Shown here: positions 1-64,000 of the stretch, piece after piece
Layout of the letters: each line of letters begins with the position of its first letter
How positions within the stretch are numbered: the first letter of the stretch is position 1
Assembly: GCF_900111745.1 (NCBI RefSeq)
Contig: NZ_FOIJ01000007.1
Span: forward strand, 1-64,000
Source: Stigmatella erecta
GTDB lineage: Bacteria > Myxococcota > Myxococcia > Myxococcales > Myxococcaceae
DNA: 64,000 nucleotides
Direction of reading: 5' to 3'
Position numbers and translations under genes: made by a program
The notes under the pieces: generated by a model
What the model saw: the letters and a program-made list of their open reading frames with translations, nothing else
Databases searched by the model: none
What the model was told of the DNA's origin: nothing

Positions 1-377
1 CTTTCGTCCGGCGGGGCGCGCCTTCTACTTCGTTCTTCGCCGCCCCGTCAACTTCGCCGGTGACTATTCTTTTTGTCAGTCCCCTGCTCGCTTCCTGGCC
101 CGCCTTGCTTCCGTCGGTCCAGTTCGTTCCAGGGGGCGCGGCTTCTACCTCTTCGCCGCCTCTCGTGTCAACCACCTGCGAGAGCCCTTCATTCCTTCTA
201 CCGCCACTGGCCCTGCTTCCATTGAAGACAGGATCGCCCTTCCAACCCACCACCGCCCGCCGTGCTCCACACCCCTCAACCGCCGGGGACGCGCCTTCTA
301 GATGTCAGCCAAGCGCTTGTCAACCACCCAACATTCCTGCCGGGCGCGACGTGGGGCGGCTTATCTACTAACTCCCT
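1..377 (-). promoter_or_regulatory. Gene-free region with three tandem sigma70-like promoters reading left
   Basis: No convincing gene lies here; the open frames have poor codon use. On the minus strand three similar promoter units follow one another. P1 has -35 TTGACA at 318-323, a 17-nt spacer and -10 TAGAAG at 295-300. P2 has TTGACA at 166-171, an 18-nt spacer and TAGAAG at 142-147. P3 has TTGACG at 46-51, an 18-nt spacer and TAGAAG at 22-27. Each -10 is followed directly by a GC-rich GCGCG-type discriminator. Tandem strong promoters with GC-rich discriminators are typical of stable-RNA operons, so an rRNA or other highly expressed gene is inferred just left of the window on the minus strand. 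The elements are seen directly; the target is inference. Confidence 0.6.
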
Positions 378-412
378 GGGCGACGCAAGAACTCTTCCGT
401 TCTGTGCCGCCC
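378..412 (-). terminator. Hairpin downstream of gmk
   Basis: An imperfect inverted repeat lies 55 nt after the gmk stop. Outer arms GGGCG/CGCCC (378-382 and 408-412) enclose inner arms AGAAC/GTTCT (388-392 and 399-403) around a 6-nt loop. There is no U-tract, so it may be a Rho-assisted terminator or processing site. It separates gmk from the promoter array further left. Confidence 0.35.
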
Positions 413-466
413 GGCGTCCCAGTCATGGGGGGAAACCCCTGGACGACCACGCCTTATTTCCTTTTG

Positions 467-1114
467 TCAGCGCCCCGTGTCCCCCGCGGGTGCTTTCTCC
501 AGCTTCAACATGGAGAGCTCTACCCGCCCCCGCCTGCAGCGCTCCGCTACCACCACCGAGCGCAGCTCCTGAAAGGCCCGCTCGAAGTCATCGTTGAGCA
601 CGATGTAATCGTACGAGGCAGTCCCTCGCTCAATCTCCGAGCGGGCAGCCAGCAGGCGGCGGCGGATCGTCTCGTCGGAGTCCGTCTTCCGGTCACGCAG
701 GCGCCGCTCCAGCTCCTCCATAGAGGGAGGCAGCACGAAGATCAGGACCGCGTCGGGGTGCTTGCGCTTGATTGCCTGGCCGCCCTGGACGTCGATGTCG
801 AAGATGGCGACGCCCCGGCGCGCCCGGGCCTCCTCCACCACGGACTGCGGACTGCCGTAGAAGTGGCCGTGGACTTCGGCCCACTCGACGAACTCGCTGC
901 GCTCGATCTTCTCCTGGAACGTGGCGACGTCGACGAAGTGGTAGTCGACTCCGTCCTGCTCTTTGCCCCGCGCCCTGCGCGTGGTGTAGCTGGCCGAGAA
1001 GATGGTGTTCGGCACTTCCTTGAGCAGCCGGTGCGCCAACGTGGTCTTTCCCGCTCCAGAGGGCGCGGAGAGGACCAACAACAACCCTGGGTGAAGTGAA
1101 GTGGACTCGTTCAT
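467..1114 (-). CDS. gmk: Guanylate kinase
   Basis: Phosphorylates GMP (and dGMP) with ATP to give GDP, an essential cytosolic step of purine nucleotide synthesis. The 215-residue product has the usual length for the family. The P-loop APSGAGKTT sits at about residues 17-25, and the GMP-binding region carries YTTRRARGKEQDGVDYHF followed by the EWAEVHGHFYGS stretch; IFDIDVQGG matches the conserved core of the fold. The ATG at 1114 overlaps the yicC stop by 4 nt (ATGA), so the two are translationally coupled. The yicC-gmk order is common in bacteria. No defect is seen. Confidence 0.97.
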   Translation of the reverse strand: MNESTSLHPGLLLVLSAPSGAGKTTLAHRLLKEVPNTIFSASYTTRRARGKEQDGVDYHFVDVATFQEKIERSEFVEWAEVHGHFYGSPQSVVEEARARRGVAIFDIDVQGGQAIKRKHPDAVLIFVLPPSMEELERRLRDRKTDSDETIRRRLLAARSEIERGTASYDYIVLNDDFERAFQELRSVVVAERCRRGRVELSMLKLEKAPAGDTGR

Positions 1115-1989
1115 TCGACGTTCTGCACCTGTTCACGGATGCGTTCGACTTCAGCCTTCATCGACACCACACGCGTGGAGATCTCCGCGTGCTGGCTCTT
1201 GGAGCCCGTCGTGTTCACCTCGCGGTGCATCTCCTGGACAAGAAAGTCCATGCGGCGGCCCGCAGGCTCGTTGCTCGCCATCAGGGCCCGGAATTGCTCC
1301 AGGTGGCTGGCCAGGCGCGTGACTTCCTCCGCGATGTCCGTCCGCTCCGCGAACATGGCCACTTCCTGGGCCAACCGTTGCGGCTCCACCGCGACGCCCC
1401 GTGCCAGCTCCGCCACCCGCTCCGTCAACCGCTGCCGGTAGTCTTCCACCGCCCGGGGGGCCAGGGCCGCCACTTCGCGGCTCCATCCCTCGATGAGCTT
1501 CAGCCGGGCATCCAGATCCGCCCGGATCGACTCCCCTTCCACCTGGCGCATCTGCTCCAGCGCACCGAGGGCCTGGTCCAGGGCCACGAGGACCGCCTTG
1601 CTGGCGGACTCCACGTCCATCCCCTTTTCCTCCAGCCGAATCACCCCGGGCTGGGTGGACACCTGGGTCCAGGACACTTCCGCGGGAGAGCCCAGCGCCG
1701 AGGCCAGCTCCCGGAAGGCACGCGCGTACTCCCGCGCCAGCGCCACATCCACCACCGGCACCGTGCCCGAGGCGGTCACCACCTGCCGCTTCACCTGTAC
1801 TTCCACCGAGCCTCGGGCCAGCCGGTCCTTGACCTGCTTCACCACGCCCGCCTCAAGCGCCGACAGATCCCGGGGCAGCCGGGCCTTCACTTCGCAAAAC
1901 TTGTGGTTGAGCGAACGAACCTCCACGGAGACTTCTTCGTCCCCTACCCGTGCGCGCCCCGCTCCAAACCCGGTCATGCTCTTGAGCAT
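1111..1989 (-). CDS. yicC: YicC-family endoribonuclease
   Basis: A YicC/YloC family protein of 292 residues, a normal length. It starts with the family hallmark MLKSMTGFG and has the conserved RSLNHKF motif near residue 30. The C-terminal half contains EVAMFAERTDIAEEVTRLASHLEQF and ends in the DFLVQEMHREVNTTGSKS-type signature of the DUF1732 domain. E. coli YicC is an RNA-cleaving enzyme involved in RNA turnover; the same role is inferred here. It lies first in a two-gene operon with gmk. A promoter (TTGACC, 17 nt, TAGCAA) sits immediately before the ATG, leaving almost no leader. Confidence 0.93.
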   Translation of the reverse strand: MLKSMTGFGAGRARVGDEEVSVEVRSLNHKFCEVKARLPRDLSALEAGVVKQVKDRLARGSVEVQVKRQVVTASGTVPVVDVALAREYARAFRELASALGSPAEVSWTQVSTQPGVIRLEEKGMDVESASKAVLVALDQALGALEQMRQVEGESIRADLDARLKLIEGWSREVAALAPRAVEDYRQRLTERVAELARGVAVEPQRLAQEVAMFAERTDIAEEVTRLASHLEQFRALMASNEPAGRRMDFLVQEMHREVNTTGSKSQHAEISTRVVSMKAEVERIREQVQNVE

Positions 1990-1997
1990 CGAGAAGG

Positions 1998-2026
1998 TTG
2001 CTAGGGGCTTTTGGCCATCAGGTCAA
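1998..2026 (-). promoter_or_regulatory. Promoter of yicC-gmk
   Basis: -35 TTGACC at 2021-2026 and -10 TAGCAA at 1998-2003 (minus strand), separated by 17 nt. Transcription would start about 7-9 nt downstream, at or next to the yicC ATG (1989). The transcript is therefore probably leaderless, and no Shine-Dalgarno sequence is visible. Confidence 0.55.
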
Positions 2027-2066
2027 GCTGCCTCCTCGCTTCCGCTCTGGTAAGGTCCGCCCCCCC

Positions 2067-3164
2067 ATGCCCTGGTACAAGCGGCTTGAGTTGTGGGCGA
2101 AACTCGCGCTGACCTTCGTGGCCTCCGCCCTCTTGTGGCGCCCCGGCCGCCGACGCCCCCCTGGCTCCTCGCTCCCTTCCCCCCGGAAGATCCTCCTCGT
2201 GCGTCCCGACAACCGGGTCGGGGAAGCGCTCCTCACCACCCCCCTGCTGCGCTCCTTGAAGGAGCTGTCCGGCCACAGTGCGCCCCTGGTCCATGTCCTC
2301 GTGCATGCCAAGGTCGCCCGGGCCCTCGCGGGGCATCCTTCTCTCGATGCCCTCATCTCGTTTGACCGCCGAAGGCTTTGGCTGGGGCCTTTCGCCCCCG
2401 GCATCCGCGCCCTGCGCCGCGAGCACTATGACGTGGTGGTGGACTGCGCCAACTGGGAGGCCCCGTCCGTCACGTCGGCCATCGTCTCCCGGCTCGCGGG
2501 CCCCCGGGCCGTGGTCATCGGCCCTCAGGTCTGGCCCGTGTCCTTGCTTCACTCGCTCTCCGTCCCCGCCCGGGCCGGGACCCGGCGGGAGGCCGCCCAG
2601 CGCGCGCACCTGCTCACGCCTTTGACCGGGGGCCGCATCATCGATGACCTGTCCTTCCGGGAGCCGAACGTCGGCGAGGGCTTCCGCACCTACCTTCAGG
2701 GGCTTTCCGGCCCGTGTGCCGTGGTGAATCCCGGGGGACGCCTGGGGGAACGCCGCATCCCTCCCGAGGCCTTCGCCGCCGCGGCCCGCGCCCTGCTCGC
2801 CACCGGCCGTCAGCCCATCATTGCCTGGGGACCTGGCGAGGAAGCCCTGGCCCAGAGCGTGGCCAAGGGGGCCCCGGGCGCCAGGGTGGCCCCCCCCACG
2901 AACCTGGATGAGCTGGCGGCCCTCATGCGGGCCGCGGGGCTCACCGTGACCAACAACACCGGGCCGATGCACCTCTCCGTGGCCGTGGGGGCGCCCACCT
3001 TGGGGCTCTTCCTCCGCATGGACATGGAGCGCTGGGGCCATCCCTCCCCTCCGCACCGGATGGTGGACCTCACCTCGGAGATCCATTCGAGCACGGGCCT
3101 CGAGGCCCGCGTCTTCGAGGAGGCCCGCTCCTTCTCCGTGGGGCTCCCGGGACGGCCTGCCTAG
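2067..3164 (+). CDS. Glycosyltransferase family 9 (heptosyltransferase-like)
   Basis: A GT9 family enzyme of 365 residues, expected to add heptose to the LPS inner core from an ADP-heptose donor at the cytoplasmic face. The N-terminal domain contains ILLVRPDNRVGEALLTTPLL, typical of WaaC/WaaF proteins. The C-terminal donor-binding domain carries VVNPGGRLGERRIPPEAF and the signature TNNTGPMHLSVAVGAPTLGLF. I chose the ATG at 2067 (MPWYKRLELWAKL); an in-frame TTG at 1998 would add 23 residues that look non-coding. A hydrophobic stretch at residues 9-22 may be a membrane anchor. It converges on rfaE2, and the two stop codons overlap. The sugar acceptor cannot be told from sequence. Confidence 0.88.
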   Translation: MPWYKRLELWAKLALTFVASALLWRPGRRRPPGSSLPSPRKILLVRPDNRVGEALLTTPLLRSLKELSGHSAPLVHVLVHAKVARALAGHPSLDALISFDRRRLWLGPFAPGIRALRREHYDVVVDCANWEAPSVTSAIVSRLAGPRAVVIGPQVWPVSLLHSLSVPARAGTRREAAQRAHLLTPLTGGRIIDDLSFREPNVGEGFRTYLQGLSGPCAVVNPGGRLGERRIPPEAFAAAARALLATGRQPIIAWGPGEEALAQSVAKGAPGARVAPPTNLDELAALMRAAGLTVTNNTGPMHLSVAVGAPTLGLFLRMDMERWGHPSPPHRMVDLTSEIHSSTGLEARVFEEARSFSVGLPGRPA

Positions 3165-3652
3165 CCCTTGCCGCCCTCCCGGCCCGTGCGCCGGGCAATC
3201 TCCGTCGTGCTGTGGTTCTTCGGGTCTCCCGCGACCGCGGTGCGGCCCCCGTAGGCCCGCACTTCGTCCGCCTCGGGGATGGTGTCCGGCGTGTAGTCCG
3301 TGCCCTTCACGTGCACGTCCGGCTTCAGCGCCCGGATGAGGAGCCTCACGTTCGGCTCATCGAAGAGGAGCACCCGGGTGGTGCAGTCCAGCGCCGCCAC
3401 CAGCTCCGCCCGCTCGGCCTCCGGGATGTAGGGCCGCCCGGGTCCTTTATAGGCCCGCGTGGAGGCATCCGAGTTCACCGCCACCACCAGCACGTCCGCC
3501 AGCTCCCGCGCCCCCTGCAGGTACCGCACGTGTCCCACGTGCAGGAGATCGAAGATGCCGTTGGCCAGGGCCACCGTCTTGCCCTCCGCCCGCCACCGCT
3601 CCCGCTCCTCCACCACCTGGGCCAGGCTCCGGAGCTTCTCCAGCGTGCTCAT
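3161..3652 (-). CDS. rfaE2: D-glycero-beta-D-manno-heptose 1-phosphate adenylyltransferase
   Basis: Converts heptose 1-phosphate and ATP to ADP-heptose, the donor for LPS inner-core heptoses. The 163-residue protein corresponds to the C-terminal half of E. coli HldE. The nucleotidyltransferase motif GIFDLLHVGHVRYL (HxGH) lies around residues 33-46, and HVKGTDYTPDTIPEA and the NHSTTEI end match RfaE domain II. The ATG at 3652 overlaps the stop of the kinase gene rfaE1 by 4 nt. Here the two activities are separate proteins made from coupled genes rather than one fused HldE. It is the last gene of the LPS operon. Confidence 0.93.
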   Translation of the reverse strand: MSTLEKLRSLAQVVEERERWRAEGKTVALANGIFDLLHVGHVRYLQGARELADVLVVAVNSDASTRAYKGPGRPYIPEAERAELVAALDCTTRVLLFDEPNVRLLIRALKPDVHVKGTDYTPDTIPEADEVRAYGGRTAVAGDPKNHSTTEIARRTGREGGKG

Positions 3653-4662
3653 TTCGCGCCTCGCAGTTCCCCAACCAGCTCATCCCGGGACACCGTTGCC
3701 GTGCCCTGCTTCTGCACCACCAGCGAGCCCGCCACGTTGGCCAGCCTCGCCGCCTCGCCAAAGCTCGCCCCCGCCGCCACGGCCAGCGAGAAGGTCGCGA
3801 TGACCGTGTCTCCGGCCCCCGTGACGTCCACCGCCTCCTTCGCCCCGTGCACCGGAATCAGGTCCACCCCTCCGGTCTCGTCGAAGAGCGCCATCCCGTG
3901 CCGCCCCCGCGTCACCAGCAGCGCCTTGCACCCCAGCCGCTTGAGCGCCGCGTGCCCCGCCTCCATCAGGTCCGACTCCGTCCGCAGAGGCCTGCCCGTG
4001 AACACCTCCAGCTCGGGCTCGTTCGGCTTGCAGACCGTGACGCCCGTGAAGGCCGCCAGCGTGTAGCGGCTGTCCACGCAGACCGGCATCCCGTCCCCCG
4101 CCAGCCGCTTCAGCACCTCTCGCACCTCTTCTCCCACCACCCCCGCCCCGTAGTCCGACACCACCACCGCGTCGGCATCCTGCGCCGCCTTCTCCACGAG
4201 CCGCGCCAGCGTCTTGCGCAGCCTCGGCGGCAGCGGGCCGCGCTGGCCCCGGTCCACCCGCAGCATCTGCTGGCGCGTCGTGCTCATGCCTCCGGCCAGG
4301 ATGCGCGTCTTGGTCTCCGTCTGGATGCCCCGCGCCCCCGCCGCGCTCACCCGGATTCCCGACGCGCTGAACAGCCGCCGCAGCGCCCGCCCCATCTCGT
4401 CCACCCCCAGCGCCCCCACCGCCGTCACCTGGCCCGACAGCGCCCGGACGTTCGCGGCGACATTCGCCCCTCCCCCGAGCTTCACCTCCGTGGACTCGTG
4501 CCGGACGATCAGCACCGGCGCCTCCCGGCTCACCCGGTCCGTCTGTCCATAGATGTAGCGGTCCGCGACGAGATCCCCCACCAGCAGCACCCGTTTGCGC
4601 GCGAAGCTCTGGGGGAGCTGGAGCAGCGGGGACTGTGCGCGCGGGGTCGAACCTGGGGCCAT
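3649..4662 (-). CDS. rfaE1: D-glycero-beta-D-manno-heptose-7-phosphate kinase
   Basis: A PfkB/ribokinase-fold kinase of 337 residues that phosphorylates heptose 7-phosphate at C1 for ADP-heptose synthesis. Seen are the N-terminal VLLVGDLVADRYIYG, the sugar-binding GGGANVAANVRALSG, and the C-terminal PfkB signature AVDVTGAGDTVIATF with the catalytic Asp. The start is the ATG at 4662 (MAPGSTPRAQ). The frame stays open far upstream, but that part runs antisense-like across lpxK. The stop overlaps the rfaE2 start. A 59-nt gap separates it from lpxK. hldD and gmhA/gmhB are not in the window. Confidence 0.93.
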   Translation of the reverse strand: MAPGSTPRAQSPLLQLPQSFARKRVLLVGDLVADRYIYGQTDRVSREAPVLIVRHESTEVKLGGGANVAANVRALSGQVTAVGALGVDEMGRALRRLFSASGIRVSAAGARGIQTETKTRILAGGMSTTRQQMLRVDRGQRGPLPPRLRKTLARLVEKAAQDADAVVVSDYGAGVVGEEVREVLKRLAGDGMPVCVDSRYTLAAFTGVTVCKPNEPELEVFTGRPLRTESDLMEAGHAALKRLGCKALLVTRGRHGMALFDETGGVDLIPVHGAKEAVDVTGAGDTVIATFSLAVAAGASFGEAARLANVAGSLVVQKQGTATVSRDELVGELRGAK

Positions 4663-4721
4663 GGGGAGCGCCTTGTCCCACAGCCCCTGGCTCCCCTCAA
4701 GTCGAAGGGCCCCGCCCGCCC

Positions 4722-5777
4722 TCACCTCAGCCCCAGGGCCTCCCGGAGCAGGTTCTCCCCTTCCAGCACCTCCACCCCGAGGCGGACCTGCCATGCCGGG
4801 AAGTCTCTCGGCAGGCGCACCGCGTCCTTTTCGGTCGTGACCAGCCGGAGCCCCTGACGGTGGGCCCGCGCTTCGGCGTCCTGGAGCTCCCCGTCCGTGA
4901 ACCGGTGGTGATCTGGAAAGAGGGCGGTGTCCCGGACCTCGGTCTCCAATTGGTTCAGCGTCCGCAGGAAGCTTCCCGGGCGGGCCAGCCCCGCCAGCGC
5001 CAGGACCGGCACCCCTCGCAGGGCTTCCGGCGGGTGCACGTGTCCCTGGGGGTCGACCCAGGCCGAGGGGTGGTAGCGCGTTCTCACCCGCCGCTCCGGC
5101 AGCGGGGGCAGGTTCGCCACCGGCCCGGACGCGGCCCGGACCCAGAGGAGGGTGGCGCGTTTCAGCGCGGAGAGGGGCTCCCGGAGGGGCCCTCTGGGCA
5201 GCAAGCGCCCGTTGCCGAAGCCCACGGCTTCGTCCACCACCACCACGTCCTCGTCCCTCGCCAGCTGCCGGTGCTGGAAGCCATCGTCCAGGAGCACCAC
5301 CTCCAGGCCGAACTCGTCCCGGGCCCGGCGCGCCAGCGTCCGGCGGTCCGCCCCCACCAGCACCCGGACCAATGGGCACCGGCGGGCCAGCAGGAGCGGC
5401 TCGTCGCCGGCCTCCTCGACCGAGGGCAAGGGCTCCGTGCCCGTGAAGGTCAGCGGCTCCTTCGACACGCGCCCGTACCCTCGCGTGAGGATGCCGACCT
5501 TCCGGCCCGCCGCCACCAGGGTCTCCGCCAGGTGGAGGACCGCGGGCGTCTTGCCCGTTCCCCCCACGTTCACGTTCCCCACGGAGAGGACCCGGAGCCC
5601 CTCGATGCGCTCGCCCTTCCAGAGCTGGTGGTCGTAGAGCGACTTGCGCACCCGGACGCCCAGCCCGTAGCCCCAGGCCAGCGCCGTCACGGGCGCCAGC
5701 AGGGCCCGCCGGCTCCAGGGCTCGGGGTGCGGCGGATAGAAGAGCCGCTCGATCGCCGTGGGCCCTTCCGCGCTCAC
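4722..5777 (-). CDS. lpxK: Tetraacyldisaccharide 4'-kinase
   Basis: Adds the 4'-phosphate to the lipid A disaccharide precursor, making lipid IVA at the inner membrane. The length (351 residues) is slightly above that of E. coli LpxK. The Walker A region SVGNVNVGGTGKTP lies at about residues 66-79, the conserved DDGFQHR motif is present, and the C-terminal half has LFPDHHRFTDGEL and TTEKDAVRL. The Arg/Pro-rich N-terminus containing LAPVTALAWGYGLGVRVR matches the family membrane-associated helix. The start overlaps the stop of the upstream glycosyltransferase by 4 nt. Confidence 0.95.
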   Translation of the reverse strand: MSAEGPTAIERLFYPPHPEPWSRRALLAPVTALAWGYGLGVRVRKSLYDHQLWKGERIEGLRVLSVGNVNVGGTGKTPAVLHLAETLVAAGRKVGILTRGYGRVSKEPLTFTGTEPLPSVEEAGDEPLLLARRCPLVRVLVGADRRTLARRARDEFGLEVVLLDDGFQHRQLARDEDVVVVDEAVGFGNGRLLPRGPLREPLSALKRATLLWVRAASGPVANLPPLPERRVRTRYHPSAWVDPQGHVHPPEALRGVPVLALAGLARPGSFLRTLNQLETEVRDTALFPDHHRFTDGELQDAEARAHRQGLRLVTTEKDAVRLPRDFPAWQVRLGVEVLEGENLLREALGLR

Positions 5778-6796
5778 CGGGCCCCCCGGAGCCGCTCGTA
5801 GAGCGCCAGGATGTCCTGAGCGATCCGCGGATTGGACGGATGCGCCACGAGCGCCTGGTGCCCCGACAGGGAGGCCTCCACCACCGCCTCGGGCGTGAGC
5901 TGGGCGACCCGCACATCCGCCAGCGAGGGCAAGGCGCCCTCTTCCACCGCCACCACCCGGACCCCACTCGCCCGGGCCTGGGCCGCGGCCCGGCCGCTCC
6001 AGTCATTGCCCAGGCCCAGGATCCACACCTCGTCGAGCGCCTGGAGCCATTTCACGAAGGAGGGGCCCTGCTGGTACCCGGCGAAGTGGACCCGCTCCTG
6101 AATCCCCAGCCCGGCCACCTTCTGGCGGATGGGCGCCTCCAGCTGGCCGTCTCCCACCAGCACCAGCCGGGCTTCGGGGTGCTGGCGCAGCAGCCTCGCG
6201 AAGGCTTCGACGCCGAGCGCGTGCCGCCTCGAGGGCTGGAACGTCGAGACCATTCCCACCAGCGGCGCGCCTTCCACCCCCAGGGCCTCACGCAACCGCT
6301 TCCGGTCTTCCGCGGGCCGGAACAACGGGTCCACCAAGGGGGGCAGGACCCGCACCGTGTGGCCCTTGAGCCGGGGCACTTCCGAGGAGGCGGGCACCGT
6401 GTAAGCGTCCGCCTTGGGCAGGGAGGACCGGATCGACCTCGGGGCGTGCACCGAGCGGACGAGCACCGCCCCCTGGGGCTTGGACCAGCGCGCCAGGAGG
6501 TGATCGTGCGTGAAGTGCGTGTGCACCACGTCCAGGCTCCGGGCGCGCAGCGTCCGCGAGTCCTTCCAGAGCCTCCAGGGCGAGGACTTCACGGACAGCT
6601 CCAGGCCTCCCGCGTCCAGCAGGCCCAGGGCCTCGAACCTCGGCACCACGGGCTCCTCCGCCCCTACCGGCGTGCGCTTGCGGTCCACCGCGACCGTCAC
6701 TTCGTGCCCGGCCTCCCGTTGCGCCAGGGCCAGCAGGGCCACGTTCTCCGCGGGGCCACTCCAGAACGGGCTCGCCAGCAGGTGCAGGATCCTCAC
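5774..6796 (-). CDS. Glycosyltransferase family 4, LPS core cluster
   Basis: A 340-residue GT-B glycosyltransferase of the GT4 type, predicted to act on the LPS core on the cytoplasmic side. The N-terminal Rossmann domain starts MRILHLLASPFWSGPAENVALLALAQ. The C-terminal domain has VGMVSTFQPSRRHALGVEAFA and LVLVGDGQLEAPIRQKVAGLG. The usual E(x7)E motif is weak (WSGRAAAQARASGVRVVAVE), so the family assignment rests on the overall fold pattern. It sits between another GT4 gene (9-nt gap) and lpxK (4-nt overlap). Donor and acceptor are unknown. Confidence 0.82.
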   Translation of the reverse strand: MRILHLLASPFWSGPAENVALLALAQREAGHEVTVAVDRKRTPVGAEEPVVPRFEALGLLDAGGLELSVKSSPWRLWKDSRTLRARSLDVVHTHFTHDHLLARWSKPQGAVLVRSVHAPRSIRSSLPKADAYTVPASSEVPRLKGHTVRVLPPLVDPLFRPAEDRKRLREALGVEGAPLVGMVSTFQPSRRHALGVEAFARLLRQHPEARLVLVGDGQLEAPIRQKVAGLGIQERVHFAGYQQGPSFVKWLQALDEVWILGLGNDWSGRAAAQARASGVRVVAVEEGALPSLADVRVAQLTPEAVVEASLSGHQALVAHPSNPRIAQDILALYERLRGAR

Positions 6797-6805
6797 CGGC
6801 CGCCC

Positions 6806-7807
6806 TCAGCCCGCCAGCAGCGAGTCGTAGAGGTTCTGGAGCGCCTGGGCCTCGTGCTCGACGCCGCACTTGCCCTGCGCGTGCTCGGCCGCGTTCCGTC
6901 CTACCGCCTGCGCCCGCTGGGGCTCGCGCATCAACATGTCCAGCAGCTCCCGCATCCCCTTCACGTCTCCCGGCTCGAAGAAGAAGCCCGTCCGGCCGTG
7001 CTCGATGAGCGTGTCCAGGTACTTCAACCGGCTCGACACCACGCAGCACCCCGAGGCCATCGCCTCGATGTGCACCATCGAGTAGCCCTCCGTGTACGAG
7101 GGGTGCACCAGGATGCTCAGGCCCTGGTACCAGGGGGACACCACCTGCTGCTCCCCGGGCATCACCAGCCTGTGTCCCAGCCCCTCGCACAGCGAGGCGA
7201 TCCACGGTTCGTCCTTCCCCTTGGCCAGCCCCACCAGGGCCGCCGTCCACTCCGGGTGGGCGGGCAGCAGGGGCCGGATGGCCTCGACGAAGTCTCCCTG
7301 GCCCTTGGCCTGCCGGATCCGCCCCACCACCCCCACGCCGTAGCGTCCGCCAACGCCCAGCTTGCGCCAGGCCTCGTCTCGATTCTCCGGCGGGCGGAAG
7401 CGGCCCAGGTCGATCCCGTGGTGGACGATGGTCGCGGGCTGGGCAATGGCCTCCACCCCCTCGCTCGTGAGCGCCACCACCGCGTCCGCGTTCCCCGCCA
7501 GCCAGCGGGTATAGGCGCTCGCCTTCTGCGAGGCGTGCCGGGTGAAGACCAGCTTCACCCGCCGGCCCAGCAGCCGCAGCAGCAGCCCCACCACCAGCTC
7601 GTTGTTCCGGTGGGCATGCCACACCAAGGGCTCCCGCCGCAGCCGGCTCCAGAGCTCGCCCCAGCGGATTCGCGGCAAGGCGGGCTCCAGGTGCGGCCCG
7701 ATGACGCGGGTCTCCGTCCCTCGCGCCAGCTGCCGCACCACCGTCTCCACGTGGCGCGTGATGCCCGTGTACCTCCGGTGGAAGTGGGGATGAATCACCA
7801 GGGACAT
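6806..7807 (-). CDS. Glycosyltransferase family 4, LPS core cluster
   Basis: A 333-residue GT4 glycosyltransferase. The N-terminal acceptor domain contains HFHRRYTGITRHVETVVRQL. The C-terminal half carries GVVGRIRQAKGQGDFVEAIRPL (the conserved GR.....G strand-loop) and the EGYSMVHIEAMASGC motif with its two Glu residues, followed by GFFFEPGDVKGM. These are standard features of retaining GT4 enzymes. It lies 3 nt downstream of waaA and 9 nt upstream of the next GT4 gene, so it probably adds a sugar to the Kdo/heptose core. Substrate is not determinable here. Confidence 0.87.
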   Translation of the reverse strand: MSLVIHPHFHRRYTGITRHVETVVRQLARGTETRVIGPHLEPALPRIRWGELWSRLRREPLVWHAHRNNELVVGLLLRLLGRRVKLVFTRHASQKASAYTRWLAGNADAVVALTSEGVEAIAQPATIVHHGIDLGRFRPPENRDEAWRKLGVGGRYGVGVVGRIRQAKGQGDFVEAIRPLLPAHPEWTAALVGLAKGKDEPWIASLCEGLGHRLVMPGEQQVVSPWYQGLSILVHPSYTEGYSMVHIEAMASGCCVVSSRLKYLDTLIEHGRTGFFFEPGDVKGMRELLDMLMREPQRAQAVGRNAAEHAQGKCGVEHEAQALQNLYDSLLAG

Positions 7808-7810
7808 GCC

Positions 7811-9103
7811 TTACTCCTGCTTTTCCATGGGAGGGGGGAACGCCCGGGCCAGGAGCGCTCCCATGTGCTCCACGTTGCGCCGGCTCGCCCCGGAGATCTG
7901 GCTCACCGTCTGCCGCGCTTGGGCTCCGAGCGCCCCGAGGGCTTCCGGCCGGGCCAGCAGCTCCGACACGCGGCGGTAGAGGTCCTCCGCATCCTGGACC
8001 TGGAGGCCGCCGTGGCCCTCCAGCACCTGCACGCTGTCCCGGAAGTTGTCCATGTGCGGCCCGTAGAGCACCGGCTTGCCCTGCCCCGCGGGCTCCAGGA
8101 TGTTCTGTCCGCCCCGCTTCGTGAACGAGCCCCCGACGAACACCAGGGTGGCCAGCCGGTACGCCCGCCCCAGCTCCCCCATCGTGTCGAGCACCACCAC
8201 CTGGCCGCCTTCCAGATTGCCCTTCGATCTCAGCCCCGCCGTCAGCCCCGCTTCCCGGGCCAGCCCCAGGATGCGCCCGGCCCGGTCGATGTACCTGGGC
8301 GCGACCACCAGCCGGAGCCCGGGGTGCGCCGGGAGCAAGCGGCGGTACACGGCCAGGAGCTGGGCTTCCTCGCCCTCGTGGGTGCTTCCCGCCATCAGCA
8401 CGGGGCCGCCTTCGGGCAGCCCCAGCGCCCGCCGCAGCGCCTCGTCCTCCGGGAGCGGGGCCGCCGTCAGCGCGTCGAACTTCGTGTTGCCCGTGACCCA
8501 GACGCGCGCCTCGGGCGCCCCCAGGTGCCGGGCCCTTCCGGCCTCCTCCTCCTGACGCATCAGGAACAGGTCCATGTCCCGGAGCGGGTTGCCGATCAGC
8601 GCGAAGAGCCACCGGTACTTGCCCAGGTTCTTCGGCGAGAAGCGCCCGTTGGTCAGCGCGATGCCCACGCCCTGGCGCTTCGCCGCACGGATGAGGTTGG
8701 GCCAGATCTCCGTGTACTCCAGCACCAGCAGGTCCGGCTGGATGGCCTTCACCGCCCGGCGCGTGACGCCCCACAAGTCGTAAGGGGCATACACCACCCC
8801 GTCGATCTGCTTGGCCAGCCGGTCCCTCGCCATCAGGAAGCCCGTGTTCGTCGTCGTGGAGAGCAGGATCCGGCAGCCCGGAAAGCGCTCCCTCAGCGGC
8901 CCGAACATCGGCGAGAGCGCCAGCAGGTCTCCCGCGCTCGCCCCATGGAGCCAGAGCAGCGGTCCGGGGCCCTTCGGCAGCACGCCCGGCGCGTAGAACC
9001 CCAGCCGCTGCCCCAGGCCATGGCGCGTCTTCCGGTACACCGAGAGCACCGGGAACAGGAGCGCGAAGAGCGCGTAGCTGGCGAGGATGTACAGGAGGCG
9101 CAT
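7811..9103 (-). CDS. waaA: 3-deoxy-D-manno-octulosonic acid (Kdo) transferase
   Basis: Transfers Kdo from CMP-Kdo to the lipid A precursor at the inner membrane. The protein has 430 residues, as in the family. An N-terminal membrane anchor (MRLLYILASYALFALLFPVL) precedes the GT-B domains. The family motif LLVLEYTEIWPNL (about residues 125-137) is present, as are TGNTKFD, LMAGSTHEGEE and FVGGSFTKRGGQNILEP. Oddly, the motif HxxSxGE that carries the catalytic base reads HGASAGD (residues 53-59), an Asp in place of Glu. The start is the ATG at 9103; further upstream the frame overlaps the PHP gene. Gene order supports an LPS role. Confidence 0.93.
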   Translation of the reverse strand: MRLLYILASYALFALLFPVLSVYRKTRHGLGQRLGFYAPGVLPKGPGPLLWLHGASAGDLLALSPMFGPLRERFPGCRILLSTTTNTGFLMARDRLAKQIDGVVYAPYDLWGVTRRAVKAIQPDLLVLEYTEIWPNLIRAAKRQGVGIALTNGRFSPKNLGKYRWLFALIGNPLRDMDLFLMRQEEEAGRARHLGAPEARVWVTGNTKFDALTAAPLPEDEALRRALGLPEGGPVLMAGSTHEGEEAQLLAVYRRLLPAHPGLRLVVAPRYIDRAGRILGLAREAGLTAGLRSKGNLEGGQVVVLDTMGELGRAYRLATLVFVGGSFTKRGGQNILEPAGQGKPVLYGPHMDNFRDSVQVLEGHGGLQVQDAEDLYRRVSELLARPEALGALGAQARQTVSQISGASRRNVEHMGALLARAFPPPMEKQE

Positions 9104-9123
9104 GGACGGCGCCCCGTCCTCTA

Positions 9124-10278
9124 TCAGATGCCCGCGTCCCGTGGCAGCACGCGCACCAGCCCCGGCACGATCCACGGCTTCCATTCCGAGCCGAAGAACC
9201 GCCCCGGTGCCAGCACCCAGGCTTCAATCTGGACGACGCCCTCCGAGGTCAGCTCCACCGACGTGCCGTCCTGCAGCACCCGGCCCGCCCCCCGGGCCTC
9301 CACCCGGACGCGGCCCGGCGCATGGGGCGGCAGCCGGACCCGGAGCACATCCCCCACGTGGGCCTCGCGCCGGGCCGTCACCGGGCCTTCAATCGCGAAC
9401 CCCATGGGCTCGCCCAGCGCCCGGAAGGCGCAGATCGCCTGGGTGCTCTCCAGCGCCTGGACCACCTGCGCGGCCGCGGCCTTGGGCTCCCGGGACAGGG
9501 GCTCGGACAGCGCGGCGGGCGGCAGGTACATGGCCAGGGACTGGAAGACGTCCTCGTAGCGCGGCTGCCCGTGCGCGTCGTGGGAGCAGAGAATCCGCTT
9601 CGGCCGGTCGTGGGAGAGCTCCAGCAGCTTCTCGGAGACCTCGGGCTGGGGCGTCACGAGCGTCATCACCCCGTGCACCGGGTTGATGAGGTACGCGCCC
9701 ACGGCCGGGAGCAGCCGGGAGAACGGACGGCGCACGGCATCCCGGAAGAAGGTGTCCGCCGAGTACAGCTCGAAGCCCTGGGCGCGCAGGGCGCCCTCGG
9801 GGTCTCTCCAGGGGTTCTTCTGCTGCACCGGGTGCGCGAGCACGCTGAAGCCCCCGGCGATCTCCACCGCCCTCACGCCCTCCTGCTTCGCGCGCTCCCC
9901 GTCCAGCGGCACCCGCAGGCCCAGGGCCACGAGGTGCCCGTACCGCGTGGAGATCTCCACGCCCGGCACCAGCAGCACCCCGTCCAGGTACGCAGGCTCG
10001 CGCAGGGTGAAGTCGTTGTGGTCCGTCATCACCACGAACTGGAGGCCCGCCGCCTTCGCCGCGGCCGCGACGTCCTTCTCGGTGCCACGGCCATCCGAGC
10101 GCCCGGTGTGGACGTGGAAGGCGCCGCGCGGCCACGCGGGGATTCCCGTGTGGGTGGGCACCACCGGGTAGTCCACGAAGAGGGCCGCGAAGGTGAAGAA
10201 CCCGACGTAGCCCACCCCCAGCAACACCAGCCCCACGAGCGCTCGCAGGAGCTTTCCCGCAACAACCCCCAGCCTCAT
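9124..10278 (-). CDS. Membrane-anchored PHP-domain metal hydrolase (CehA/McbA-like)
   Basis: A 384-residue protein with one N-terminal transmembrane segment (residues 10-35) and a PHP-type metallophosphoesterase domain facing the periplasm. Metal-binding motifs are FHVHTGRSDGRGT (about 54-66), TDHNDF (85-90), PGVEIST with GHLVAL, a mid-domain VLAHP and CSHDAHGQ. This pattern matches PHP hydrolases such as CehA. Its place between the MsbA-like exporter and waaA suggests a task on LPS or its lipid carrier, for example phosphate removal, but that is inference. The ATG at 10278 overlaps the exporter stop by 4 nt; a longer start at 10317 is less likely. Confidence 0.8.
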   Translation of the reverse strand: MRLGVVAGKLLRALVGLVLLGVGYVGFFTFAALFVDYPVVPTHTGIPAWPRGAFHVHTGRSDGRGTEKDVAAAAKAAGLQFVVMTDHNDFTLREPAYLDGVLLVPGVEISTRYGHLVALGLRVPLDGERAKQEGVRAVEIAGGFSVLAHPVQQKNPWRDPEGALRAQGFELYSADTFFRDAVRRPFSRLLPAVGAYLINPVHGVMTLVTPQPEVSEKLLELSHDRPKRILCSHDAHGQPRYEDVFQSLAMYLPPAALSEPLSREPKAAAAQVVQALESTQAICAFRALGEPMGFAIEGPVTARREAHVGDVLRVRLPPHAPGRVRVEARGAGRVLQDGTSVELTSEGVVQIEAWVLAPGRFFGSEWKPWIVPGLVRVLPRDAGI

Positions 10279-12062
10279 GCCGCTCCCCGCTCCGAGCCTA
10301 CCGTTTGAAGGTTCCACAGGGCCGCGTACCGGCCCCCCGCCCGCAGCAGGTCCAGATGGTGCCCGCTCTCGACGACGCGCCCCGCCTCCACCACGTGGGT
10401 GAGGTCCGCGCCCGTCACCGTCGAGAGCCGGTGGGCAATCACGAGCGCCGTCCTTCCGGGCAGCACCGCCGCCAGCGCGGACTGCACCTCGCGCTCACTC
10501 TCCGGGTCCAGGCTGCTCGTGGCCTCGTCCAGCACCAGCACCGGGGCCCGCGACAGCACTGCCCGGGCAATGCACAGCCGCTGCCGCTGGCCTCCGCTCA
10601 GCGTCACCCCGCGCTCGCCGATGCGGGTGTGGTAGCCCTCGGGCAGCGCCCGGATGAAGCCGTCCGCGTGGGCCACCCGCGCCGCGGCCTCGACTTCCTC
10701 GAGCGTCGCCTCCGGCCGCGCAAAGCGCAGGTTGTCCAGCACGCTTCCCGAGAAGAGCAGCGGCTCCTGCGTCACCAGCGCGAACTGCGCGCGCACCGTG
10801 GAGGCCAGGTACCGGTCCGCATCCACCCCGTCCAGCAGCAGGCGTCCCGACTGCGGCCGCTCGAAGCGCAGGAGCAGCGCCGCCACCGTGCTCTTGCCGC
10901 CCCCACTGGGCCCCACCAGCGCCGTCACCTTGCCCACCGGCAGCTCCAGCGTCAGCCCGTCCAACGCGCGGCGCGCGCCATAGGCGTAGTGGACGTCCTC
11001 GAACCGCAAGGACTGGGTCAGCGGGGGCGCGGCCACGGCATCGGGCGCGTCCTCCACGGGGTGGCGCAGGTCCAGCAGCGCGAAGAGCCGCTCACCGGCC
11101 GCCCCCGCCTGCATCGCGAACTGCGTCACCCGGCCCAGGTCCTTCACCGGCTGGTACACCAGGATGACCGCCGTGAGCAGCGACAGGAGCGCCTCGGGCT
11201 CCATGGCCCGCGTGGCCGCCGTGTAGGCCAGCGCCCCGGCGAGCGCCGCCGCCGCCAGCACCTCCATCAAGCCCGGCACCCCACCCCGCGCCCAGGCCGC
11301 GCTCACCACCGCCTCCTCGTGGGCCTTCGTGTGCGCCGAGAACCGCTCCAGTTCCGCCGCCTGTCCGTTGAAGGCCTGGATGGTCCGCAGCCCCCCGAGC
11401 CCCTCGTGAAGCTGGCCCGCGAGGTGCCCCAGCTGGGCCTGCCCCTCCCGCGTGCCCCGGAGCGCCTTCTTCGTGAGCCGCGAGGCCGGCAGCACCGCCA
11501 GGGGGATGACCGCCAGCATCAGCCCGCCCAGCACGGGGCTCATCGACAGCGCCACGCCCGCAAGCACGATGACCTGGAGCGAGTCGCGCAGGTAGGAGCC
11601 CACCGTGTACATCGCCGCCCACTCCACCGCGGTCATGTCCGCGGAGAAGCGGCTGAGCAAGTCTCCGGTCCGCTCGCGCGAGAGCTGGGAGGGCGACAGG
11701 GCCGTGAGGCGCAGGAACAGCTCGCGCCGCAAGTCCCGCACCACCCGCTGCGCGAACAGGCCCATGAAGTAGAACTGCCCCAGGTAGCCCACCCCCTTGA
11801 ACACCCCCACGGCGATGACCAGCACGGGGAAGCCCCAGAGCGCTGCCTCCCGGGGCAGCGTCGAGAGCCAGGGGATGGCATGCGGCCCGGAGAACCCTTC
11901 TGTCCCGCCCGAGAGCAAGAACCCCAGCGCGGGCCCCATCAGGTACGCGTAGGCCCCCGTGCCCAGCCCCAGCAACACCATGCAGCCCAGGGCCGCCCCG
12001 AGCACGCCCACGTGGGGCCTTCCGTACTGGAGCAGGCGCAGCAGCGCGGTGCCCGTGCGCAT
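10275..12062 (-). CDS. msbA: Lipid A/LPS-core ABC exporter, MsbA-like
   Basis: A 595-residue half-transporter with six predicted membrane helices (about residues 20-320) fused to an ATPase domain. Nucleotide-binding motifs are complete: Walker A GPSGGGKST (384-392), Q-loop TQEP, signature LSGGQRQR (488-495), Walker B VLVLDEATSSLD (508-519) and H-loop IAHRLSTV. MsbA dimers flip lipid A-core to the periplasmic leaflet. The best reason to call it MsbA rather than another type I exporter is its place among waaA, lpxK and core glycosyltransferases. Its ATG overlaps the previous stop by one base (TGATG). Confidence 0.86.
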   Translation of the reverse strand: MRTGTALLRLLQYGRPHVGVLGAALGCMVLLGLGTGAYAYLMGPALGFLLSGGTEGFSGPHAIPWLSTLPREAALWGFPVLVIAVGVFKGVGYLGQFYFMGLFAQRVVRDLRRELFLRLTALSPSQLSRERTGDLLSRFSADMTAVEWAAMYTVGSYLRDSLQVIVLAGVALSMSPVLGGLMLAVIPLAVLPASRLTKKALRGTREGQAQLGHLAGQLHEGLGGLRTIQAFNGQAAELERFSAHTKAHEEAVVSAAWARGGVPGLMEVLAAAALAGALAYTAATRAMEPEALLSLLTAVILVYQPVKDLGRVTQFAMQAGAAGERLFALLDLRHPVEDAPDAVAAPPLTQSLRFEDVHYAYGARRALDGLTLELPVGKVTALVGPSGGGKSTVAALLLRFERPQSGRLLLDGVDADRYLASTVRAQFALVTQEPLLFSGSVLDNLRFARPEATLEEVEAAARVAHADGFIRALPEGYHTRIGERGVTLSGGQRQRLCIARAVLSRAPVLVLDEATSSLDPESEREVQSALAAVLPGRTALVIAHRLSTVTGADLTHVVEAGRVVESGHHLDLLRAGGRYAALWNLQTVGSERGAA

Positions 12063-13966
12063 CAGCGGCCCACCTTGCGCAGCGCGGCCTTGGCCAGCTG
12101 CGACTGGGGGTTGAGCTCCAGCACCCTCAACAGCCGCTTGCGCGCCGCCGAGTCGTCCTCCAGGTCATTGTCGATGATGGCCGAGATGATGTGCGCCCGC
12201 TCCAGCTGGGGCTCCAGGGAGAACGCCCGCTTGAGCACCTTCTGAGCCGCCTTGGCCCGCTCCTTCAGCGGCCCCGTGGTGGCCAGGTACGTGGCCCACG
12301 CCAGATAGCAGTGGTACTCGGGCTCGCGCGGGTTGAGGTCCACCGCCTCCTCGAACACCTGCAGGGCCGTGCGGTAGTCCTTGCGCTTGAGGGCCGTGGC
12401 CCCCCGGCGGATGAGGATCTCCGCCTCCACGTGAATGGTGCTCACGCGCCCCGCGTTCAGGCGCGGCAGCAGGTACTGGAGGTACGCCTTGCGCTTCTCC
12501 TCCACCGAGAGCACCCGATAGGAGGCCGACAGCCGCTCCTGGACCGAGTCGAGCACGTCCTCCAGGTCCGACAAGTCGAACTCGGCGTAAGCGTCCGGGT
12601 GGAACTTCATCGCCGTCTCGTTGTAGGCGCGCTCCACCCCCTCGCCGTCCGCGGCGATGTCCAGCCCCAGGCTCCGGAAGTAGCTGCTGGTGATGATCTT
12701 CAGCGCGCCCTCGCGCAGCGCCGCCGCCGTCTCCGCCGGGAGCGGCTTGCGCTTGCGCTTGGCGAGCACCTCGGGGAACGCCGAGAGCGCCTCGCCCTCC
12801 ACCACCACCGGCGTGGGCGAGAACGTCAGCGCCCCGGTGAGCTGAAGGAACCACACCAGCGAGTACCCGCTGCGCAGGTCCCCTCGCCCGTACGCCAGCA
12901 AGTCCCTCAACAGCAGCCGGCCGTTGATCTGCATGGCGATCTTCAGGTCTTCCGTGTCCAGCCCCAGCACCGGCAGGTCCTTGCTGAAATCCGGCGAGCG
13001 CGTGGGGTACTCCCCCAGGTGCTTGCGCAGGGGGGCTGCCACCACCTTGAGCGGAAACGCCCTCCGGGCCCCTTCCAGCGCGGGCGCCAGGGCGGGAATC
13101 TCCACCGTGGCCACCTCCCGCTGGAACTCGTCTCCCGCGTAGAAGGCGAAGCGCCCCTCGCGCATTCCCACCACCTGCGCCACCCGGTCCCGGGTGTAGT
13201 CCCGGAGGATTTGCAGCAGCTCCTCGCCCGCCGCCTCCACGCCCGCGTCCGCCAGGGCCGCGCCAATCCGCAGCCCCGAGCCCAGCGCCTGGACGAGCGG
13301 CTCCGCCTGGGCCGGGGTGATGAGCTTGCGCTCCAGCAGGAAGGCGGGCAGCCCGTCCTGGGAGGAGGTGGAGTCGAAGTTCACCGCCCCGCCCCGGGCG
13401 AAGAACACCCGCCGGGAGAGCTCCCGCGAGGCCACCACCAGCATCCCATCCCGGCGCTGGCGGAAGAGCACGTGCAGCAGCGCGGGCAGCGGGTAGCCCT
13501 TGAGGTCCCCCGCCACCACCGCCGCGCGGGAGAACAGCACCTCGATGCCCGTGGTGGGCGCCACCGCCTTGGCCGCGCTCACCAGGGCTTCCAGCCGGGG
13601 TGCCAGCTCCCCGGGCTTGAGCGGATCCGGGATGTAGGCGTCCACCTTGACGTCCGCCACCGCCGCCAGGCCGCGCGCCTTGCCCAGGTGCCCCTTGTCG
13701 ATGATGGCCAGGGGGACCCGGCCGCCCTGGCGGTGGGCGCGGATGAGCTGGCCTACATGCCCTCCCTCCAGGCGAGGCAGGTCCACCGACAGCACCACGA
13801 CATCCGGATTGCCCGCCGCGAAGTGCTCCATGGCCGAGGCCGGGTCGGACACCGCCCGCACGGTGTACCCAGCTTGGGAGAGCAGTCCGGTGAGGTGCTC
13901 GAGCGTAGGAGGGTGGCTCTCGGCCAGCAGGAGCGTCTTCAAAGGCGGTCCGGAGTCTACACACAT
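12062..13966 (-). CDS. Pseudo-receiver / PATAN (DUF4388) / J-like / TPR regulator
   Basis: A 634-residue cytosolic multidomain protein. Residues 10-130 form a receiver-like domain, but the phospho-acceptor position holds Ser60 (VVVLSVDLP) and the acidic pocket reads AESH, so it is probably not phosphorylated. Residues about 145-400 resemble PATAN/DUF4388 modules (LKGYPLPALLHVLFRQRRDGMLVV, then FARGGAVNF). Residues about 425-510 look J-domain-like (YFRSLGLD...YNETAMKFHPDAY, then YRVLSVEEKRKAYLQ). The C-terminal 130 residues are TPRs (ALQVFEEAVDLNPREPEYHCYLAW). It is the first gene of the LPS operon and is divergent from lpxB. A regulatory or scaffolding role is inferred; the exact function is unknown. 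Confidence 0.8.
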   Translation of the reverse strand: MCVDSGPPLKTLLLAESHPPTLEHLTGLLSQAGYTVRAVSDPASAMEHFAAGNPDVVVLSVDLPRLEGGHVGQLIRAHRQGGRVPLAIIDKGHLGKARGLAAVADVKVDAYIPDPLKPGELAPRLEALVSAAKAVAPTTGIEVLFSRAAVVAGDLKGYPLPALLHVLFRQRRDGMLVVASRELSRRVFFARGGAVNFDSTSSQDGLPAFLLERKLITPAQAEPLVQALGSGLRIGAALADAGVEAAGEELLQILRDYTRDRVAQVVGMREGRFAFYAGDEFQREVATVEIPALAPALEGARRAFPLKVVAAPLRKHLGEYPTRSPDFSKDLPVLGLDTEDLKIAMQINGRLLLRDLLAYGRGDLRSGYSLVWFLQLTGALTFSPTPVVVEGEALSAFPEVLAKRKRKPLPAETAAALREGALKIITSSYFRSLGLDIAADGEGVERAYNETAMKFHPDAYAEFDLSDLEDVLDSVQERLSASYRVLSVEEKRKAYLQYLLPRLNAGRVSTIHVEAEILIRRGATALKRKDYRTALQVFEEAVDLNPREPEYHCYLAWATYLATTGPLKERAKAAQKVLKRAFSLEPQLERAHIISAIIDNDLEDDSAARKRLLRVLELNPQSQLAKAALRKVGR

Positions 13967-13985
13967 TTCCCTGGCGCGCTTCAGT

Positions 13986-13991
13986 TACGAT
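13986..13991. promoter_or_regulatory. Possible shared -10 element between the LPS operon and lpxB
   Basis: Only 37 nt separate the two divergent starts. TACGAT at 13986-13991 (+ strand), which reads ATCGTA on the other strand within TTATCGTA, could act as a -10 in either direction. No good -35 is seen for either gene, so this is a weak call. The two divergent units are probably controlled together. Confidence 0.25.
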
Positions 13992-14003
13992 AAGCCATTG
14001 CCG

Positions 14004-15155
14004 ATGACCGCCCCCCAGATTCTCGTCGTGACGGGCGAGGCCTCCGGCGATGCCCACGCCTCCGAGCTCGTCGCCGCCCTCCAGGCCCGCCGCCCCGATC
14101 TCCGGTTTTTCGGCATGGGAGGCGCGCGGCTGGCCTCCCACGGCGTGGAACTCCTTTATAGCGCCCAGGAGGTGTCCGTCATGGGCATCACCGAGGTGCT
14201 GCCCAAGATTCCCCGCATCCTGCAGATCCTCAAGGGGCTGGCCGAGGCCGCCGAGGCGCGCCGCCCCGCCTGCGCCATCCTGGTGGACATCCCCGACTTC
14301 AACCTGCGCCTGGCCGCCAAGCTCAAGGCCCTGGGCATCCCCGTGGCCTACTACATCTCCCCGATGATCTGGGCCTGGCGCCGGGGGCGGGTGAAGACCA
14401 TCCGCAAGCTCGTGGACCGGATGCTCTGCATCCTCCCCTTCGAGGAGGACTTCTACCGGGAGTCCGGGGTGAATGCCCGCTACGTGGGCAGCCCCGTCGT
14501 GGAGCAGGTGCCCGCCCCCCAGAGCCCCTCCACCTTCCGCGAGCGCCTGGGCCTGCGCCCCGAGGCCCCCACGCTCGCCCTGCTCCCCGGCAGCCGGATG
14601 AGCGAGGTGCGCCGGTTGCTGCCCGACATGGTGAGCGCCGCCCAGCAGCTCGCCCGCGAGCGCCCGGGCCTGCAGATCGTCGTCCCGGTGGCGCCCACCA
14701 TCCCCCGCGAGGAGGTGGTGTCCCGCTTCGAGGGCAGTGGCCTGTCCCCCACCCTCGTGGAGGGCCGTGCCCCCGAGGTGGTGGGCGCCAGCGACGCGGC
14801 CATCGTCGCCTCCGGCACGGCGGTGCTGGAGGCCGGGTTGATGCAACGCCCCCTGGTGGTCGTCTACCGCGTGTCGCTCATCACCTACTGGGTGGGCCGG
14901 ATGATGCTGAAGGTGGCCCACGTGGCCCTGGTGAACCTGCTGGCGGGCCGCCGGCTCGTGCCCGAGCTGCTCCAGGGCGACATGAAGCCCGAGCGCATCG
15001 CCGCCGAGGTCCGCCGGGTGTGGGTGCCAGGCGCACCCCGGGAGGAGATGATTCAGGGGCTGGAGGAGGTGCGCGGCCGGTTGGGCGGGCCGGGCGCCGC
15101 GGTGCGCGCGGCGGAGGCGGTGCTGGAGCTGCTGCCGCCCGCGGCCAAAGTTTGA
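14004..15155 (+). CDS. lpxB: Lipid-A-disaccharide synthase
   Basis: A GT19 enzyme that condenses lipid X with UDP-2,3-diacylglucosamine to the lipid A disaccharide. It has 383 residues, the family length. Motifs seen: ILVVTGEASGDAHASELV at the N-terminus, FFGMGGARL, VLVDIPDFNLRLA-type core (AILVDIPDFNL), YYISPMIWAW and KTIRKLVDRMLCILPFEE, and LLPGSRMSEVRRLLP. The start is the ATG at 14004; upstream codons run antisense to the divergent regulator gene. Downstream, a mannose-transferase gene and marC follow in the same direction after 39 nt. Confidence 0.96.
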   Translation: MTAPQILVVTGEASGDAHASELVAALQARRPDLRFFGMGGARLASHGVELLYSAQEVSVMGITEVLPKIPRILQILKGLAEAAEARRPACAILVDIPDFNLRLAAKLKALGIPVAYYISPMIWAWRRGRVKTIRKLVDRMLCILPFEEDFYRESGVNARYVGSPVVEQVPAPQSPSTFRERLGLRPEAPTLALLPGSRMSEVRRLLPDMVSAAQQLARERPGLQIVVPVAPTIPREEVVSRFEGSGLSPTLVEGRAPEVVGASDAAIVASGTAVLEAGLMQRPLVVVYRVSLITYWVGRMMLKVAHVALVNLLAGRRLVPELLQGDMKPERIAAEVRRVWVPGAPREEMIQGLEEVRGRLGGPGAAVRAAEAVLELLPPAAKV

Positions 15156-15194
15156 GGGTGAGGGGCGCGCCGGCTCTGCTATGTCGGCCGCGCC

Positions 15195-15899
15195 ATGAAC
15201 CGAGCGCTGGTCTGCATCCCCACCTACAACGAGGCGGAGAACATCGAACCCATCACCCGGGCGGTGCTCCTCACCGAGCCGCGGGTGGACATCCTCATCG
15301 TCGATGACAACTCGCCGGATGGGACGGGGCAGATCGCCGACAGGCTGGCGGCCCAGGAGCCCCGCATCCGCGTGCTCCACCGGGCCAAGAAGGAGGGGCT
15401 GGGCCGCGCGTACCTCGCCGCCTTCCGCTGGGCGCTGGACGCGGGCTACCCCTACATCATCGAGATGGACGCGGACTTCAGCCATGATCCGCGGCACCTG
15501 CCCACGCTGCTGGACGCGGCCGAAGCGGGCGCGGACCTGGTGCTCGGCTCGCGCTACGTGACGGGCGGGGGCACGGTGAACTGGGGCGTCGGCCGGCAGC
15601 TCATCAGCCGCGGCGGCTCGCTCTACGCGCGCTCCATCCTCGGGGTGGGCATCCAGGATTTGACGGGCGGCTTCAAGTGCTTCCACCGCCGGGTGCTGGA
15701 GGCCATCGAGCTCGGCCAGGTGCAGAGCACCGGCTACGCCTTCCAGATTGAGCTCACCTACCGCACCCTCAAGAAGGGCTTCACCGTGAAGGAAGTGCCC
15801 ATCATCTTCGAGGACCGGCGCGTGGGGCACTCGAAGATGAGCCGGAAGATCTTCCTCGAGGCGCTCACCATGGTCTGGCGGCTGCGCCTCGGCGTGTAA
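15195..15899 (+). CDS. GT2 polyprenyl-phosphate mannose synthase-like
   Basis: A 234-residue GT2 glycosyltransferase of the dolichol/polyprenol-phosphate mannose synthase (DPM1) type. It starts ALVCIPTYNEAENIEPI, has LIVDDNSPDGTG and the DxD-like EMDADFSHDP, then GSRYVTGGGTVNWG and the C-terminal FEDRRVGHSKMS. There is no C-terminal membrane domain, so it resembles the short soluble or membrane-associated enzymes. It would make mannosyl- or glucosyl-phosphoprenol, a donor for periplasmic glycosylation or LPS modification. The sugar is not provable from sequence. It follows lpxB by 39 nt. Confidence 0.88.
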   Translation: MNRALVCIPTYNEAENIEPITRAVLLTEPRVDILIVDDNSPDGTGQIADRLAAQEPRIRVLHRAKKEGLGRAYLAAFRWALDAGYPYIIEMDADFSHDPRHLPTLLDAAEAGADLVLGSRYVTGGGTVNWGVGRQLISRGGSLYARSILGVGIQDLTGGFKCFHRRVLEAIELGQVQSTGYAFQIELTYRTLKKGFTVKEVPIIFEDRRVGHSKMSRKIFLEALTMVWRLRLGV

Positions 15900-15905
15900 G
15901 GGACA

Positions 15906-16535
15906 ATGGGCGCGTACCTGACCCACTTCCTGGTCTCGCTCTCCGCGGTCTTCTTCGTGGTGGACCCCATCGGCGTGGTGCCCATCTTCCTGGCCATCAC
16001 CGCGGGGGACTCCGCCGAGAAGATGCGCCGCACCGCCCTGCGCGCCTGCCTGGTGGCCTGCGGGCTGCTGCTCTTCTTCGCCATGTTCGGCGGCATCATC
16101 TTCCAGGTGTTCGGCGTGTCGCTGGCGGCCTTCCGGATCGCCGGCGGCATCCTGCTGCTCATCACCGCGCTGGACATGCTCCGGGCCCGTCCCACCGAGA
16201 CGCGCACCAGCCGCACCGAGGAACAGGAGGGCGCCACGAAGGAGGACGTCGCGCTCGTGCCGCTGGCCATGCCGCTGCTGGCGGGCCCGGGCGCCATCGC
16301 CTCCGCCATGGTGCTCATGGCCAAGGGGGACACGCTGCTCATGTCCGTGCCCGTGCTCGCGGCCATCGTGCTGACCTTCGTGGCCAGCTACTTCATCCTG
16401 CGCGCCTCCCACCTCGTCCAGCGCGCGCTGCGCCAGTCCGGCGTCGCCATCCTGGAGCGCGTGATGGGGCTCATCCTGGCGGCCATCGCCGTGCAGTTCA
16501 TGGCCGATGGCGCGAAGGACCTGCTCGGGCGCTGA
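15906..16535 (+). CDS. MarC-family integral membrane protein
   Basis: A 209-residue membrane protein of the MarC (UPF0056) family with about six transmembrane helices in two sets of three, separated by a charged loop (RPTETRTSRTEEQEGATKED). The hallmarks FFVVDPIGVVPIFLAIT in helix 1 and VPLAMPLLAGPGAIASAM in helix 4 are present. The family function is not settled; E. coli MarC was named from its locus but is not needed for multiple resistance. It lies 6 nt after the mannose-transferase gene and converges on a lipoprotein gene with a 5-nt gap. Confidence 0.9.
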   Translation: MGAYLTHFLVSLSAVFFVVDPIGVVPIFLAITAGDSAEKMRRTALRACLVACGLLLFFAMFGGIIFQVFGVSLAAFRIAGGILLLITALDMLRARPTETRTSRTEEQEGATKEDVALVPLAMPLLAGPGAIASAMVLMAKGDTLLMSVPVLAAIVLTFVASYFILRASHLVQRALRQSGVAILERVMGLILAAIAVQFMADGAKDLLGR

Positions 16536-16540
16536 GCGGC

Positions 16541-16996
16541 TCAGTCGGTCGTCGCGGCCACCCAGCCCCCGGCGGACACCCGGCGGACGATGCCCTGGGG
16601 CGCGCCCTCCATGGACAGCTCCTCGGGGCCCGCCCGGCGGGCGTCATACGTGTAGCCGTCCGGCGTCTCCTGCAGGTAGAGCACCAGCCCGCGCTGGGCG
16701 AACTGCCGCACCACCCGGAACGCCGCGCCCTCGCACGCCGGGGTGTCTCCGGCGAAGAAGCGCTCCAGCATGCCCTCGTCCGGCTTGCGCACGAAGACCA
16801 TCACCGGCACGGACGCCTCGCGCCCCGCGACGGTCAGCTCCTCGACGTACCGGGAGGGCACCGGCTCGCGCAGCAACGTCTGGACCAGCAGGCACTTGCC
16901 GTCCTCCTTCTCCTGGAGGTGCTGGGCGGCCGTCTGGGTGTGCGAACAACCCACGGCGGTGAGTCCAAGCGCGGCGGTGAGAGCAAGGCGGTTCAT
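16541..16996 (-). CDS. Predicted lipoprotein of unknown function
   Basis: A 151-residue protein with an N-terminal lipoprotein signal: MNRLALTAALGLTAVGC, lipobox TAVGC, acylated Cys17. The rest is a small soluble periplasmic domain with no family I recognise (VPVMVFVRKPDEGMLERFFAG, VVRQFAQRGLVLYLQETPDGYTY). Two other cysteines (KCLL, PACEG) could form a disulfide. The ATG at 16996 is chosen because it gives the signal peptide at the very start. It lies 23 nt downstream of the OmpA-like gene and may be its partner in the envelope. Confidence 0.7.
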   Translation of the reverse strand: MNRLALTAALGLTAVGCSHTQTAAQHLQEKEDGKCLLVQTLLREPVPSRYVEELTVAGREASVPVMVFVRKPDEGMLERFFAGDTPACEGAAFRVVRQFAQRGLVLYLQETPDGYTYDARRAGPEELSMEGAPQGIVRRVSAGGWVAATTD

Positions 16997-17019
16997 CCGT
17001 CGGTTCCTCCAGGGAGACA

Positions 17020-18045
17020 TCACAGCTTCCGCCACTGCGGCGGGAAAGGGGACTGGGTCAACACCGGCGCGTCCACCGCGAGGATGTACTCGGCGCGGCG
17101 GTTGCCCACCTCGGCCGTCTCGTCAGGGGTGGAGACGGCCAGGGCCTGCTCACCAAAGCCTTCGTAGAACAGGGGCACGCGCAGCCCGCGCTTGTGGAAG
17201 TACGCGGCGATGCTCCGGGCCCGCTGCAGGGACAGCTCGCGGTTGGCGGCCGTGGCCCCCACCGTGTCGGTGTGCCCCAGCACATACAGGCGCAGCGAGG
17301 CGAAGCGCCCGTAGCGGGACACGGCCTCGGCGATGCGGGCGTGGCTCTGGTCCAGCTTGCCCCGCTCCCCCGCCGCGATGTCCGCGCTGCCCGAGGCGAA
17401 GTTCACTTCCTCGTGCGGGATGTCCACCTGCCAGGGGAAGAGGTCCACGCTCGCGTAGAAGTCCGAGGTGTCATAGGCCTGGAGCGAGAGGCGCAGCACC
17501 CGGCCCTCCGCCGGGGGCCAGGTGACGGTCAGCGGCGTCCCGGCCGCCTCGCCCTGGAAGGGCACCTCGCCGTCGAACGCCTTCTTCCCGGTGTCCATCA
17601 GCACCGTCAGCTTCGCGCGGCCCGCGGGCCGGGACAGCGTGAAGCGCAGCTGGCGCGCGGCCAGGTCCAGGTCATCCTTCGACACGCTCAGCGTGGGCGG
17701 CCCCAGCAGCTCCGCGTCGAACGACAGCGGCATCGTCCCGGGCTCGGCGCCGTCCGCGAAGCGAAGCGTCAGCGTGCCTTCATAGTGAAACCGGCCCTCG
17801 GGCTGCTCCAGGGGCACGGCGCGGACCGTGCCGGGCTTCCCGCCGCCGGACACGGACACCGTCTTGCCATCGGAGCGCTTCAGGTTCACGTCGAACCCGG
17901 CGATGGGCTCCAGGATGTGCACCTTCAGCGCGGGCGTGCCCTGCCCCAGCACCGCCCGGCCCTCGAGCGACACCTGGATGGCCTCTCCCGCGGCCGCGGG
18001 CACGGAGGCCAGCGCCAGGCAGAGCATGAGGAGACGAACGTTCAT
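17020..18045 (-). CDS. OmpA-family peptidoglycan-binding periplasmic protein
   Basis: A 341-residue secreted protein. Residues 1-20 are a Sec signal peptide (MNVRLLMLCLALASVPAAAG). Residues about 25-215 are beta-rich Ig-like segments with no clear family. Residues about 225-335 are an OmpA C-terminal domain: VNFASGSADIAAGERGKL, LRLYVLGHTDTVGATAANRELSLQRA and GNRRAEYIL. OmpA-like domains bind diaminopimelate in peptidoglycan, so it probably links the envelope to the wall. The start (ATG at 18045) is fixed by the signal peptide. It lies 142 nt after lpxI, separated from it by a small hairpin. Confidence 0.82.
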   Translation of the reverse strand: MNVRLLMLCLALASVPAAAGEAIQVSLEGRAVLGQGTPALKVHILEPIAGFDVNLKRSDGKTVSVSGGGKPGTVRAVPLEQPEGRFHYEGTLTLRFADGAEPGTMPLSFDAELLGPPTLSVSKDDLDLAARQLRFTLSRPAGRAKLTVLMDTGKKAFDGEVPFQGEAAGTPLTVTWPPAEGRVLRLSLQAYDTSDFYASVDLFPWQVDIPHEEVNFASGSADIAAGERGKLDQSHARIAEAVSRYGRFASLRLYVLGHTDTVGATAANRELSLQRARSIAAYFHKRGLRVPLFYEGFGEQALAVSTPDETAEVGNRRAEYILAVDAPVLTQSPFPPQWRKL

Positions 18046-18145
18046 GGAGAGTGGCGACCCCAGCATGCCGGTGGCTGGCAACAAAGGTTTCCGGAGAGGA
18101 AATTCCCGGAACAGAACGGTAGGACGGCGCGCCGCGTCAGCACAT

Positions 18146-18162
18146 GGGCCCTTCCAGGGCCC
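18146..18162 (-). terminator. Small inverted repeat after lpxI
   Basis: GGGCCC, a 5-nt loop, GGGCCC, at 18146-18151 and 18157-18162, 26 nt downstream of the lpxI stop. There is no U-tract. It may attenuate read-through from the lipid A operon into the OmpA-like gene. Weak evidence. Confidence 0.3.
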
Positions 18163-18187
18163 CCTTCCGCCCGCTGGAGAACACCCC

Positions 18188-18991
18188 TCAGGGAATGCCC
18201 ACCACCGTGATGCCTTCCGCCTCGGCCCGGGAGAACAGGGCCGGGGTCTCCAGGAGCACGGTCTTCCCCGCCTCCAGCGCCAGCACCGTGGCCCCCACCT
18301 CCGCCATGACCTCCAGCGTGCGCGGGCCCGCCGCCGGCAGATCGAACCGCAGATCCTGCCCGGGCTTGCAGCGTTTGACGACCACCGCTCCCTTGCCCCC
18401 CAGCTTCCCACCCCGGCGGATGGCCTCGTCCGTGCCCTCGACGGCCTCCAGCGCCAGGACGTTTCCCCCCCTCACCACCACCGTCTGTCCCACATCCGCC
18501 TTCCCCAGCAGGGAGGCCACCTCCACCCCCAGCGCCACATCCTTCTCCTGCGCCGGGTGCAGCCGGGGGCCCGCGAGGTGGCCCGGAGGGCACATCACCT
18601 GCGCGAGGTAGTCGGTGGGGGCCACGATGGTGACGCCGTTCGCCTCGAAGTGGTCCGCCACCGCGCGCAGCAGCGCATCGTCCCGGAGGCTGCGCAGCCG
18701 CGAGAGGATGCGGACCGCGCCCAGGTCCGGCCGGGCCTCGGTGAGCGCCCGCACGCGGCCAATGCCACCGGCCATGGCGGCCCGGGCCACGGAGGCCTTC
18801 TGGAAGGTGCGGACAATGCGGCCCACCTGGCCGAGCCGCACCCAGGTGAAGGAGGCGACTTCCGCCTCCAGGGCCGGATCCGTCTCGCCGCGGTGGGCCA
18901 CGGCGACGACTTCCATGCCCCGGGCACGCGCCTCGCGGGCGAACAGGAAGGGCAACTGGCCGTTGCCCGCGATGAGGCCAATGCGCTCCAC
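18188..18991 (-). CDS. lpxI: UDP-2,3-diacylglucosamine pyrophosphatase LpxI
   Basis: Hydrolyses UDP-2,3-diacylglucosamine to lipid X and UMP, the fourth step of lipid A synthesis. It is an LpxI (DUF1009) protein of 267 residues, not an LpxH metallophosphoesterase. It begins MERIGLIAGNGQLPFLFAREA, then MAGGIGRV, and the C-terminal catalytic domain has GQTVVVRGGNVLALEAVEGTDE, VVVKRCKPGQDLRFDLPAAGPRT and LETPALFSRAEAEGI. The start is GTG at 18991. It follows lpxA by 24 nt, so the lipid A genes lpxD-fabZ-lpxA-lpxI are contiguous. Confidence 0.95.
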   Translation of the reverse strand: MERIGLIAGNGQLPFLFAREARARGMEVVAVAHRGETDPALEAEVASFTWVRLGQVGRIVRTFQKASVARAAMAGGIGRVRALTEARPDLGAVRILSRLRSLRDDALLRAVADHFEANGVTIVAPTDYLAQVMCPPGHLAGPRLHPAQEKDVALGVEVASLLGKADVGQTVVVRGGNVLALEAVEGTDEAIRRGGKLGGKGAVVVKRCKPGQDLRFDLPAAGPRTLEVMAEVGATVLALEAGKTVLLETPALFSRAEAEGITVVGIP

Positions 18992-19015
18992 GTTCCGGGG
19001 CTCCGGCGGTGCGGA

Positions 19016-19792
19016 CTAGCGCGTCAGCCCGCGCTTGCTCTGGCGGATGAACTGGATGAGGTGGTCCACCTCGGGGTGGCCGCCCAGCTCCGTCTGGAGC
19101 CGCTCCAGCGCCTCGGCCACGCCGAGCTTGGAGCGGAAGACGACCTTGTAGGCCTCCTTCACGCGGCCAATCTGCTCGGAGGTGAAGCCGTGCCGCTCCA
19201 GGCCCACGGTGTTCAGCCCGGCCAGCTCCGCGCGGTCGCCCTGAGCCACGCAGTACGGGGGCACGTCCATCACCACCATGGAGCCGCCCGCCACGAAGGC
19301 ATGCTTGCCCACGCGCGTGAACTGGTGCACCGCCGTCAGCCCCGAGAAGATGACGTGGTCCTCCACGTGCACGTGCCCGGCGATCGCGGAGCCCTGGCCC
19401 AGGATGCAGCCGTTGCCCACCACGCAGTCGTGCGCCACGTGGCTGCTGCCCATGAAGAGGTTGCGGTGGCCGATGCGCGTGGCGCCCCCTCCTCCGGCGG
19501 TGCCGATGTGCATCGTGGTGAACTCGCGGATCTGGTTCTCGTCGCCCAGGACGAGCTCGGTGTCCTCGCCCCCGTACTTCAGGTCCTGCGGGGCCGCGCC
19601 CAGGGCGGCGAACTGGAACACCCGGTTACGGGCTCCCAGCGTCGTGCGCCCCTCGATGACAGCGTGAGGGCCCACGCGCGTCTCCGGACCAATTTTCACC
19701 TTGGGTCCAATGACCGAGAAGGCGCCAATCTCCACCGTCTCGTGGAGCTGCGCATCCGGGTGAACCACCGCCGTCGGGTGAACCTGAGCCAT
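19016..19792 (-). CDS. lpxA: UDP-N-acetylglucosamine acyltransferase
   Basis: First enzyme of lipid A synthesis: transfers a 3-hydroxyacyl chain from ACP to O3 of UDP-GlcNAc. The 258-residue protein shows the left-handed parallel beta-helix hexapeptide repeats (VHPDAQLHETVEIGAFSVIGP...). The catalytic His is in GSSHVAHDCVVGNGCI. The ALGAAPQDLKYGGEDTEL segment and the C-terminal helical region (GLERHGFTSEQIGRVKEAYKVVFRS) match the family. It starts at ATG 19792, 27 nt after fabZ. Confidence 0.97.
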   Translation of the reverse strand: MAQVHPTAVVHPDAQLHETVEIGAFSVIGPKVKIGPETRVGPHAVIEGRTTLGARNRVFQFAALGAAPQDLKYGGEDTELVLGDENQIREFTTMHIGTAGGGGATRIGHRNLFMGSSHVAHDCVVGNGCILGQGSAIAGHVHVEDHVIFSGLTAVHQFTRVGKHAFVAGGSMVVMDVPPYCVAQGDRAELAGLNTVGLERHGFTSEQIGRVKEAYKVVFRSKLGVAEALERLQTELGGHPEVDHLIQFIRQSKRGLTR

Positions 19793-19819
19793 GCCGTCTC
19801 TCCTCTTCCATCCCGCCAG

Positions 19820-20284
19820 CTAGGACGCCGGCTCCGCGGCGGTCCTCGTGTCCTTGTCCACCACCGTGGCCAGGAACTCGCCTTCCGCTACCTTCACGCC
19901 GTCCACCGTGGCCGTCCCCTTCGTCTTCCAGACGGCCCCCTTGTGGCGCAGCACCTCGATGCCCAACTCCAACCGGTCCCCGGGAACCACCGGCTTGCGG
20001 AACTTCGCGTTGTCCACCCCCATCAGGTAGGCAACCTTGTTCTCCGGGTTCATGCTCTCGCTCTTGTAGGCCAGAATGGCCGTGGCCTGCGCGAGCGCCT
20101 CCAGGATGAGCACCCCCGGCATCACCGGGTGCCCCGGGAAGTGGCCGTTGAAGAAGGGCTCATTGATGGTGACGTTCTTGTAGGCCGTGAGCTTCTGGCC
20201 CTCGACGAACTCCACCACCCGGTCCACCAGCAGGAACGGGTAGCGATGGGGCAGCAGCCGCTGAATCTCGCCAATGTCCATCAT
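19820..20284 (-). CDS. fabZ: 3-hydroxyacyl-ACP dehydratase
   Basis: Dehydrates 3-hydroxyacyl-ACP in fatty acid elongation and so competes with LpxA/LpxD for the same substrate. It has 154 residues. The hot-dog fold starts with [20 protein letters not shown], and the active-site segment [26 protein letters not shown] carries the catalytic His and Glu. Two ATGs lie in tandem; the first (20284) overlaps the lpxD stop by 4 nt, the second (20281) by one. Either is plausible. Its place between lpxD and lpxA is the classic arrangement. Confidence 0.97.
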
Positions 20285-21345
20285 CCGCCCTTCTCCTTCT
20301 CGAGCTGTTCCACCCTGCGCCGCAGGGCTCGTACTTCCTTGAGCAAGTCCCCGAGCTGGCCCACCGCCGCCGAGGCCCGCAGCCACTCGCGGTGGGGCAT
20401 GGCGGGGGTTCCCGACACCACCTGGCCGTCCTCGACATCGTGCGCCACGCCGGACTGGGCCCCGACCTTGGCCAGGTCTCCCACCCGGATGTGGCCCACC
20501 ACGCCCACCTGCCCCGCCAGCACCACGCCGGTGCCCACCTCGGAGGAGCCCGAGACGCCCGCCTGCGCGCAGATGAGCGTCAGCGGACCAATCTTCACGT
20601 TGTGCGCCAGCTGCACCAGGTTATCGAGCTTCGTGCCCCGGCCCACCACGGTCTCGCCAATGGTGGCCCTGTCGATGCACGTGCAGGCCCCCACCTCCAC
20701 GTCGTCCTCGATGCGGACGATGCCGGTCTGGGGAATCTTGAAGTGCCGCGGCCCCTCCTCGCCCTCGGCATCGAAGGCGAAGCCGAAGCCGTCGGCCCCC
20801 ACCACGCAGGAGGCATGGAGGATGACGCGCGAGCCCACGAGGCACCGCTCGCGCACGGTGACGTTGGGGTAGACGGTGCAGTCCTCGCCGAGGCTCGCCG
20901 CCTCGCCCACGTAGGCGCCCGCGTAGAGCACGGTGCGGGCCCCCACCGAGGCGCCCTTCTCCACGGTGGCCCCGGCCATCACCACGGCCTCGGGGTGCAC
21001 GCGCGCCTCGGGGTGCACGTGCGCACCGGGGCGGACCCCCGCCGCGGGGCGCTCGCGAACCTCGAAGAGCGTCAGCAGCCGGGCAAAGGCCAGGTGGGGG
21101 TTGCCCACGCGGATGAGGGATAGGCCCTCGCGCGCGGGCACGTCCCGGCCCACCAGCACGGCCGAGGCCCGGGTCGCCTCGAACTGCCGGCGGTACCGGG
21201 TATTGCCATAGAAGGACACGTCCCCCGGGCCCGCCTCGGCGAGCCCGTTGAGGCCGTGGATCAACAGGCCGGCATCCCCGAGCAGCTCACCGCCCACGTG
21301 GGTGGCAAGCTCGCCGAGCCGGCGGGGTGTGGAGGCGTGGCTCAC
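20281..21345 (-). CDS. lpxD: UDP-3-O-acylglucosamine N-acyltransferase
   Basis: Adds the N-linked 3-hydroxyacyl chain in lipid A synthesis. The protein has 354 residues: an N-terminal uridine-binding domain (GLNGLAEAGPGDVSFYGNTRYRRQ), a long hexapeptide beta-helix, and the catalytic His in KLDNLVQLAHNVKIG. A C-terminal helix (LGDLLKEVRALRRRVEQLEKEK) is typical. It starts at GTG 21345, 11 nt after ompH. The stop is fused with the fabZ start. Confidence 0.96.
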   Translation of the reverse strand: MSHASTPRRLGELATHVGGELLGDAGLLIHGLNGLAEAGPGDVSFYGNTRYRRQFEATRASAVLVGRDVPAREGLSLIRVGNPHLAFARLLTLFEVRERPAAGVRPGAHVHPEARVHPEAVVMAGATVEKGASVGARTVLYAGAYVGEAASLGEDCTVYPNVTVRERCLVGSRVILHASCVVGADGFGFAFDAEGEEGPRHFKIPQTGIVRIEDDVEVGACTCIDRATIGETVVGRGTKLDNLVQLAHNVKIGPLTLICAQAGVSGSSEVGTGVVLAGQVGVVGHIRVGDLAKVGAQSGVAHDVEDGQVVSGTPAMPHREWLRASAAVGQLGDLLKEVRALRRRVEQLEKEKGG

Positions 21346-21356
21346 GGGCGTGCGCG

Positions 21357-21950
21357 CTACTTCTTCGGAGCGTCCTTGGCCACCGGGGCCGCGGGGGCCT
21401 TCGGGGCGGCCGGCTTCGGCGCCGCCAGCTTGGGCAGGGCGTTGTACGAGCGGATGACCTCGTTGGAGAGATCATACTGGGTCTGCGCGTAGACCAGGCC
21501 CGAGTCGCGCCGCTCGAACACGAACGAGAGGCTGTCGCGCTCGGCGATCTTCGCGATGACGCCATCGATGCGGTCGATGATGGGCGCCATCAGCTGGCGC
21601 TCCTCGTTGGCGGCCTCGGCGCGGTAGCGGTCCCACTTCTGGGCCAGCTCCAGGATGCGCTTCTGGAGGTCCGTGGCCTGCTGGACGCGCGTCTCCTCGC
21701 TCATGGCGCTGGCCTGCTTGTCCAGCAGGTCCTTGGCCTTGCGCAGCTTCTCCTGCTCCTGGTCGATCTCCTTCTGGCGATCGTCGAGCGTCTTCTGGAG
21801 GCGGTTCTTGGCGTCCTTCCCGTCCTGCACCTCCAGCAGAACGCGCTGGTAGTCCACGTAGCCCATCTTCAGGTTCTGGGCGGAGGCGGCGAGCGGGAGG
21901 GCAAGCGACAGGGCGGCGGCGGTGGCAGCCAGGGTGCTTCGAAGCGACAT
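21357..21950 (-). CDS. ompH: OmpH/Skp-family periplasmic chaperone
   Basis: A 197-residue periplasmic chaperone that holds unfolded outer membrane proteins on the way to BamA. A Sec signal peptide (MSLRSTLAATAAALSLALPLAASAQ) is followed by LKMGYVDYQRVLLEVQDGKDAKNRL and a long charged coiled coil (residues about 45-115). The C-terminus is an Ala/Pro/Lys-rich tail, which is unusual for Skp and could be a flexible extension. The ATG at 21950 is set by the signal peptide. It lies between bamA and lpxD, as in many Gram-negatives. Confidence 0.92.
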   Translation of the reverse strand: MSLRSTLAATAAALSLALPLAASAQNLKMGYVDYQRVLLEVQDGKDAKNRLQKTLDDRQKEIDQEQEKLRKAKDLLDKQASAMSEETRVQQATDLQKRILELAQKWDRYRAEAANEERQLMAPIIDRIDGVIAKIAERDSLSFVFERRDSGLVYAQTQYDLSNEVIRSYNALPKLAAPKPAAPKAPAAPVAKDAPKK

Positions 21951-22065
21951 GTTCAACGGCTCCTCGAGACTCAACAGGGATGGTGCTGGCTCCGACGTCC
22001 GCGCGGGACGGTTCTTCAACCCGGGCGGACACTCCCGGTGCGCCGGACGGACGGCTTATCAGAAA

Positions 22066-24492
22066 TCAGAAGAAGTTGCCGATGGTGAACTCGAACAGGA
22101 GGGGCTCGTCTTCCGGACGCCGCGTCAGGGGGATGCCCCACTCGAAGCGCAGGGGGCCAATGGGCGAGAACCAGCGGAAGCCGAAGCCCGCGGAGTGGAA
22201 CAGGCCAAGCGGCAGGTCGTTTTGCAGGTCCTGGAACAGCCGCTCGTTGGCCGAGTAGGCATTGCCCGCGTCATAGAAGAGCACGCCCCGGATGCCCGCC
22301 TTCTCGAAGATGGGGAACTCCAGCTCCAGGTTAAAGATGAGCTGCTTGTTGCCGCCCGAGCGGAACTCCACCACGGTGGCATCGGGCGAGTCCGAGCGCG
22401 GCACCAGCAAGGTGGGGCTGATGCTGCGCAGGTAGTAGCCGCGGATCGTGTTGATGCCGCCCAGGTAGTAGAGTTCGGAGATGGGCAGCGGGCTGTTCGC
22501 GTCCAGCTGCTGGATGTAGCCCACCGTGGCGTTCGTCTTGAAGACGAAGCCCAGCGGCAGCGGGAAGTACAGGCGCGAGTAGGCCGAGTAGCGCGTGAAG
22601 AGGAACGTGCCGCCCAGCAGCTTCGGGGCGAACTCCACCGAGCCGTAGTGGATGAAGCCCCGCGACGGGAAGAGGCGGTTGTCGCGCCGGTCGAAGGACA
22701 GCGACAGGCGCGCGGCGCTGGTGACTCCGCTCAGGAACTGGTTGGCCAGCAGCACCGCGCCCAGGCTCTGGCCTGCCTCCACGTCCACGTACTCGCGCGT
22801 GTAGCCCACGGTGCCCAGCAGGTCGTCGACGAACTGGTAGCCCAGCGAGACGCTGCCGCCCGTGGAGCGCCGGATGAACCCGTCATAGTCCGCGTCCACC
22901 CGGAAGAAGTCCGCCGACAGCAGGTACTGGGTGTCCAGGAAGTACGGATCATAGAACGACAGCTGGATGAGCGAGCGCAGGCCGGAGATCTGCGCCGAGG
23001 CGGACACCGTCTGCCCCCACCCCAGGAAGTTGTTCTGGGACACCTGGGCCGTGAAGATGAAGTTCTCCACGTTGGAGAAGCCCAGGCCCACCTGGAAGGT
23101 GCCCGTGGCCTTCTCCTTCACCTCCACCTGGAGGACGATCCGGTCATCGGCGCTGCCAGGCTTCTGGGTGATGTCCACCGTCTCGAAGAAGCCCAGGGCC
23201 GTGGCGCGCTCGCGGCTGCGGCGCACGCCCGTGCCGCTGTACAGCTCGCCCTCGTAGACGCGCAGCTCGCGGCGGATGACCTTGTCGCGCGTCTTCGTGT
23301 TGCCCACGATGTCGATGCGCTCGATGGTGACCTGCGGCCCCTTCTGCACGTCGAAGGTCAGGTCCACCGTCTTCTCCTCGGCGTTCACCGAGGTGAGGGG
23401 GTTGATGTTCGCGTAGGCGTAGCCCTGGTCGTAGTAGACGTCCGTGATGGCCTGGATGTCCTGCGACAGCTTGGAGCGGTTGAAGCGCTCGCCCTTCGTG
23501 GAGGTCATCAACCGCGCCAGCCGCTCCTTGGGCACGATGAGGTCGCCCCCGAAGCCGATCTGGCCGATGTCATAGGCCTCGCCCTCCACCACCTTGATGT
23601 TGATGAAGATGGAGCGCTTGTCCGCCGACAGCGCCGTGGTGGGCTTGTCGATCCGGACGTTGATGTAGCCCCGGTCGTAATAGGTGGCCTGGATGACGGC
23701 CAGGTCGCGCTGGAACGCCTCCTCGCGGTAGGTGCCCTCCCCCGTCAGGAACGAGAAGTAGCCGCCCTCGCGGGTCACCATCACCGCCTTGAGCTCGTCC
23801 GGGCGGATCTTCTGGGCGCCGATGAAGGCAATCTCCTTCACCATCACCTTCGCGTTCTCCTCGACCACCAGCACCACGTCGACGCTCGCGCCCCCCTCCA
23901 CCGGCTCGATGCGGTGCTTCACCTCCACCAGGAAGTAGCCCTTCTCGACGTACTTCTCCTGGATCTTCTTCTGCGAGGAGCGGACGGTGTCCACATCCAG
24001 GATGGTGCCCGCCTTGACGTCGATCTGCTCCTTGAGGTCGTCGGCGCTCAGCTCGTCATTGCCCACCACCTTCACGGTGCGCACCGTGGGGCGCTCGGCC
24101 ACGCGGACGACGTAGGCGATGCCGCTGGGCAGCCGCTGCACGAGCAGCTGAACATCCGTGAAGTAGCCCAGGGCCCAGATGGCCCGGAGATCCTCGGAGG
24201 TCCGGGCAGGATCGAACGCGGCCCCCTGCTTCGTGCGGAGCGCGCGGCGGATGGCCTCGGTCTCCACGCGGCGGTTGCCCTCGACGCGCAACTCGACGAC
24301 GCGCTCGCCCGCGTCCTCGTCCACCGCATCCACGGGGGCATCGGCGGGGGGAGCCGCGGGGGACGCGGTGGCAGGAGGCGCCTGCGGCGCGCCCGCCTCG
24401 GCCTGCGCCAGGGCACGGCAAGGAACGAGCGCCCACAGGGTCACCGCGAGCAGCGTCAGGAAAGGCTTGAGCGACAGAACGGGAAACCTCAA
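22066..24492 (-). CDS. bamA: Outer membrane protein assembly factor BamA
   Basis: Central Omp85 protein of the BAM complex, inserting beta-barrel proteins in the outer membrane. From the TTG at 24492 it has 808 residues with a good signal peptide (LSLKPFLTLLAVTLWALVPCRALAQ). A Pro/Ala-rich linker is followed by five POTRA-like repeats (about residues 60-420) and the 16-strand barrel, including the lid-lock loop motif IRGY (GGINTIRGYYLRS). A GTG at 24576 overlapping the lolD stop would add 28 residues before the signal peptide, which seems less likely, but no good ribosome site distinguishes them. It is co-oriented with lolC-lolD upstream and ompH downstream. Confidence 0.94.
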   Translation of the reverse strand: MRFPVLSLKPFLTLLAVTLWALVPCRALAQAEAGAPQAPPATASPAAPPADAPVDAVDEDAGERVVELRVEGNRRVETEAIRRALRTKQGAAFDPARTSEDLRAIWALGYFTDVQLLVQRLPSGIAYVVRVAERPTVRTVKVVGNDELSADDLKEQIDVKAGTILDVDTVRSSQKKIQEKYVEKGYFLVEVKHRIEPVEGGASVDVVLVVEENAKVMVKEIAFIGAQKIRPDELKAVMVTREGGYFSFLTGEGTYREEAFQRDLAVIQATYYDRGYINVRIDKPTTALSADKRSIFINIKVVEGEAYDIGQIGFGGDLIVPKERLARLMTSTKGERFNRSKLSQDIQAITDVYYDQGYAYANINPLTSVNAEEKTVDLTFDVQKGPQVTIERIDIVGNTKTRDKVIRRELRVYEGELYSGTGVRRSRERATALGFFETVDITQKPGSADDRIVLQVEVKEKATGTFQVGLGFSNVENFIFTAQVSQNNFLGWGQTVSASAQISGLRSLIQLSFYDPYFLDTQYLLSADFFRVDADYDGFIRRSTGGSVSLGYQFVDDLLGTVGYTREYVDVEAGQSLGAVLLANQFLSGVTSAARLSLSFDRRDNRLFPSRGFIHYGSVEFAPKLLGGTFLFTRYSAYSRLYFPLPLGFVFKTNATVGYIQQLDANSPLPISELYYLGGINTIRGYYLRSISPTLLVPRSDSPDATVVEFRSGGNKQLIFNLELEFPIFEKAGIRGVLFYDAGNAYSANERLFQDLQNDLPLGLFHSAGFGFRWFSPIGPLRFEWGIPLTRRPEDEPLLFEFTIGNFF

Positions 24493-24572
24493 GGGAGCAG
24501 TCGGCCTGTAAGGGGCGGGGCAATCTAAGGGATAGGTTCGCCGTCCCTCAATCCAAAAGCGCGGCCCCCGCC

Positions 24573-25247
24573 TCACGCGTCCGTCACCTGGCCGCCTGCA
24601 AGGCGCAAGCGCCGGGGCATCGAGCGGGCCAGGGCCTCGTTGTGGGTCACCACCACCGCGGTGATGCCCAGGTCCCGGTTCACGTCCCGGAGGAGCTGGT
24701 GGATGCCCTCGCCCGTGGCCGGGTCCAGGTTTCCGGTCGGCTCATCGGCGAGCAAGATGGCAGGCTGGAGCACCAGGGCGCGCGCCAGGGCCACGCGCTG
24801 GGCCTCACCGCCCGACAACTCTCCGGGGCGGTGGTCCACCCGGCCGCCCAGTCCTACCCGCTCCAGCAGCTTCCGGGCTTCCGCGTATGTCTGGCTTCGG
24901 TCCCGGCGCTGGATGAGGGCGGGCATGGCCACGTTCTCCAGCGCGGTGAACTCCGGCAGCAGGTAGTGGCTCTGGAAGACGAAGCCGATGGTGCGGTTGC
25001 GGAAGTCGGCGATGCGCGCGTCGTTCATCGCGAAGACGGACTGCCCCTCGAAGAGCACCTCGCCGGCGGCCGGCGCGTCCAGCGTGCCCAGCACGTGCAG
25101 GAAGGTGCTCTTGCCGGCGCCCGAGGGCCCCACCAGGCTCACCAGCTCGCCCTTGCCGATGTCCAGGGACACGTCGCGCAGCACGTCGATGCGCTTGCCG
25201 TGCAGGAAGTAGCTCTTGAAGACGTTGCGGATGGAGAGGAACGCCAT
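24573..25247 (-). CDS. lolD: Lipoprotein-release ABC transporter ATPase
   Basis: ATP-binding subunit of the LolCDE complex that extracts lipoproteins from the inner membrane for LolA. It has 224 residues, the usual length. Walker A GPSGAGKST (about 39-47), signature LSGGEAQRVALARAL, Walker B AILLADEPTGNLD and the H-loop VVVTHNEAL are intact. The LolD-like motif around NRTIGFVFQSHYLLPEFTALENVAMP is present. It starts at ATG 25247, 3 nt after lolC, so both are surely co-translated. Confidence 0.94.
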   Translation of the reverse strand: MAFLSIRNVFKSYFLHGKRIDVLRDVSLDIGKGELVSLVGPSGAGKSTFLHVLGTLDAPAAGEVLFEGQSVFAMNDARIADFRNRTIGFVFQSHYLLPEFTALENVAMPALIQRRDRSQTYAEARKLLERVGLGGRVDHRPGELSGGEAQRVALARALVLQPAILLADEPTGNLDPATGEGIHQLLRDVNRDLGITAVVVTHNEALARSMPRRLRLAGGQVTDA

Positions 25248-25250
25248 CGC

Positions 25251-27668
25251 CTATTCCCCCTTCAGGCCTTCCACCGGCTCCACGCTGCTCGCCTTGAGCG
25301 CGGGGTAGATGGACGCCAGATACGTGACCAGGACCGCGATGACCACGGACAGGAGGGTCTGCACCGGCTCGATGCGCACCGGCAGCGCGGGGATGTAATA
25401 GACCTCCGGGTCCAGCTTGATGCCGACCTTCTCGATGAAGAAGCACCAGGCCAGCCCGGACAGCAGCCCCAGGAGCCCCCCGGCCACGCCGATCTGCAGG
25501 CCCTCCGAGAGGAAGATCTTCACGATGCCGCCATCCGAGACGCCCAGCGCCTTGAGGACGGAGATCTCCTTGCGCTTCTCCAGCACCAGCATGATGACGG
25601 TGGCGACGATGAGGCCCGCGGCCACGATGATGATGATGGACAGGATGATGCCCATCACCAGCTTCTCCAGGCGCAGCGCGGAGAAGAGGTTGCGGTTCGT
25701 CTCGCTCCAGTCGCGCGCCCGGTACGGGTAGCCCCCGAGCTTGCGGACCACGTCGGCGGCGATGCGCCGCGCGTTGTCGATGTCCGCCACCTTGAGGTCG
25801 ATGCCGTTGGCGCCCTTCACCTCGAAGAAGCGCTGGGCCTCCTCCAGGAGGATGTAGACGAACTTGGCGTCATACTCGTACATGCCCGAGTAGAAGATGC
25901 CCGCCACGCGGAACACCCGGTTCTTCGGCACCGGCCCCGTCGGCCCCAGCTCCGTGCCCAGCGGCGAGACGATGTTCACCCGGTCGCCCACCACGGCCCG
26001 CAGCGAGGCGGCCAGCTCCCGGCCCAGGATGATGCCCGGCAGCACCGCCTCCTGCGCGGGCTTGCTCCGCTTGCCGATGATGGGGTCCTCCTCTTCCTCG
26101 GTCCCGGCAGCGCCACCCGCGGGCCGGTCATCCAGCACGGGCGCGTCCGCCCCCCCCTGCATCCGCCGGGGGAGGATCTTCTCGGGCGAGGTCAGGTTCT
26201 CCAGCGAGCCGCCCGCCTGCATGTACTGTGGCAGGTCCGTCACCGACCCGACCGTGGCCGGGTCGATGCCCTTGATGACCACGCCGTCCACGTTGCCGTC
26301 GGAGACGATCATCACCTGGTTGGTGATGAAGGGGGACTGGCCGAGCACCCCCGGCACCTTGGCCACCTGCTCCATCAGCTTCGGGTACTCGGGCAGGTCG
26401 CCCGCGTACTTGGACACCACCGCGTGCGAGTGGGTGCCCAGAATCTTCTTCTGCAGGTCCAGCTCGAAGCCGCTCATCACCGACAGGACGATGATGAGCG
26501 CCATCACCCCCACGCCGACGCCGCCCACGGACAGGGCCGTCATCATCATGGTGGGCGACTGCTCGCGCAGCTTCAGCCGGTTGAGCGCCGAGGCCGCCTG
26601 GAGCGGGTCCGCCAACCCCAGGGCGCGGATGCGCGTGCGCTCCACCGCCGCCTCCACCGCCCGGACGATGCCGTAGACGAGCAGCGGGGGGATGATGCCG
26701 AACATGAGCACCGCCAGCGTGCCCAGCAGCAGCGAGGGCCGGAACACCGCCACGTGGCGCCGCGCCACGAACAGCTCGAAGCCCAGCCGCAGGTCCACCC
26801 GGCCGCTGCCCGCGGCGATGAAGCCCGAGTTGATGCCCAGCACCAGCATCAGCACCAGGAGCACGAAGACGAGCCAGTAGCTCAGCTCCGGCCGGCCGAT
26901 GAGGCCCGCCACGTACGTCACCTCGCGCAGCCGGTACCCCAGGGACAGCTGCAGCGCGGGCACCCGCTCCATCAGCGTCAGGAGGATGGGGACGGGCAGG
27001 CCCAGGTAGAAGACGCCCAGGGTGGCCTCGGGCAGGGACAGGCGGCGCGCCCGCGCCGAGCCGATGGCCCCCGACAGGAAGGCCACCCCACTGGCCACCA
27101 GCAGCGAGATGGCGAAGGCCCAGGGCGGCGCCAGCTGGAAGCCCGAGCCCCCGGCCGCGTCTCCGCCGGCCTCCGCGAGCTGCCCGCCGCTGGACAACCA
27201 CGTCTGGAGCAGGATGAGCACCAGCTCGGCCAGCAGGACGCCGCCGCCGTAGGCCCCCAGCGTGCTCCAGTAGAAGTCCCGGTAGCTCGCGAGCCTCGGG
27301 TACAGCGCCGCCCCGGCCGCGGGGCTCGGCCCCTCCGCCGCGGAAGCAGGCGCCCGGCGGATGCCCGCCGCCAGCAGCCCCCACCCGCCCAGCCAGGCCA
27401 GCATGCCCGCCACCAGGAACTGCGTGCCCGCGAGCGGCGGCAGCGCCTCCTTCAGCCCGGCCTGGGCCGAGAAGAGCGAGACGGTGTTGAGGCACTGAAG
27501 CAGGCTGCCCCAGCCGATGAGGGACAGCCCCAGGAAGCTGGAGACCTCCGCCCACGCATCGGAGCGCGACACCGCCACCGCGAGCAGCACCGCCCCCACG
27601 AAGGCGACGAGGGCGCCTCCCCAGACGAAACCCCAGCGATAGACGGTCTGCCGTTCAGCGCTTTGCAC
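25251..27668 (-). CDS. lolC: LolC/LolE-type lipoprotein-release permease with N-terminal membrane extension
   Basis: An 805-residue permease, about twice the usual LolC/E length. The canonical LolC part begins near residue 355 (ALNRLKLREQ...), with SVGGVGVGVMALIIVLSVMSGFE at about 380-402, a large periplasmic domain, and the C-terminal FtsX-like helices ending TYLASIYPALKASSVEPVEGLKG. Residues 1-350 are an extra module with about eight hydrophobic segments and no family I recognise. The periplasmic domain holds an acidic, disordered insert (around GGAAGTEEEEDP). Pairing with lolD 3 nt downstream supports the role. Only one permease gene is present, so a homodimer is likely (as in LolF-type systems). 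Confidence 0.88.
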   Translation of the reverse strand: MQSAERQTVYRWGFVWGGALVAFVGAVLLAVAVSRSDAWAEVSSFLGLSLIGWGSLLQCLNTVSLFSAQAGLKEALPPLAGTQFLVAGMLAWLGGWGLLAAGIRRAPASAAEGPSPAAGAALYPRLASYRDFYWSTLGAYGGGVLLAELVLILLQTWLSSGGQLAEAGGDAAGGSGFQLAPPWAFAISLLVASGVAFLSGAIGSARARRLSLPEATLGVFYLGLPVPILLTLMERVPALQLSLGYRLREVTYVAGLIGRPELSYWLVFVLLVLMLVLGINSGFIAAGSGRVDLRLGFELFVARRHVAVFRPSLLLGTLAVLMFGIIPPLLVYGIVRAVEAAVERTRIRALGLADPLQAASALNRLKLREQSPTMMMTALSVGGVGVGVMALIIVLSVMSGFELDLQKKILGTHSHAVVSKYAGDLPEYPKLMEQVAKVPGVLGQSPFITNQVMIVSDGNVDGVVIKGIDPATVGSVTDLPQYMQAGGSLENLTSPEKILPRRMQGGADAPVLDDRPAGGAAGTEEEEDPIIGKRSKPAQEAVLPGIILGRELAASLRAVVGDRVNIVSPLGTELGPTGPVPKNRVFRVAGIFYSGMYEYDAKFVYILLEEAQRFFEVKGANGIDLKVADIDNARRIAADVVRKLGGYPYRARDWSETNRNLFSALRLEKLVMGIILSIIIIVAAGLIVATVIMLVLEKRKEISVLKALGVSDGGIVKIFLSEGLQIGVAGGLLGLLSGLAWCFFIEKVGIKLDPEVYYIPALPVRIEPVQTLLSVVIAVLVTYLASIYPALKASSVEPVEGLKGE

Positions 27669-27680
27669 GAGAACCCTTGA

Positions 27681-29231
<1,551 letters not shown>

Positions 29232-29255
29232 GGCACGCCTTCCGCAGGGCGCGGC

Positions 29256-29284
29256 ACCGTAGCCAAGGAGCCCCCGGGACGCAA
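29256..29284 (-). promoter_or_regulatory. Promoter of the lysS-lol-bam-lpx operon
   Basis: -35 TTGCGT at 29279-29284 and -10 TACGGT at 29256-29261 on the minus strand, with an ideal 17-nt spacer. Transcription would begin near 29249, giving a leader of about 18 nt that contains the GGAAGG ribosome site of lysS. Confidence 0.55.
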
Positions 29285-29455
29285 CGCAACATGACGCCCC
29301 CCGCCCGGCTTCTTCCGGAGACACGCTCACCGGACAGAACCGGGTTCCCCACGGGAGCTCGGAAATCTTTGCATCATTTCGCACCGCACCGGCTCACCTC
29401 CTCACGGGAGCCCTGAACGGCCTCCCGAAGGCGCACCCCTAACAAGGAGCAGCAA

Positions 29456-29902
29456 GTGAACTCTGGAACCAAGTGGATGCGGGCGGCCGTGCTGATGTCC
29501 ACGGGCCTGGCGCTGACGGCTTGTGGTGGAGCGATGACGGAAGAGGACGCCGCGGCGATGGAGGCCGAGACGCTGACCACGTCGACAGCGGGGCTGAGCT
29601 CCTGTGCGGGCTGGTCCGAGTGGTACTTCTCGGGCCCCGGCTACTGCGGCACCCACAGCACCTGTGGCTACACCTGGAGCTGCGACTACCTCCTGAATGC
29701 AGGCGAGAAGGGCCCCACGGACCTGGGCGGTGACATGGAAAAGCGGGCCCTTTACTGCGATGACGGCTCGCTGGCCTACAGGATCTACAACCCGGCCACC
29801 TTCGACCAGCAGGCGAGCTACCGCACGTGCTTCGACGCGTCCGGCAACTACACGCATACCGAGTACCAGTACCGGTACGCGAAGAGCACCTGCGGCTGCT
29901 GA
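29456..29902 (+). CDS. Small cysteine-rich lipoprotein, unknown function
   Basis: A 148-residue protein starting at GTG 29456 with a strong AAGGAG ribosome site (29444-29449), 6 nt spacing. The lipoprotein signal ends in LALTAC with acylated Cys23. After a short acidic linker, the mature domain (residues about 48-148) has eight cysteines, many aromatic residues and Gly (GWSEWYFSGPGYCG, GYTWSCDY, CDDGSLAYRIYN, ending STCGC). This suggests a compact disulfide-stabilised extracellular or periplasmic domain. I do not recognise the family. It is divergent from lysS and convergent with the anti-sigma gene. Confidence 0.78.
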   Translation: MNSGTKWMRAAVLMSTGLALTACGGAMTEEDAAAMEAETLTTSTAGLSSCAGWSEWYFSGPGYCGTHSTCGYTWSCDYLLNAGEKGPTDLGGDMEKRALYCDDGSLAYRIYNPATFDQQASYRTCFDASGNYTHTEYQYRYAKSTCGC

Positions 29903-29968
29903 GCCGTCACCCTCCGCGCTGACCGCCTGGGCGGGCGCCGGGATTTCCGAGGAGGTCCCGGCGGCCCC

Positions 29969-30352
29969 TCAGGCGGCGGACATCACCAGGAAGGCCGCCA
30001 CCGCCGCCGCCAGCAGCACGGGGATGAGCACCTCCACGGGGAAGCGGTAATACACGTGGGCCAGGTGCAGCTTGCGCAGGCCGAACCTGCGCTCGCGCTT
30101 CACCCGGGTCAGCACCATGGAGGCCAGCGCCGCGGGGGCCTTCTCCCGCCCCACCTGGCGCACCCGCTGGACGGTCTGCTCGTAGCGGACCCAGCCCGCA
30201 CGGCACTCGTCGCACCCGTCCAGGTGGCTGCGCACCGCCTGCGCCTGCGGCGGGGGCAGCTCCTCATCGGCGAGCGCGAAGAAGAGGGCCTTCGCGTCAC
30301 GGTGGCTCAGTCGCGGTTCCACGTCCCTCAGTCTGTGCTGATTCGTGCTCAT
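29969..30352 (-). CDS. Membrane-anchored zinc-finger anti-sigma factor
   Basis: A 127-residue protein with an N-terminal zinc-binding anti-sigma (ZAS) motif, HLDGCDEC (HxxxCxxC, residues about 43-50), after the helix DAKALFFALADEELPPPQAQAV. A single transmembrane helix lies at the very C-terminus (VEVLIPVLLAAAVAAFLVM) with almost no periplasmic part. Its ATG overlaps the stop of the ECF sigma gene by 4 nt (ATGA), the usual arrangement for a cognate pair. It would hold the sigma factor at the membrane; the lack of a sensor domain means the signal is probably relayed by other proteins or is cytosolic. Confidence 0.86.
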   Translation of the reverse strand: MSTNQHRLRDVEPRLSHRDAKALFFALADEELPPPQAQAVRSHLDGCDECRAGWVRYEQTVQRVRQVGREKAPAALASMVLTRVKRERRFGLRKLHLAHVYYRFPVEVLIPVLLAAAVAAFLVMSAA

Positions 30353-30975
30353 TCCTCAAGCCGTCCCAGGATGTCCGCCAACTTCTCCCGCGCCCGGTGG
30401 AGCCGGCTCTTCACCGTGCCCTCGGGCAACTCCGTGATGTCCACAATCTCCTCGTAGCTCAGCCCCTCGATGTCCCGGAGCGCCACCAGCATCCGCGCAT
30501 CCGGCTCGAGCTGCGAGATGGCCCGCTGCACCCGGGCCCGCTCGCGCGCCGCGTCGAGCATGGCATCCGGCAGGGGCGGGGCCTCCAGCGCCCCGGAGAG
30601 CACCTTTTCACCTACGTCCACATACTCGTCCGTGCGCCCCTGCCCCCGGCGCTTGAGGTACTTGAGCCGGTTGAGGCACTGGTTCTTGCTGATGCGCAGC
30701 AGCCACGTGGAGAGCTTCGCGTCCTCGCGGAACTTGCGGAGGTTCTGGTGGACGCTGACGAAGATGTCCTGGACCAGGTCCTGCGCCTCCTCCCGGTCTC
30801 CCAGCATCCGCACGCAGAAGTCGTACACCCGGTCCTGGTGCTCGCGCACGAGCACCTCGAAGGCCTCGGGCTCCCCCTGGCGCAACCGTGCCAGCAGCGC
30901 CCGCTCGGCCGCCCCCGGTTCCCCGGCGGCGTCTGTTGGCTCCCGTCCGATGTCGAGCACTCCGCTCCAGAACAC
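30349..30975 (-). CDS. RpoE-like ECF RNA polymerase sigma factor
   Basis: A 208-residue extracytoplasmic-function sigma factor. Region 2 contains FEVLVREHQDRVYDFCVRMLGDREEAQDLVQDIFVSVHQNL and KLSTWLLRISKNQCLNRLKYLKRR; region 4 contains LEPDARMLVALRDIEGLSYEEIVDITELPEGTVKSRLHRAREKL. Start GTG 30975 is chosen because a GGGAGG ribosome site lies 6 nt upstream; an earlier in-frame start at 30999 would overlap that site. The anti-sigma factor is coupled downstream. The target regulon is unknown; no matching ECF promoter was identified in the window. Confidence 0.92.
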   Translation of the reverse strand: MFWSGVLDIGREPTDAAGEPGAAERALLARLRQGEPEAFEVLVREHQDRVYDFCVRMLGDREEAQDLVQDIFVSVHQNLRKFREDAKLSTWLLRISKNQCLNRLKYLKRRGQGRTDEYVDVGEKVLSGALEAPPLPDAMLDAARERARVQRAISQLEPDARMLVALRDIEGLSYEEIVDITELPEGTVKSRLHRAREKLADILGRLEE

Positions 30976-31012
30976 CCGAGACCTCCCGCGGCCTGGCACG
31001 CAGGGGCGCCCA

Positions 31013-31029
31013 GGGCCTTCTCAAGGCCC
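31013..31029 (-). terminator. Hairpin downstream of prfB
   Basis: A perfect 7-bp stem GGGCCTT/AAGGCCC (31013-31019 and 31023-31029) with a 3-nt loop lies between the prfB stop and the ECF sigma start. There is no U-run on either side. It could end prfB transcription or act in the sigma-factor leader. Confidence 0.35.
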
Positions 31030-31094
31030 CGGACCCCCTGCCCTCCTGCCCCTTGGACACCCGGGCCGCGCGGAGGTTCCCAGATTTTTTCCGC

Positions 31095-32217
31095 TTAATC
31101 GGGCGAAGCGCCGCGGTTGGGGTTCTTCACCCCCAGGAGCTGGGCGGTGACGAACTGCTCCAGGTCCCCGTCCAGCACCGCGTCCACGTTGCCCGTCTCC
31201 ACCCCGGTGCGCAGGTCCTTCACCATCCGGTACGGGGCCAGGACGTAGCTGCGGATCTGGCTGCCGAAGCTGATGTCCTTCTTCTGCGCCTCGGCCGCGT
31301 CGCGCTCGGCCTCGCGCTTCTTCAGCTCCAGCTCGTAGAGGCGCGCGCGCAGGATCTTGAAGGCCATGTCCTTGTTGGCCGACTGCGAGCGCTCCGTCTG
31401 GCAGGTGATGAGGATGTTGGTGGGCAGGTGGCGCAGCTGCGCCGTGGACGACGTCTTGTTCACCTTCTGGCCGCCCGCGCCACCGCCCCGGATGAACTTC
31501 AGCTCGTAGTCCTTCTCCGGAATGTCGATGCGGATGGAGTCATCCACCTCGGGGTAGACGTCCACCGAGGCGAAGGCCGTCTGCCGCCGCGCGTTCGCGT
31601 CGAAGGGGCTGATGCGCACCAGCCGGTGCACCCCCACCTCGGCCTTGAGGTAGCCGTAGGCGTACTCGCCCCGGATGTGCAGCGAGACGTTCTTGAAGCC
31701 CGCCTCCTCGCCCGCGACCATGTCGCTGATCTCGACTTCCCAGCCGCGCTCCTCGCAGAAGCGCGTGTACATGCGCATCAGCATGGCGGCCCAGTCCATG
31801 CTGTCCGTGCCGCCCGCGCCCGCGTTGATGTCCATGAAGCAGTTGCTGCGGTCGTTCTCGCCCGAGAGCATCCGCGCCAGCTCCAGCTTGGCGATCTCCG
31901 TCTCCAGCCCGGACAGCGAGCCTTCCGCCTCCTGGGCGCTGGCCTCGTCGTTGGCCTCCTTGGCCAGCTCCATCAGGGTCTGCGCGTCGTCCAGCCCCCG
32001 CAGCACCTTGTCGAAGGCACCCACGCTGGCCTCCAGCGTGGACTTCTCCTTCAGCAGGCCCTGGGCCTTGGTGTTGTCGTCCCAGAAGTTGGGGAGCGTG
32101 GAGTCACGGTCGATCAGCGAGATGCGGGACCTCTTGCGGTCGAGGTCAAAGATGCCCCCGGAGCGCCAGCAGGCGCTCTCGCAAACCGTTGATCTTCTCC
32201 ATCGTATCGTTCGCCAT
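31095..32217 (-). CDS. prfB: Peptide chain release factor 2 (programmed +1 frameshift)
   Basis: RF2 recognises UGA and UAA stop codons. The gene is split between two frames. The zero frame begins at ATG 32217 (GAGGA ribosome site 7 nt upstream), encodes [23 protein letters not shown] and meets an in-frame TGA at 32146-32148. A +1 shift skips T32148 and continues [16 protein letters not shown]... to 31095, giving about 373 residues. The class-specific SPF motif ([14 protein letters not shown]) and the catalytic GGQ ([15 protein letters not shown]) are intact. Annotation tools often report only the second frame, starting at 32024. It follows the DUF4105 gene by 32 nt. Confidence 0.96.
32145..32160 (-). 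promoter_or_regulatory. prfB programmed +1 frameshift site
   Basis: On the mRNA strand the sequence is CGGGGG CAT CTT TGA C. It has the internal Shine-Dalgarno-like GGGGG, a 3-nt spacer, the slippery CUU codon and the in-frame UGA followed by C, as in the E. coli site. RF2 itself reads the UGA, so low RF2 favours frameshifting: an autoregulatory loop known for this family. Confidence 0.95.
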
Positions 32218-32249
32218 GTCGCAATCCTCGTCAGTGCGCGGCCCGCGCG

Positions 32250-33557
32250 CTAGGGGGTCTTCGGGGAAGACGGAAGGGACTGTTCACCCGGCGGCCCGGG
32301 CTTCGCACGGGCCCACGCCCGGTCCAGGAAGAACGCGCCCGCGAAGCCCAAGGAGATGGGCAGCAGCAGCGCGATGAGCCGCCAGTTGTCCTGGTTGAAG
32401 GGGGGCAGCACCTTGAGCACGAGCCCCAGCACGCCCAGGGCCGCCAGCGCCCCCCACACCGCGCGCAGCCGCGCCGGGGCTTTCTGGGAGCCCCACACGA
32501 GCGGCAGCCCCAGCGGCACCAACAGCAGCGTCAGCGGGTTGGCCAGGAAGAGGTTCTCGTTGCGGTACGTCACCGTGTGGTTCGTCACCAGCCACATGAC
32601 GAACAGCGCCGTGCCCGGCAGGCCGAACACCAGCCCCAGCACCACGTGCTCCAGCCCGAGCAGGACGCCCGGCCAGCGGCTGCCCCGGCGCGCCCAGGCC
32701 CTCAGCCCCACGGCGCTCGCGCCCACGGCGAGCCCCATCAGCAGCATCCACGGGCCATAGCGGGGCGGCAGCTCGGGAACGGCGGGCCGGCTCGACTGGA
32801 AGTAGATCCACCGCTTTTCCTCCAGCGGTACCGGCTGCCCCTCCGGGCGCTGCACCTGCAGCGCGGCCACCTGCCGCTCCAGCTCGTCCGGCAGGAAGGC
32901 CTCTTGCCAGCGGGTGATGGGCCGGTCGATCTCGTCGTTCATCAGGAAGTCGAGCAGCACGCTCATGGGCGGGCTCACCGCGGTGTACCGGCGCGTGTGC
33001 TCGCGCAGCGTCATGCGGGCCGGGGCCTGGTCGGCCTGCCGGAGCTGGCCGCCGATGGCCCGGTCGATCATGTCGCGCAGCCGCGTGACGCAGTTGTCGT
33101 CGTAGTGGTGGTACAGGTACTCGCGGTTCTCGGGCAGCACGTTGTCCGCGAGCAGGCTGGCGATGAGCAGCCGCTGCTCCGGCGTCAGGTTGAGAATCTG
33201 GACGCGGACATCGCGGTTGAGCGCCTCGTAGTGGCGGTACGTGCCGGCCACGCTCGCCTCGTCCACCCAGAACTCCAGCCGCCCCATCGCGTAGCGGCCC
33301 AGCATGGTGCTGTCGAAGGAGAACATGCCGTAGTTGTAGAGGCGCTGGCGGCCCAGCCGCGTGTCCTCCACCACGAGCGAGCCATGGCCCCACCAGGAGG
33401 CCACGTCGTCGCCGGGGCTGAAGGTCACCAGGGAGATGACCAGGTCCTCGCCCTGGCTCTCGCCCGTTCCCCACGGGGGACGCGCGGCGGCATGGGCCGG
33501 GGCCACGAACAGCAACAAGCCAAGCAGGCAGATGAGCAGGGGCACGGGGCGAGGCAT
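32250..33557 (-). CDS. DUF4105 membrane protein (Lnb N-terminal periplasmic domain-like)
   Basis: A 435-residue envelope protein. A signal peptide (MPRPVPLLICLLGLLLFVAPAHA) precedes a periplasmic domain of about 250 residues with the DUF4105 pattern: VISLVTFSPGDDVASWWGHGSLVVED, YNYGMFSFDS, and LYHHYDDNCVTRLRDMID (His/Asn/Cys that could form a papain-like active site). The C-terminal 150 residues hold about five membrane helices. DUF4105 is related to the lacto-N-biosidase chaperone-like domain and the wider NlpC-type fold; the substrate is unknown. The ATG at 33557 is set by the signal peptide; an upstream ATG (33593) would add 12 residues. Confidence 0.82.
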   Translation of the reverse strand: MPRPVPLLICLLGLLLFVAPAHAAARPPWGTGESQGEDLVISLVTFSPGDDVASWWGHGSLVVEDTRLGRQRLYNYGMFSFDSTMLGRYAMGRLEFWVDEASVAGTYRHYEALNRDVRVQILNLTPEQRLLIASLLADNVLPENREYLYHHYDDNCVTRLRDMIDRAIGGQLRQADQAPARMTLREHTRRYTAVSPPMSVLLDFLMNDEIDRPITRWQEAFLPDELERQVAALQVQRPEGQPVPLEEKRWIYFQSSRPAVPELPPRYGPWMLLMGLAVGASAVGLRAWARRGSRWPGVLLGLEHVVLGLVFGLPGTALFVMWLVTNHTVTYRNENLFLANPLTLLLVPLGLPLVWGSQKAPARLRAVWGALAALGVLGLVLKVLPPFNQDNWRLIALLLPISLGFAGAFFLDRAWARAKPGPPGEQSLPSSPKTP

Positions 33558-33631
33558 GTTCCGTCCAACACGCGGGAGGTGCCTACCTATCATGACCCCC
33601 GGAGGGCACAACCGCGAGCTTCGTGCGCCCC

Positions 33632-34480
33632 TCAGACGAGCCGGCGCACCCGGTCGGCCCGGACCGCGTCGGACACCATGCCCCGCTCCCCGAGCAGCTT
33701 CTCCTCCAGGGTCGCCATCTTCCGGGCATCGTAGGTGCGCTCGTGGTCGTGCCCGAGCAGGTGCAGCAGGCCGTGCGCCAGGTAGCGGGCCATCTCGGAC
33801 TCCAGCGTCCGGCCGTACTCCTTGGCCTGGCGCTTGGCGGTATCGATGGAGATGACCACGTCCCCGAGCTGCCGGGGCCCTGGCGTTCCCTTGGGCAACT
33901 CCCCGGCGGGAAAGCTCAGCACGTCCGTGGCCTTGTCCTTCTTGCGCCAGGTGCGGTTGAGCCGGCGGATGGCCCGGTCCCCCACCAGGGAGAGCGACAG
34001 CTCGCAGCCGCTCAGCTCCAGCCGGTCCAGGAAGGTGCGCCCCAGCGTCGCGAGCGTGCGGGCATGGCCCTCGCCCTGCGAGTGGGCCACCTGCACCGTG
34101 ACGTGGTTGTCCGGCGGGGGCGGGGCCACTGGCTCCTCGATGTGGGCCAGCTCCGGACGGAATGCCGGGGCGCAGATGGACCAGTAGTCGCACGCCCCCT
34201 TCCCGTCGTTGCGGTAGATGACCCGGCGGCCGCGCGGCACGAGCCCTACCTCGCCGGGGCCAATGCGCTCGCGCTTGCCGTCGATGACGAGGGTCAGCTC
34301 GCCGAGCTGCACGAGCACCACCTCGTCGAACTCGGGCTTCTGCGCGGGCTCGGACCAGCCCGGCGGCGCCAGCATGCGCGCCACGGAGGCGGAGGAGGTG
34401 CCCGTGGTGGCCGCGCCGACGAACTCCTCGATGCGCTTGCCGTCCTCGCGGGGAATGAGCTTGCCCTTGCGCAGTCTCAC
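33632..34480 (-). CDS. ybeY: Cupin-YbeY fusion, rRNA maturation endoribonuclease
   Basis: A 282-residue protein joining two domains. Residues about 45-105 form a small cupin barrel (FDEVVLVQLGELTLVIDGKRERIGPGEVGLVPRGRRVIY). From about residue 125 to the end it is YbeY/UPF0054, with SLSLVGDRAIRRLNRTWRKKDKATDVLSFP and the zinc motif HGLLHLLGHDH (His236, His240, His246). YbeY processes 16S rRNA 3' ends and acts in ribosome quality control. Start GTG 34480 has an AAGGAA ribosome site about 7 nt upstream. An ATG at 34528 overlaps the upstream gene. The phoH-pgpH-ybeY order is classic; the cupin fusion is not. Confidence 0.9.
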   Translation of the reverse strand: MRLRKGKLIPREDGKRIEEFVGAATTGTSSASVARMLAPPGWSEPAQKPEFDEVVLVQLGELTLVIDGKRERIGPGEVGLVPRGRRVIYRNDGKGACDYWSICAPAFRPELAHIEEPVAPPPPDNHVTVQVAHSQGEGHARTLATLGRTFLDRLELSGCELSLSLVGDRAIRRLNRTWRKKDKATDVLSFPAGELPKGTPGPRQLGDVVISIDTAKRQAKEYGRTLESEMARYLAHGLLHLLGHDHERTYDARKMATLEEKLLGERGMVSDAVRADRVRRLV

Positions 34481-34505
34481 GATGGGTTTCCTTGGGGCGG
34501 ACGGC

Positions 34506-37019
34506 TCAGGCGCTGCGCGCCTTGCCATCGCTCTTGGCTTCCGGCTTCGGGGGGGAGGCCACCATCAACGGTGCGGTCTTCGGCCCTCCGCCCACCGCTC
34601 CGGCCGGGTACTCCGGACGTGCATGGTAGATCCCTTCCAGCGTGTGCAGGAAGGAATCCGAGATCAGGTTCAGGTCCTTGAGCGTCAGGTCGCACTCGTC
34701 GAGCTGCCCCTCGGAGAAGATGATGTTGATCATCTTCTGCACCTGCGCGTGCAGCTTCGCCTTCGTGGGCTCGGGCATGGCGCGGGTGGAGGCCTCCACC
34801 GCGTCGGCGATCATCACCAGCGCCGCCTCGCGGAACTGAGGCTTGGGGCCCGGGTAGCGGAAGATGCTCTCGTCGAGCGGAGGGGCGTTCTCCTTGCCCT
34901 CCTGCTCCTTCAGGGCCTTGTGGAAGAAGTAGCCGACCAGCCGGGTGCCGTGGTGCTGGGGGATGGCGTCCGCCACCAGCTTGGGCAGCCGGTACTGGCG
35001 CGCCATCTCCAGCCCCTCCGTCACGTGCCGCTTGATGATGACGGCGCTCATGGCGGGGGCCAGCGCGTCGTGCCGGTTCTCCCCCTTCTGGTTCTCCCCG
35101 AAGAAGAGCGGGTTCCGGCCCTTTCCAATGTCGTGGTAGTAGGCGCACGAGCGGGCCAGCAGGGGGTTCGCGCCGATGGCCTCGGCCGCGTTCTCCACCA
35201 GCGAGCCGATGATGATGGAGTGGTGGTAGGTGCCCGGGGCCTGGACGATCAGCTCCTTGAGCGCCGGGTGGTTCAGGTTCGCCAGCTCCAGCAGCTTGAT
35301 GTCCGAGGCATAGCCGAAGAGGGCCTCCAGCAGCGGCGTGAGCGCCATCACCATCACCGGCACGGCCAGGGCGGTGCCCAGCGCCGCGAACAGCGCGGAG
35401 AGCACCGTCTCCGGGGTGAGCCCCTTGCCCTCCACCAGGAAGAGGCACAGCACGGCCACCAGGCTCACGAGGCCGGTGACGAAGCCCGCCTTGAAGATGC
35501 CCACGCGGTCGCGCGCCCGGGGAATGCGGTCCGCCGCCACCAGCGAGCCCACCAGCGTGTAGATGCCAAAGGACAGGGAGTTGCCCAGCATCACGCCCGC
35601 CAGGCACGCGAGCACCAGCGCGAAGAAGAGCGACAGCTCCTCGGAGAGCAGGAAGCGCACCAGCATGGCGCCGGCCGCCATGGGGAAGGCGTAGTAGAGC
35701 GCCTCGATGGGCAGCGCCGTGTACCGGTCCTGGATGGCGTCCGCGATGGACACCCAGAGCTGGAGCAGCCCGAGGATTCCCACCAGCAGCAGGCCCAGCA
35801 GCATGCCGTCCTTGCGCGTGGGCCGGAACCGCCGGAACGCCGTCCGGCAGAACACGAACGAGGCGGCGATGAGCAGCGCCACCAGCCCCGTGCCGCCGAT
35901 CTGCAATTGCAGCAGATCCAACCGGTCCGTCTGCGCCCGCATGCCCTTGAGGATGACCAGGTGCGTCTCGTTGACGAGCTCGCCATCCCCGATGACGCGC
36001 TGGCCCTTCTTCATGGAGAGGACGGCGTCCTTCACCGCATCCGAGGCCTTCAGGCGCCGCGCGTTCGTCTCGGCGATGTTGATGGTGAGGTTGGGCCGCA
36101 CCAGCCGCTTGGCCAGCCGCAGCACCGCCCGCCGCTGGGCCACGGGCGCATCCGGCAGCAGGTTGCCCGGAATGGACGAGAACCGGTCCAGCTCCGCGTG
36201 CGTCTCGCGCACGTCCAGCACGCCCGGCGCGGTGCCCGGCAAGCTCTGCTCGCCCGCGTGGCGCACATCCCGGACGGTGATGCCCAGGGCGCCCTCCCGG
36301 GACAGCTCCTCCCGGGAGCCACCGATGAACAGCGGGCCCCGCTCCGAGCCGTAGGCCCGCTCCAGCAAGGACAGCGTGGCCAGCTCGGCCTCTTCCGCGA
36401 AGCCGTTGGTGAGCAGCGCCTGGAAGTCCTCCACCTCCATGGCCGCGTCGCGCTGGCCGAACAGCTGCTCCTGGAAGTCCGCCTGCAGCGCCTCGCGCTC
36501 CTTGCGCTGGCGCTCGGCCTCCTGGGGCGGGAGCACCGGGGGCTTGCGGTTGGGCTTGACCGGCTCCCGGCGGACCTCTCCGTCCTCGCCCGCCTGGGCG
36601 CTCTCCTCGGCGGCCTTGGCGGCCAGACGGGCCCGCATGTCCGCGAAGGCGCCCTTCACGGCGTTGCGGACCTCGGAGCCGACCCCAGGGTTCAAGTCGT
36701 ACACCGGCCGCACGGCGCCGCGGGCTTCCTGGCGCCGCTGCTCCGTCATGGCGACGTGGCTGATCTCGTAATCCCGCGCGGCCTTGAAGCCCGCGGGCGA
36801 GTTGGCCCGGAAGGGCTTGCCCAGGTGCTCCTCGGCCAGGGCAGGGATCTGCTGGCTGTAGAGCCCAGGGGAGATGACGAAGCCCGCGGACACGGAGACG
36901 ACGAGCAACAGCAGCACGTGCGTCACGCGCTTGCCCCACACCTCTCCACTGAGCTTGAGGCGGCGCGTCAGCGTGTCCAAGGGGCTGGGCCCGGCGGGCG
37001 AAGGTTCCGGTTCGGCCAT
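34506..37019 (-). CDS. 7TM-HD domain phosphohydrolase, PgpH-like
   Basis: An 837-residue membrane protein of the 7TMR-HD family. One N-terminal helix (HVLLLLVVSVSAGFVISP) is followed by a large periplasmic 7TMR-HDED domain (about 55-385), seven membrane helices (about 390-580) and a cytosolic HD domain with GTYHHSIIIGSLVENAAEAIG, SCAYYHDIGKG and AIPQHHGTRLV. In Firmicutes PgpH degrades c-di-AMP; HD-family enzymes elsewhere act on other nucleotides, so the substrate here is open. The periplasmic linker holds an Arg/Pro/Glu-rich segment. ATG 37019 has a GAGGA ribosome site 7 nt upstream. Confidence 0.9.
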   Translation of the reverse strand: MAEPEPSPAGPSPLDTLTRRLKLSGEVWGKRVTHVLLLLVVSVSAGFVISPGLYSQQIPALAEEHLGKPFRANSPAGFKAARDYEISHVAMTEQRRQEARGAVRPVYDLNPGVGSEVRNAVKGAFADMRARLAAKAAEESAQAGEDGEVRREPVKPNRKPPVLPPQEAERQRKEREALQADFQEQLFGQRDAAMEVEDFQALLTNGFAEEAELATLSLLERAYGSERGPLFIGGSREELSREGALGITVRDVRHAGEQSLPGTAPGVLDVRETHAELDRFSSIPGNLLPDAPVAQRRAVLRLAKRLVRPNLTINIAETNARRLKASDAVKDAVLSMKKGQRVIGDGELVNETHLVILKGMRAQTDRLDLLQLQIGGTGLVALLIAASFVFCRTAFRRFRPTRKDGMLLGLLLVGILGLLQLWVSIADAIQDRYTALPIEALYYAFPMAAGAMLVRFLLSEELSLFFALVLACLAGVMLGNSLSFGIYTLVGSLVAADRIPRARDRVGIFKAGFVTGLVSLVAVLCLFLVEGKGLTPETVLSALFAALGTALAVPVMVMALTPLLEALFGYASDIKLLELANLNHPALKELIVQAPGTYHHSIIIGSLVENAAEAIGANPLLARSCAYYHDIGKGRNPLFFGENQKGENRHDALAPAMSAVIIKRHVTEGLEMARQYRLPKLVADAIPQHHGTRLVGYFFHKALKEQEGKENAPPLDESIFRYPGPKPQFREAALVMIADAVEASTRAMPEPTKAKLHAQVQKMINIIFSEGQLDECDLTLKDLNLISDSFLHTLEGIYHARPEYPAGAVGGGPKTAPLMVASPPKPEAKSDGKARSA

Positions 37020-37066
37020 GCGATTCCTCACCCTACGAAAGCCAGGGCGGCTACATCAAGGACGCA

Positions 37067-37092
37067 GGGCACCGGAACATTCTCCGGTGCCC
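37067..37092 (-). terminator. Strong hairpin between phoH and pgpH
   Basis: A perfect 10-bp stem GGGCACCGGA/TCCGGTGCCC (37067-37076 and 37083-37092) with a 6-nt loop, followed on neither side by a T-run. A second hairpin, CTGGCC/GGCCAG with a GGCT loop, lies at about 37103-37118. Together they probably limit read-through from phoH or stabilise its 3' end. Confidence 0.5.
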
Positions 37093-37128
37093 CACGGAAC
37101 TGCCTGGCCGGCTGGCCAGCGATTCACC

Positions 37129-38199
37129 TCATGTAGCGAGCGGCTCCTCGGCCTCCGGAGCCTCGGACACGGCGGGCTCCTGCGCCTCCTGCACCCCCTG
37201 CTGCTCCCGGGCGGCGGCTTCGGCCTTGGCGGCCTCAGCCTTGTCATAGGCGCGAATGACTTCCTGCACCAGCGGGTGGCGGACCACGTCCACCTCGGTG
37301 AACTCCGAGAAGCAGATGCCCTCGATGTTCTTGAGGATGGCGCGGGCGTGGTTGAGGCCCGACATCTTCCCCACCGGCAGGTCCACCTGCGTCACGTCAC
37401 CGGTGATGACCGCCTTGCTGTTGTAGCCCAGGCGCGTGAGGAACATCTTCATCTGCTCGACGGTGGTGTTCTGCGCCTCGTCCAGGATCACGAAGGCGTC
37501 GTTGAGCGTGCGGCCGCGCATGAAGGCCAGCGGGGCCACCTCGACGACGCCCTGCTCCACGAGCTGCGCCGCGCGCTCCCCCGCCATCATGTCGTTGAGC
37601 GCGTCGTACAGGGGGCGCAGGTACGGGTTCACCTTCTCGGCGATGTCGCCTGGCAGAAAGCCCAGCTTCTCGCCGGCCTCCACCGCGGGCCGGGCCAGGA
37701 TGATGCGCTTGACCTTCCGCTCCTGCAGGAAGGCCACCGCCATGGCCATGGCCAGGTACGTCTTGCCCGTGCCCGCGGGCCCGATGCCGAAGACGATGTC
37801 GTGGGCGCGGATGTTCTCCACGTAGCGCTTCTGCGCCAGGCTCTTGGGGGCGATCTGCCGGTTGCCGGAGCTCTTGAGCACCGGCCCCAGCATGACGTCC
37901 TGCAGGGACTCCGTGCCCCGTCCCAGGACCTTGATGCCCTGCTCCACGTCCTCCCGGTAAACGGGCCGGCCCGCCCGGATCATCCCCTCCAGGTTCTCCA
38001 CCAGCCGCACGGCGAAGGCGACGGCATCCGCAGGGCCGGACAAGTGCAGCTCCGTGCCGCGCTGTCCCACGCGCACACCGAGCCGCCGCTCCATGAGCTT
38101 CAGGTTCTCGTTCTGATTGCCGCAGAGCGCCAGGGCGGTCTCATTGTCGCGGACATCGACCTTGGCGGAGGTAGGAGGACGGATGACGGGAGATTCCAT
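37129..38199 (-). CDS. phoH: PhoH-family ATPase (YbeZ-like)
   Basis: A 356-residue PhoH/YbeZ ATPase. An N-terminal KH-like region ([30 protein letters not shown]) precedes the P-loop domain: Walker [18 protein letters not shown], Walker [11 protein letters not shown], and sensor [17 protein letters not shown]. The C-terminal 35 residues are an acidic Ala/Glu-rich tail. YbeZ works with YbeY in rRNA maturation, and the ybeY gene lies two genes downstream. ATG 38199 is chosen; a TTG six codons upstream (38217) also fits, and neither has a clear ribosome site. Confidence 0.94.
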
Positions 38200-38299
38200 A
38201 GAGGAGGGATTTCTCAATGCGTTTCGTACCTCGCTTCAAAGTCCCGGAATCAACGTAAGGCTGCCCCCCCCACCGGGCAAAGAGGCAGGCGTCGAATGG

Positions 38300-39472
38300 C
38301 TACTGCAACGGCGGAAGCAGAACAAAGTCCCGGGACGCCAAGCGCCTGTAATAATAGGGCTCGCGCCACGGGTACCGAAGCTCCTCTGGTTTTAACAAGC
38401 CCGCCTCCACCAGCGCATCCAAACGCTCCGGTACTTCGCCCTTTTCCAGGCGGAAGACCTCCACCGCGGCCTCAATCCGCTTGAGCTGGTTGCGGGAGAT
38501 GAACCGCTGGGCCCCCGGATCGGCGAACGAGGAGGCAGCCGTGGCCTTCGGCGACAAGAACCCCAGGATCTGCACGGCCAGGAACAGGATGGCCCCCAGC
38601 GCCGCCATGCTGGCGCCCACCCGCCCCAGGCTCTGGCCCGCCTTGGCCAGCAGCGCCGAGCCCCCCGCCGAGGGCGATTGTCCTTCGGGGTAATAGGGCC
38701 GCACGTACTGCAGGTTGATGAGGTTGAGCAGCGCCTTGCAGGTCTCGAACTCGCCCAGGCAGCTCACGTCGATGAGCTTGCGCACGTCCCGCGTGGGGGA
38801 AATGGCCTCGTAGACGCGCCGCTCCGAGTCGCCCACCGACTTGAACTCGCCCTTGTTCTCGTCCTTCTTCTTCTCCGCGAACGCGTCGTCGAACGCGGCA
38901 TCGAAGTCCGGCTCCGTGTTGACGGGCGGAGGCAGGGGCTTGAGGCACTCGAACGTCATGTCCAGCCGGTTGATCTTCTTCCGGATGACGGGCCACTCAT
39001 CCACCATCCGGAAGCCTTCCATCAGCACCGACTCGGCGCGCAGCGGCGTGATGGCTTCCGTGTCGGACTCGACGGGCTCGGCCTTGAAGGCGTAGGTGCC
39101 CGCGTCCCAGCTGAACAGGCGGTAAAGCGTCTCGGTGGCCTGCAACTGCATCATCTTCTTGAAGCGGTCGGCGGTGATGAAGCCGCTGGAGACGAGCACG
39201 TCGCCCAGGCGCTTGAGGGTGCGGCGCTGCGTCTCCAGCGACTCCTCGAGCTGCGCCTCGGTGATGATCTCCGCGCGCACCAGCATGTTGCCGATGAGGT
39301 CCTTCTTCTTGCGGGTGATGCTCTCGACCCGGGCGATGTTGCCGTCCTTGAAGAAGACGTTGACCTCCTGCTCCTTGCTCTCCAGGTACAGCTGGCCGGT
39401 CTTCTGCTGCTGGCCAATGAGCTGGAGGATGTCCGCGATGCCAAAGTCCTTGAGCGTTCCCTGAAGGGCCAT
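38300..39472 (-). CDS. PATAN (DUF4388) protein with C-terminal membrane anchor
   Basis: A 390-residue protein. Residues 1-95 match PATAN/DUF4388: MALQGTLKDFGIADILQLIGQQQKTGQLYLESKEQEVNVFFKDGNIARVES. Residues about 65-150 resemble the N-terminal domain of GspE-type ATPases (IGNMLVRAEIITEAQLEESLETQRRTLKRLGDVLVSSGFI). One transmembrane helix lies near residues 290-312 (AALGAILFLAVQILGFL), followed by a short periplasmic domain (residues 320-390, RLEKGEVPERLDALVEAGLLKPEEL) like pilin-type SPOR/T2S accessory segments. Such proteins are abundant in myxobacteria; the function is not known. It is 15 nt downstream of the TPR-zinc ribbon gene. Confidence 0.78.
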   Translation of the reverse strand: MALQGTLKDFGIADILQLIGQQQKTGQLYLESKEQEVNVFFKDGNIARVESITRKKKDLIGNMLVRAEIITEAQLEESLETQRRTLKRLGDVLVSSGFITADRFKKMMQLQATETLYRLFSWDAGTYAFKAEPVESDTEAITPLRAESVLMEGFRMVDEWPVIRKKINRLDMTFECLKPLPPPVNTEPDFDAAFDDAFAEKKKDENKGEFKSVGDSERRVYEAISPTRDVRKLIDVSCLGEFETCKALLNLINLQYVRPYYPEGQSPSAGGSALLAKAGQSLGRVGASMAALGAILFLAVQILGFLSPKATAASSFADPGAQRFISRNQLKRIEAAVEVFRLEKGEVPERLDALVEAGLLKPEELRYPWREPYYYRRLASRDFVLLPPLQ

Positions 39473-39487
39473 GAGTGTCGTCCAGGC

Positions 39488-41668
39488 TTACTGCGTGCGC
39501 CGCTTGAACAGCCCACGCAGCGACAGGAGGTAGAGGGGCAGGAGCACCAGCACCGCCGGTGCCATCTTCAGGTAGTGCGGCGCCTCGCCATAGGGCGCGC
39601 GCAGCACCCCCTGGGTCATCAGCAGCACCGTCACCGCCAGCAAGAACAGGAAGCAGTAGAGCGTGCCCCGGACCGGCAGCCCCGAGAAGACGTGGCCCGC
39701 GCCCGACACCAGCGCCCCGAGCGCCAGCGAGATGCGGCCCAGCCAGGTCTGGTGGCGCTGGACCTCCGCCTGCTTGCGCGCCCGCATCGGCTCGGGCACC
39801 ACGCCCTTGCGGGCGAACACGTTCGTGCACTGGCTGCACAGGAAGCTGCCCATGCCGAGATCCGGATCACACCGCCGGCACACCGTGCGGCCGCACTTCT
39901 CACAGCCCTTGGAGGCCCGGAGCCGGTCGCGCGCCGAGCCCCAGAGGAACAGCAGGCCGGCCAGCACCAGCGGGTAGAACCGCGCCACCGGCCCCGACAC
40001 GCCCAGGAGCATGCGGTCCAGCTGGGACGCCACGCGCTTGCCCGCGGCCGAGCCATCCGCCAGGGCCAGCATGTCCGCCACGGGCAGCGCCGGCGAGAGC
40101 AGGAGCTGGTTCGCCAGCAGCCGGTCATCCGGCGGCACGTCCCGGCCCACGAGCGAGGCATCCAGCCGCTGCGCCACGGCCATGGTCTCGCTGGCGCGCT
40201 GCAGCTCGGCGCCCACCTTGTCGTCCGGCAGCTCCCGGGCCCGGCGCCGGTAGATCTGCGCCAGGTTGTAGGGCGCCGCCGCGAGCGAGGTGTCCGCCTG
40301 TGCCGCCTCCTGGTACAGGCGCGTGGCGCCATCGACGTCGCCGGAGGCCAGCAGCGCGTTGCCAAAGTTCGTGAGCAGCAGCGCGTGGCGCTGGCGCAAG
40401 GCCGCCGCCGCCTTGAAGTGCTGGGTGGCCGCCTCGAGCTGGCCGCGGCGGGACTCGTAGCGCCCCAGGGCGAACAGCTCCGCGAAGGTGGCCTCCTTCG
40501 CCTCCTGGCGGACCAGGAGCCGGGCCGCCGCGTCATCCGCCGCGAAGCCGCCGCGCTCCAGCAGGTACACGTCCTCGGCCACCGTCCCCGCGAAGGTGGT
40601 GGCTTTGGCGACCTGCCCGGCGATCAGGGGAATCAATCCCACCAGCGCCAGCAGCACGGCCGCCACGGTCCGCTCCGCCGCGGACAGGTAGAGCACCACC
40701 ATGCCGAGGAGGACCACCAGCACGGGCACCACGCCCAGCCGGAGCAGCACGGGCATCAGCAGGATGGCGATCACCACCATGATGGACTGCCAGCGCCCCA
40801 CACCCCGGGGAAAGACGTGGTGGATGTCGTGCAGGAAGTAGCGGATGCGCCGCAGGAAGAGCACGCCCACCACCGCCACCGCCGTGGCCAGCAGCGCCAG
40901 CAGCGCCGTGGCCACCATGTTCGCGATCGCGGGCCGCAGGTAACGCGGATCCTTCACCACCGCGGCGAGGGCCGCCTGGAACTCCCCCATGTACTTGCCC
41001 ACGGCGCCCGGATCCCTGCGCGCATAGGCATCCGCGAGCACGAAGCGCGCATAGGGCAGGTTGGGCGACAGCGACGCCGCGTCCTCGGCCAGGTGCACCG
41101 CCGAGGTCATGTCCTTGGCCTGGAGCCGCGACTGGGACTCGCGCAGCAGGCTGGCGCTGAAGGTGTCGAAGTCCGAGGCGGCCACCTCGTCCCGGAGCTT
41201 CAGCAAGTCTTTACGCGCCTGATCCGCGGCGGCCGTGTCCTTCGCCGTCCGGGCCTGGACCCAGCGCTCCCAGACGGCCAGCAGGTCCGCATCCGAGACG
41301 CGGGGCGCCAGCAGCGGGGGCGGCGGCGTGCGGGTGGGCACCTCGGCCTTGGGCGCCGCGGGCTTCGGGGCCGCGGGGGCCGCCGTGGGCGGAGGGGCTA
41401 TCGACGGCGTGGGAAGCCGGTCCGGGGGCTCCTCCGAGGGCTCCTCCTCCGCGACGGGCCGCTTCGACCGGCCGGGACGGCGCGCCGGGCTGCGCTCCTC
41501 ATCCTCGTACACGGAGTCATCGGACTCCTCCTCGGGAGGAGGCTCGGGCGAGGGATCCACCTCCTGGATCAGCGAGGGCGCATCCATGCCCTGAGCGGCC
41601 GCCGGCGCAGGCAGCGCCAGCAGCGAGAGAATCACCGGCAGCAAACGCAAACAAAAGGAGTGAGGCAT
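39488..41668 (-). CDS. Membrane TPR protein with zinc ribbon, unknown function
   Basis: A 726-residue protein. Order of parts: signal peptide (LRLLPVILSLLALPAPAAAQ); Pro/Glu/Asp-rich disordered stretch (about 25-115); helical domain with TPR-like repeats (about 120-220); about four membrane helices (about 225-350); TPRs (about 375-500, AATQHFKAAAALRQRHALLLTNFGNALLASGDVDGATRLYQEAAQ); a membrane helix; a two-pair zinc ribbon CEKCGRTVCRRCD...CSQC (about 590-625); and C-terminal helices. No family assignment is possible. The ATG at 41668 is fixed by the signal peptide. It and the PATAN protein downstream look like a functional pair. Confidence 0.7.
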   Translation of the reverse strand: MPHSFCLRLLPVILSLLALPAPAAAQGMDAPSLIQEVDPSPEPPPEEESDDSVYEDEERSPARRPGRSKRPVAEEEPSEEPPDRLPTPSIAPPPTAAPAAPKPAAPKAEVPTRTPPPPLLAPRVSDADLLAVWERWVQARTAKDTAAADQARKDLLKLRDEVAASDFDTFSASLLRESQSRLQAKDMTSAVHLAEDAASLSPNLPYARFVLADAYARRDPGAVGKYMGEFQAALAAVVKDPRYLRPAIANMVATALLALLATAVAVVGVLFLRRIRYFLHDIHHVFPRGVGRWQSIMVVIAILLMPVLLRLGVVPVLVVLLGMVVLYLSAAERTVAAVLLALVGLIPLIAGQVAKATTFAGTVAEDVYLLERGGFAADDAAARLLVRQEAKEATFAELFALGRYESRRGQLEAATQHFKAAAALRQRHALLLTNFGNALLASGDVDGATRLYQEAAQADTSLAAAPYNLAQIYRRRARELPDDKVGAELQRASETMAVAQRLDASLVGRDVPPDDRLLANQLLLSPALPVADMLALADGSAAGKRVASQLDRMLLGVSGPVARFYPLVLAGLLFLWGSARDRLRASKGCEKCGRTVCRRCDPDLGMGSFLCSQCTNVFARKGVVPEPMRARKQAEVQRHQTWLGRISLALGALVSGAGHVFSGLPVRGTLYCFLFLLAVTVLLMTQGVLRAPYGEAPHYLKMAPAVLVLLPLYLLSLRGLFKRRTQ

Positions 41669-41825
41669 CCGGACGGTCGATGATAGGCGAGGGGCTGGCA
41701 CGACGAAAGCAATAGCCCCCTCCCGCTTGCCCGCTTACCGGGGAAACAGTCCTTTCCAGACTGGCAAGAGTCCTGGGGGACCGGGGGATGGGATCCAGAT
41801 GGGGCAGCCAGAGGTTGACACGCAC

Positions 41826-42989
41826 ATGAGTACGACCGGGACAGAGCTGGAACGGCTGGTAGGGATCATGCGCCGCCTGCGCGGGGAGGGGGGGTGCCCC
41901 TGGGACCGCGAGCAGGACCTGCGCTCGATGCGCCCCTACCTCGCCGAGGAGACCTTCGAGGTCCTCGACGAGATGGACCGGGTGGCCTACGGCGGCCCTT
42001 GGCGCTCGCTGTGCGAGGAGCTGGGCGACCTGCTCTTCCAGATCGTCTTCCACGCGCAGCTGGCGGCCGAGAAGGACGCGTTCACGATGGCCGACGTGTG
42101 CCGCGCCATCAGCGACAAGATCGAGAGCCGCCACCCCCACGTCTTCGGCGATCGCCAGGTCCAGAACTCCACCGAGGTGCTCTTCAACTGGGCGCAGCTC
42201 AAGGCCGAGGAGAAGAAGCGGAAGACGGGCCGGGTAGGCTCCGTGCTCGACGGCGTGCCGACGGCCGCCCCAGCCCTGCTGCGGGCCGAGCGGCTCACCG
42301 AGAAGGCCAGCCGCATGGGCTTCGACTGGCCGGACGTGGCCGGGGTCCGGGCCAAGCTGGACGAGGAGCTCGCCGAGCTGGACGAGGCCATCGCCTCCAA
42401 GGACCGGGACGCGCTGGAGCACGAGCTGGGCGATGTCCTCTTCTCCCTGGCCAACCTCGGCCGGTTCCTGCACACGCCCCCCGAGGACGCGCTGCGCATG
42501 GCCATCCGCCGCTTCACCACCCGCTTCCAGCACATCGAGTCCGCCCTCCAGGCCGAGGGCGTCCCCCTGGGGAGTGCGACCCTGGAGCACATGGAGCGAC
42601 ATTGGCAGGGCGCCAAGGCGGCGGAGAAGGCGCTCCCCCCTCCTGCGTCCCTGCCCCGCGCGCCCCTGACCGCCCTGCGCTTCCCGGCGAACGACTTGGC
42701 GGCCCAGCGGGCGTTCTGGGACGCCGTCGCGCCGCTGATCGGCTGGCAGGCGGTGCCGGCCCCCTCCGGAGAGGCGCGCTACAGCGATGGGGCGCTGCTG
42801 CTGGTCTTCACCTCGGGGGGGACGGGAACCCCTGGCGCGGGGGTGACGTTGGGGGCGCCCTCCTCCCGGTCGGTGGAGCGGCTCCGGGCCACGCTGGAGG
42901 CCTCTCACCCGGGGGCCGTTCAGGGGGGCTCTTCCCCCGGGGTGCGCTTCCAAGACCCGGCGGGCCTTCTCTGGGAATACACCGCCTAG
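41826..42989 (+). CDS. mazG: MazG nucleotide pyrophosphohydrolase fused to a VOC-like domain
   Basis: Residues 1-270 are a full two-domain MazG: CPWDREQDLRSMRPYLAEETFEVLDEMD, LGDLLFQIVFHAQLAAEK, RHPHVFGD, then the second half with ERLTEKASRMGFDWPD and EELAELDEAIASKDRDALEHELGDVLFSLANLGRF. MazG hydrolyses NTPs to NMPs and PPi. Residues 284-387 are a VOC/glyoxalase-like module (LRFPANDLAAQRAFWDAVAPLIGW ... VRFQDPAGLLWEY). The domain is fused without a frame break. ATG 41826 is chosen; ATG 41799 is a less likely alternative. It is divergent from the TPR gene and 80 nt upstream of rpsT. Confidence 0.9.
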   Translation: MSTTGTELERLVGIMRRLRGEGGCPWDREQDLRSMRPYLAEETFEVLDEMDRVAYGGPWRSLCEELGDLLFQIVFHAQLAAEKDAFTMADVCRAISDKIESRHPHVFGDRQVQNSTEVLFNWAQLKAEEKKRKTGRVGSVLDGVPTAAPALLRAERLTEKASRMGFDWPDVAGVRAKLDEELAELDEAIASKDRDALEHELGDVLFSLANLGRFLHTPPEDALRMAIRRFTTRFQHIESALQAEGVPLGSATLEHMERHWQGAKAAEKALPPPASLPRAPLTALRFPANDLAAQRAFWDAVAPLIGWQAVPAPSGEARYSDGALLLVFTSGGTGTPGAGVTLGAPSSRSVERLRATLEASHPGAVQGGSSPGVRFQDPAGLLWEYTA

Positions 42990-42999
42990 CACGCACGCC

Positions 43000-43028
43000 T
43001 TGACGGTCGCGGGGCTCCGCTGTAGGTA
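43000..43028 (+). promoter_or_regulatory. Promoter of rpsT
   Basis: -35 TTGACG at 43000-43005 and -10 TAGGTA at 43023-43028 with a 17-nt spacer. The predicted start near 43035 leaves a 35-nt leader with a GGAG ribosome site at 43059-43062. Confidence 0.6.
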
Positions 43029-43069
43029 CGGCCCTCTTTAGTCCACAGCCGTCCCGTTGGAGATGACCT

Positions 43070-43345
43070 TTGGCGAATACCAAGTCCGCAGAGAAGCGCA
43101 ACCGTCAGGCCCAGAAGCGCCGCGCCCGCAACACCGCCGTGCGCACCACGGTGAAGAACGCCGTGAAGAAGGCCCGTGAGAGCCTCACCACCAAGGACGG
43201 CGCGAAGAGCGCGGACGCCGTGAAGGAAGCGACCCGGACGCTGGCCAAGGCCGCCTCCAAGGGCGTCCTGCACCCGCGCAACGCCGCTCGCCGCATCGCC
43301 CGCCTCGCCAAGGCCGCCGCGAAGCCGGCCGCCAAGGCCCAGTAG
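43070..43345 (+). CDS. rpsT: 30S ribosomal protein S20
   Basis: Primary 16S rRNA-binding protein of the small subunit, 91 residues, highly basic: MANTKSAEKRNRQAQKRRARNTAVRTTVKNAVKKARE... It starts with TTG at 43070, 8 nt after a GGAG ribosome site. E. coli rpsT also starts with UUG, which allows feedback control by S20; the same is inferred here. The C-terminus is extended with a Lys/Ala tail (RLAKAAAKPAAKAQ). It has its own promoter and a hairpin terminator. Confidence 0.97.
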   Translation: MANTKSAEKRNRQAQKRRARNTAVRTTVKNAVKKARESLTTKDGAKSADAVKEATRTLAKAASKGVLHPRNAARRIARLAKAAAKPAAKAQ

Positions 43346-43361
43346 TTCCCGGCCAGGCCCC

Positions 43362-43383
43362 AGCGCCCGCTTCGCCGGGCGCT
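43362..43383. terminator. Bidirectional hairpin between rpsT and lptE
   Basis: A perfect 8-bp stem AGCGCCCG/CGGGCGCT (43362-43369 and 43376-43383) with loop CTTCGC. It overlaps the lptE stop codon and lies 17 nt after the rpsT stop, so it can serve both converging genes. There is no U-tract. Confidence 0.55.
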
Positions 43384-43909
43384 ACCAGTTCTGCGCCAAC
43401 CGCTGATAGCCCTCCCGCATCAACGTCTCCGAGAGACGGCGGAGCGCGGCCAACCGGTTGGCTTCCGCTTCCAGCACATCCCCGCTGCCGGGCAGATAGT
43501 CCTCTGTCCCGGCCACGGCCGTTTCCGCGATGGGCTGCCCGTCCTTCACGAGCCGCAGGCGCACCTCCGCAGAGGCGCGGTAGCTGGCGAGCTGGGCCGG
43601 GCGCGTCACCCCGTTCTCCACCGTGGGCTCGGTCACGATGGTGGGGTAGCTGCTCACGCCCGTCACCGTCCCTTCCACCGTTCCGCCACAGGCGCCCGTC
43701 TCGCCCAGCGTCCCCGCGCGCACCAGTTCCTGGCGGAAGGCCTCGGTGAAGAGCGTCTCCAGGCTGGGCTCGGGCGTCTGGTTGTGGAACACGGGGGCGC
43801 AGACGGAGCGCAGCCCCTGCGGCAGCGTCGAGTCCCGGGGCACGAAGCGGTAGCCACACCCCAGCCCTGTCACCAGCAGACCCCACGCCACCACGCGAAC
43901 CCGAGCCAT
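43382..43909 (-). CDS. lptE: LPS-assembly lipoprotein LptE
   Basis: A 175-residue outer membrane lipoprotein; LptE plugs the LptD barrel that exports LPS to the surface. The signal MARVRVVAWGLLVTGLGCGYRF has lipobox GLGC with Cys18. The conserved early segment CGYRFVP...LPQGLRSVCAPVFHNQTPEPSLE matches LptE/RlpB proteins, followed by the EAFRQELVRAG helix and the beta-strands with SSYPTIVT. The ATG at 43909 is set by the signal peptide. It follows the zinc-ribbon membrane gene by 31 nt; lptD is not in the window. Confidence 0.85.
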   Translation of the reverse strand: MARVRVVAWGLLVTGLGCGYRFVPRDSTLPQGLRSVCAPVFHNQTPEPSLETLFTEAFRQELVRAGTLGETGACGGTVEGTVTGVSSYPTIVTEPTVENGVTRPAQLASYRASAEVRLRLVKDGQPIAETAVAGTEDYLPGSGDVLEAEANRLAALRRLSETLMREGYQRLAQNW

Positions 43910-43940
43910 GCAGGCCACAGTAGCGGGCTGAGATCCCGGG

Positions 43941-44489
43941 TCAAGCGCGGCGCCAGAGCCCTCCCCGTTGGTCCTCGGCGGCCACCCCGCGGGCCAACAG
44001 CCCCCGGAGGGCCGCGGCACACGCCTCGTCGATGCGGCGGGCCCGCGCCGAGCCAATGAACGCGGTGCCCAGGGTCCAGCGCACCTGCTTGCCGTCGAGG
44101 AACTCCAGCACCACGAAGGACTGGCGCCACAGCAAGGCCCCGAGCAGCCCGAGCACCGACAGCGCCGCGGTGACAGGCCGCACGGAGGGCACCAGGAGCG
44201 TCAGGACGAGCGCGAGCGGCACGATGGCCAGCGGCTCCAGGAAGAAGCGGCGGCCGAACCGCACTGCCCGCAGGCGGCCCAGCTCGACGACGGTGGGCGG
44301 CACGGTGCCATCCGCCCGGTACGTCAGCCGCCGCCCGCCCCCGGCGGCCATGCGGCCCCCCAGCTCCAGCAGGAAGAACGGCTCCTCGGCGGCCGGGTTC
44401 GCGGGCCGCGGCGCCTCGGGCAGCACCGCCCCGCATGCCACGCAGCGGCCATCCCCGGCCTCCTGGGGATGCCCGCACCCCGCGCACAT
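43941..44489 (-). CDS. Zinc-ribbon membrane protein, unknown function
   Basis: A 182-residue protein. The N-terminus is a zinc ribbon (MCAGCGHPQEAGDGRCVACGA: CxxC...CxxC). A soluble stretch leads to two membrane helices (PLAIVPLALVLTLLVPSV and VTAALSVLGLLGALLW, about residues 90-130), then a C-terminal cytosolic domain (VLEFLDGKQVRWTLGTAFIGSARARRIDEACAAALRG) that looks PH-like in pattern. No known family is recognised. The start ATG 44489 has GAGG 8 nt upstream; a GTG at 44510 is possible. It lies between leuS and lptE on the same strand. Confidence 0.68.
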   Translation of the reverse strand: MCAGCGHPQEAGDGRCVACGAVLPEAPRPANPAAEEPFFLLELGGRMAAGGGRRLTYRADGTVPPTVVELGRLRAVRFGRRFFLEPLAIVPLALVLTLLVPSVRPVTAALSVLGLLGALLWRQSFVVLEFLDGKQVRWTLGTAFIGSARARRIDEACAAALRGLLARGVAAEDQRGGLWRRA

Positions 44490-44523
44490 GACGAGGACCT
44501 CGGTGGGCACTCGCGCGCTCCGC

Positions 44524-47022
44524 TCAGCCGACGACGAAGTTCACCAGCCGCTTGGGGACGAAGACGAACTTGCGCAGCGTCTTGCCCGCCATGGCCGCCT
44601 TCACCCGCTCGTCGGCCTCCGCCATCGCCCGCACGTCCGCCTCGGCCGCGTCCACCGGGACCTTGATCTCCGCGCGCAGCTTGCCGTTGACCTGCACCGC
44701 GTACGGAATCTCGTCATCCACCACCAGCGCCGGATCGAAGTCGGGCCACGGCTCCTGCACGGTGAACGCCTTGGCGCCATACACCTCGGCCACCTCGTCG
44801 GCGATATGCGGGGTGAAGGGCGTGAGCACCACGGCCAGCAGCCGCATCGCCTCGGCCATGGCGGCCTTCTCCGCGGGCGTCTCGGCCGTGCCCAGGGCCT
44901 GCAGCGCGTTGAGGTACTCCATGATGCCCGCGATGGCGGTGTTGAAGGACAGGCGCTCGATGGCCTCCCCTACCCGCTTCAGGCACTTGTGCGCCGCGCG
45001 GCGGATCTCCAACGCCTTGCCCTCGAAGGGCCCCGCGTGGACCGTGCCCGCCACGGCCTCGTGCGAAGCGGCCAGCGTCCACACCCGCTTCAGGAAGCGG
45101 AAGGCGCCCTCCACCTGGGCATCCGACCAGTCGAAGTCGCGCTCGGGCGGGCCCGCGAACATCACGTAAGCCCGCGCCGTGTCCGCGCCGTACTTCTTCA
45201 CGATAGAGGCGGGGGCCACCACGTTGCCCCAGCGCTTGGACATCTTCCGCCCGTCCGAGCCGTTGACGATGCCCTGGGTCACCAGCCGCGTGACGGGCTC
45301 ATCCACCGGGGAGAGCCCCAGCTCCTTCATCACCCGCGTCCAGAAGCGGAAGTACAGCAGGTGCATCACGGCGTGCTCGGGGCCGCCCACGTACACGTCC
45401 ACCGGCAGCCAGCGCTTCGCCTCCGCCGCGTCGAACGGGGCCTCCGCGAACTGGGGCGACAGGTAGCGCGCGTAGTACCAGCAGGAGTCGACGAAGGTGT
45501 CCATCGTCTCCGTCTCCCGGCGCGCCGGGCCGCTGCACTTGGGGCACGTGGTGTTCACCCACGAGGCCACCTTCGCCAGCGGGGGCTCGCCCTTGCCCGT
45601 GAGCACCGCCTGGGTGTCGATCTCCGGCAGGCGCACCGGCAGCTGGTCCACCGGCACGGGGATGCCGCGGCGCTCCGGATCACACTTCTCGCAGTAGACG
45701 ATGGGGATGGGCGTGCCCCAGTAGCGCTGGCGGCTGAAGCCCCAGTCCTTCTGGCGGTACGTCACCGTCGCCTTGCCGCGGCCCTCGGCCTCCAGCTTCG
45801 CGGACAGGCGGCGCCGGGCATCCGCCGAGGCCACGCCCGAGAACTCCCCGGAGTCCGACAGCACGCCGTCCTCGGTGTAGGCGGCCTCCAGCGCGTCCCC
45901 GGCGGGCAGCTTGTCGCCGCTCGCCGGCTGCACCACCGGCTTCACGGGCAGGCCGTACTTGCGCGCGAAGGCGAAGTCGCGCTCGTCGTGGGCCGGCACG
46001 CTCATCACCGCGCCGGTGCCGTAGTCCGACAGCACGAAGTTGGCGATCCAGATGGGCACCGGCTGGCCCGTGAACGGGTTGACGGCATAGGCCCCCGTGA
46101 AGACGCCCTCCTTCTCGGCGCCCTCGGCCAGCCGGTCCGTCTTGCTGGCCGCGGCCATCCTCGCCACGAAGGCGCTCACCGTGGCCTGCTGCTCCGGCGT
46201 GGTCACCTTCGCCACCAGCTTGTGGTCCGGCGCCAGCACCACGTAGGTGCAGCCGAACACGGTGTCGATGCGGGTGGTGAAGACGCGGATCTTCTCGCTG
46301 TTGCCCTGCACCGCGAAGTCGGCCTCGGCGCCCTCCGAGCGGCCGATCCAGTTGCGCTGCATGCTGGTGACGCGCTCGGGCCACTCCTTCAGCGTGTCCA
46401 GGCCGTCCAGGAGCGCCTGCGAGTACTTCGTGATGCGGAACGCCCACTCGGGCATCTCCTTGTCCACCACCGGCGAGTCGCAGCGCTCGCACGTGCCGTC
46501 CTTCACCTGCTCGTTGGCGATGACGGTGTGGCAGCCGGTGCACCAGTTCACCTTGCTGAAGCGCCGGTAGACCAGCCCCCGCTCCAGCATCTGGATGAAG
46601 AACCACTGGTTCCAGCGGTAGTACTCGGGCTTGCTGGTGTTCACCTCGCGCGCCCAGTCGTAGCAGTAGCCCAGCGAGCGGATCTCCTCCTTGAAGGAGG
46701 TGATGTTCTCCTGGGTGCGCACCGCCGGGTGCACGCCGTCCTTGATGGCCGCGTTCTCCGCCGGCAGGCCGAAGGCATCCCACCCCATGGGGTGGAGCAC
46801 GTCATAGCCCTTCATCCGGAAGTAGCGCGCGTACACGTCCCCGATCAGGTAGTTGCGCACATGCCCCATGTGCATCTTGCCGCTGGGGTACGGAAGCATC
46901 TCAAGGATGTACTTCTTGGGGGCGCCTGGCCGCGTGCCGGCCCGGAACACGCCCGCCTCTTCCCAGCGGGTCTGCCACTTACCTTCGATCGACTGCGGCT
47001 CGTAACGCTCGTTCATCGCCAT
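44524..47022 (-). CDS. leuS: Leucyl-tRNA synthetase
   Basis: Charges tRNA-Leu. It is a class I synthetase of 832 residues. The HIGH motif is HMGH in YPSGKMHMGHVRNYLIGD; the CP1 editing domain is present in the middle; the KMSKS motif is KMSKRWGN. It has the C-terminal anticodon-binding and tRNA-binding regions (AVQVNGKLRAEIKVP). Two ATGs lie close together, 47022 (MAMNERYEP) and 47016 (MNERYEP); no Shine-Dalgarno is seen for either. A promoter lies just upstream and implies a leader of only a few nucleotides. Confidence 0.97.
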   Translation of the reverse strand: MAMNERYEPQSIEGKWQTRWEEAGVFRAGTRPGAPKKYILEMLPYPSGKMHMGHVRNYLIGDVYARYFRMKGYDVLHPMGWDAFGLPAENAAIKDGVHPAVRTQENITSFKEEIRSLGYCYDWAREVNTSKPEYYRWNQWFFIQMLERGLVYRRFSKVNWCTGCHTVIANEQVKDGTCERCDSPVVDKEMPEWAFRITKYSQALLDGLDTLKEWPERVTSMQRNWIGRSEGAEADFAVQGNSEKIRVFTTRIDTVFGCTYVVLAPDHKLVAKVTTPEQQATVSAFVARMAAASKTDRLAEGAEKEGVFTGAYAVNPFTGQPVPIWIANFVLSDYGTGAVMSVPAHDERDFAFARKYGLPVKPVVQPASGDKLPAGDALEAAYTEDGVLSDSGEFSGVASADARRRLSAKLEAEGRGKATVTYRQKDWGFSRQRYWGTPIPIVYCEKCDPERRGIPVPVDQLPVRLPEIDTQAVLTGKGEPPLAKVASWVNTTCPKCSGPARRETETMDTFVDSCWYYARYLSPQFAEAPFDAAEAKRWLPVDVYVGGPEHAVMHLLYFRFWTRVMKELGLSPVDEPVTRLVTQGIVNGSDGRKMSKRWGNVVAPASIVKKYGADTARAYVMFAGPPERDFDWSDAQVEGAFRFLKRVWTLAASHEAVAGTVHAGPFEGKALEIRRAAHKCLKRVGEAIERLSFNTAIAGIMEYLNALQALGTAETPAEKAAMAEAMRLLAVVLTPFTPHIADEVAEVYGAKAFTVQEPWPDFDPALVVDDEIPYAVQVNGKLRAEIKVPVDAAEADVRAMAEADERVKAAMAGKTLRKFVFVPKRLVNFVVG

Positions 47023-47035
47023 ATGGTCGTTGCGA

Positions 47036-47064
47036 CTCTTATGAGAGGCCCGCGCTCCAAGCAA
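47036..47064 (-). promoter_or_regulatory. Promoter of leuS
   Basis: -35 TTGCTT at 47059-47064 and -10 TAAGAG at 47036-47041 on the minus strand, with a 17-nt spacer. The predicted transcription start is around 47029, only about 7-13 nt before the candidate ATGs, so the leader is very short. Confidence 0.5.
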
Positions 47065-47170
47065 CAGGCCCAAGCACCCCGGAAAGACACAGAAATATCA
47101 CGGGAAGCCCGCCAGGCCGGGTGGTAGCCCCCGCTCCGTTGCACTTTTCACCCTGTCCGACGGCCAGACG

Positions 47171-47290
47171 GTGTCCCAGGAGGAAGTGAACGGCGCGGTG
47201 GCCTACATCACGTGGATCTCCCGCATCGCCGCGGTGAGCACGGATCGCCGCCGGGTCCGCAGGGTGAAGCGCTACAGCTGGGCGGAGTAG
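47171..47290 (+). CDS. Possible 39-residue protein or 3' remnant of a gene
   Basis: A short frame starting at GTG 47171 and ending at TAG 47290 encodes VSQEEVNGAVAYITW then ISRIAAVSTDRRRVRRVKRY and ends SWAE. Third codon positions are G or C in nearly every codon, as in the neighbouring real genes. The coding-like frame seems to begin slightly earlier (about 47144, FTLSDGQT), where no ATG, GTG or TTG is found. It may therefore be a truncated gene end, or a small protein starting at GTG or CTG (47153). It converges on glpD with a 3-nt gap. Family unknown. Confidence 0.35.
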   Translation: MSQEEVNGAVAYITWISRIAAVSTDRRRVRRVKRYSWAE

Positions 47291-47293
47291 GCC

Positions 47294-49012
47294 TCAGTCC
47301 CCCGCGCGGGCGGACGCCTGCGCGGAGCTGGCGGTGCTGACGGCCCCGGCGGCGAGCTCCGGGGCCCGGGGCCGCCAGATCGCCTGGGACTGGGCGAGCA
47401 TGACGCGCCAGTCCGGGATGAGGGAGGCCTCCGGGACGCTGTAGTGCTTGCGCCACCGCTCGAGGTACTCCCCCTCCTCCCGCTGCCACCGCGCATCGTC
47501 CCAGCCCAGCTCCGCCTGGCAGATGGCGCGAATGCGCGGCAGGAACGCCTGGCCTCCCGCGGGCACCAGCAGCCCCAGGCGCACGCGCCGCAAGAGCAGG
47601 TCGTCCAGGTGCACGACCCACTCGGACCGGGCCGCCCACCGCAGCTCGGCCCACAGCACGTTGCAGCCGGGGATGCGCTCCAGCTCGCCCGGCTGCGCGG
47701 CCTGGATCAGCTTGAGCGCGTCCGCGCCGTACTTGCCCGCGAGCCTTCGGCGCTCCCCTTCCGGCAGGCTGCCCCACCCGCTGCCCGTGGTCTCCATCCG
47801 GTTCAGCAGGGGCAGGTTCTGCTTGGGCATCTTGAAGCCCGGCAGGCGCTGGCCGGCCACCTTGAGCGCATCCCGGGCAATGAGCCGGAACGTCGTGAGC
47901 TTTCCGCCCGTCACGGTGATGAGGCCGTCCTCCGACCACACCACATGGTCCCGCGTCTCCTTGGAGGGGTCCGCCTTGCCCGAGTTCACCACGGGCCGCA
48001 CGCCGCTGTAGCTGGAGATGATGTCCTCCAGCGTGATGCGCATCGTGGGGAAGCGCGCCTCCACGGCCGCCATCAGGTAGGCCACCTCCTGGGCGGAGAT
48101 GGACGGCTCCTCGTCCAGCGGCAGATCGTGATCGAGATCCGTGGTGCCGACGACGGTCATCTCCTCCCACGGGAAGACGAACATCACCCGGTGATCGATG
48201 GGGTGCTGGAGCGTGAAGGCCTCCTTCACCGGCAGCCGCTCCGCGGAGAAGATGAGGTGGCTGCCGCGCAGGGGCCGCATCCGCGGAGGCGCCTTCACCT
48301 GCTGGCGGAGCCGGTCCGCCCAGACGCCCGTCGCGTTGATGACCGCGCGCGCACGGCACTCGGCCACCTGGCCGCTGCCGGCCATGTCCTTCACCCGCAC
48401 GCCCACCGCCTGCCCGCCCTCCAGGATCAGCTCCGTGGCCGGCGCGTAGGTGAGCACCGTGCCGCCCGCGTCCACCGCCTCGCGCATGACCCGGAGCACC
48501 AGCCGCGAGTCATCCGTCTGCGCGTCGTGGTAGCGGAACCCGCCGGCCAGCCCGTGCCGGTCCAGCTGCGGCACCTGCTCTCCGAACGCCTTGGCCCCGT
48601 GGTACTCGTGGTCCCAGCAGCCCGCCAACAAGTCGTACGCCAGCAGCCCCACGCCGAAGATCCAGATGCTGGGCCGGTCGCCCGTGTAGCTGGCCAGCAT
48701 GAAGTCTAGCCGGTCGACGAGGCCAGGGCCCTCCCGGATGAGCCGCTCCCGCTCGCGCACGGCGTGGTAGGTCAGCAGCACGTGCCCCTGGGCCAGGTAG
48801 CGCAGCCCGCCGTGCACCAGCTTGGAGGAGCGGCTGGAGGTGCCCCAGGCGATGTCTTTCTGTTCGATCAGCAGCGCCTTGAGCCCCGCGCGGGTCGCTT
48901 CCCGGAGGATGCCCGCGCCGGTGATGCCCCCTCCCACCACGATGAGATCCCAGGATTGGGAGAGACGGGCCCACACCTCGGCGCGTGCTTGGCTGCTCGA
49001 CATATCGCTCAT
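47294..49012 (-). CDS. glpD: Aerobic glycerol-3-phosphate dehydrogenase
   Basis: A membrane-associated flavoenzyme that oxidises glycerol 3-phosphate to dihydroxyacetone phosphate and feeds electrons to quinones. From ATG 49012 it has 572 residues. The FAD-binding Rossmann motif DLIVVGGGITGAGILREATRAGLKALLIEQ lies at about residues 22-51, followed by the GlpD signature WGTSSRSSKLVHGGLRYL. The core has YSGVRPVVNSGKADPSKETRDHVVW and TVTGGKLTTFRLIARDAL. Other in-frame ATGs (49021, 49003) are possible. No glpK or glpF lies nearby. Confidence 0.95.
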   Translation of the reverse strand: MSDMSSSQARAEVWARLSQSWDLIVVGGGITGAGILREATRAGLKALLIEQKDIAWGTSSRSSKLVHGGLRYLAQGHVLLTYHAVRERERLIREGPGLVDRLDFMLASYTGDRPSIWIFGVGLLAYDLLAGCWDHEYHGAKAFGEQVPQLDRHGLAGGFRYHDAQTDDSRLVLRVMREAVDAGGTVLTYAPATELILEGGQAVGVRVKDMAGSGQVAECRARAVINATGVWADRLRQQVKAPPRMRPLRGSHLIFSAERLPVKEAFTLQHPIDHRVMFVFPWEEMTVVGTTDLDHDLPLDEEPSISAQEVAYLMAAVEARFPTMRITLEDIISSYSGVRPVVNSGKADPSKETRDHVVWSEDGLITVTGGKLTTFRLIARDALKVAGQRLPGFKMPKQNLPLLNRMETTGSGWGSLPEGERRRLAGKYGADALKLIQAAQPGELERIPGCNVLWAELRWAARSEWVVHLDDLLLRRVRLGLLVPAGGQAFLPRIRAICQAELGWDDARWQREEGEYLERWRKHYSVPEASLIPDWRVMLAQSQAIWRPRAPELAAGAVSTASSAQASARAGD

Positions 49013-49119
49013 TTTAACCATCTGCCCCTGCGGGCGTCATGCCGCCCGACAGATACATCGTTCCGCCGGAAATAGTGTGGAGAAGATGGGTTGTCCCCCG
49101 GTCGGCGCGGACCCACGGT

Positions 49120-50847
49120 TCATGGCGCGCCGGGCCCCTCGCTGGACACGTCCATCCGGTCGAAGGCCCGCCCCAGGGCGACAATCCCCAGCACGATTTC
49201 CAGCCCCAGGCCCGTGGCCGCCGTGAGCCCCGCCACCGGCAGCGCCCACACGCCCAGCCAGACCTCCAGCGTGAAGCCCACCAGGGCCGCGGCCACCGCG
49301 GCGGGCAGCAGTCCGCCGAGGAGCACCACCAGCGAGCCGGCCAGCATCAGCAGGCGCTGCCCGAGGGCCTCGATGCCCCCCCGCGCCCGCTCTCCCTCCG
49401 GGGGCAACCACGCCGGAAAGAGCACCACCGCGGCGTTCTGAACGAGCAGCCCGCCCAGGCTCAGGGCCGGCAGCACCGGCATCAACCCCAGCCCCGCGGC
49501 CACCCAAAGCTCGAAGCTCCAACGACCGGGCATCTCCCCCACCATGAGCAGGGCGAACCCCAGCAGCCCCACCTGCAGGACGGCCAGCAACAGGCCCGGC
49601 GCGAGCAGCTCCGCCGCCACCACCTGCGTCCCGGTCAACGGCATGGCCCGGAGCAGGTCCAGCTTCGGCAGGTCCATGCGCAGGTCCGAGCGGAAAGAGC
49701 CCGGGCCGACGAACGTGAGCAGCGCGGCGAACGCCAGGTAGATGCTGGCCAGGGTCTGGCGGACGCCCGGGAGCGCGTGGGGCAGGAAGAGGGCCACACC
49801 GAAGGGGACGGCCAGGCTCAGCAGTGCCAGGAAGAAGAGGACGTCGATGCCGCCCGTCCGCCGCGCCGCGAGGAGGTTCTTCCACAGGAGCGCCACCTCG
49901 GGACGCCCCACCGGCCGGAGGCGGAAGAAGGGCGCGCGCAGGACGATGTGCCCTACCCGGGCCAGCCGCTGTCCCCGGCGCAGCGCCATTTCCTCCGAGC
50001 GGGTGACCACCACCTCTTCAAAGGGCACGATGAGCGCCAGGACGCAGAGGTAGTGCGCCCCGAGCAGCCCCAGCGCCATGGGCAGCGTGTGGAGAAAGTC
50101 CCAGAGGTTCGCGGCCATGGGCAGCGCCACCAGCACCCGGCCCGGCCAGAGCGCCACCTGGAGCGCCGAGCCTTCGATCAGCGTGGAGAGCCACCCCCAC
50201 ACCTGCTTCTCGCGGAGGACGTTCTCGGGGAACGGGTGGGCCTGGACGGACGCGTACACCGAGAAGCCCAGGGCCGCCAGCAGCCCCGCCAGGACCGTCC
50301 ACCGGAGCGCCCTCCCCCGCCAGCCCCACCGCGCCAGCCGTGTCCGCAGGAAGGAGACGGCCACCACGTGGAGGTTGACCGTCACGAAGGTGACCAGCGC
50401 CCCGAGAAAGAACAGCACCGGGTGCTGGCTCACCCACCGGCCCATGAAGAGCGTGGAGAAGAAGGCCGCCATGCCCGCTCCGGCCACCCCGCGCGCCAGC
50501 TTGTAGCGCACGAGCGCCCGCCGGCTGACGGGGGCCGGGAAGAGCTGCTGAATCTCCGTCTCGGTGAAGGCGACCGCGGGCCGGTCCTGCCCCAGGGCCC
50601 ACGCGGAGACCAGCGTCACCATCATCATTCCCGACAGCGACAGCTCCGCCAGCGCCTGCCCTTCCGGCGTGAGCGCCTCCGAGCGTGCCCCGAGGCTCAG
50701 CCGCCGCAGGAAGAAGGAGTACACGTAGATGCCCCCCACCACCAGGCCGAGCAGGTACTTGGGCCGGCGCAAGCGCTCTGCCTGCTTGCGCACCCGGTTC
50801 CACAGGGACGCCCACCACAGAAAGGCCACCGCGCGCGGGAAGCTCAC
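49120..50847 (-). CDS. ABC-2 type exporter membrane subunit (putative ABC exporter family)
   Basis: A 575-residue permease with about twelve hydrophobic segments in two sets. It begins VSFPRAVAFLWWASLWNRVRKQAERLRRPKYLLGLVVGG, resembling Pfam-type ABC_export permeases. A charged linker around residues 285-330 is followed by LWKNLLAARRTGG and GSFRSDLRMDLPKLDLLRAMPLTGTQVVAAELLAPG, typical of this group. Start GTG 50847 overlaps the ATPase stop (GTGA). The substrate is unknown. The pair follows the che genes on the same strand after a short gap. Confidence 0.82.
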   Translation of the reverse strand: MSFPRAVAFLWWASLWNRVRKQAERLRRPKYLLGLVVGGIYVYSFFLRRLSLGARSEALTPEGQALAELSLSGMMMVTLVSAWALGQDRPAVAFTETEIQQLFPAPVSRRALVRYKLARGVAGAGMAAFFSTLFMGRWVSQHPVLFFLGALVTFVTVNLHVVAVSFLRTRLARWGWRGRALRWTVLAGLLAALGFSVYASVQAHPFPENVLREKQVWGWLSTLIEGSALQVALWPGRVLVALPMAANLWDFLHTLPMALGLLGAHYLCVLALIVPFEEVVVTRSEEMALRRGQRLARVGHIVLRAPFFRLRPVGRPEVALLWKNLLAARRTGGIDVLFFLALLSLAVPFGVALFLPHALPGVRQTLASIYLAFAALLTFVGPGSFRSDLRMDLPKLDLLRAMPLTGTQVVAAELLAPGLLLAVLQVGLLGFALLMVGEMPGRWSFELWVAAGLGLMPVLPALSLGGLLVQNAAVVLFPAWLPPEGERARGGIEALGQRLLMLAGSLVVLLGGLLPAAVAAALVGFTLEVWLGVWALPVAGLTAATGLGLEIVLGIVALGRAFDRMDVSSEGPGAP

Positions 50848-51647
50848 GGCTTGGACGCGCTCGTGATGCGGATGAACAGCTCTTCCAGCGAGGCGCTCCC
50901 CCCCTCCAGGCCCGTGAGCTGCGTGCGGATCTCCGCCAGGCTCCCGAGCGCCACCGCCCGCCCCCCCGCGATGACGAGGATGCGGTGGCACAGCTCCTCC
51001 ACCAGCGGCAGCAGGTGCGAGGAGAGCACCAGCGCCGCCCCCCGCTCCGCCCGCTCGCGCAGGGAGATCTTCATGCGCCGGATGCCGAGCGGATCCAACC
51101 CCGTGAGCGGCTCGTCCAGCAGGATGAGCCGGGGCTTGTGCAGAAAGCCGCACGCGATGGACAGCTTCTGCTTCATGCCCCGGGACAGCTCGCCGGGCAG
51201 CGCCCGCTCCTTGCCCTCCAGCTCCATCTCCGTCAGCAGCGCCCGCGCCGCGGGCTCCCAATCCTCCACCCCGTACAGGCGCGCCACGAAGTTCAGGTGC
51301 TCCCACACGGTGAGGTACTCGAAGAGGCGCGGCTCGTCCGGCAGGAAGGCCAGGGTCCGCTTGGCCTCCACCGGCGCCTGCGCCATGTCATGCCCCGCCA
51401 CCACCACGCGGCCGGAGGAGACCGGGAGGATGCCCGCGAGGCAGCGCAGCGTGGACGTCTTGCCCGCGCCATTGGGGCCCACCAGCCCCAGCACCTCGCC
51501 CGGCGCCACCCGGAAGGTGAGCCCCTGCACGGCCTTCACGTCCCCATAGGTCTTCTCCAGCGCGTCCACCTTGAGCATGGCCACGGTGGGCCGCGCGGGC
51601 GGCAGCACGGAGATGGGGCCTTCCTGGAAGTCGTCGGACGAAGTCAC
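50844..51647 (-). CDS. ABC transporter ATP-binding subunit
   Basis: A 267-residue ABC-2 type ATPase. Walker A GPNGAGKTST, the signature LSRGMKQKLSIACGFL, Walker B LILLDEPLTGLDPLG and the H-loop SSHLLPLVEE are intact; SRG in place of SGG is common in this subfamily. The first 24 residues before MLKVDALEKTYG may be an extension or a wrong start: GTG 51647 or ATG 51578 are both possible. The gene is translationally coupled to the permease downstream and 13 nt after the CheY-like gene. Confidence 0.9.
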   Translation of the reverse strand: MTSSDDFQEGPISVLPPARPTVAMLKVDALEKTYGDVKAVQGLTFRVAPGEVLGLVGPNGAGKTSTLRCLAGILPVSSGRVVVAGHDMAQAPVEAKRTLAFLPDEPRLFEYLTVWEHLNFVARLYGVEDWEPAARALLTEMELEGKERALPGELSRGMKQKLSIACGFLHKPRLILLDEPLTGLDPLGIRRMKISLRERAERGAALVLSSHLLPLVEELCHRILVIAGGRAVALGSLAEIRTQLTGLEGGSASLEELFIRITSASKP

Positions 51648-51660
51648 CAGCGTCCCGTCA

Positions 51661-52038
51661 TCAGTGCAGGTTGAGCAGCTCTTTCACCGTGTCCAGCACC
51701 ACCTTCGACTGCACGGGCTTGACGAGGTACGCGCTCGCCCCCAGCGCCATGGCCCGGTCCCGGTCCGCCACCGCCGACTCCGTGGTGATGACCACGATGG
51801 GCACCTTCCGGTTCTCCGCCGTCTGGCGGATGTGGCTGATGAGCTTGAGCCCATCCATCAGGGGCATGTTGATGTCGGTGAGCACCAGGTCGAACGCGCC
51901 CTGGGTGAACTTCTTGAGCCCGTCGGCCCCATCCTCGGCCTCGGTGCAGACGACGCCCCCCAGCCGCTGCAGCGCGTGCATCAGGCTGCGCCGCATCGCC
52001 TGGGAGTCGTCGATCACCAGCGCCTTGATCTCCGTCAT
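51661..52038 (-). CDS. CheY-like single-domain response regulator
   Basis: A 125-residue receiver domain. The acidic pair is DD at 10-11, the phospho-acceptor Asp55 lies in VLTDINMPLMDG, Thr is in VVITTES (about residue 85) and Lys in AYLVKPVQ. All residues required for phosphorylation are present. It has no output domain, so it probably acts by binding other proteins. It is the last gene of the chemosensory cluster, 42 nt after cheB. Confidence 0.93.
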   Translation of the reverse strand: MTEIKALVIDDSQAMRRSLMHALQRLGGVVCTEAEDGADGLKKFTQGAFDLVLTDINMPLMDGLKLISHIRQTAENRKVPIVVITTESAVADRDRAMALGASAYLVKPVQSKVVLDTVKELLNLH

Positions 52039-52080
52039 GGCCGGGAGAATACCACCACGCTTCCCGGGGAAGTCAGCCCT

Positions 52081-53130
52081 TCACTCCTGCGCCGAGCGGC
52101 GGCGCCGGGCGCGCACCACCAGCGCCGGGCCAATCTTGCCCAGCGGCAGCACCCGCCGCACCACCCCGGTGGCGATGACCTCCTGGGGCATGCCGAAGAC
52201 CACCGCCGTCTCCTCGGACTCCGCCCAGACCTCGCCCCCGGCCTGGTGGATCTGCTTCGCCCCTTCCGCGCCGTCCGAGCCCATGCCCGTGAGCACCACC
52301 ACCAGCGCCTTGTCCCCGAGCTGCCGGGCGATGCTCGCGAAGAGCCGGTCCGCCGAGGGCGCATACCGGTCTCCGGGCACCTGCTGCGGCACGCTCAGCT
52401 CCAGCCGCCCCGAGCGCTCCTCCAGCACCATGTGCCGGCCGCCCGGGGCGATGTAGACATGGCCGGGCAGGAGCCGGTCTCCCTCGCTGGCCTCGGTGAC
52501 GTGGAAGGGCCCGATGCGATCCAGCCGCTCGGCGAACGCCCGGGTGAACTGGGCCGGCATGTGCTGGCACACGAGCACGCAGGGCGTGGGCTCCACCGCG
52601 AGCGCCTCCAGCAAGCGCTGCACCGCGGGAGGCCCTCCGGTGGAGGCCGCCACCGCCACGACGAAGGGCGGCTGCTCGTGGGTGCCCAGGGCCCGCTGGA
52701 GCGCGTCCCGCCGCGAGCCGCGCGCGAGGGCGAGCCGCGAGGCCCGGACCTTCTCCAGCAGCTCCACGCGCAGGCTCTCGAGCGCCTCGGGGGTGGCCTT
52801 CTGCGGCTTGGCGATGAAGTCGAAGGCGCCCAGCTCCAGCGCCTTGAACACGTCCGTCTGGTGGCTGTAGCTGGAGATGACGATGACCGGCGTGGGCGCC
52901 GTGCCGCGCAGCAGCCGCAGGAAGGTGTAGCCCCCCAGCCGGGGCATCTCCAGGTCCACCGTCACCACGTCCGGGTGCAGTTCCAGGACCTTGCGAAGCC
53001 CCTCTTCGCCGTGCTCCGCCTCGCCCACGACCTCCACATCCCGCGCGGAGCCCAGCAACTGGGTCAGCGTGCGCCGGTTGTGCGCCGAGTCGTCGATGAC
53101 GAGCACCCGGATGGGCGCGCGCGCGGTCAT
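52081..53130 (-). CDS. cheB: Chemotaxis protein-glutamate methylesterase
   Basis: Removes methyl groups from (or deamidates) receptors in chemosensory adaptation. The 349-residue protein has a receiver domain (DD at 13-14, phospho-acceptor Asp59 in DVVTVDLEMPRLGG) and a C-terminal methylesterase domain with the catalytic Ser in AVAASTGGPPAV, His in CQHMPAQFTRAFAERLD and Asp in VVLTGMGSDGAEG. It overlaps the cheR stop by 4 nt. An adaptation enzyme pair implies receptors exist, though none is coded in the cluster. Confidence 0.95.
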   Translation of the reverse strand: MTARAPIRVLVIDDSAHNRRTLTQLLGSARDVEVVGEAEHGEEGLRKVLELHPDVVTVDLEMPRLGGYTFLRLLRGTAPTPVIVISSYSHQTDVFKALELGAFDFIAKPQKATPEALESLRVELLEKVRASRLALARGSRRDALQRALGTHEQPPFVVAVAASTGGPPAVQRLLEALAVEPTPCVLVCQHMPAQFTRAFAERLDRIGPFHVTEASEGDRLLPGHVYIAPGGRHMVLEERSGRLELSVPQQVPGDRYAPSADRLFASIARQLGDKALVVVLTGMGSDGAEGAKQIHQAGGEVWAESEETAVVFGMPQEVIATGVVRRVLPLGKIGPALVVRARRRRSAQE

Positions 53131-54005
53131 CCGCTCCCCTTCGGCGGCAGCATGGGCCTGCGGTACGCCAGGTCCCCGCGCAGGTGCACCAGCTCGAAGT
53201 CGGCGCCCAGGTTGAGCAGGTTCTCCGAGTGGCCCAGCATCAAGTAGCCCCCCGGCACGAGCCGCTCATTGAAGATGCGCAGCAGGCGCCGGCGCGCGGG
53301 CAGATCAAAGTAGATCATCACGTTGCGGCAGAAGATGACGTCCATCCGCGGCACCAGCTGGTAGGACTCCTCGTCCAGCAGGTTCAGGTGGCCAAAGGAG
53401 ACCCAGGCGCGCACCTCGTCGCGCACCCGGACCTTGTTGCCCGCCAGCGGCTCGAAGAAGCGCGGCACCAGCTCCGGCGGCGTCGTCCGCAGCGAGGAGG
53501 GGCCGTACTCCGCGCGCCGCGCCGTGGTGAGCACGCGGCGGGAGATGTCCGTGCCATACACCTCCACGTCCCAGCCCTCGAAGCGGCGGCTGTCCCGGAG
53601 GAGCATCGCGATGGTGTAGGCCTCCTCGCCGGTGGAGCAGCCCGCGGACCAGATGCGCAGGCGCCGCATGCCGCCATTGCGCTGCTGGAGCAGCGGCAAC
53701 AGCTCCTCGGAGAAGGCGTTGAGCTGGGCCATCTCCCGGAAGAAGTACGTCTCGTGCGTGGTGAGCACCTCGACGGCCGCCTCCAGCTCCGCGCGGCGCT
53801 GCGCGTCGTAGCGCAGGTAGCGGTGGTAGGCGGAGAAGTCGGACATCCCCAGCGCCTCCAGCCTCGGCCACAAGCGCCGCTCCATGACGAACTTCATGTC
53901 GTCACGCACGAGAATGCCGCAGTGCGAGTACACGTGGTCGCGAAGCAACCGGAATTCTTCCGCGGTCATTTCAGGCCGGTCCTCGTCCTTGAAGTGTGGT
54001 GCCAC
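53127..54005 (-). CDS. cheR: Chemotaxis protein methyltransferase
   Basis: Methylates receptor glutamates with S-adenosylmethionine. The protein has 292 residues from GTG 54005 (280 from ATG 53969). The N-terminal helical domain (MTAEEFRLLRDHVYSHCGILV...) is followed by the SAM-binding domain: THETYFFREMAQL, RIWSAGCSTGEEAYTIAMLL, VYGTDISRRVL, MDVIFCRNVMIYFD and LGHSENL. No C-terminal TPR or pentapeptide-binding addition is present. It lies between the HEAT-repeat gene and cheB. Confidence 0.95.
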   Translation of the reverse strand: MAPHFKDEDRPEMTAEEFRLLRDHVYSHCGILVRDDMKFVMERRLWPRLEALGMSDFSAYHRYLRYDAQRRAELEAAVEVLTTHETYFFREMAQLNAFSEELLPLLQQRNGGMRRLRIWSAGCSTGEEAYTIAMLLRDSRRFEGWDVEVYGTDISRRVLTTARRAEYGPSSLRTTPPELVPRFFEPLAGNKVRVRDEVRAWVSFGHLNLLDEESYQLVPRMDVIFCRNVMIYFDLPARRRLLRIFNERLVPGGYLMLGHSENLLNLGADFELVHLRGDLAYRRPMLPPKGSG

Positions 54006-54021
54006 CCGAGCCCCCGTCCCC

Positions 54022-55998
54022 TCAACGCCGTGAAAGCCGGTCCACCGCGTCCGACAATGCCCGCCGGGCCAGCGTGTCCTGTTCGGTTTCGAGCGCGAAT
54101 TGCACCGCGTTCAGACACTCCCGCCCCCCCGAATCCCCCAGCACCCGCGCCGCCGCGGCCCGCACGTCCCACCCCGCGTGGCCCAGCAGCTCGATGGCCA
54201 GCGCCACCCCTTCCGCGGACACCGCTCCCGCCTGGAGCGCCGCCTTCACCACCTCCGCGTCGGCGTGGTGCGCGGCCTCTCGAAGGACATCCGGCCGGAC
54301 AATGCTGATGCGCGCCAGCGCCCGCACGGCCCGCCCTGCCAGCGCCCCATCCGGATGGCGCACCAACACCTCCAAGTCGGGCACCCGCTCGGTGGTGCCA
54401 CATTCGCCCAGCGCCTCCACGGCGGCGAGCTGTACAGCAATATCCTCGTCCTGGAGCGCCCGCTTGAGCAGCGCGCTCGCAAGCTTGTCCCCCACCCGGC
54501 CCACCGCCCGCGCCCCGGCGGCCCGCACCCGGGAGGACTCGTCCACCAGCGCGCCCCGCGCCAGCTCCAGCCCCACCGACGGGTCCACGTCCACCGCGGC
54601 ATCCAGGGCCGCGGCGCGCAGCAGCGGATCCGCGTCGCGCGCCAGCCGCCGCAGCGTGGGCAGCGCCGTCACCCCACCCGCGTGGGCGAAGGCCGCCACC
54701 GCCGCCGGTGAGGGCTTCCGCTCCATCGCCTCCTCCAGCCCCCGGAGGACGGCCTCGCGGCAGCCGCCGGAGAGCACCCCCAGCGCCCGCACCGCCGCGC
54801 CCGCCAGCGCGGGCTCATCCAGCAGCATGACCAGGGGCCGCACCGCGTCCTGGGATTGCGTGCGGCCCAGCGCCTTCACCGCCACCGCGCGCAGGTCATC
54901 CTCCGCCCACTCCAGCAGCGCGCTCAGCGCCGGCACGTACGAGGGGTCCGCCAGCTCCAGCAGCGCCTGGGCCGCGGCGGCCCGCGCCGGCAGGGACAGC
55001 TCCGCCATGCGCCCGAGCAGCTCCCGTCCCGCCTCGGAGCCCAGCCGGGACAGGGTGCGAATCGCCTCGCGCAGCAGCCGGTCCTCGCGCGCCGCCTCGG
55101 CGGCCTGGACCGCCAGCGAGGCCTCCCGCAGGGCCCCCGCGGCCACCAGCGCCCCGGCGCGCAGGGGGACCTCCTCCGCCTCGAAGGCCTTGGCCACGAA
55201 CGCCACGGCGTCCGGAATCCGCTTGAGCGCGGTGCGCACCTCGATGTCGATCTCCGCGCGCAGGGTGGCATCCACCACCCCCACCTGGATGCCGAGCGCC
55301 GCCAGGGCGGCCTCCCGCGTGGAGCGGGACTCGTGGCTCAGGCCCCGGATGATGAGCTCCGTGGCGGCCATCTGGGGGATGAGCCCCAGCACCCGGTAGG
55401 CGCTGCGCCGCAGCTGCGGCTCGGCGAGCATGGGCACCACCACCGGCAGCGGCGGGGGCCACTGAAGCTGGGCGAGCGCCTCCAGCGCGGCCAGCCGCAG
55501 CAGGGACGAGGACTCCTTGAGCAGCTGCTCCACGGCCCGGGCCCCGGGCTCGGAGCCCACATGGCCCAGCGCCTCCACCGCGGAGACGCGGACGTTGAGG
55601 TCCGGGTCCGCCAGCACGCCCACCAGCGCGCCCTCGGCGCCCCGGCGCCCGAGCTGGCCCAGGATGTCCGCGGCGAACTTGCGCTGGTCCGGATCCGCAT
55701 GGGACAGCAGCTGGATCAACGGCGCCACCGAGGCATCGCCCAGCCCCACCAGCGCCTCGGCCGCGGCGTTGCGCGCGCCCGTCTCGCCCCGCTCTCCCAG
55801 CACGGCCACCAGCCGCGTGGCGGCCTCGCTGGCCCCCGGCAGCCGCCGGAGCCCTTCCGCGGCGGCGCGGCGGACGCGCCAGCTCTCGTCATGCAGGTGG
55901 GTGACGAGCGCCTCCAGCGCCCCCTTGTTCAAGGGGTCCAACGCCAGCACCGCCTGGTAGCGCGCTTCCTCTTCCTGCAGGGCGTGGGCGTCGGTCAC
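54022..55998 (-). CDS. HEAT-repeat protein in the chemosensory cluster
   Basis: A 658-residue all-helical protein built of about twenty HEAT/PBS-lyase repeats of some 30 residues (for example DESWRVRRAAAEGLRRLPGA, DPDLNVRVSAVEALGHVGSE, DEDIAVQLAAVEALGECGTT). No enzymatic domain, signal or membrane helix is seen. Start GTG 55998 overlaps the cheW stop (GTGA), so it is translationally coupled to the array proteins. HEAT proteins are scaffolds; one inference is that it anchors or tunes the signalling array. Another is a phycobilin-lyase-like role, but no chromophore protein is nearby. M. xanthus has a HEAT gene in at least one Che cluster (from memory). Confidence 0.85.
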   Translation of the reverse strand: MTDAHALQEEEARYQAVLALDPLNKGALEALVTHLHDESWRVRRAAAEGLRRLPGASEAATRLVAVLGERGETGARNAAAEALVGLGDASVAPLIQLLSHADPDQRKFAADILGQLGRRGAEGALVGVLADPDLNVRVSAVEALGHVGSEPGARAVEQLLKESSSLLRLAALEALAQLQWPPPLPVVVPMLAEPQLRRSAYRVLGLIPQMAATELIIRGLSHESRSTREAALAALGIQVGVVDATLRAEIDIEVRTALKRIPDAVAFVAKAFEAEEVPLRAGALVAAGALREASLAVQAAEAAREDRLLREAIRTLSRLGSEAGRELLGRMAELSLPARAAAAQALLELADPSYVPALSALLEWAEDDLRAVAVKALGRTQSQDAVRPLVMLLDEPALAGAAVRALGVLSGGCREAVLRGLEEAMERKPSPAAVAAFAHAGGVTALPTLRRLARDADPLLRAAALDAAVDVDPSVGLELARGALVDESSRVRAAGARAVGRVGDKLASALLKRALQDEDIAVQLAAVEALGECGTTERVPDLEVLVRHPDGALAGRAVRALARISIVRPDVLREAAHHADAEVVKAALQAGAVSAEGVALAIELLGHAGWDVRAAAARVLGDSGGRECLNAVQFALETEQDTLARRALSDAVDRLSRR

Positions 55999-56513
55999 GC
56001 GCTTCCCCCGGGCCTCGGCGCCTCGCGCCCGGCCTCCCAGCGCAGCAGGGCCTTGATGTCCAAGAGCAACCGGGCGCGCTCCGGAGGGCCGCACACCCCC
56101 ACCACGAAGGGCGCCCGGCCCGGCGAGAGCAGCGCGGGCGCCGGTTTGATGTCACTGCGGCGCACCCGCATCACCTCCGTCACGCGATCCACCCTCAACG
56201 CCAGCCGCCGCTTTCCCAGCAGGCAGACCAGCAGCCGCGTCCGCTCGGACACCGCCGCTGGCGGCAGGCCCAGCCGCTGCCGCAGATCCACCACCGGCAA
56301 CAGCACGCCGCGCACGTGCAGCATGCCCTCCACGAACGCGGGCGCGTGCGGCACGGTGAGCACCCGCTGGGGTGGGAGAATCTCCTCCACCCGCATGATG
56401 TCGATGGCGTACTCCTCGTTGCCCGCCCGGAAGGCGCACAGCTGCACGAGGGGGTCCCGGCCGGGGGCGCCTTCCAGGGGCCGCAGGACGGACAGGTTCA
56501 CGGGTTCCCTCAT
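55995..56513 (-). CDS. cheW: CheW coupling protein (second)
   Basis: A 172-residue CheW-domain protein linking receptors to CheA. It has LCAFRAGNEEYAIDIMRVEEILPPQRVLTVPHAPAFVEGMLHVRGVLLPVVDLRQRLG, the standard start of the two-barrel fold. The C-terminal strand region reads VVGVCGPPERARLLLDIKALL. It begins at ATG 56513, overlapping the other cheW by 4 nt, and is coupled to the HEAT gene at its end. Confidence 0.93.
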   Translation of the reverse strand: MREPVNLSVLRPLEGAPGRDPLVQLCAFRAGNEEYAIDIMRVEEILPPQRVLTVPHAPAFVEGMLHVRGVLLPVVDLRQRLGLPPAAVSERTRLLVCLLGKRRLALRVDRVTEVMRVRRSDIKPAPALLSPGRAPFVVGVCGPPERARLLLDIKALLRWEAGREAPRPGGSA

Positions 56514-57070
56514 GCGAGGGCCTGCTGGACATCCAGGAGGATGAAGAGCTGGGAGTTGCGCCGCCCGATGCCCACCACGCAGTCACGCTCGTTGCCCTTG
56601 CCCGGCAGGGGGGGCTCCAGCATGGAAGGTTTCAAGCGCACCACGTCCCTCACGGAATCCACCCATATCCCTGCGGGGCCCTCCTCGGTCCGGGCCACCA
56701 CGATGCGTGCCGCGCGGGGGGGCGGCGCTGCGTCCGGACCCGCCACTTTCGGAGGCTTGTCCGTCAACTTCAACCGAAGCTTGATGTCGTACACGGGGAT
56801 GACGTCCCCGCGCAGGTTCATCACCCCCAGCAAGGAGGGCTCGGCCCGGGGAATCTCCGTCAAGGGCGGCACCTTGCCAATCTCCTGCACGGAGCGGATG
56901 GGGACGGCGTAGCACTCCCCCTCCAGCAGGAAGGCGAGGTACTCCTCGGGGACTTCCTCGGGCAAGGGCGCCGGAGCCTCGTCGCTGCCAGCGGCGAACT
57001 CCAGCAAGCCTCCGACGTCCTCGTCCGGGCGGTAGAAGAACTCATCGAGCAGTTCGGAGAAGCGAGACAC
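56510..57070 (-). CDS. cheW: CheW coupling protein (first)
   Basis: A 186-residue CheW-domain protein with a 45-residue acidic, Pro-rich N-terminal extension (SELLDEFFYRPDEDVGGLLEFAAG). The CheW fold is visible as YLAFLLEGECYAVPIRSVQEIGKVPPLTEIPRAEPSLLGVMNLRGDVIPVYDIKLRL and ends VVGIGRRNSQLFILLDVQQAL. The start is GTG 57070. Having two dissimilar CheW proteins suggests distinct positions in the array. It lies 36 nt after cheA. Confidence 0.92.
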   Translation of the reverse strand: MSRFSELLDEFFYRPDEDVGGLLEFAAGSDEAPAPLPEEVPEEYLAFLLEGECYAVPIRSVQEIGKVPPLTEIPRAEPSLLGVMNLRGDVIPVYDIKLRLKLTDKPPKVAGPDAAPPPRAARIVVARTEEGPAGIWVDSVRDVVRLKPSMLEPPLPGKGNERDCVVGIGRRNSQLFILLDVQQALA

Positions 57071-57106
57071 GCGGCCCGGAGAATAGCAGCCCTGGCGGCC
57101 CCCGCG

Positions 57107-59305
57107 TCACGCCCAGCGTCGCTCCGGGTTCATTCCCTCCTCCAGGAGGGCGGCCACATCCAGCACCAGGACCGTCCGGCGGTTGCCCAGGTCCGTGGCC
57201 CCCGAGATGCCCCGGATCGACTGGAGCCGCCCGCCCAGGGGCTTGGTGACGATGTCCTGCTGGCCGGACAGCTCGTCCACGGCGATGCCCAGCCGCTGCT
57301 GCGCCAGCCCCACCACCACCACGAAGTGCCGGCCCACGGGGCGCTCGGGCAAGGAGAACATCCGCGCCAGCCGGACGAAGGGCAGCGTCTGCCCGCGCAA
57401 GTCCAGCACCTCCCGGCGCTCCACCGTGCGGATGTCCTGGGGCTGGACGGAGAGGATCTCCAGCACGCTGTTGATGGGCACCGCGTAGGTACGCCCGCTC
57501 ACCCCCACCACCAGCGCCCGGATGATGGCGAGCGTCAGGGGCAGCGTGAGCTGGAAGGCCGAGCCCCGGCCCCGCTCGCTCCACACGTCGATGAGGCCCG
57601 AGAGGTTGCCCAGGTTGTTCTTCACCACATCCAGCCCCACGCCCCGGCCGGACAGCTCGGAGACGCTCCGGGCGGTGGAGAAGCCTGGCAGGAAGATGAG
57701 GTTGAGCATCTCGCGCCGGCTCATCTCCGCCGCCTGGGCGTCGGTGATGAGGCCCCGCTGCAGGGCCACCTCGCGCACGCGGTACTCGTCGATGCCGGCC
57801 CCATCGTCGCTCACCTGGATGATGACGTGGTTGCCCTTCTGCTCGGCCCGCAGCGACACCGAGGCCCGCCGGGGCTTGCCCGCGGCCACCCGCGCCTCGG
57901 GCTTCTCCACGCCATGGTCGATGGCGTTGTGGATGATGTGCATCAGCGGATCGCTCAGCTCCTCGACGATGAGCTTGTCGAGCTCCACCTCGCCGCCGCT
58001 GCTGACGAAGTCCAGCTCCTTGCCCGCCTCGCGCGCGATGCGCCGCACCAGGCGCGCCAGCTTGTCGAACACCTGGCCCACGGGCACCATGCGCGCCTCG
58101 AGCAGCCCGTTCTGGAGCGAGTCCAGCTTGCGCTCGAGCTGCCGCGCCTCCCGCGCCAGCTCCTGGCCCCACCCCTTGGCGGGCGGGTGGGCGCCGTCCT
58201 GCCGGGCCCCCTCCGCGATGCGCTGCAGGTTGGCCTTGATGAGCAGCAGCTCGCCCACCGTGTTCATCAGCCCATCCAACCGGCGGATGTCCACCCGCAC
58301 CGTCTGCGTGAGCGAGCGCAAGGACATGTCCGAGTCCATGCGGGGCCCCGCGGCGGAGGCCTCGGTCCCACTCGCCGCGGAGAGCACCGGCACGGGCGAG
58401 ACCGGCCCGGCGGGCGCGGAAGGCCCCCCCGCCGGGGAGCTCCGGGCCGCCTTGCCCTTCCGGGAGCCCGGGCGGCGCGAGGGGGGCGCCGGGGGCGGCC
58501 CGGCGGGCGCAGGCGGGGCGGGCGCCACCGGAGGGGGCGGCGCGGCGGAGGCCGGCGCGTGCACCGGGAGCCGGAAGAGCTGCGCGGGGGTGCCCTCCAG
58601 GGCCGAGGCCAGCTCCGTTTCGGGCACCTTGGCGCCGAAGATGAGATCGAACGCGATGCCGCTCGCGCTGCTGGGCTGCGCGGAGGGCAGCGTGCTGATG
58701 ATTTCGCCCTGGGGCTTGAGGCGCAGGTTGAGCTCGGACAGCCCCTTGTCGAAGTCGGACAGGTCGAAGTCCGCCCGCACCCGCCACAGGGTGACGCCCC
58801 GCCGGACGTTCTCCCGGAGGCGGTGCTCCTCGTACTCCGTGAAGACCGCGCGGATCTGCGGATCCAGCTCCAGCCAGTCGAGCGGATCGCCCTCGCCCAC
58901 CGCCGCGGGGGTGCCCAGCCGGGTGAACCGCTCGGCGAGCGCCTCCGAGCGGGCCGCCAGCGCCGGGGAGAGGTCCCCCCGGGAGACCTCCGTGAGCAGC
59001 GCCTGGAAGACGTCCAGCGATTCGATCAGCGCATCCAGGATGAGGCCATCCAGAGCCATCTTGCCCAGGCGCAGCCGGTCCAGCAGGTCCTCCGTGCCGT
59101 GCGCCAGCCGGGCGATGCGCTCCTGGCTGAACAGGCCCGCGAGCCCCTTGAGCGAGTGCGCCGCGCGGAAGATGCCGTTGATGAGCTCCGGGTCCGGCTC
59201 CTGGCCACGCTGCTCATCCAGCGTGAGCAAGTCCTTGCCCAGCGTGTCGAGGATCTCCGTCGCCTCGGCGACGAACTCCGCCAGCGCTTTGCCTCCCGGA
59301 TTCAC
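57107..59305 (-). CDS. cheA: Chemotaxis histidine kinase CheA
   Basis: A 732-residue kinase that phosphorylates CheY and CheB. Parts in order: P1 HPt domain with phospho-acceptor His50 in FRAAHSLKG; a ferredoxin-like P2 region (about 155-240, LWRVRADFDLSDFDKGLSELN); a Pro/Ala-rich linker (about 255-325); P3 dimerisation helices; P4 ATPase with N-box HIIHNAIDHGVEKPEAR, G1 VSDDGAGID, F box LPGFSTARSVSELSGRGVGLDVVK; and the P5 CheW-like domain from about 570. No receiver domain is fused. Start GTG 59305, 19 nt after the CheY-like gene. Confidence 0.95.
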   Translation of the reverse strand: MNPGGKALAEFVAEATEILDTLGKDLLTLDEQRGQEPDPELINGIFRAAHSLKGLAGLFSQERIARLAHGTEDLLDRLRLGKMALDGLILDALIESLDVFQALLTEVSRGDLSPALAARSEALAERFTRLGTPAAVGEGDPLDWLELDPQIRAVFTEYEEHRLRENVRRGVTLWRVRADFDLSDFDKGLSELNLRLKPQGEIISTLPSAQPSSASGIAFDLIFGAKVPETELASALEGTPAQLFRLPVHAPASAAPPPPVAPAPPAPAGPPPAPPSRRPGSRKGKAARSSPAGGPSAPAGPVSPVPVLSAASGTEASAAGPRMDSDMSLRSLTQTVRVDIRRLDGLMNTVGELLLIKANLQRIAEGARQDGAHPPAKGWGQELAREARQLERKLDSLQNGLLEARMVPVGQVFDKLARLVRRIAREAGKELDFVSSGGEVELDKLIVEELSDPLMHIIHNAIDHGVEKPEARVAAGKPRRASVSLRAEQKGNHVIIQVSDDGAGIDEYRVREVALQRGLITDAQAAEMSRREMLNLIFLPGFSTARSVSELSGRGVGLDVVKNNLGNLSGLIDVWSERGRGSAFQLTLPLTLAIIRALVVGVSGRTYAVPINSVLEILSVQPQDIRTVERREVLDLRGQTLPFVRLARMFSLPERPVGRHFVVVVGLAQQRLGIAVDELSGQQDIVTKPLGGRLQSIRGISGATDLGNRRTVLVLDVAALLEEGMNPERRWA

Positions 59306-59324
59306 GGCGGCGGCGATTCCTGGC

Positions 59325-59699
59325 TCATGCCAGCTTCAGGTACTGCCGCAGGAGCCGCTCCAGGCTCGCGGGCTGGAAGGGCTTCACCAGGTACTCCACC
59401 GCCCCGAGCTTCATGCCCCGCTCCCGGTCCTGCTCACGCCCCTCGGTGGTGATGATGAACAGCGGCGTGTCGCAGTGCACGGGGGACTTCTTGACGAAGT
59501 GGATCAGCTCCAGCCCGTTGATATCGGGCATGTTGATGTCGGTGATGATGAGATCGAAGCGGTGGCGCGGCAGCACCCGGAGCGCCTCGAAGCCGCTGGC
59601 GGTGGTGATGGCTTCCACGCCGGAAATGGACTCCACGGCCGACGCGATGAACTCACGCGATGACTTGGAATCCTCAACGATCAGGACCTTGAATCCCAT
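59325..59699 (-). CDS. CheY-like single-domain response regulator
   Basis: A 124-residue receiver domain: MGFKVLIVEDSKSSREFI, phospho-acceptor Asp54 in IITDINMPDINGLEL, Thr in FIITTEG and Lys in YLVKPFQPASL. All key residues are intact. It is the first gene of the chemosensory operon, directly before cheA, with a ribosome site GAGG 9 nt upstream of the ATG. A second CheY-like gene lies at the operon end, so signal output may be split or one may act as a phosphate sink. Confidence 0.94.
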   Translation of the reverse strand: MGFKVLIVEDSKSSREFIASAVESISGVEAITTASGFEALRVLPRHRFDLIITDINMPDINGLELIHFVKKSPVHCDTPLFIITTEGREQDRERGMKLGAVEYLVKPFQPASLERLLRQYLKLA

Positions 59700-59721
59700 A
59701 GCGCGCGCCTCGCTCCGGGCA

Positions 59722-59730
59722 ATGCTAGCA
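59722..59730 (-). promoter_or_regulatory. Possible extended -10 promoter of the chemosensory operon
   Basis: TGC TAGCAT on the minus strand (TGn at 59728-59730, -10 at 59722-59727) lies in the 71-nt gap before the first che gene. A start near 59715 would give a 16-nt leader. No good -35 is seen, as often with extended -10 promoters. Confidence 0.4.
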
Positions 59731-59770
59731 GAAGCGCGGCGGGCCGGTGAGCCCTCAGACGGCGGATCCT

Positions 59771-60262
59771 TCAGGATTTGCGGGGGGTGGCCACCAGCTT
59801 CGCCAGCGCCTTGTCCGCCAGGACCGCAACGTTCTTCCCCTTGAAGCCCGGCAGGAAGTGCTCCCGGAGGGCGGCGGCCTGGGCGGCCTCGTCTACCCGG
59901 TCCCCGCCCGGAATCTCCAGGGCCACCGACTCCACCTTGGCCTTGGTCAGCACCCGGGCGGCATCGGCCAGGGCGTCCGCCAAGGAACCGGCATCCAGGG
60001 TCCTCCGCCGGCCGAGCCCCACCGCGAAGATGCGGGGAAACGGCATCCGCCCATCCGACGGCAAGAGCAGCCAGTCGGCCTTGGCGCCCTGGAAGAAGCC
60101 CTGCTGGAGCACCCGCGACAGGGCCCCGCACAGGCGCCAGTCCACGTAGCCCGCGGTGCCGCTCAGCGGCCGGTCATCCTCGGCCACGAAGAGGCACAGG
60201 GCATCCACCCCGGCCAGGGAATCCAGGCCGTCGAGGCCAATGTCATGGGCGGAGACGCTCAC
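59771..60262 (-). CDS. Stand-alone M17 leucyl aminopeptidase N-terminal-like domain
   Basis: A 163-residue protein resembling only the N-terminal (macro-like) domain of M17 aminopeptidases: VDALCLFVAEDDRPLSG, YVDWRLCGALSRVLQQGFFQGAKADWLLLPSDGRMPFPRIFAVGLGRRRTLD. The metal-binding catalytic domain is entirely absent, so it is not a peptidase. GTG 60262 overlaps the nusB stop (GTGA). The stop is 71 nt before the che operon. Role unknown; it may bind a nucleotide-like ligand or partner protein. Confidence 0.75.
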   Translation of the reverse strand: MSVSAHDIGLDGLDSLAGVDALCLFVAEDDRPLSGTAGYVDWRLCGALSRVLQQGFFQGAKADWLLLPSDGRMPFPRIFAVGLGRRRTLDAGSLADALADAARVLTKAKVESVALEIPGGDRVDEAAQAAALREHFLPGFKGKNVAVLADKALAKLVATPRKS

Positions 60263-60684
60263 GGCTTTCCAAGGGCCACGGCCACGCGGTCGAGAAGGCC
60301 GTTGACGAAGGCGCTGGACTCCTCGGTGCCGAAGTTCTTGCCCAGCTCCACCGCCTCGTTGATGGAGACCTTCTTGGGGATGTCCGGGCGGTACTTCAGC
60401 TCGAAGACGCCCAGGCGCAGCACGTTGCGGTCGATCCGCGACATGCGGTCGATCCGCCAGTTGTGGCTGTGCTTCTCGATGAGCTGATCCACCTCGTCCC
60501 GGTGCTTCTGCACGCCGTCGACGAGCTCCTGGGCGAAGCGCACGGCCTCGGGATCGGGCTTGCCCTCCTCGGTGGAGGCCGCCCACGCGGACGAGAGCGC
60601 CTCGAACACGGAGGTGCCCGGCGTCATCTCCAGCTGGTAGAGCGCCTGGAGCGCCCGCTCACGCCCCGTTCTGCGAGCACCCAT
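60259..60684 (-). CDS. nusB: Transcription antitermination factor NusB
   Basis: RNA-binding protein that, with NusE (S10), binds boxA and promotes rRNA transcription elongation. The 141-residue all-helical protein begins MGARRTGRERALQALYQLEM and has FAQELVDGVQKHRDEVDQLI, RMSRIDRNVLRLGVFELKY and VSINEAVELGKNFGTEESSAFVNGLLD. The start ATG 60684 is 3 nt after ribH, the usual ribH-nusB pairing. Confidence 0.97.
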   Translation of the reverse strand: MGARRTGRERALQALYQLEMTPGTSVFEALSSAWAASTEEGKPDPEAVRFAQELVDGVQKHRDEVDQLIEKHSHNWRIDRMSRIDRNVLRLGVFELKYRPDIPKKVSINEAVELGKNFGTEESSAFVNGLLDRVAVALGKP

Positions 60685-60687
60685 CGG

Positions 60688-61185
60688 TTAGCCCCGCTTC
60701 CCTTCCGCCATCTTCGCGTAGAGGTTCACCATCTCCAGGCACGCCATGGCCGCGTCGGCCCCCTTGTTGCCCGCCTTCACGCCCGCCCGGTCGATGGCCT
60801 GCTCCACCGTATCGCACGTGAGCACGCCGAAGGTGACGGAGACGGGCTTGGCCTGGGCGGCGGCGCTGAAGGCCACCGAGCCGATGCCCTTGGAGCACTC
60901 CCCCGCCACGTAGTCGAAGTGGGGCGTGCCGCCGCGGATGACGGCGCCCAGCGTGATCACGCCCACGTAGCCCTGGGACTCGGTCACCCGGCGCGTCAGG
61001 CCCGGCAGCTCATAGGTGCCCGGGCAGCGGTAGACGTCGATGTCCGCATCCGCCACCCCGTGGCGGACGAGCGAGTCCACGGCGCCCTTGACGAGCTCCT
61101 CGGTGATGAACGCGTTGAAGCGGGCCACGCAGATGGCAAAACGCCCCTTGGGCGGCAGGAAATCACCTTCGATGTAACGAGGCAT
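60688..61185 (-). CDS. ribH: 6,7-dimethyl-8-ribityllumazine synthase
   Basis: Condenses 5-amino-6-ribitylaminouracil with dihydroxybutanone phosphate to lumazine, the penultimate step of riboflavin synthesis; forms capsids. The protein has 165 residues. Motifs: FAICVARFNAFITEELVKGAVDSL, PGTYELPGLTRRV, LGAVIRGGTPHFDYVAGE (with the catalytic His), FGVLTCDTVEQAIDRAG and GNKGADAAMACLEM. It starts at ATG 61185, between ribBA and nusB. Confidence 0.97.
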   Translation of the reverse strand: MPRYIEGDFLPPKGRFAICVARFNAFITEELVKGAVDSLVRHGVADADIDVYRCPGTYELPGLTRRVTESQGYVGVITLGAVIRGGTPHFDYVAGECSKGIGSVAFSAAAQAKPVSVTFGVLTCDTVEQAIDRAGVKAGNKGADAAMACLEMVNLYAKMAEGKRG

Positions 61186-61220
61186 GTGCGCTTCCTACAC
61201 CAGGGGCCCGCTCCGCGTCT

Positions 61221-62411
61221 TCACGACTTGTCACGCCGGCGCCGGGGGGTGCGCGCCGCCATCCGGCGGGAAGCCTCCCCGTCCGTCAGGGGAACCTGCT
61301 CCACCACCTCCAGCGAGTAGCTCTCCAGACCCACGATCTTCTTGGGATTGTTGGTCAAGAGCTTCAACCGGGACAGCCCCAGGTCCTTGAGAATCTGCGC
61401 CCCCACCCCGAACTCCCTCAGGCGCGTCTGGTCCGGCTTGCCCTGGACGGCCTCCTCGTTGGGAATGTGGGTGCACTGGAGCCGGACCTTCGCCGGGATG
61501 TCCTTCTGGAGGTAGATGATAACCCCCTTGCCCGCCTCCTGGATGCGCTGGAAGGCCTGGTCAAGCTGGCTGCCGCAGTCGCACTGGGTGCTGCCCAGCT
61601 GGTCGCCCACCAGGCAGCCGCGGTGCACGCGGGTGAGCACCGCGTCCTTGCCGCGCACGTCCCCCTTCACCAGGGCCACGTGGACGGCGGAGTCCACCTC
61701 GCTGCCGTAGGAGTAGGCCTGGAAGGTGCCCGCCCCCCGGCGCTCGAAGGTGGCCGAGCCGATGCGCTTGATGAGCCGCTCGCGCTCCAGGCGGTAGCGG
61801 ATGATGTCCGCCACCGAGAGCAGCACCATCTTGTGCTTCCGGGCGAACTTCACCAGGTCCGGCCTGCGGGCCATGGTGCCGTCCGGGTTCATGATTTCGC
61901 AGATGACGCCGGAGGGGGACAGCCCCGCCATGCGCGCCAGGTCCACGCTGCCCTCGGTCTGCCCGGTGCGCACCAGCACCCCGCCCTCCCGGGCGCGCAG
62001 GGGGAAGATGTGGCCGGGCCGGACCAGGTCCCCGGGCTTGGCGTGGGGGGCCACCGCGGCCAGGATGGTGCGGGCCCGGTCCGCCGCGGAGATTCCGGTC
62101 GTCACGCCCCGGGCCGCCTCGATGGAGACCGTGAAGGCCGTCTGGAACGGGGAGTTGTTGTCCTGCACCATCAGCGGCAGGTTCAGCCGGCGGATGCGCT
62201 CCTCGTTGAGCGACAGGCAGATGAGCCCGCGCCCATGCAGGGCCATGAAGTTGATGGCCTCGGGCGTCACCTTCTCGGCGGCCATCACGAGGTCACCCTC
62301 GTTCTCGCGATCCTCGTCATCCGTGAGGATGACCATGCGGCCCTTGCGGATCTCCGCGAGCGCCCGCTCCACCAGCTCGATGACGTCGTGTCCCTGCGTC
62401 CCGCGCCCCAT
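61221..62411 (-). CDS. ribBA: RibBA: DHBP synthase with a degenerate GTP cyclohydrolase II domain
   Basis: A 396-residue two-domain protein. The N-terminal half is an intact 3,4-dihydroxy-2-butanone 4-phosphate synthase: [63 protein letters not shown]. The C-terminal half resembles GTP cyclohydrolase II and keeps the zinc cysteines ([15 protein letters not shown]). However, HSECLTGD reads HRGCLVGD, and the segment that should read Y(H/L)RQEGRxIGL is replaced by [12 protein letters not shown], so catalytic and GTP-binding residues are gone. DHBP synthesis is predicted; GTP cyclohydrolase activity is probably lost. It sits in the ribD-ribE-ribBA-ribH-nusB operon. Confidence 0.92.
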
Positions 62412-62423
62412 GCTGCCGTCCCT

Positions 62424-63074
62424 CTAGCCTTTCACCCCGAAGCCGGCCGCCCTGAGGGCCTCCTCGGTCAGCCCGCTCACCGGGCCCTGGCGCAGCCAGA
62501 ACAGCCGCGCCACGTACTTGCCAATCATGTCCGCTTCCAGGTTCACCCGGGCGCCCGCCGCCTTGGCGCGCAGCGTGGTGCGCTCCTGCGTCTCCGGGAT
62601 GAGCTGCACGGTGAACCGGTCGGCGAGCACCGCGTTGACGGTGAGGCTGATGCCATCCACCGCCACCGAGCCCTTCTCGATGAAGTAGGGGGCCAGCTCG
62701 CCCGGCAGCCGGAAGGCCATCACCCACGAGCCCCCTTCGGCCCGCGTCTCCAGCACCTCGCTCACCGAGTCCACGTGGCCCGCCACCAGGTGCCCGCCCA
62801 GCCGGTCCCCCAGCGCCATCGCCCGCTCCAGGTTCACCCGGGAGCCGGGGCGCAGCGCGCCGGCGGTGGTCCGGCGCAGCGTCTCGGGGGCCGCCTGGAC
62901 CTTGAACGTCTCCCCACCGCGCTCCACCACCGTGAGGCAGGCGCCATCCACGGCGATGGACTCGCCCAGATCGAAGGTGCCCGCGCCCAGCGAGGTGCGG
63001 ATCCACATGTCCGTCATGCCGCCGGGGACGACTCGCTCGACGACACCCACATCCTGAATGAGGCCGGTGAACAT
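62424..63074 (-). CDS. ribE: Riboflavin synthase alpha subunit
   Basis: Dismutates two lumazine molecules to riboflavin and a ribitylaminouracil. The 216-residue protein shows the internal duplication: first barrel [16 protein letters not shown]...[34 protein letters not shown]; second barrel [29 protein letters not shown]. The C-terminal helix ([11 protein letters not shown]) follows. The start ATG 63074 lies 23 nt after ribD. Confidence 0.96.
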
Positions 63075-63097
63075 CGGCGGGGCTTATAACGGATTCT

Positions 63098-64000
63098 TCA
63101 CAGCCGTGCCTGGAGGAGCAGGTCCTCGCCCAGCGGCTGGAAGGTGAGGTTCTTCAGGGAAAAAGCATTGGCCATGAGCTTGACGCCCAGGTCCCCCGAC
63201 CAGGAGAGCCCTTGGCTGCCAATCAGCTTAGGCGCGAGGAAGAGCGCCAGCGAGTCCGCGAGCTTCTCCCGCAGGAACGAGCCGTAGATCTCCGCGCCGC
63301 CCTCCACCATCACGTGGTTGAGGCCTTCCTGGGCCACACGACCCAGCAGGGCTTTCAGGGAGACCTGCCCTTGCCGGGCGGGCATCTGCCACACTTCCAC
63401 ACCCAGCCGGGTGAAGCGGCGGGCCTTGGCGCCCTGAGGATCCTCCAGCGTGGCGACAATCACCCGGGCCGGGGAGCGCTGGGTGAAGACGGTGTGCGTG
63501 GACTTCAGGCGCAGGTGCGAGTCCACCACCACTCGCACCGGATCCTTGCCCCCGCCGCCGGGCAGCCGGGTGGTGAGCTGCGGATTGTCGCGGCGCACCG
63601 TGTTGGCCCCCACGAGGATGACGTCCACGCGGTCGCGCAGCTGGTGCACCCAGTGCCGGGCCGCCTCGCCCGTCACCCAGCGCGAGTCGCCGGTGGCCGT
63701 GGCCAGCTTGCCATCCAGCGTCACCGCCGCCTTGAGGGTGACGTAGGGCAGCCCCGTCCGCATGACCTTGAAGAAGGGCAGGTTGAGCTGGTCCGCCTCC
63801 TGCTGGAGGACGTGGGTGAGCACCTCGACGCCGGCCCGCTTCAGCCGGGCCACGCCCTTGCCGTTCACCTTGGGGTTGGGGTCCGAGGAGCCGCAGATGA
63901 CCCGGCGCACCCCGGCATCGATGATGGCCTGGCTGCACGGCCCCGTCCGCCCGTAGTGGTCACACGGCTCAAGCGTCGTGTAGAGGTCCGCGCCCCGGGC
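63098..64000 (-). CDS. ribD: Riboflavin deaminase/reductase RibD (5' end outside the window)
   Basis: The last 300 residues of bifunctional RibD are visible; the gene continues beyond 64000. The zinc-binding deaminase motif TLEPCDHYGRTGPCSQAII is at the edge, followed by SSDPNPKVNGKGVARLKRAGVEV. From about 63700 downward comes the reductase: VTLKAAVTLDGKLATATGDSRWVTG, VILVGANTVRRDNPQLTTRLPGG and MVEGGAEIYGSFLREKLADSLALFLAPKLIG. It opens the riboflavin operon; any FMN riboswitch would lie outside the window. Confidence 0.95.
   Translation of the reverse strand, partial: ARGADLYTTLEPCDHYGRTGPCSQAIIDAGVRRVICGSSDPNPKVNGKGVARLKRAGVEVLTHVLQQEADQLNLPFFKVMRTGLPYVTLKAAVTLDGKLATATGDSRWVTGEAARHWVHQLRDRVDVILVGANTVRRDNPQLTTRLPGGGGKDPVRVVVDSHLRLKSTHTVFTQRSPARVIVATLEDPQGAKARRFTRLGVEVWQMPARQGQVSLKALLGRVAQEGLNHVMVEGGAEIYGSFLREKLADSLALFLAPKLIGSQGLSWSGDLGVKLMANAFSLKNLTFQPLGEDLLLQARL

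Follow-up and report, generated by a model that had tools for sequence, protein, structure and literature searches.

The left edge of the window (the whole stretch of 64,000 nucleotides analysed, G000:C7:1-64000, where G000 is the window's own genome, Stigmatella erecta, and Cn its contigs) very probably holds the first members of a series of sigma-A promoters, arranged in tandem on the minus strand, from which an rRNA operon just beyond the left contig edge would be transcribed. The array is an ordinary housekeeping switch built from a known kind of promoter, and the odd letter at the end of its -10 elements is its main notable trait.

Promoter units at the left edge of the window

Three exact units of TTGAC(A/G), a 17/18-nt spacer and TAGAAG were located on the minus strand, just as the initial annotation had read them, together with two genes upstream:

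295..323, minus strand: most upstream promoter unit, TTGACA (323-318), 17-nt spacer, TAGAAG (300-295), then GCGCGTCCCC; from the sequence
142..171, minus strand: middle promoter unit, TTGACA (171-166), 18-nt spacer, TAGAAG (147-142), then CCGCGCCCCC; from the sequence
22..51, minus strand: promoter unit nearest the window edge, TTGACG (51-46), 18-nt spacer, TAGAAG (27-22), then GCGCGCCCCG; from the sequence
467..1114, minus strand: gmk, guanylate kinase, upstream of the array; NCBIfam TIGR03263, 221 bits
1111..1989, minus strand: YicC/YloC family endoribonuclease gene, upstream of gmk; NCBIfam TIGR00255, 245 bits

The three units, a series of at least two sigma-70-type promoters, sit in the stretch that separates the gmk stop (467) from the contig edge, and no recognised gene was found there, in line with the earlier description of gene-free DNA; an 84-aa open frame called mechanically at 2-253 on the minus strand overlaps the array region. 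Successive -10 elements start 153 and 120 nt apart, which agrees with the intervals of 120-150 nt given before, and transcription starts at 15, 135 and 288, as then predicted, would plausibly fit this spacing. The exact pattern TTGAC-N18/19-TAGAAG occurred three times in the whole 64-kb window, each time in the array, while 300 shuffled versions of the 64 kb held 0.007 matches on average and never more than 1. Among 20,000 dinucleotide shuffles of window 1-480, seven held one match and none held two or more. A generic sigma-70 scan, whose rule demands T at the last -10 position, called no promoter in window 1-1500. An 18-nt repeat (83%) was also noted with two copies, at 67-84 upstream of the 51-22 unit and at 458-475 on the gmk stop codon; it is probably due to chance or to an A-rich UP-like stretch. 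Within the window, a search for stable-RNA genes returned no tRNA and no Rfam match at gathering score.

GCGCGTCCCC, CCGCGCCCCC and GCGCGCCCCG are GC-rich discriminators of the stringent-control type. The initial annotation had called them GCGCG-type, which holds for the outer two units; the middle one reads CCGCG. Its remark that boxes and discriminators are alike in differing DNA was borne out by the pairwise comparison: in every pairing, the -10 agreed at 6/6 positions and the next 10 nt at 8/10, and the 30 nt upstream of the -35 matched at 7/30, 8/30 and 11/30. Near-identical cores in differing surroundings would also fit binding sites, and the units could in principle be a dispersed repeat or a protein-binding-site array without promoter function, a reading that we regard as extremely improbable: the cores are -35/-10 boxes with 17-18 nt spacing, conservation is concentrated in the boxes, the discriminator and a short A-rich stretch, and the P4rrnD promoter of Myxococcus xanthus, which is of the same type, yields sigma-A run-off transcription (PMC4182748).

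The array has a close experimental counterpart in P4rrnD, for which dependence on sigma-A, an 18-bp spacer and a consensus -35 have been published (PMC4182748). In M. xanthus AM003 (L093), the ChIP primers published for P4rrnD (PMC4182748) flank the -35 of a TTGACA-N18-TAGAAG unit, and their 70-nt amplicon ends inside the spacer of the unit, with the -10 just outside; in Myxococcus sp. CA023 (L076), the same primers delimit a 71-nt stretch of the same kind. From the published 18-bp spacer and the sequence of the locus, the -10 of P4rrnD is TAGAAG, and the match of the primer site to an array-type unit indicates that this kind of promoter is already known by experiment. One window unit has the P4rrnD boxes in full (TTGACA, 18-nt spacer, TAGAAG), another has a 17-nt spacer and the third reads TTGACG. 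Since a unit of this type is transcribed by the sigma-A holoenzyme (PMC4182748), the earlier label of 'sigma70-like' was apt.

The contig break in Stigmatella erecta

Window base 1 is the first base of contig C7. Window 1-173 has a copy of 97% identity in the last bases of contig C10, which stops at the matching base. This copy holds units at G000:C10:325520-325549 (the equivalent of the middle unit) and G000:C10:325640-325669 (the equivalent of window 51-22), with no third exact unit in the C10 copy of the array, and it follows a gene that we take, from its sequence, to be peptide deformylase-like. That C7 and C10 stop at the same base of a shared repeat is the pattern left by a collapsed multi-copy operon, as expected at an rRNA operon. 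No 16S or 23S match was obtained in the assembly of the window's own genome, which may reflect assembly gaps or masking. Here the contig ends before any downstream gene; in G003, G001 and G002 of the same genus, 16S lies downstream and co-directional, and these relatives suggest that 16S would likewise follow the array in S. erecta.

The exact unit was matched eight times in the own genome, five times at the two array ends and three times elsewhere, and the reversed control pattern was matched six times. Dispersal of the promoter motif over the genome was considered and rejected on these counts (three exact matches beyond the array ends vs six for the control). At least one of the three matches elsewhere does precede a ribosomal protein gene: a TTGACT-N17-TAGAAG unit with a C-rich discriminator was found at L095 1501-1529 (G000:C3:664949-664977), about 0.2 kb before a gene that we presume from its translation to be rpsF (ribosomal protein S6).

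The rRNA operon in relatives of the genus

Some part of window 1-480 was matched in all seven genomes searched from the genus, the own genome included. The gmk-linked array comprises five TTGAC-N-TAGAAG units both in G003 (1 contig) and in G001 (2 contigs), and 16S-tRNA-tRNA-23S-5S comes after it on the same strand. The second operon of G001 (L027) has four units before the same rRNA/tRNA genes, and contig G002:C45 has four, the last with TAGAAA, followed by 16S, two tRNAs and 23S. Unit 295..323 aligns in the gmk-linked array of four genomes. The equivalent of window 51-22 starts 510 nt (G003), 512 nt (G001, gmk-linked) and 514 nt (G002:C45) before 16S, with two further units in between in each of the three. 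From these distances of 510-514 nt, 16S would begin about 460 nt to the left of window base 1. The rRNA operon that the initial annotation had placed to the left is supported by contig G002:C45 and by the arrays orthologous to the window's, linked to gmk, in G003 and G001, all of which run into 16S; a reading of the raw sequence had very probably pointed to it correctly across an assembly gap.

A promoter series of this kind might alternatively serve another strongly expressed gene or a tRNA cluster. The same -35/-10 pattern does stand before the putative rpsF of the own genome and before a tRNA-Lys gene in L085. Nevertheless, the gmk-linked orthologous arrays of G003 and G001 run into 16S rRNA and both array copies of the own genome end at contig breaks, so that we consider this alternative very unlikely and retain the rRNA operon as the target of the array.

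Two further blocks on the minus strand drew attention. The block at 356-399 precedes the first unit and shows good conservation between four genomes at the gmk-linked locus: CGGAAGAGTTCTTGCGTCGC was exact in 4/4 of these loci, whereas the other loci compared gave no hit to it among the matches listed, even with 3 mismatches allowed. Within this block, TTGCGT-17-GATAAG-CCGCCCC (from 388) may represent a regulator site or a degenerate promoter. The second block, at 195-227, lies between the first and second unit and carries CTTCAATGGAAGCAGGGCC at 227-209, which also occurs with 2 mismatches in other gmk-linked loci among the matches listed. Its TAGAAG at 200-195 reads TAGGCG in two relatives and is thus probably no -10.

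Spread of the array beyond the genus

From a survey of 179 genomes, 27 chosen by hand were searched for 16S. Ten of them gave a match and 17 did not, which may reflect assembly gaps or masking. These ten genomes and four loci of the genus supplied 29 upstream regions, or 27 from 13 genomes after removal of two repeats, in which units were counted up to 1500 nt before 16S with six -10 variants accepted. Of the 27 distinct regions, 23 turned out to carry three to seven units. Neighbouring units are separated by 86-127 nt, and only the outermost pair of two loci has a wider interval, of 153 nt. Two units were counted in L115, whose contig is cut 400 nt upstream. The same-family relatives G137, G095 and G129 had 0, 1 and 1, indicating that the array is not universal in the family. 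In the retrieved stretches, gmk was upstream of an rRNA operon in at least eight of the ten genomes with a 16S match, and this adjacency therefore looks like old synteny. Across the units, an A-rich stretch was found 42-46 nt upstream of the -10 (AT 0.55-0.74 vs 0.37 on average), close to the place of the UP element, with its position as in E. coli.

A shorter pattern and its reversed control were counted in the 179 genomes, all of at least 80% completeness. Within the window's family, the pattern was present in 60 of 94 genomes (control, 14/94). Elsewhere in the phylum it was present in 19 of 85 (control, 11/85), which barely exceeds chance. When a stricter pattern, in which 18 bases are fixed, was run against the GTDB species collection, it recovered 62 stretches, of which 51 were titled as myxobacterial genera or Myxococcaceae MAGs. 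The 11 others comprised six Alphaproteobacteria (two Roseomonas), two records titled Comamonas, and a single record each from Acidobacteriota, from Rathayibacter and from a deltaproteobacterial MAG; some of them may be due to chance. Most stretches (54/62), none of which exceeds 8,000 bases, stop no more than 700 nt past a unit on its downstream side, presumably at a contig end, as broken rRNA operons would. In L025 and L069, units were present with no 16S downstream; part of each stretch reads N, and these loci thus speak neither for nor against the linkage of array and 16S.

Several matches are of interest in themselves. L048 and L082 (BNCN01000018.1 and BNCN01000009.1) bear the title Comamonas sp. 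KCTC 72670, yet they have an array of this kind too and share about 86-91% identity, for as much as 3.4 kb, with loci of M. xanthus, M. vastator and Myxococcus sp. CA023, which indicates that the record is probably misnamed or mixed. At L085 2149-2268 (minus strand), in a deltaproteobacterial MAG, a unit of the array type stands directly before the tRNA-Lys gene. In four genomes (L140, L141, L142 and L143), a TTGAC-N-TAGAAG-GGGC unit was found at the start of a cobalamin riboswitch, followed by what we take to be a TonB-dependent receptor gene.

The -7 base and CdnL

The base at -7 was surveyed with a pattern of TTGAC, a 16-18 nt spacer, TA and CCC soon after the hexamer. There were 131 matches, counting the window itself, related strains, two loci that occur twice and probably a few chance matches. 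The -10 ended in G in 104 of them, in A in 14 and in T in 13; among the 98 distinct matches it was G in 82, A in 10 and T in 6. Genes for a CdnL-like protein and for a CarD-like one that has RGRPPK repeats are present in the own genome; these names are our assumption, based on Pfam PF02559.

A G where the -10 would usually end in T may be connected with a need for CdnL. We suggest tentatively, as a possibility that is itself rather doubtful, that the rRNA arrays of these myxobacteria could have fixed the -10 TAGAAG (G at -7), which with the CCGCGCCCC discriminator would keep them CdnL-dependent, whereby one RNA polymerase-binding protein would gate the whole rRNA supply; CdnL would then play at these promoters the part that has been proposed for CarD in Alphaproteobacteria. 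In M. xanthus, CdnL was enriched at P4rrnD in vivo, and it stabilised the open complex and stimulated transcription in vitro (PMC4182748). Against this reading, CdnL was also present, at a lower level, at PB, which has another -10 (PMC4182748), and one unit near 16S reads TAGGTT in two genera (G063; G087, G089 and G090). Among the open-licence papers searched, none mentioned TAGAAG in connection with myxobacterial promoters and, by titles and abstract starts of the papers listed, none dealt with the -7 base of myxobacterial rRNA promoters, which is weak evidence of absence. If the G at -7 is functional, exchanging this one base, in the presence and in the absence of CdnL, would be a simple test of what makes the protein essential in M. 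xanthus. It would also link Myxococcota and Alphaproteobacteria, with CarD-type proteins acting in both on promoters that lack T at -7.

As a working model, the housekeeping RNA polymerase would bind separately at every unit of TTGACA, 17-18 nt, TAGAAG and a GC-rich discriminator, and start sites in series would raise the initiation rate. The GC-rich discriminators are predicted to give short-lived open complexes, and output would follow growth via CdnL and probably ppGpp/DksA.

Comparison with known systems

The rrn operons of E. coli have tandem P1/P2 promoters before 16S. The arrays described here are similar to these in having several sigma-70-type promoters in series before 16S and GC-rich discriminators. 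However, E. coli has two promoters, whereas most arrays here have three to seven, and their -10, TAGAAG, lacks the final T.

With P4rrnD, the window units share TTGACA, the 18-nt spacer and TAGAAG, as seen at the L093 primer site; P4rrnD was published as sigma-A dependent, and its name, P4, implies further promoters (PMC4182748). It is different from the window units in its discriminator, which is CTGACACCCC in L093 and not (G/C)CGCG(C/T)CCC, and the window holds the upstream members of its array. In Alphaproteobacteria, most promoters analysed lack the T at -7 that is highly conserved in other phyla, and CarD was proposed to compensate for it (PMC8407463). The likeness lies in primary-sigma promoters without T at -7 in an organism that has a CarD/CdnL-type protein; the array belongs to another phylum, however, and the trait was observed here on rRNA promoters.
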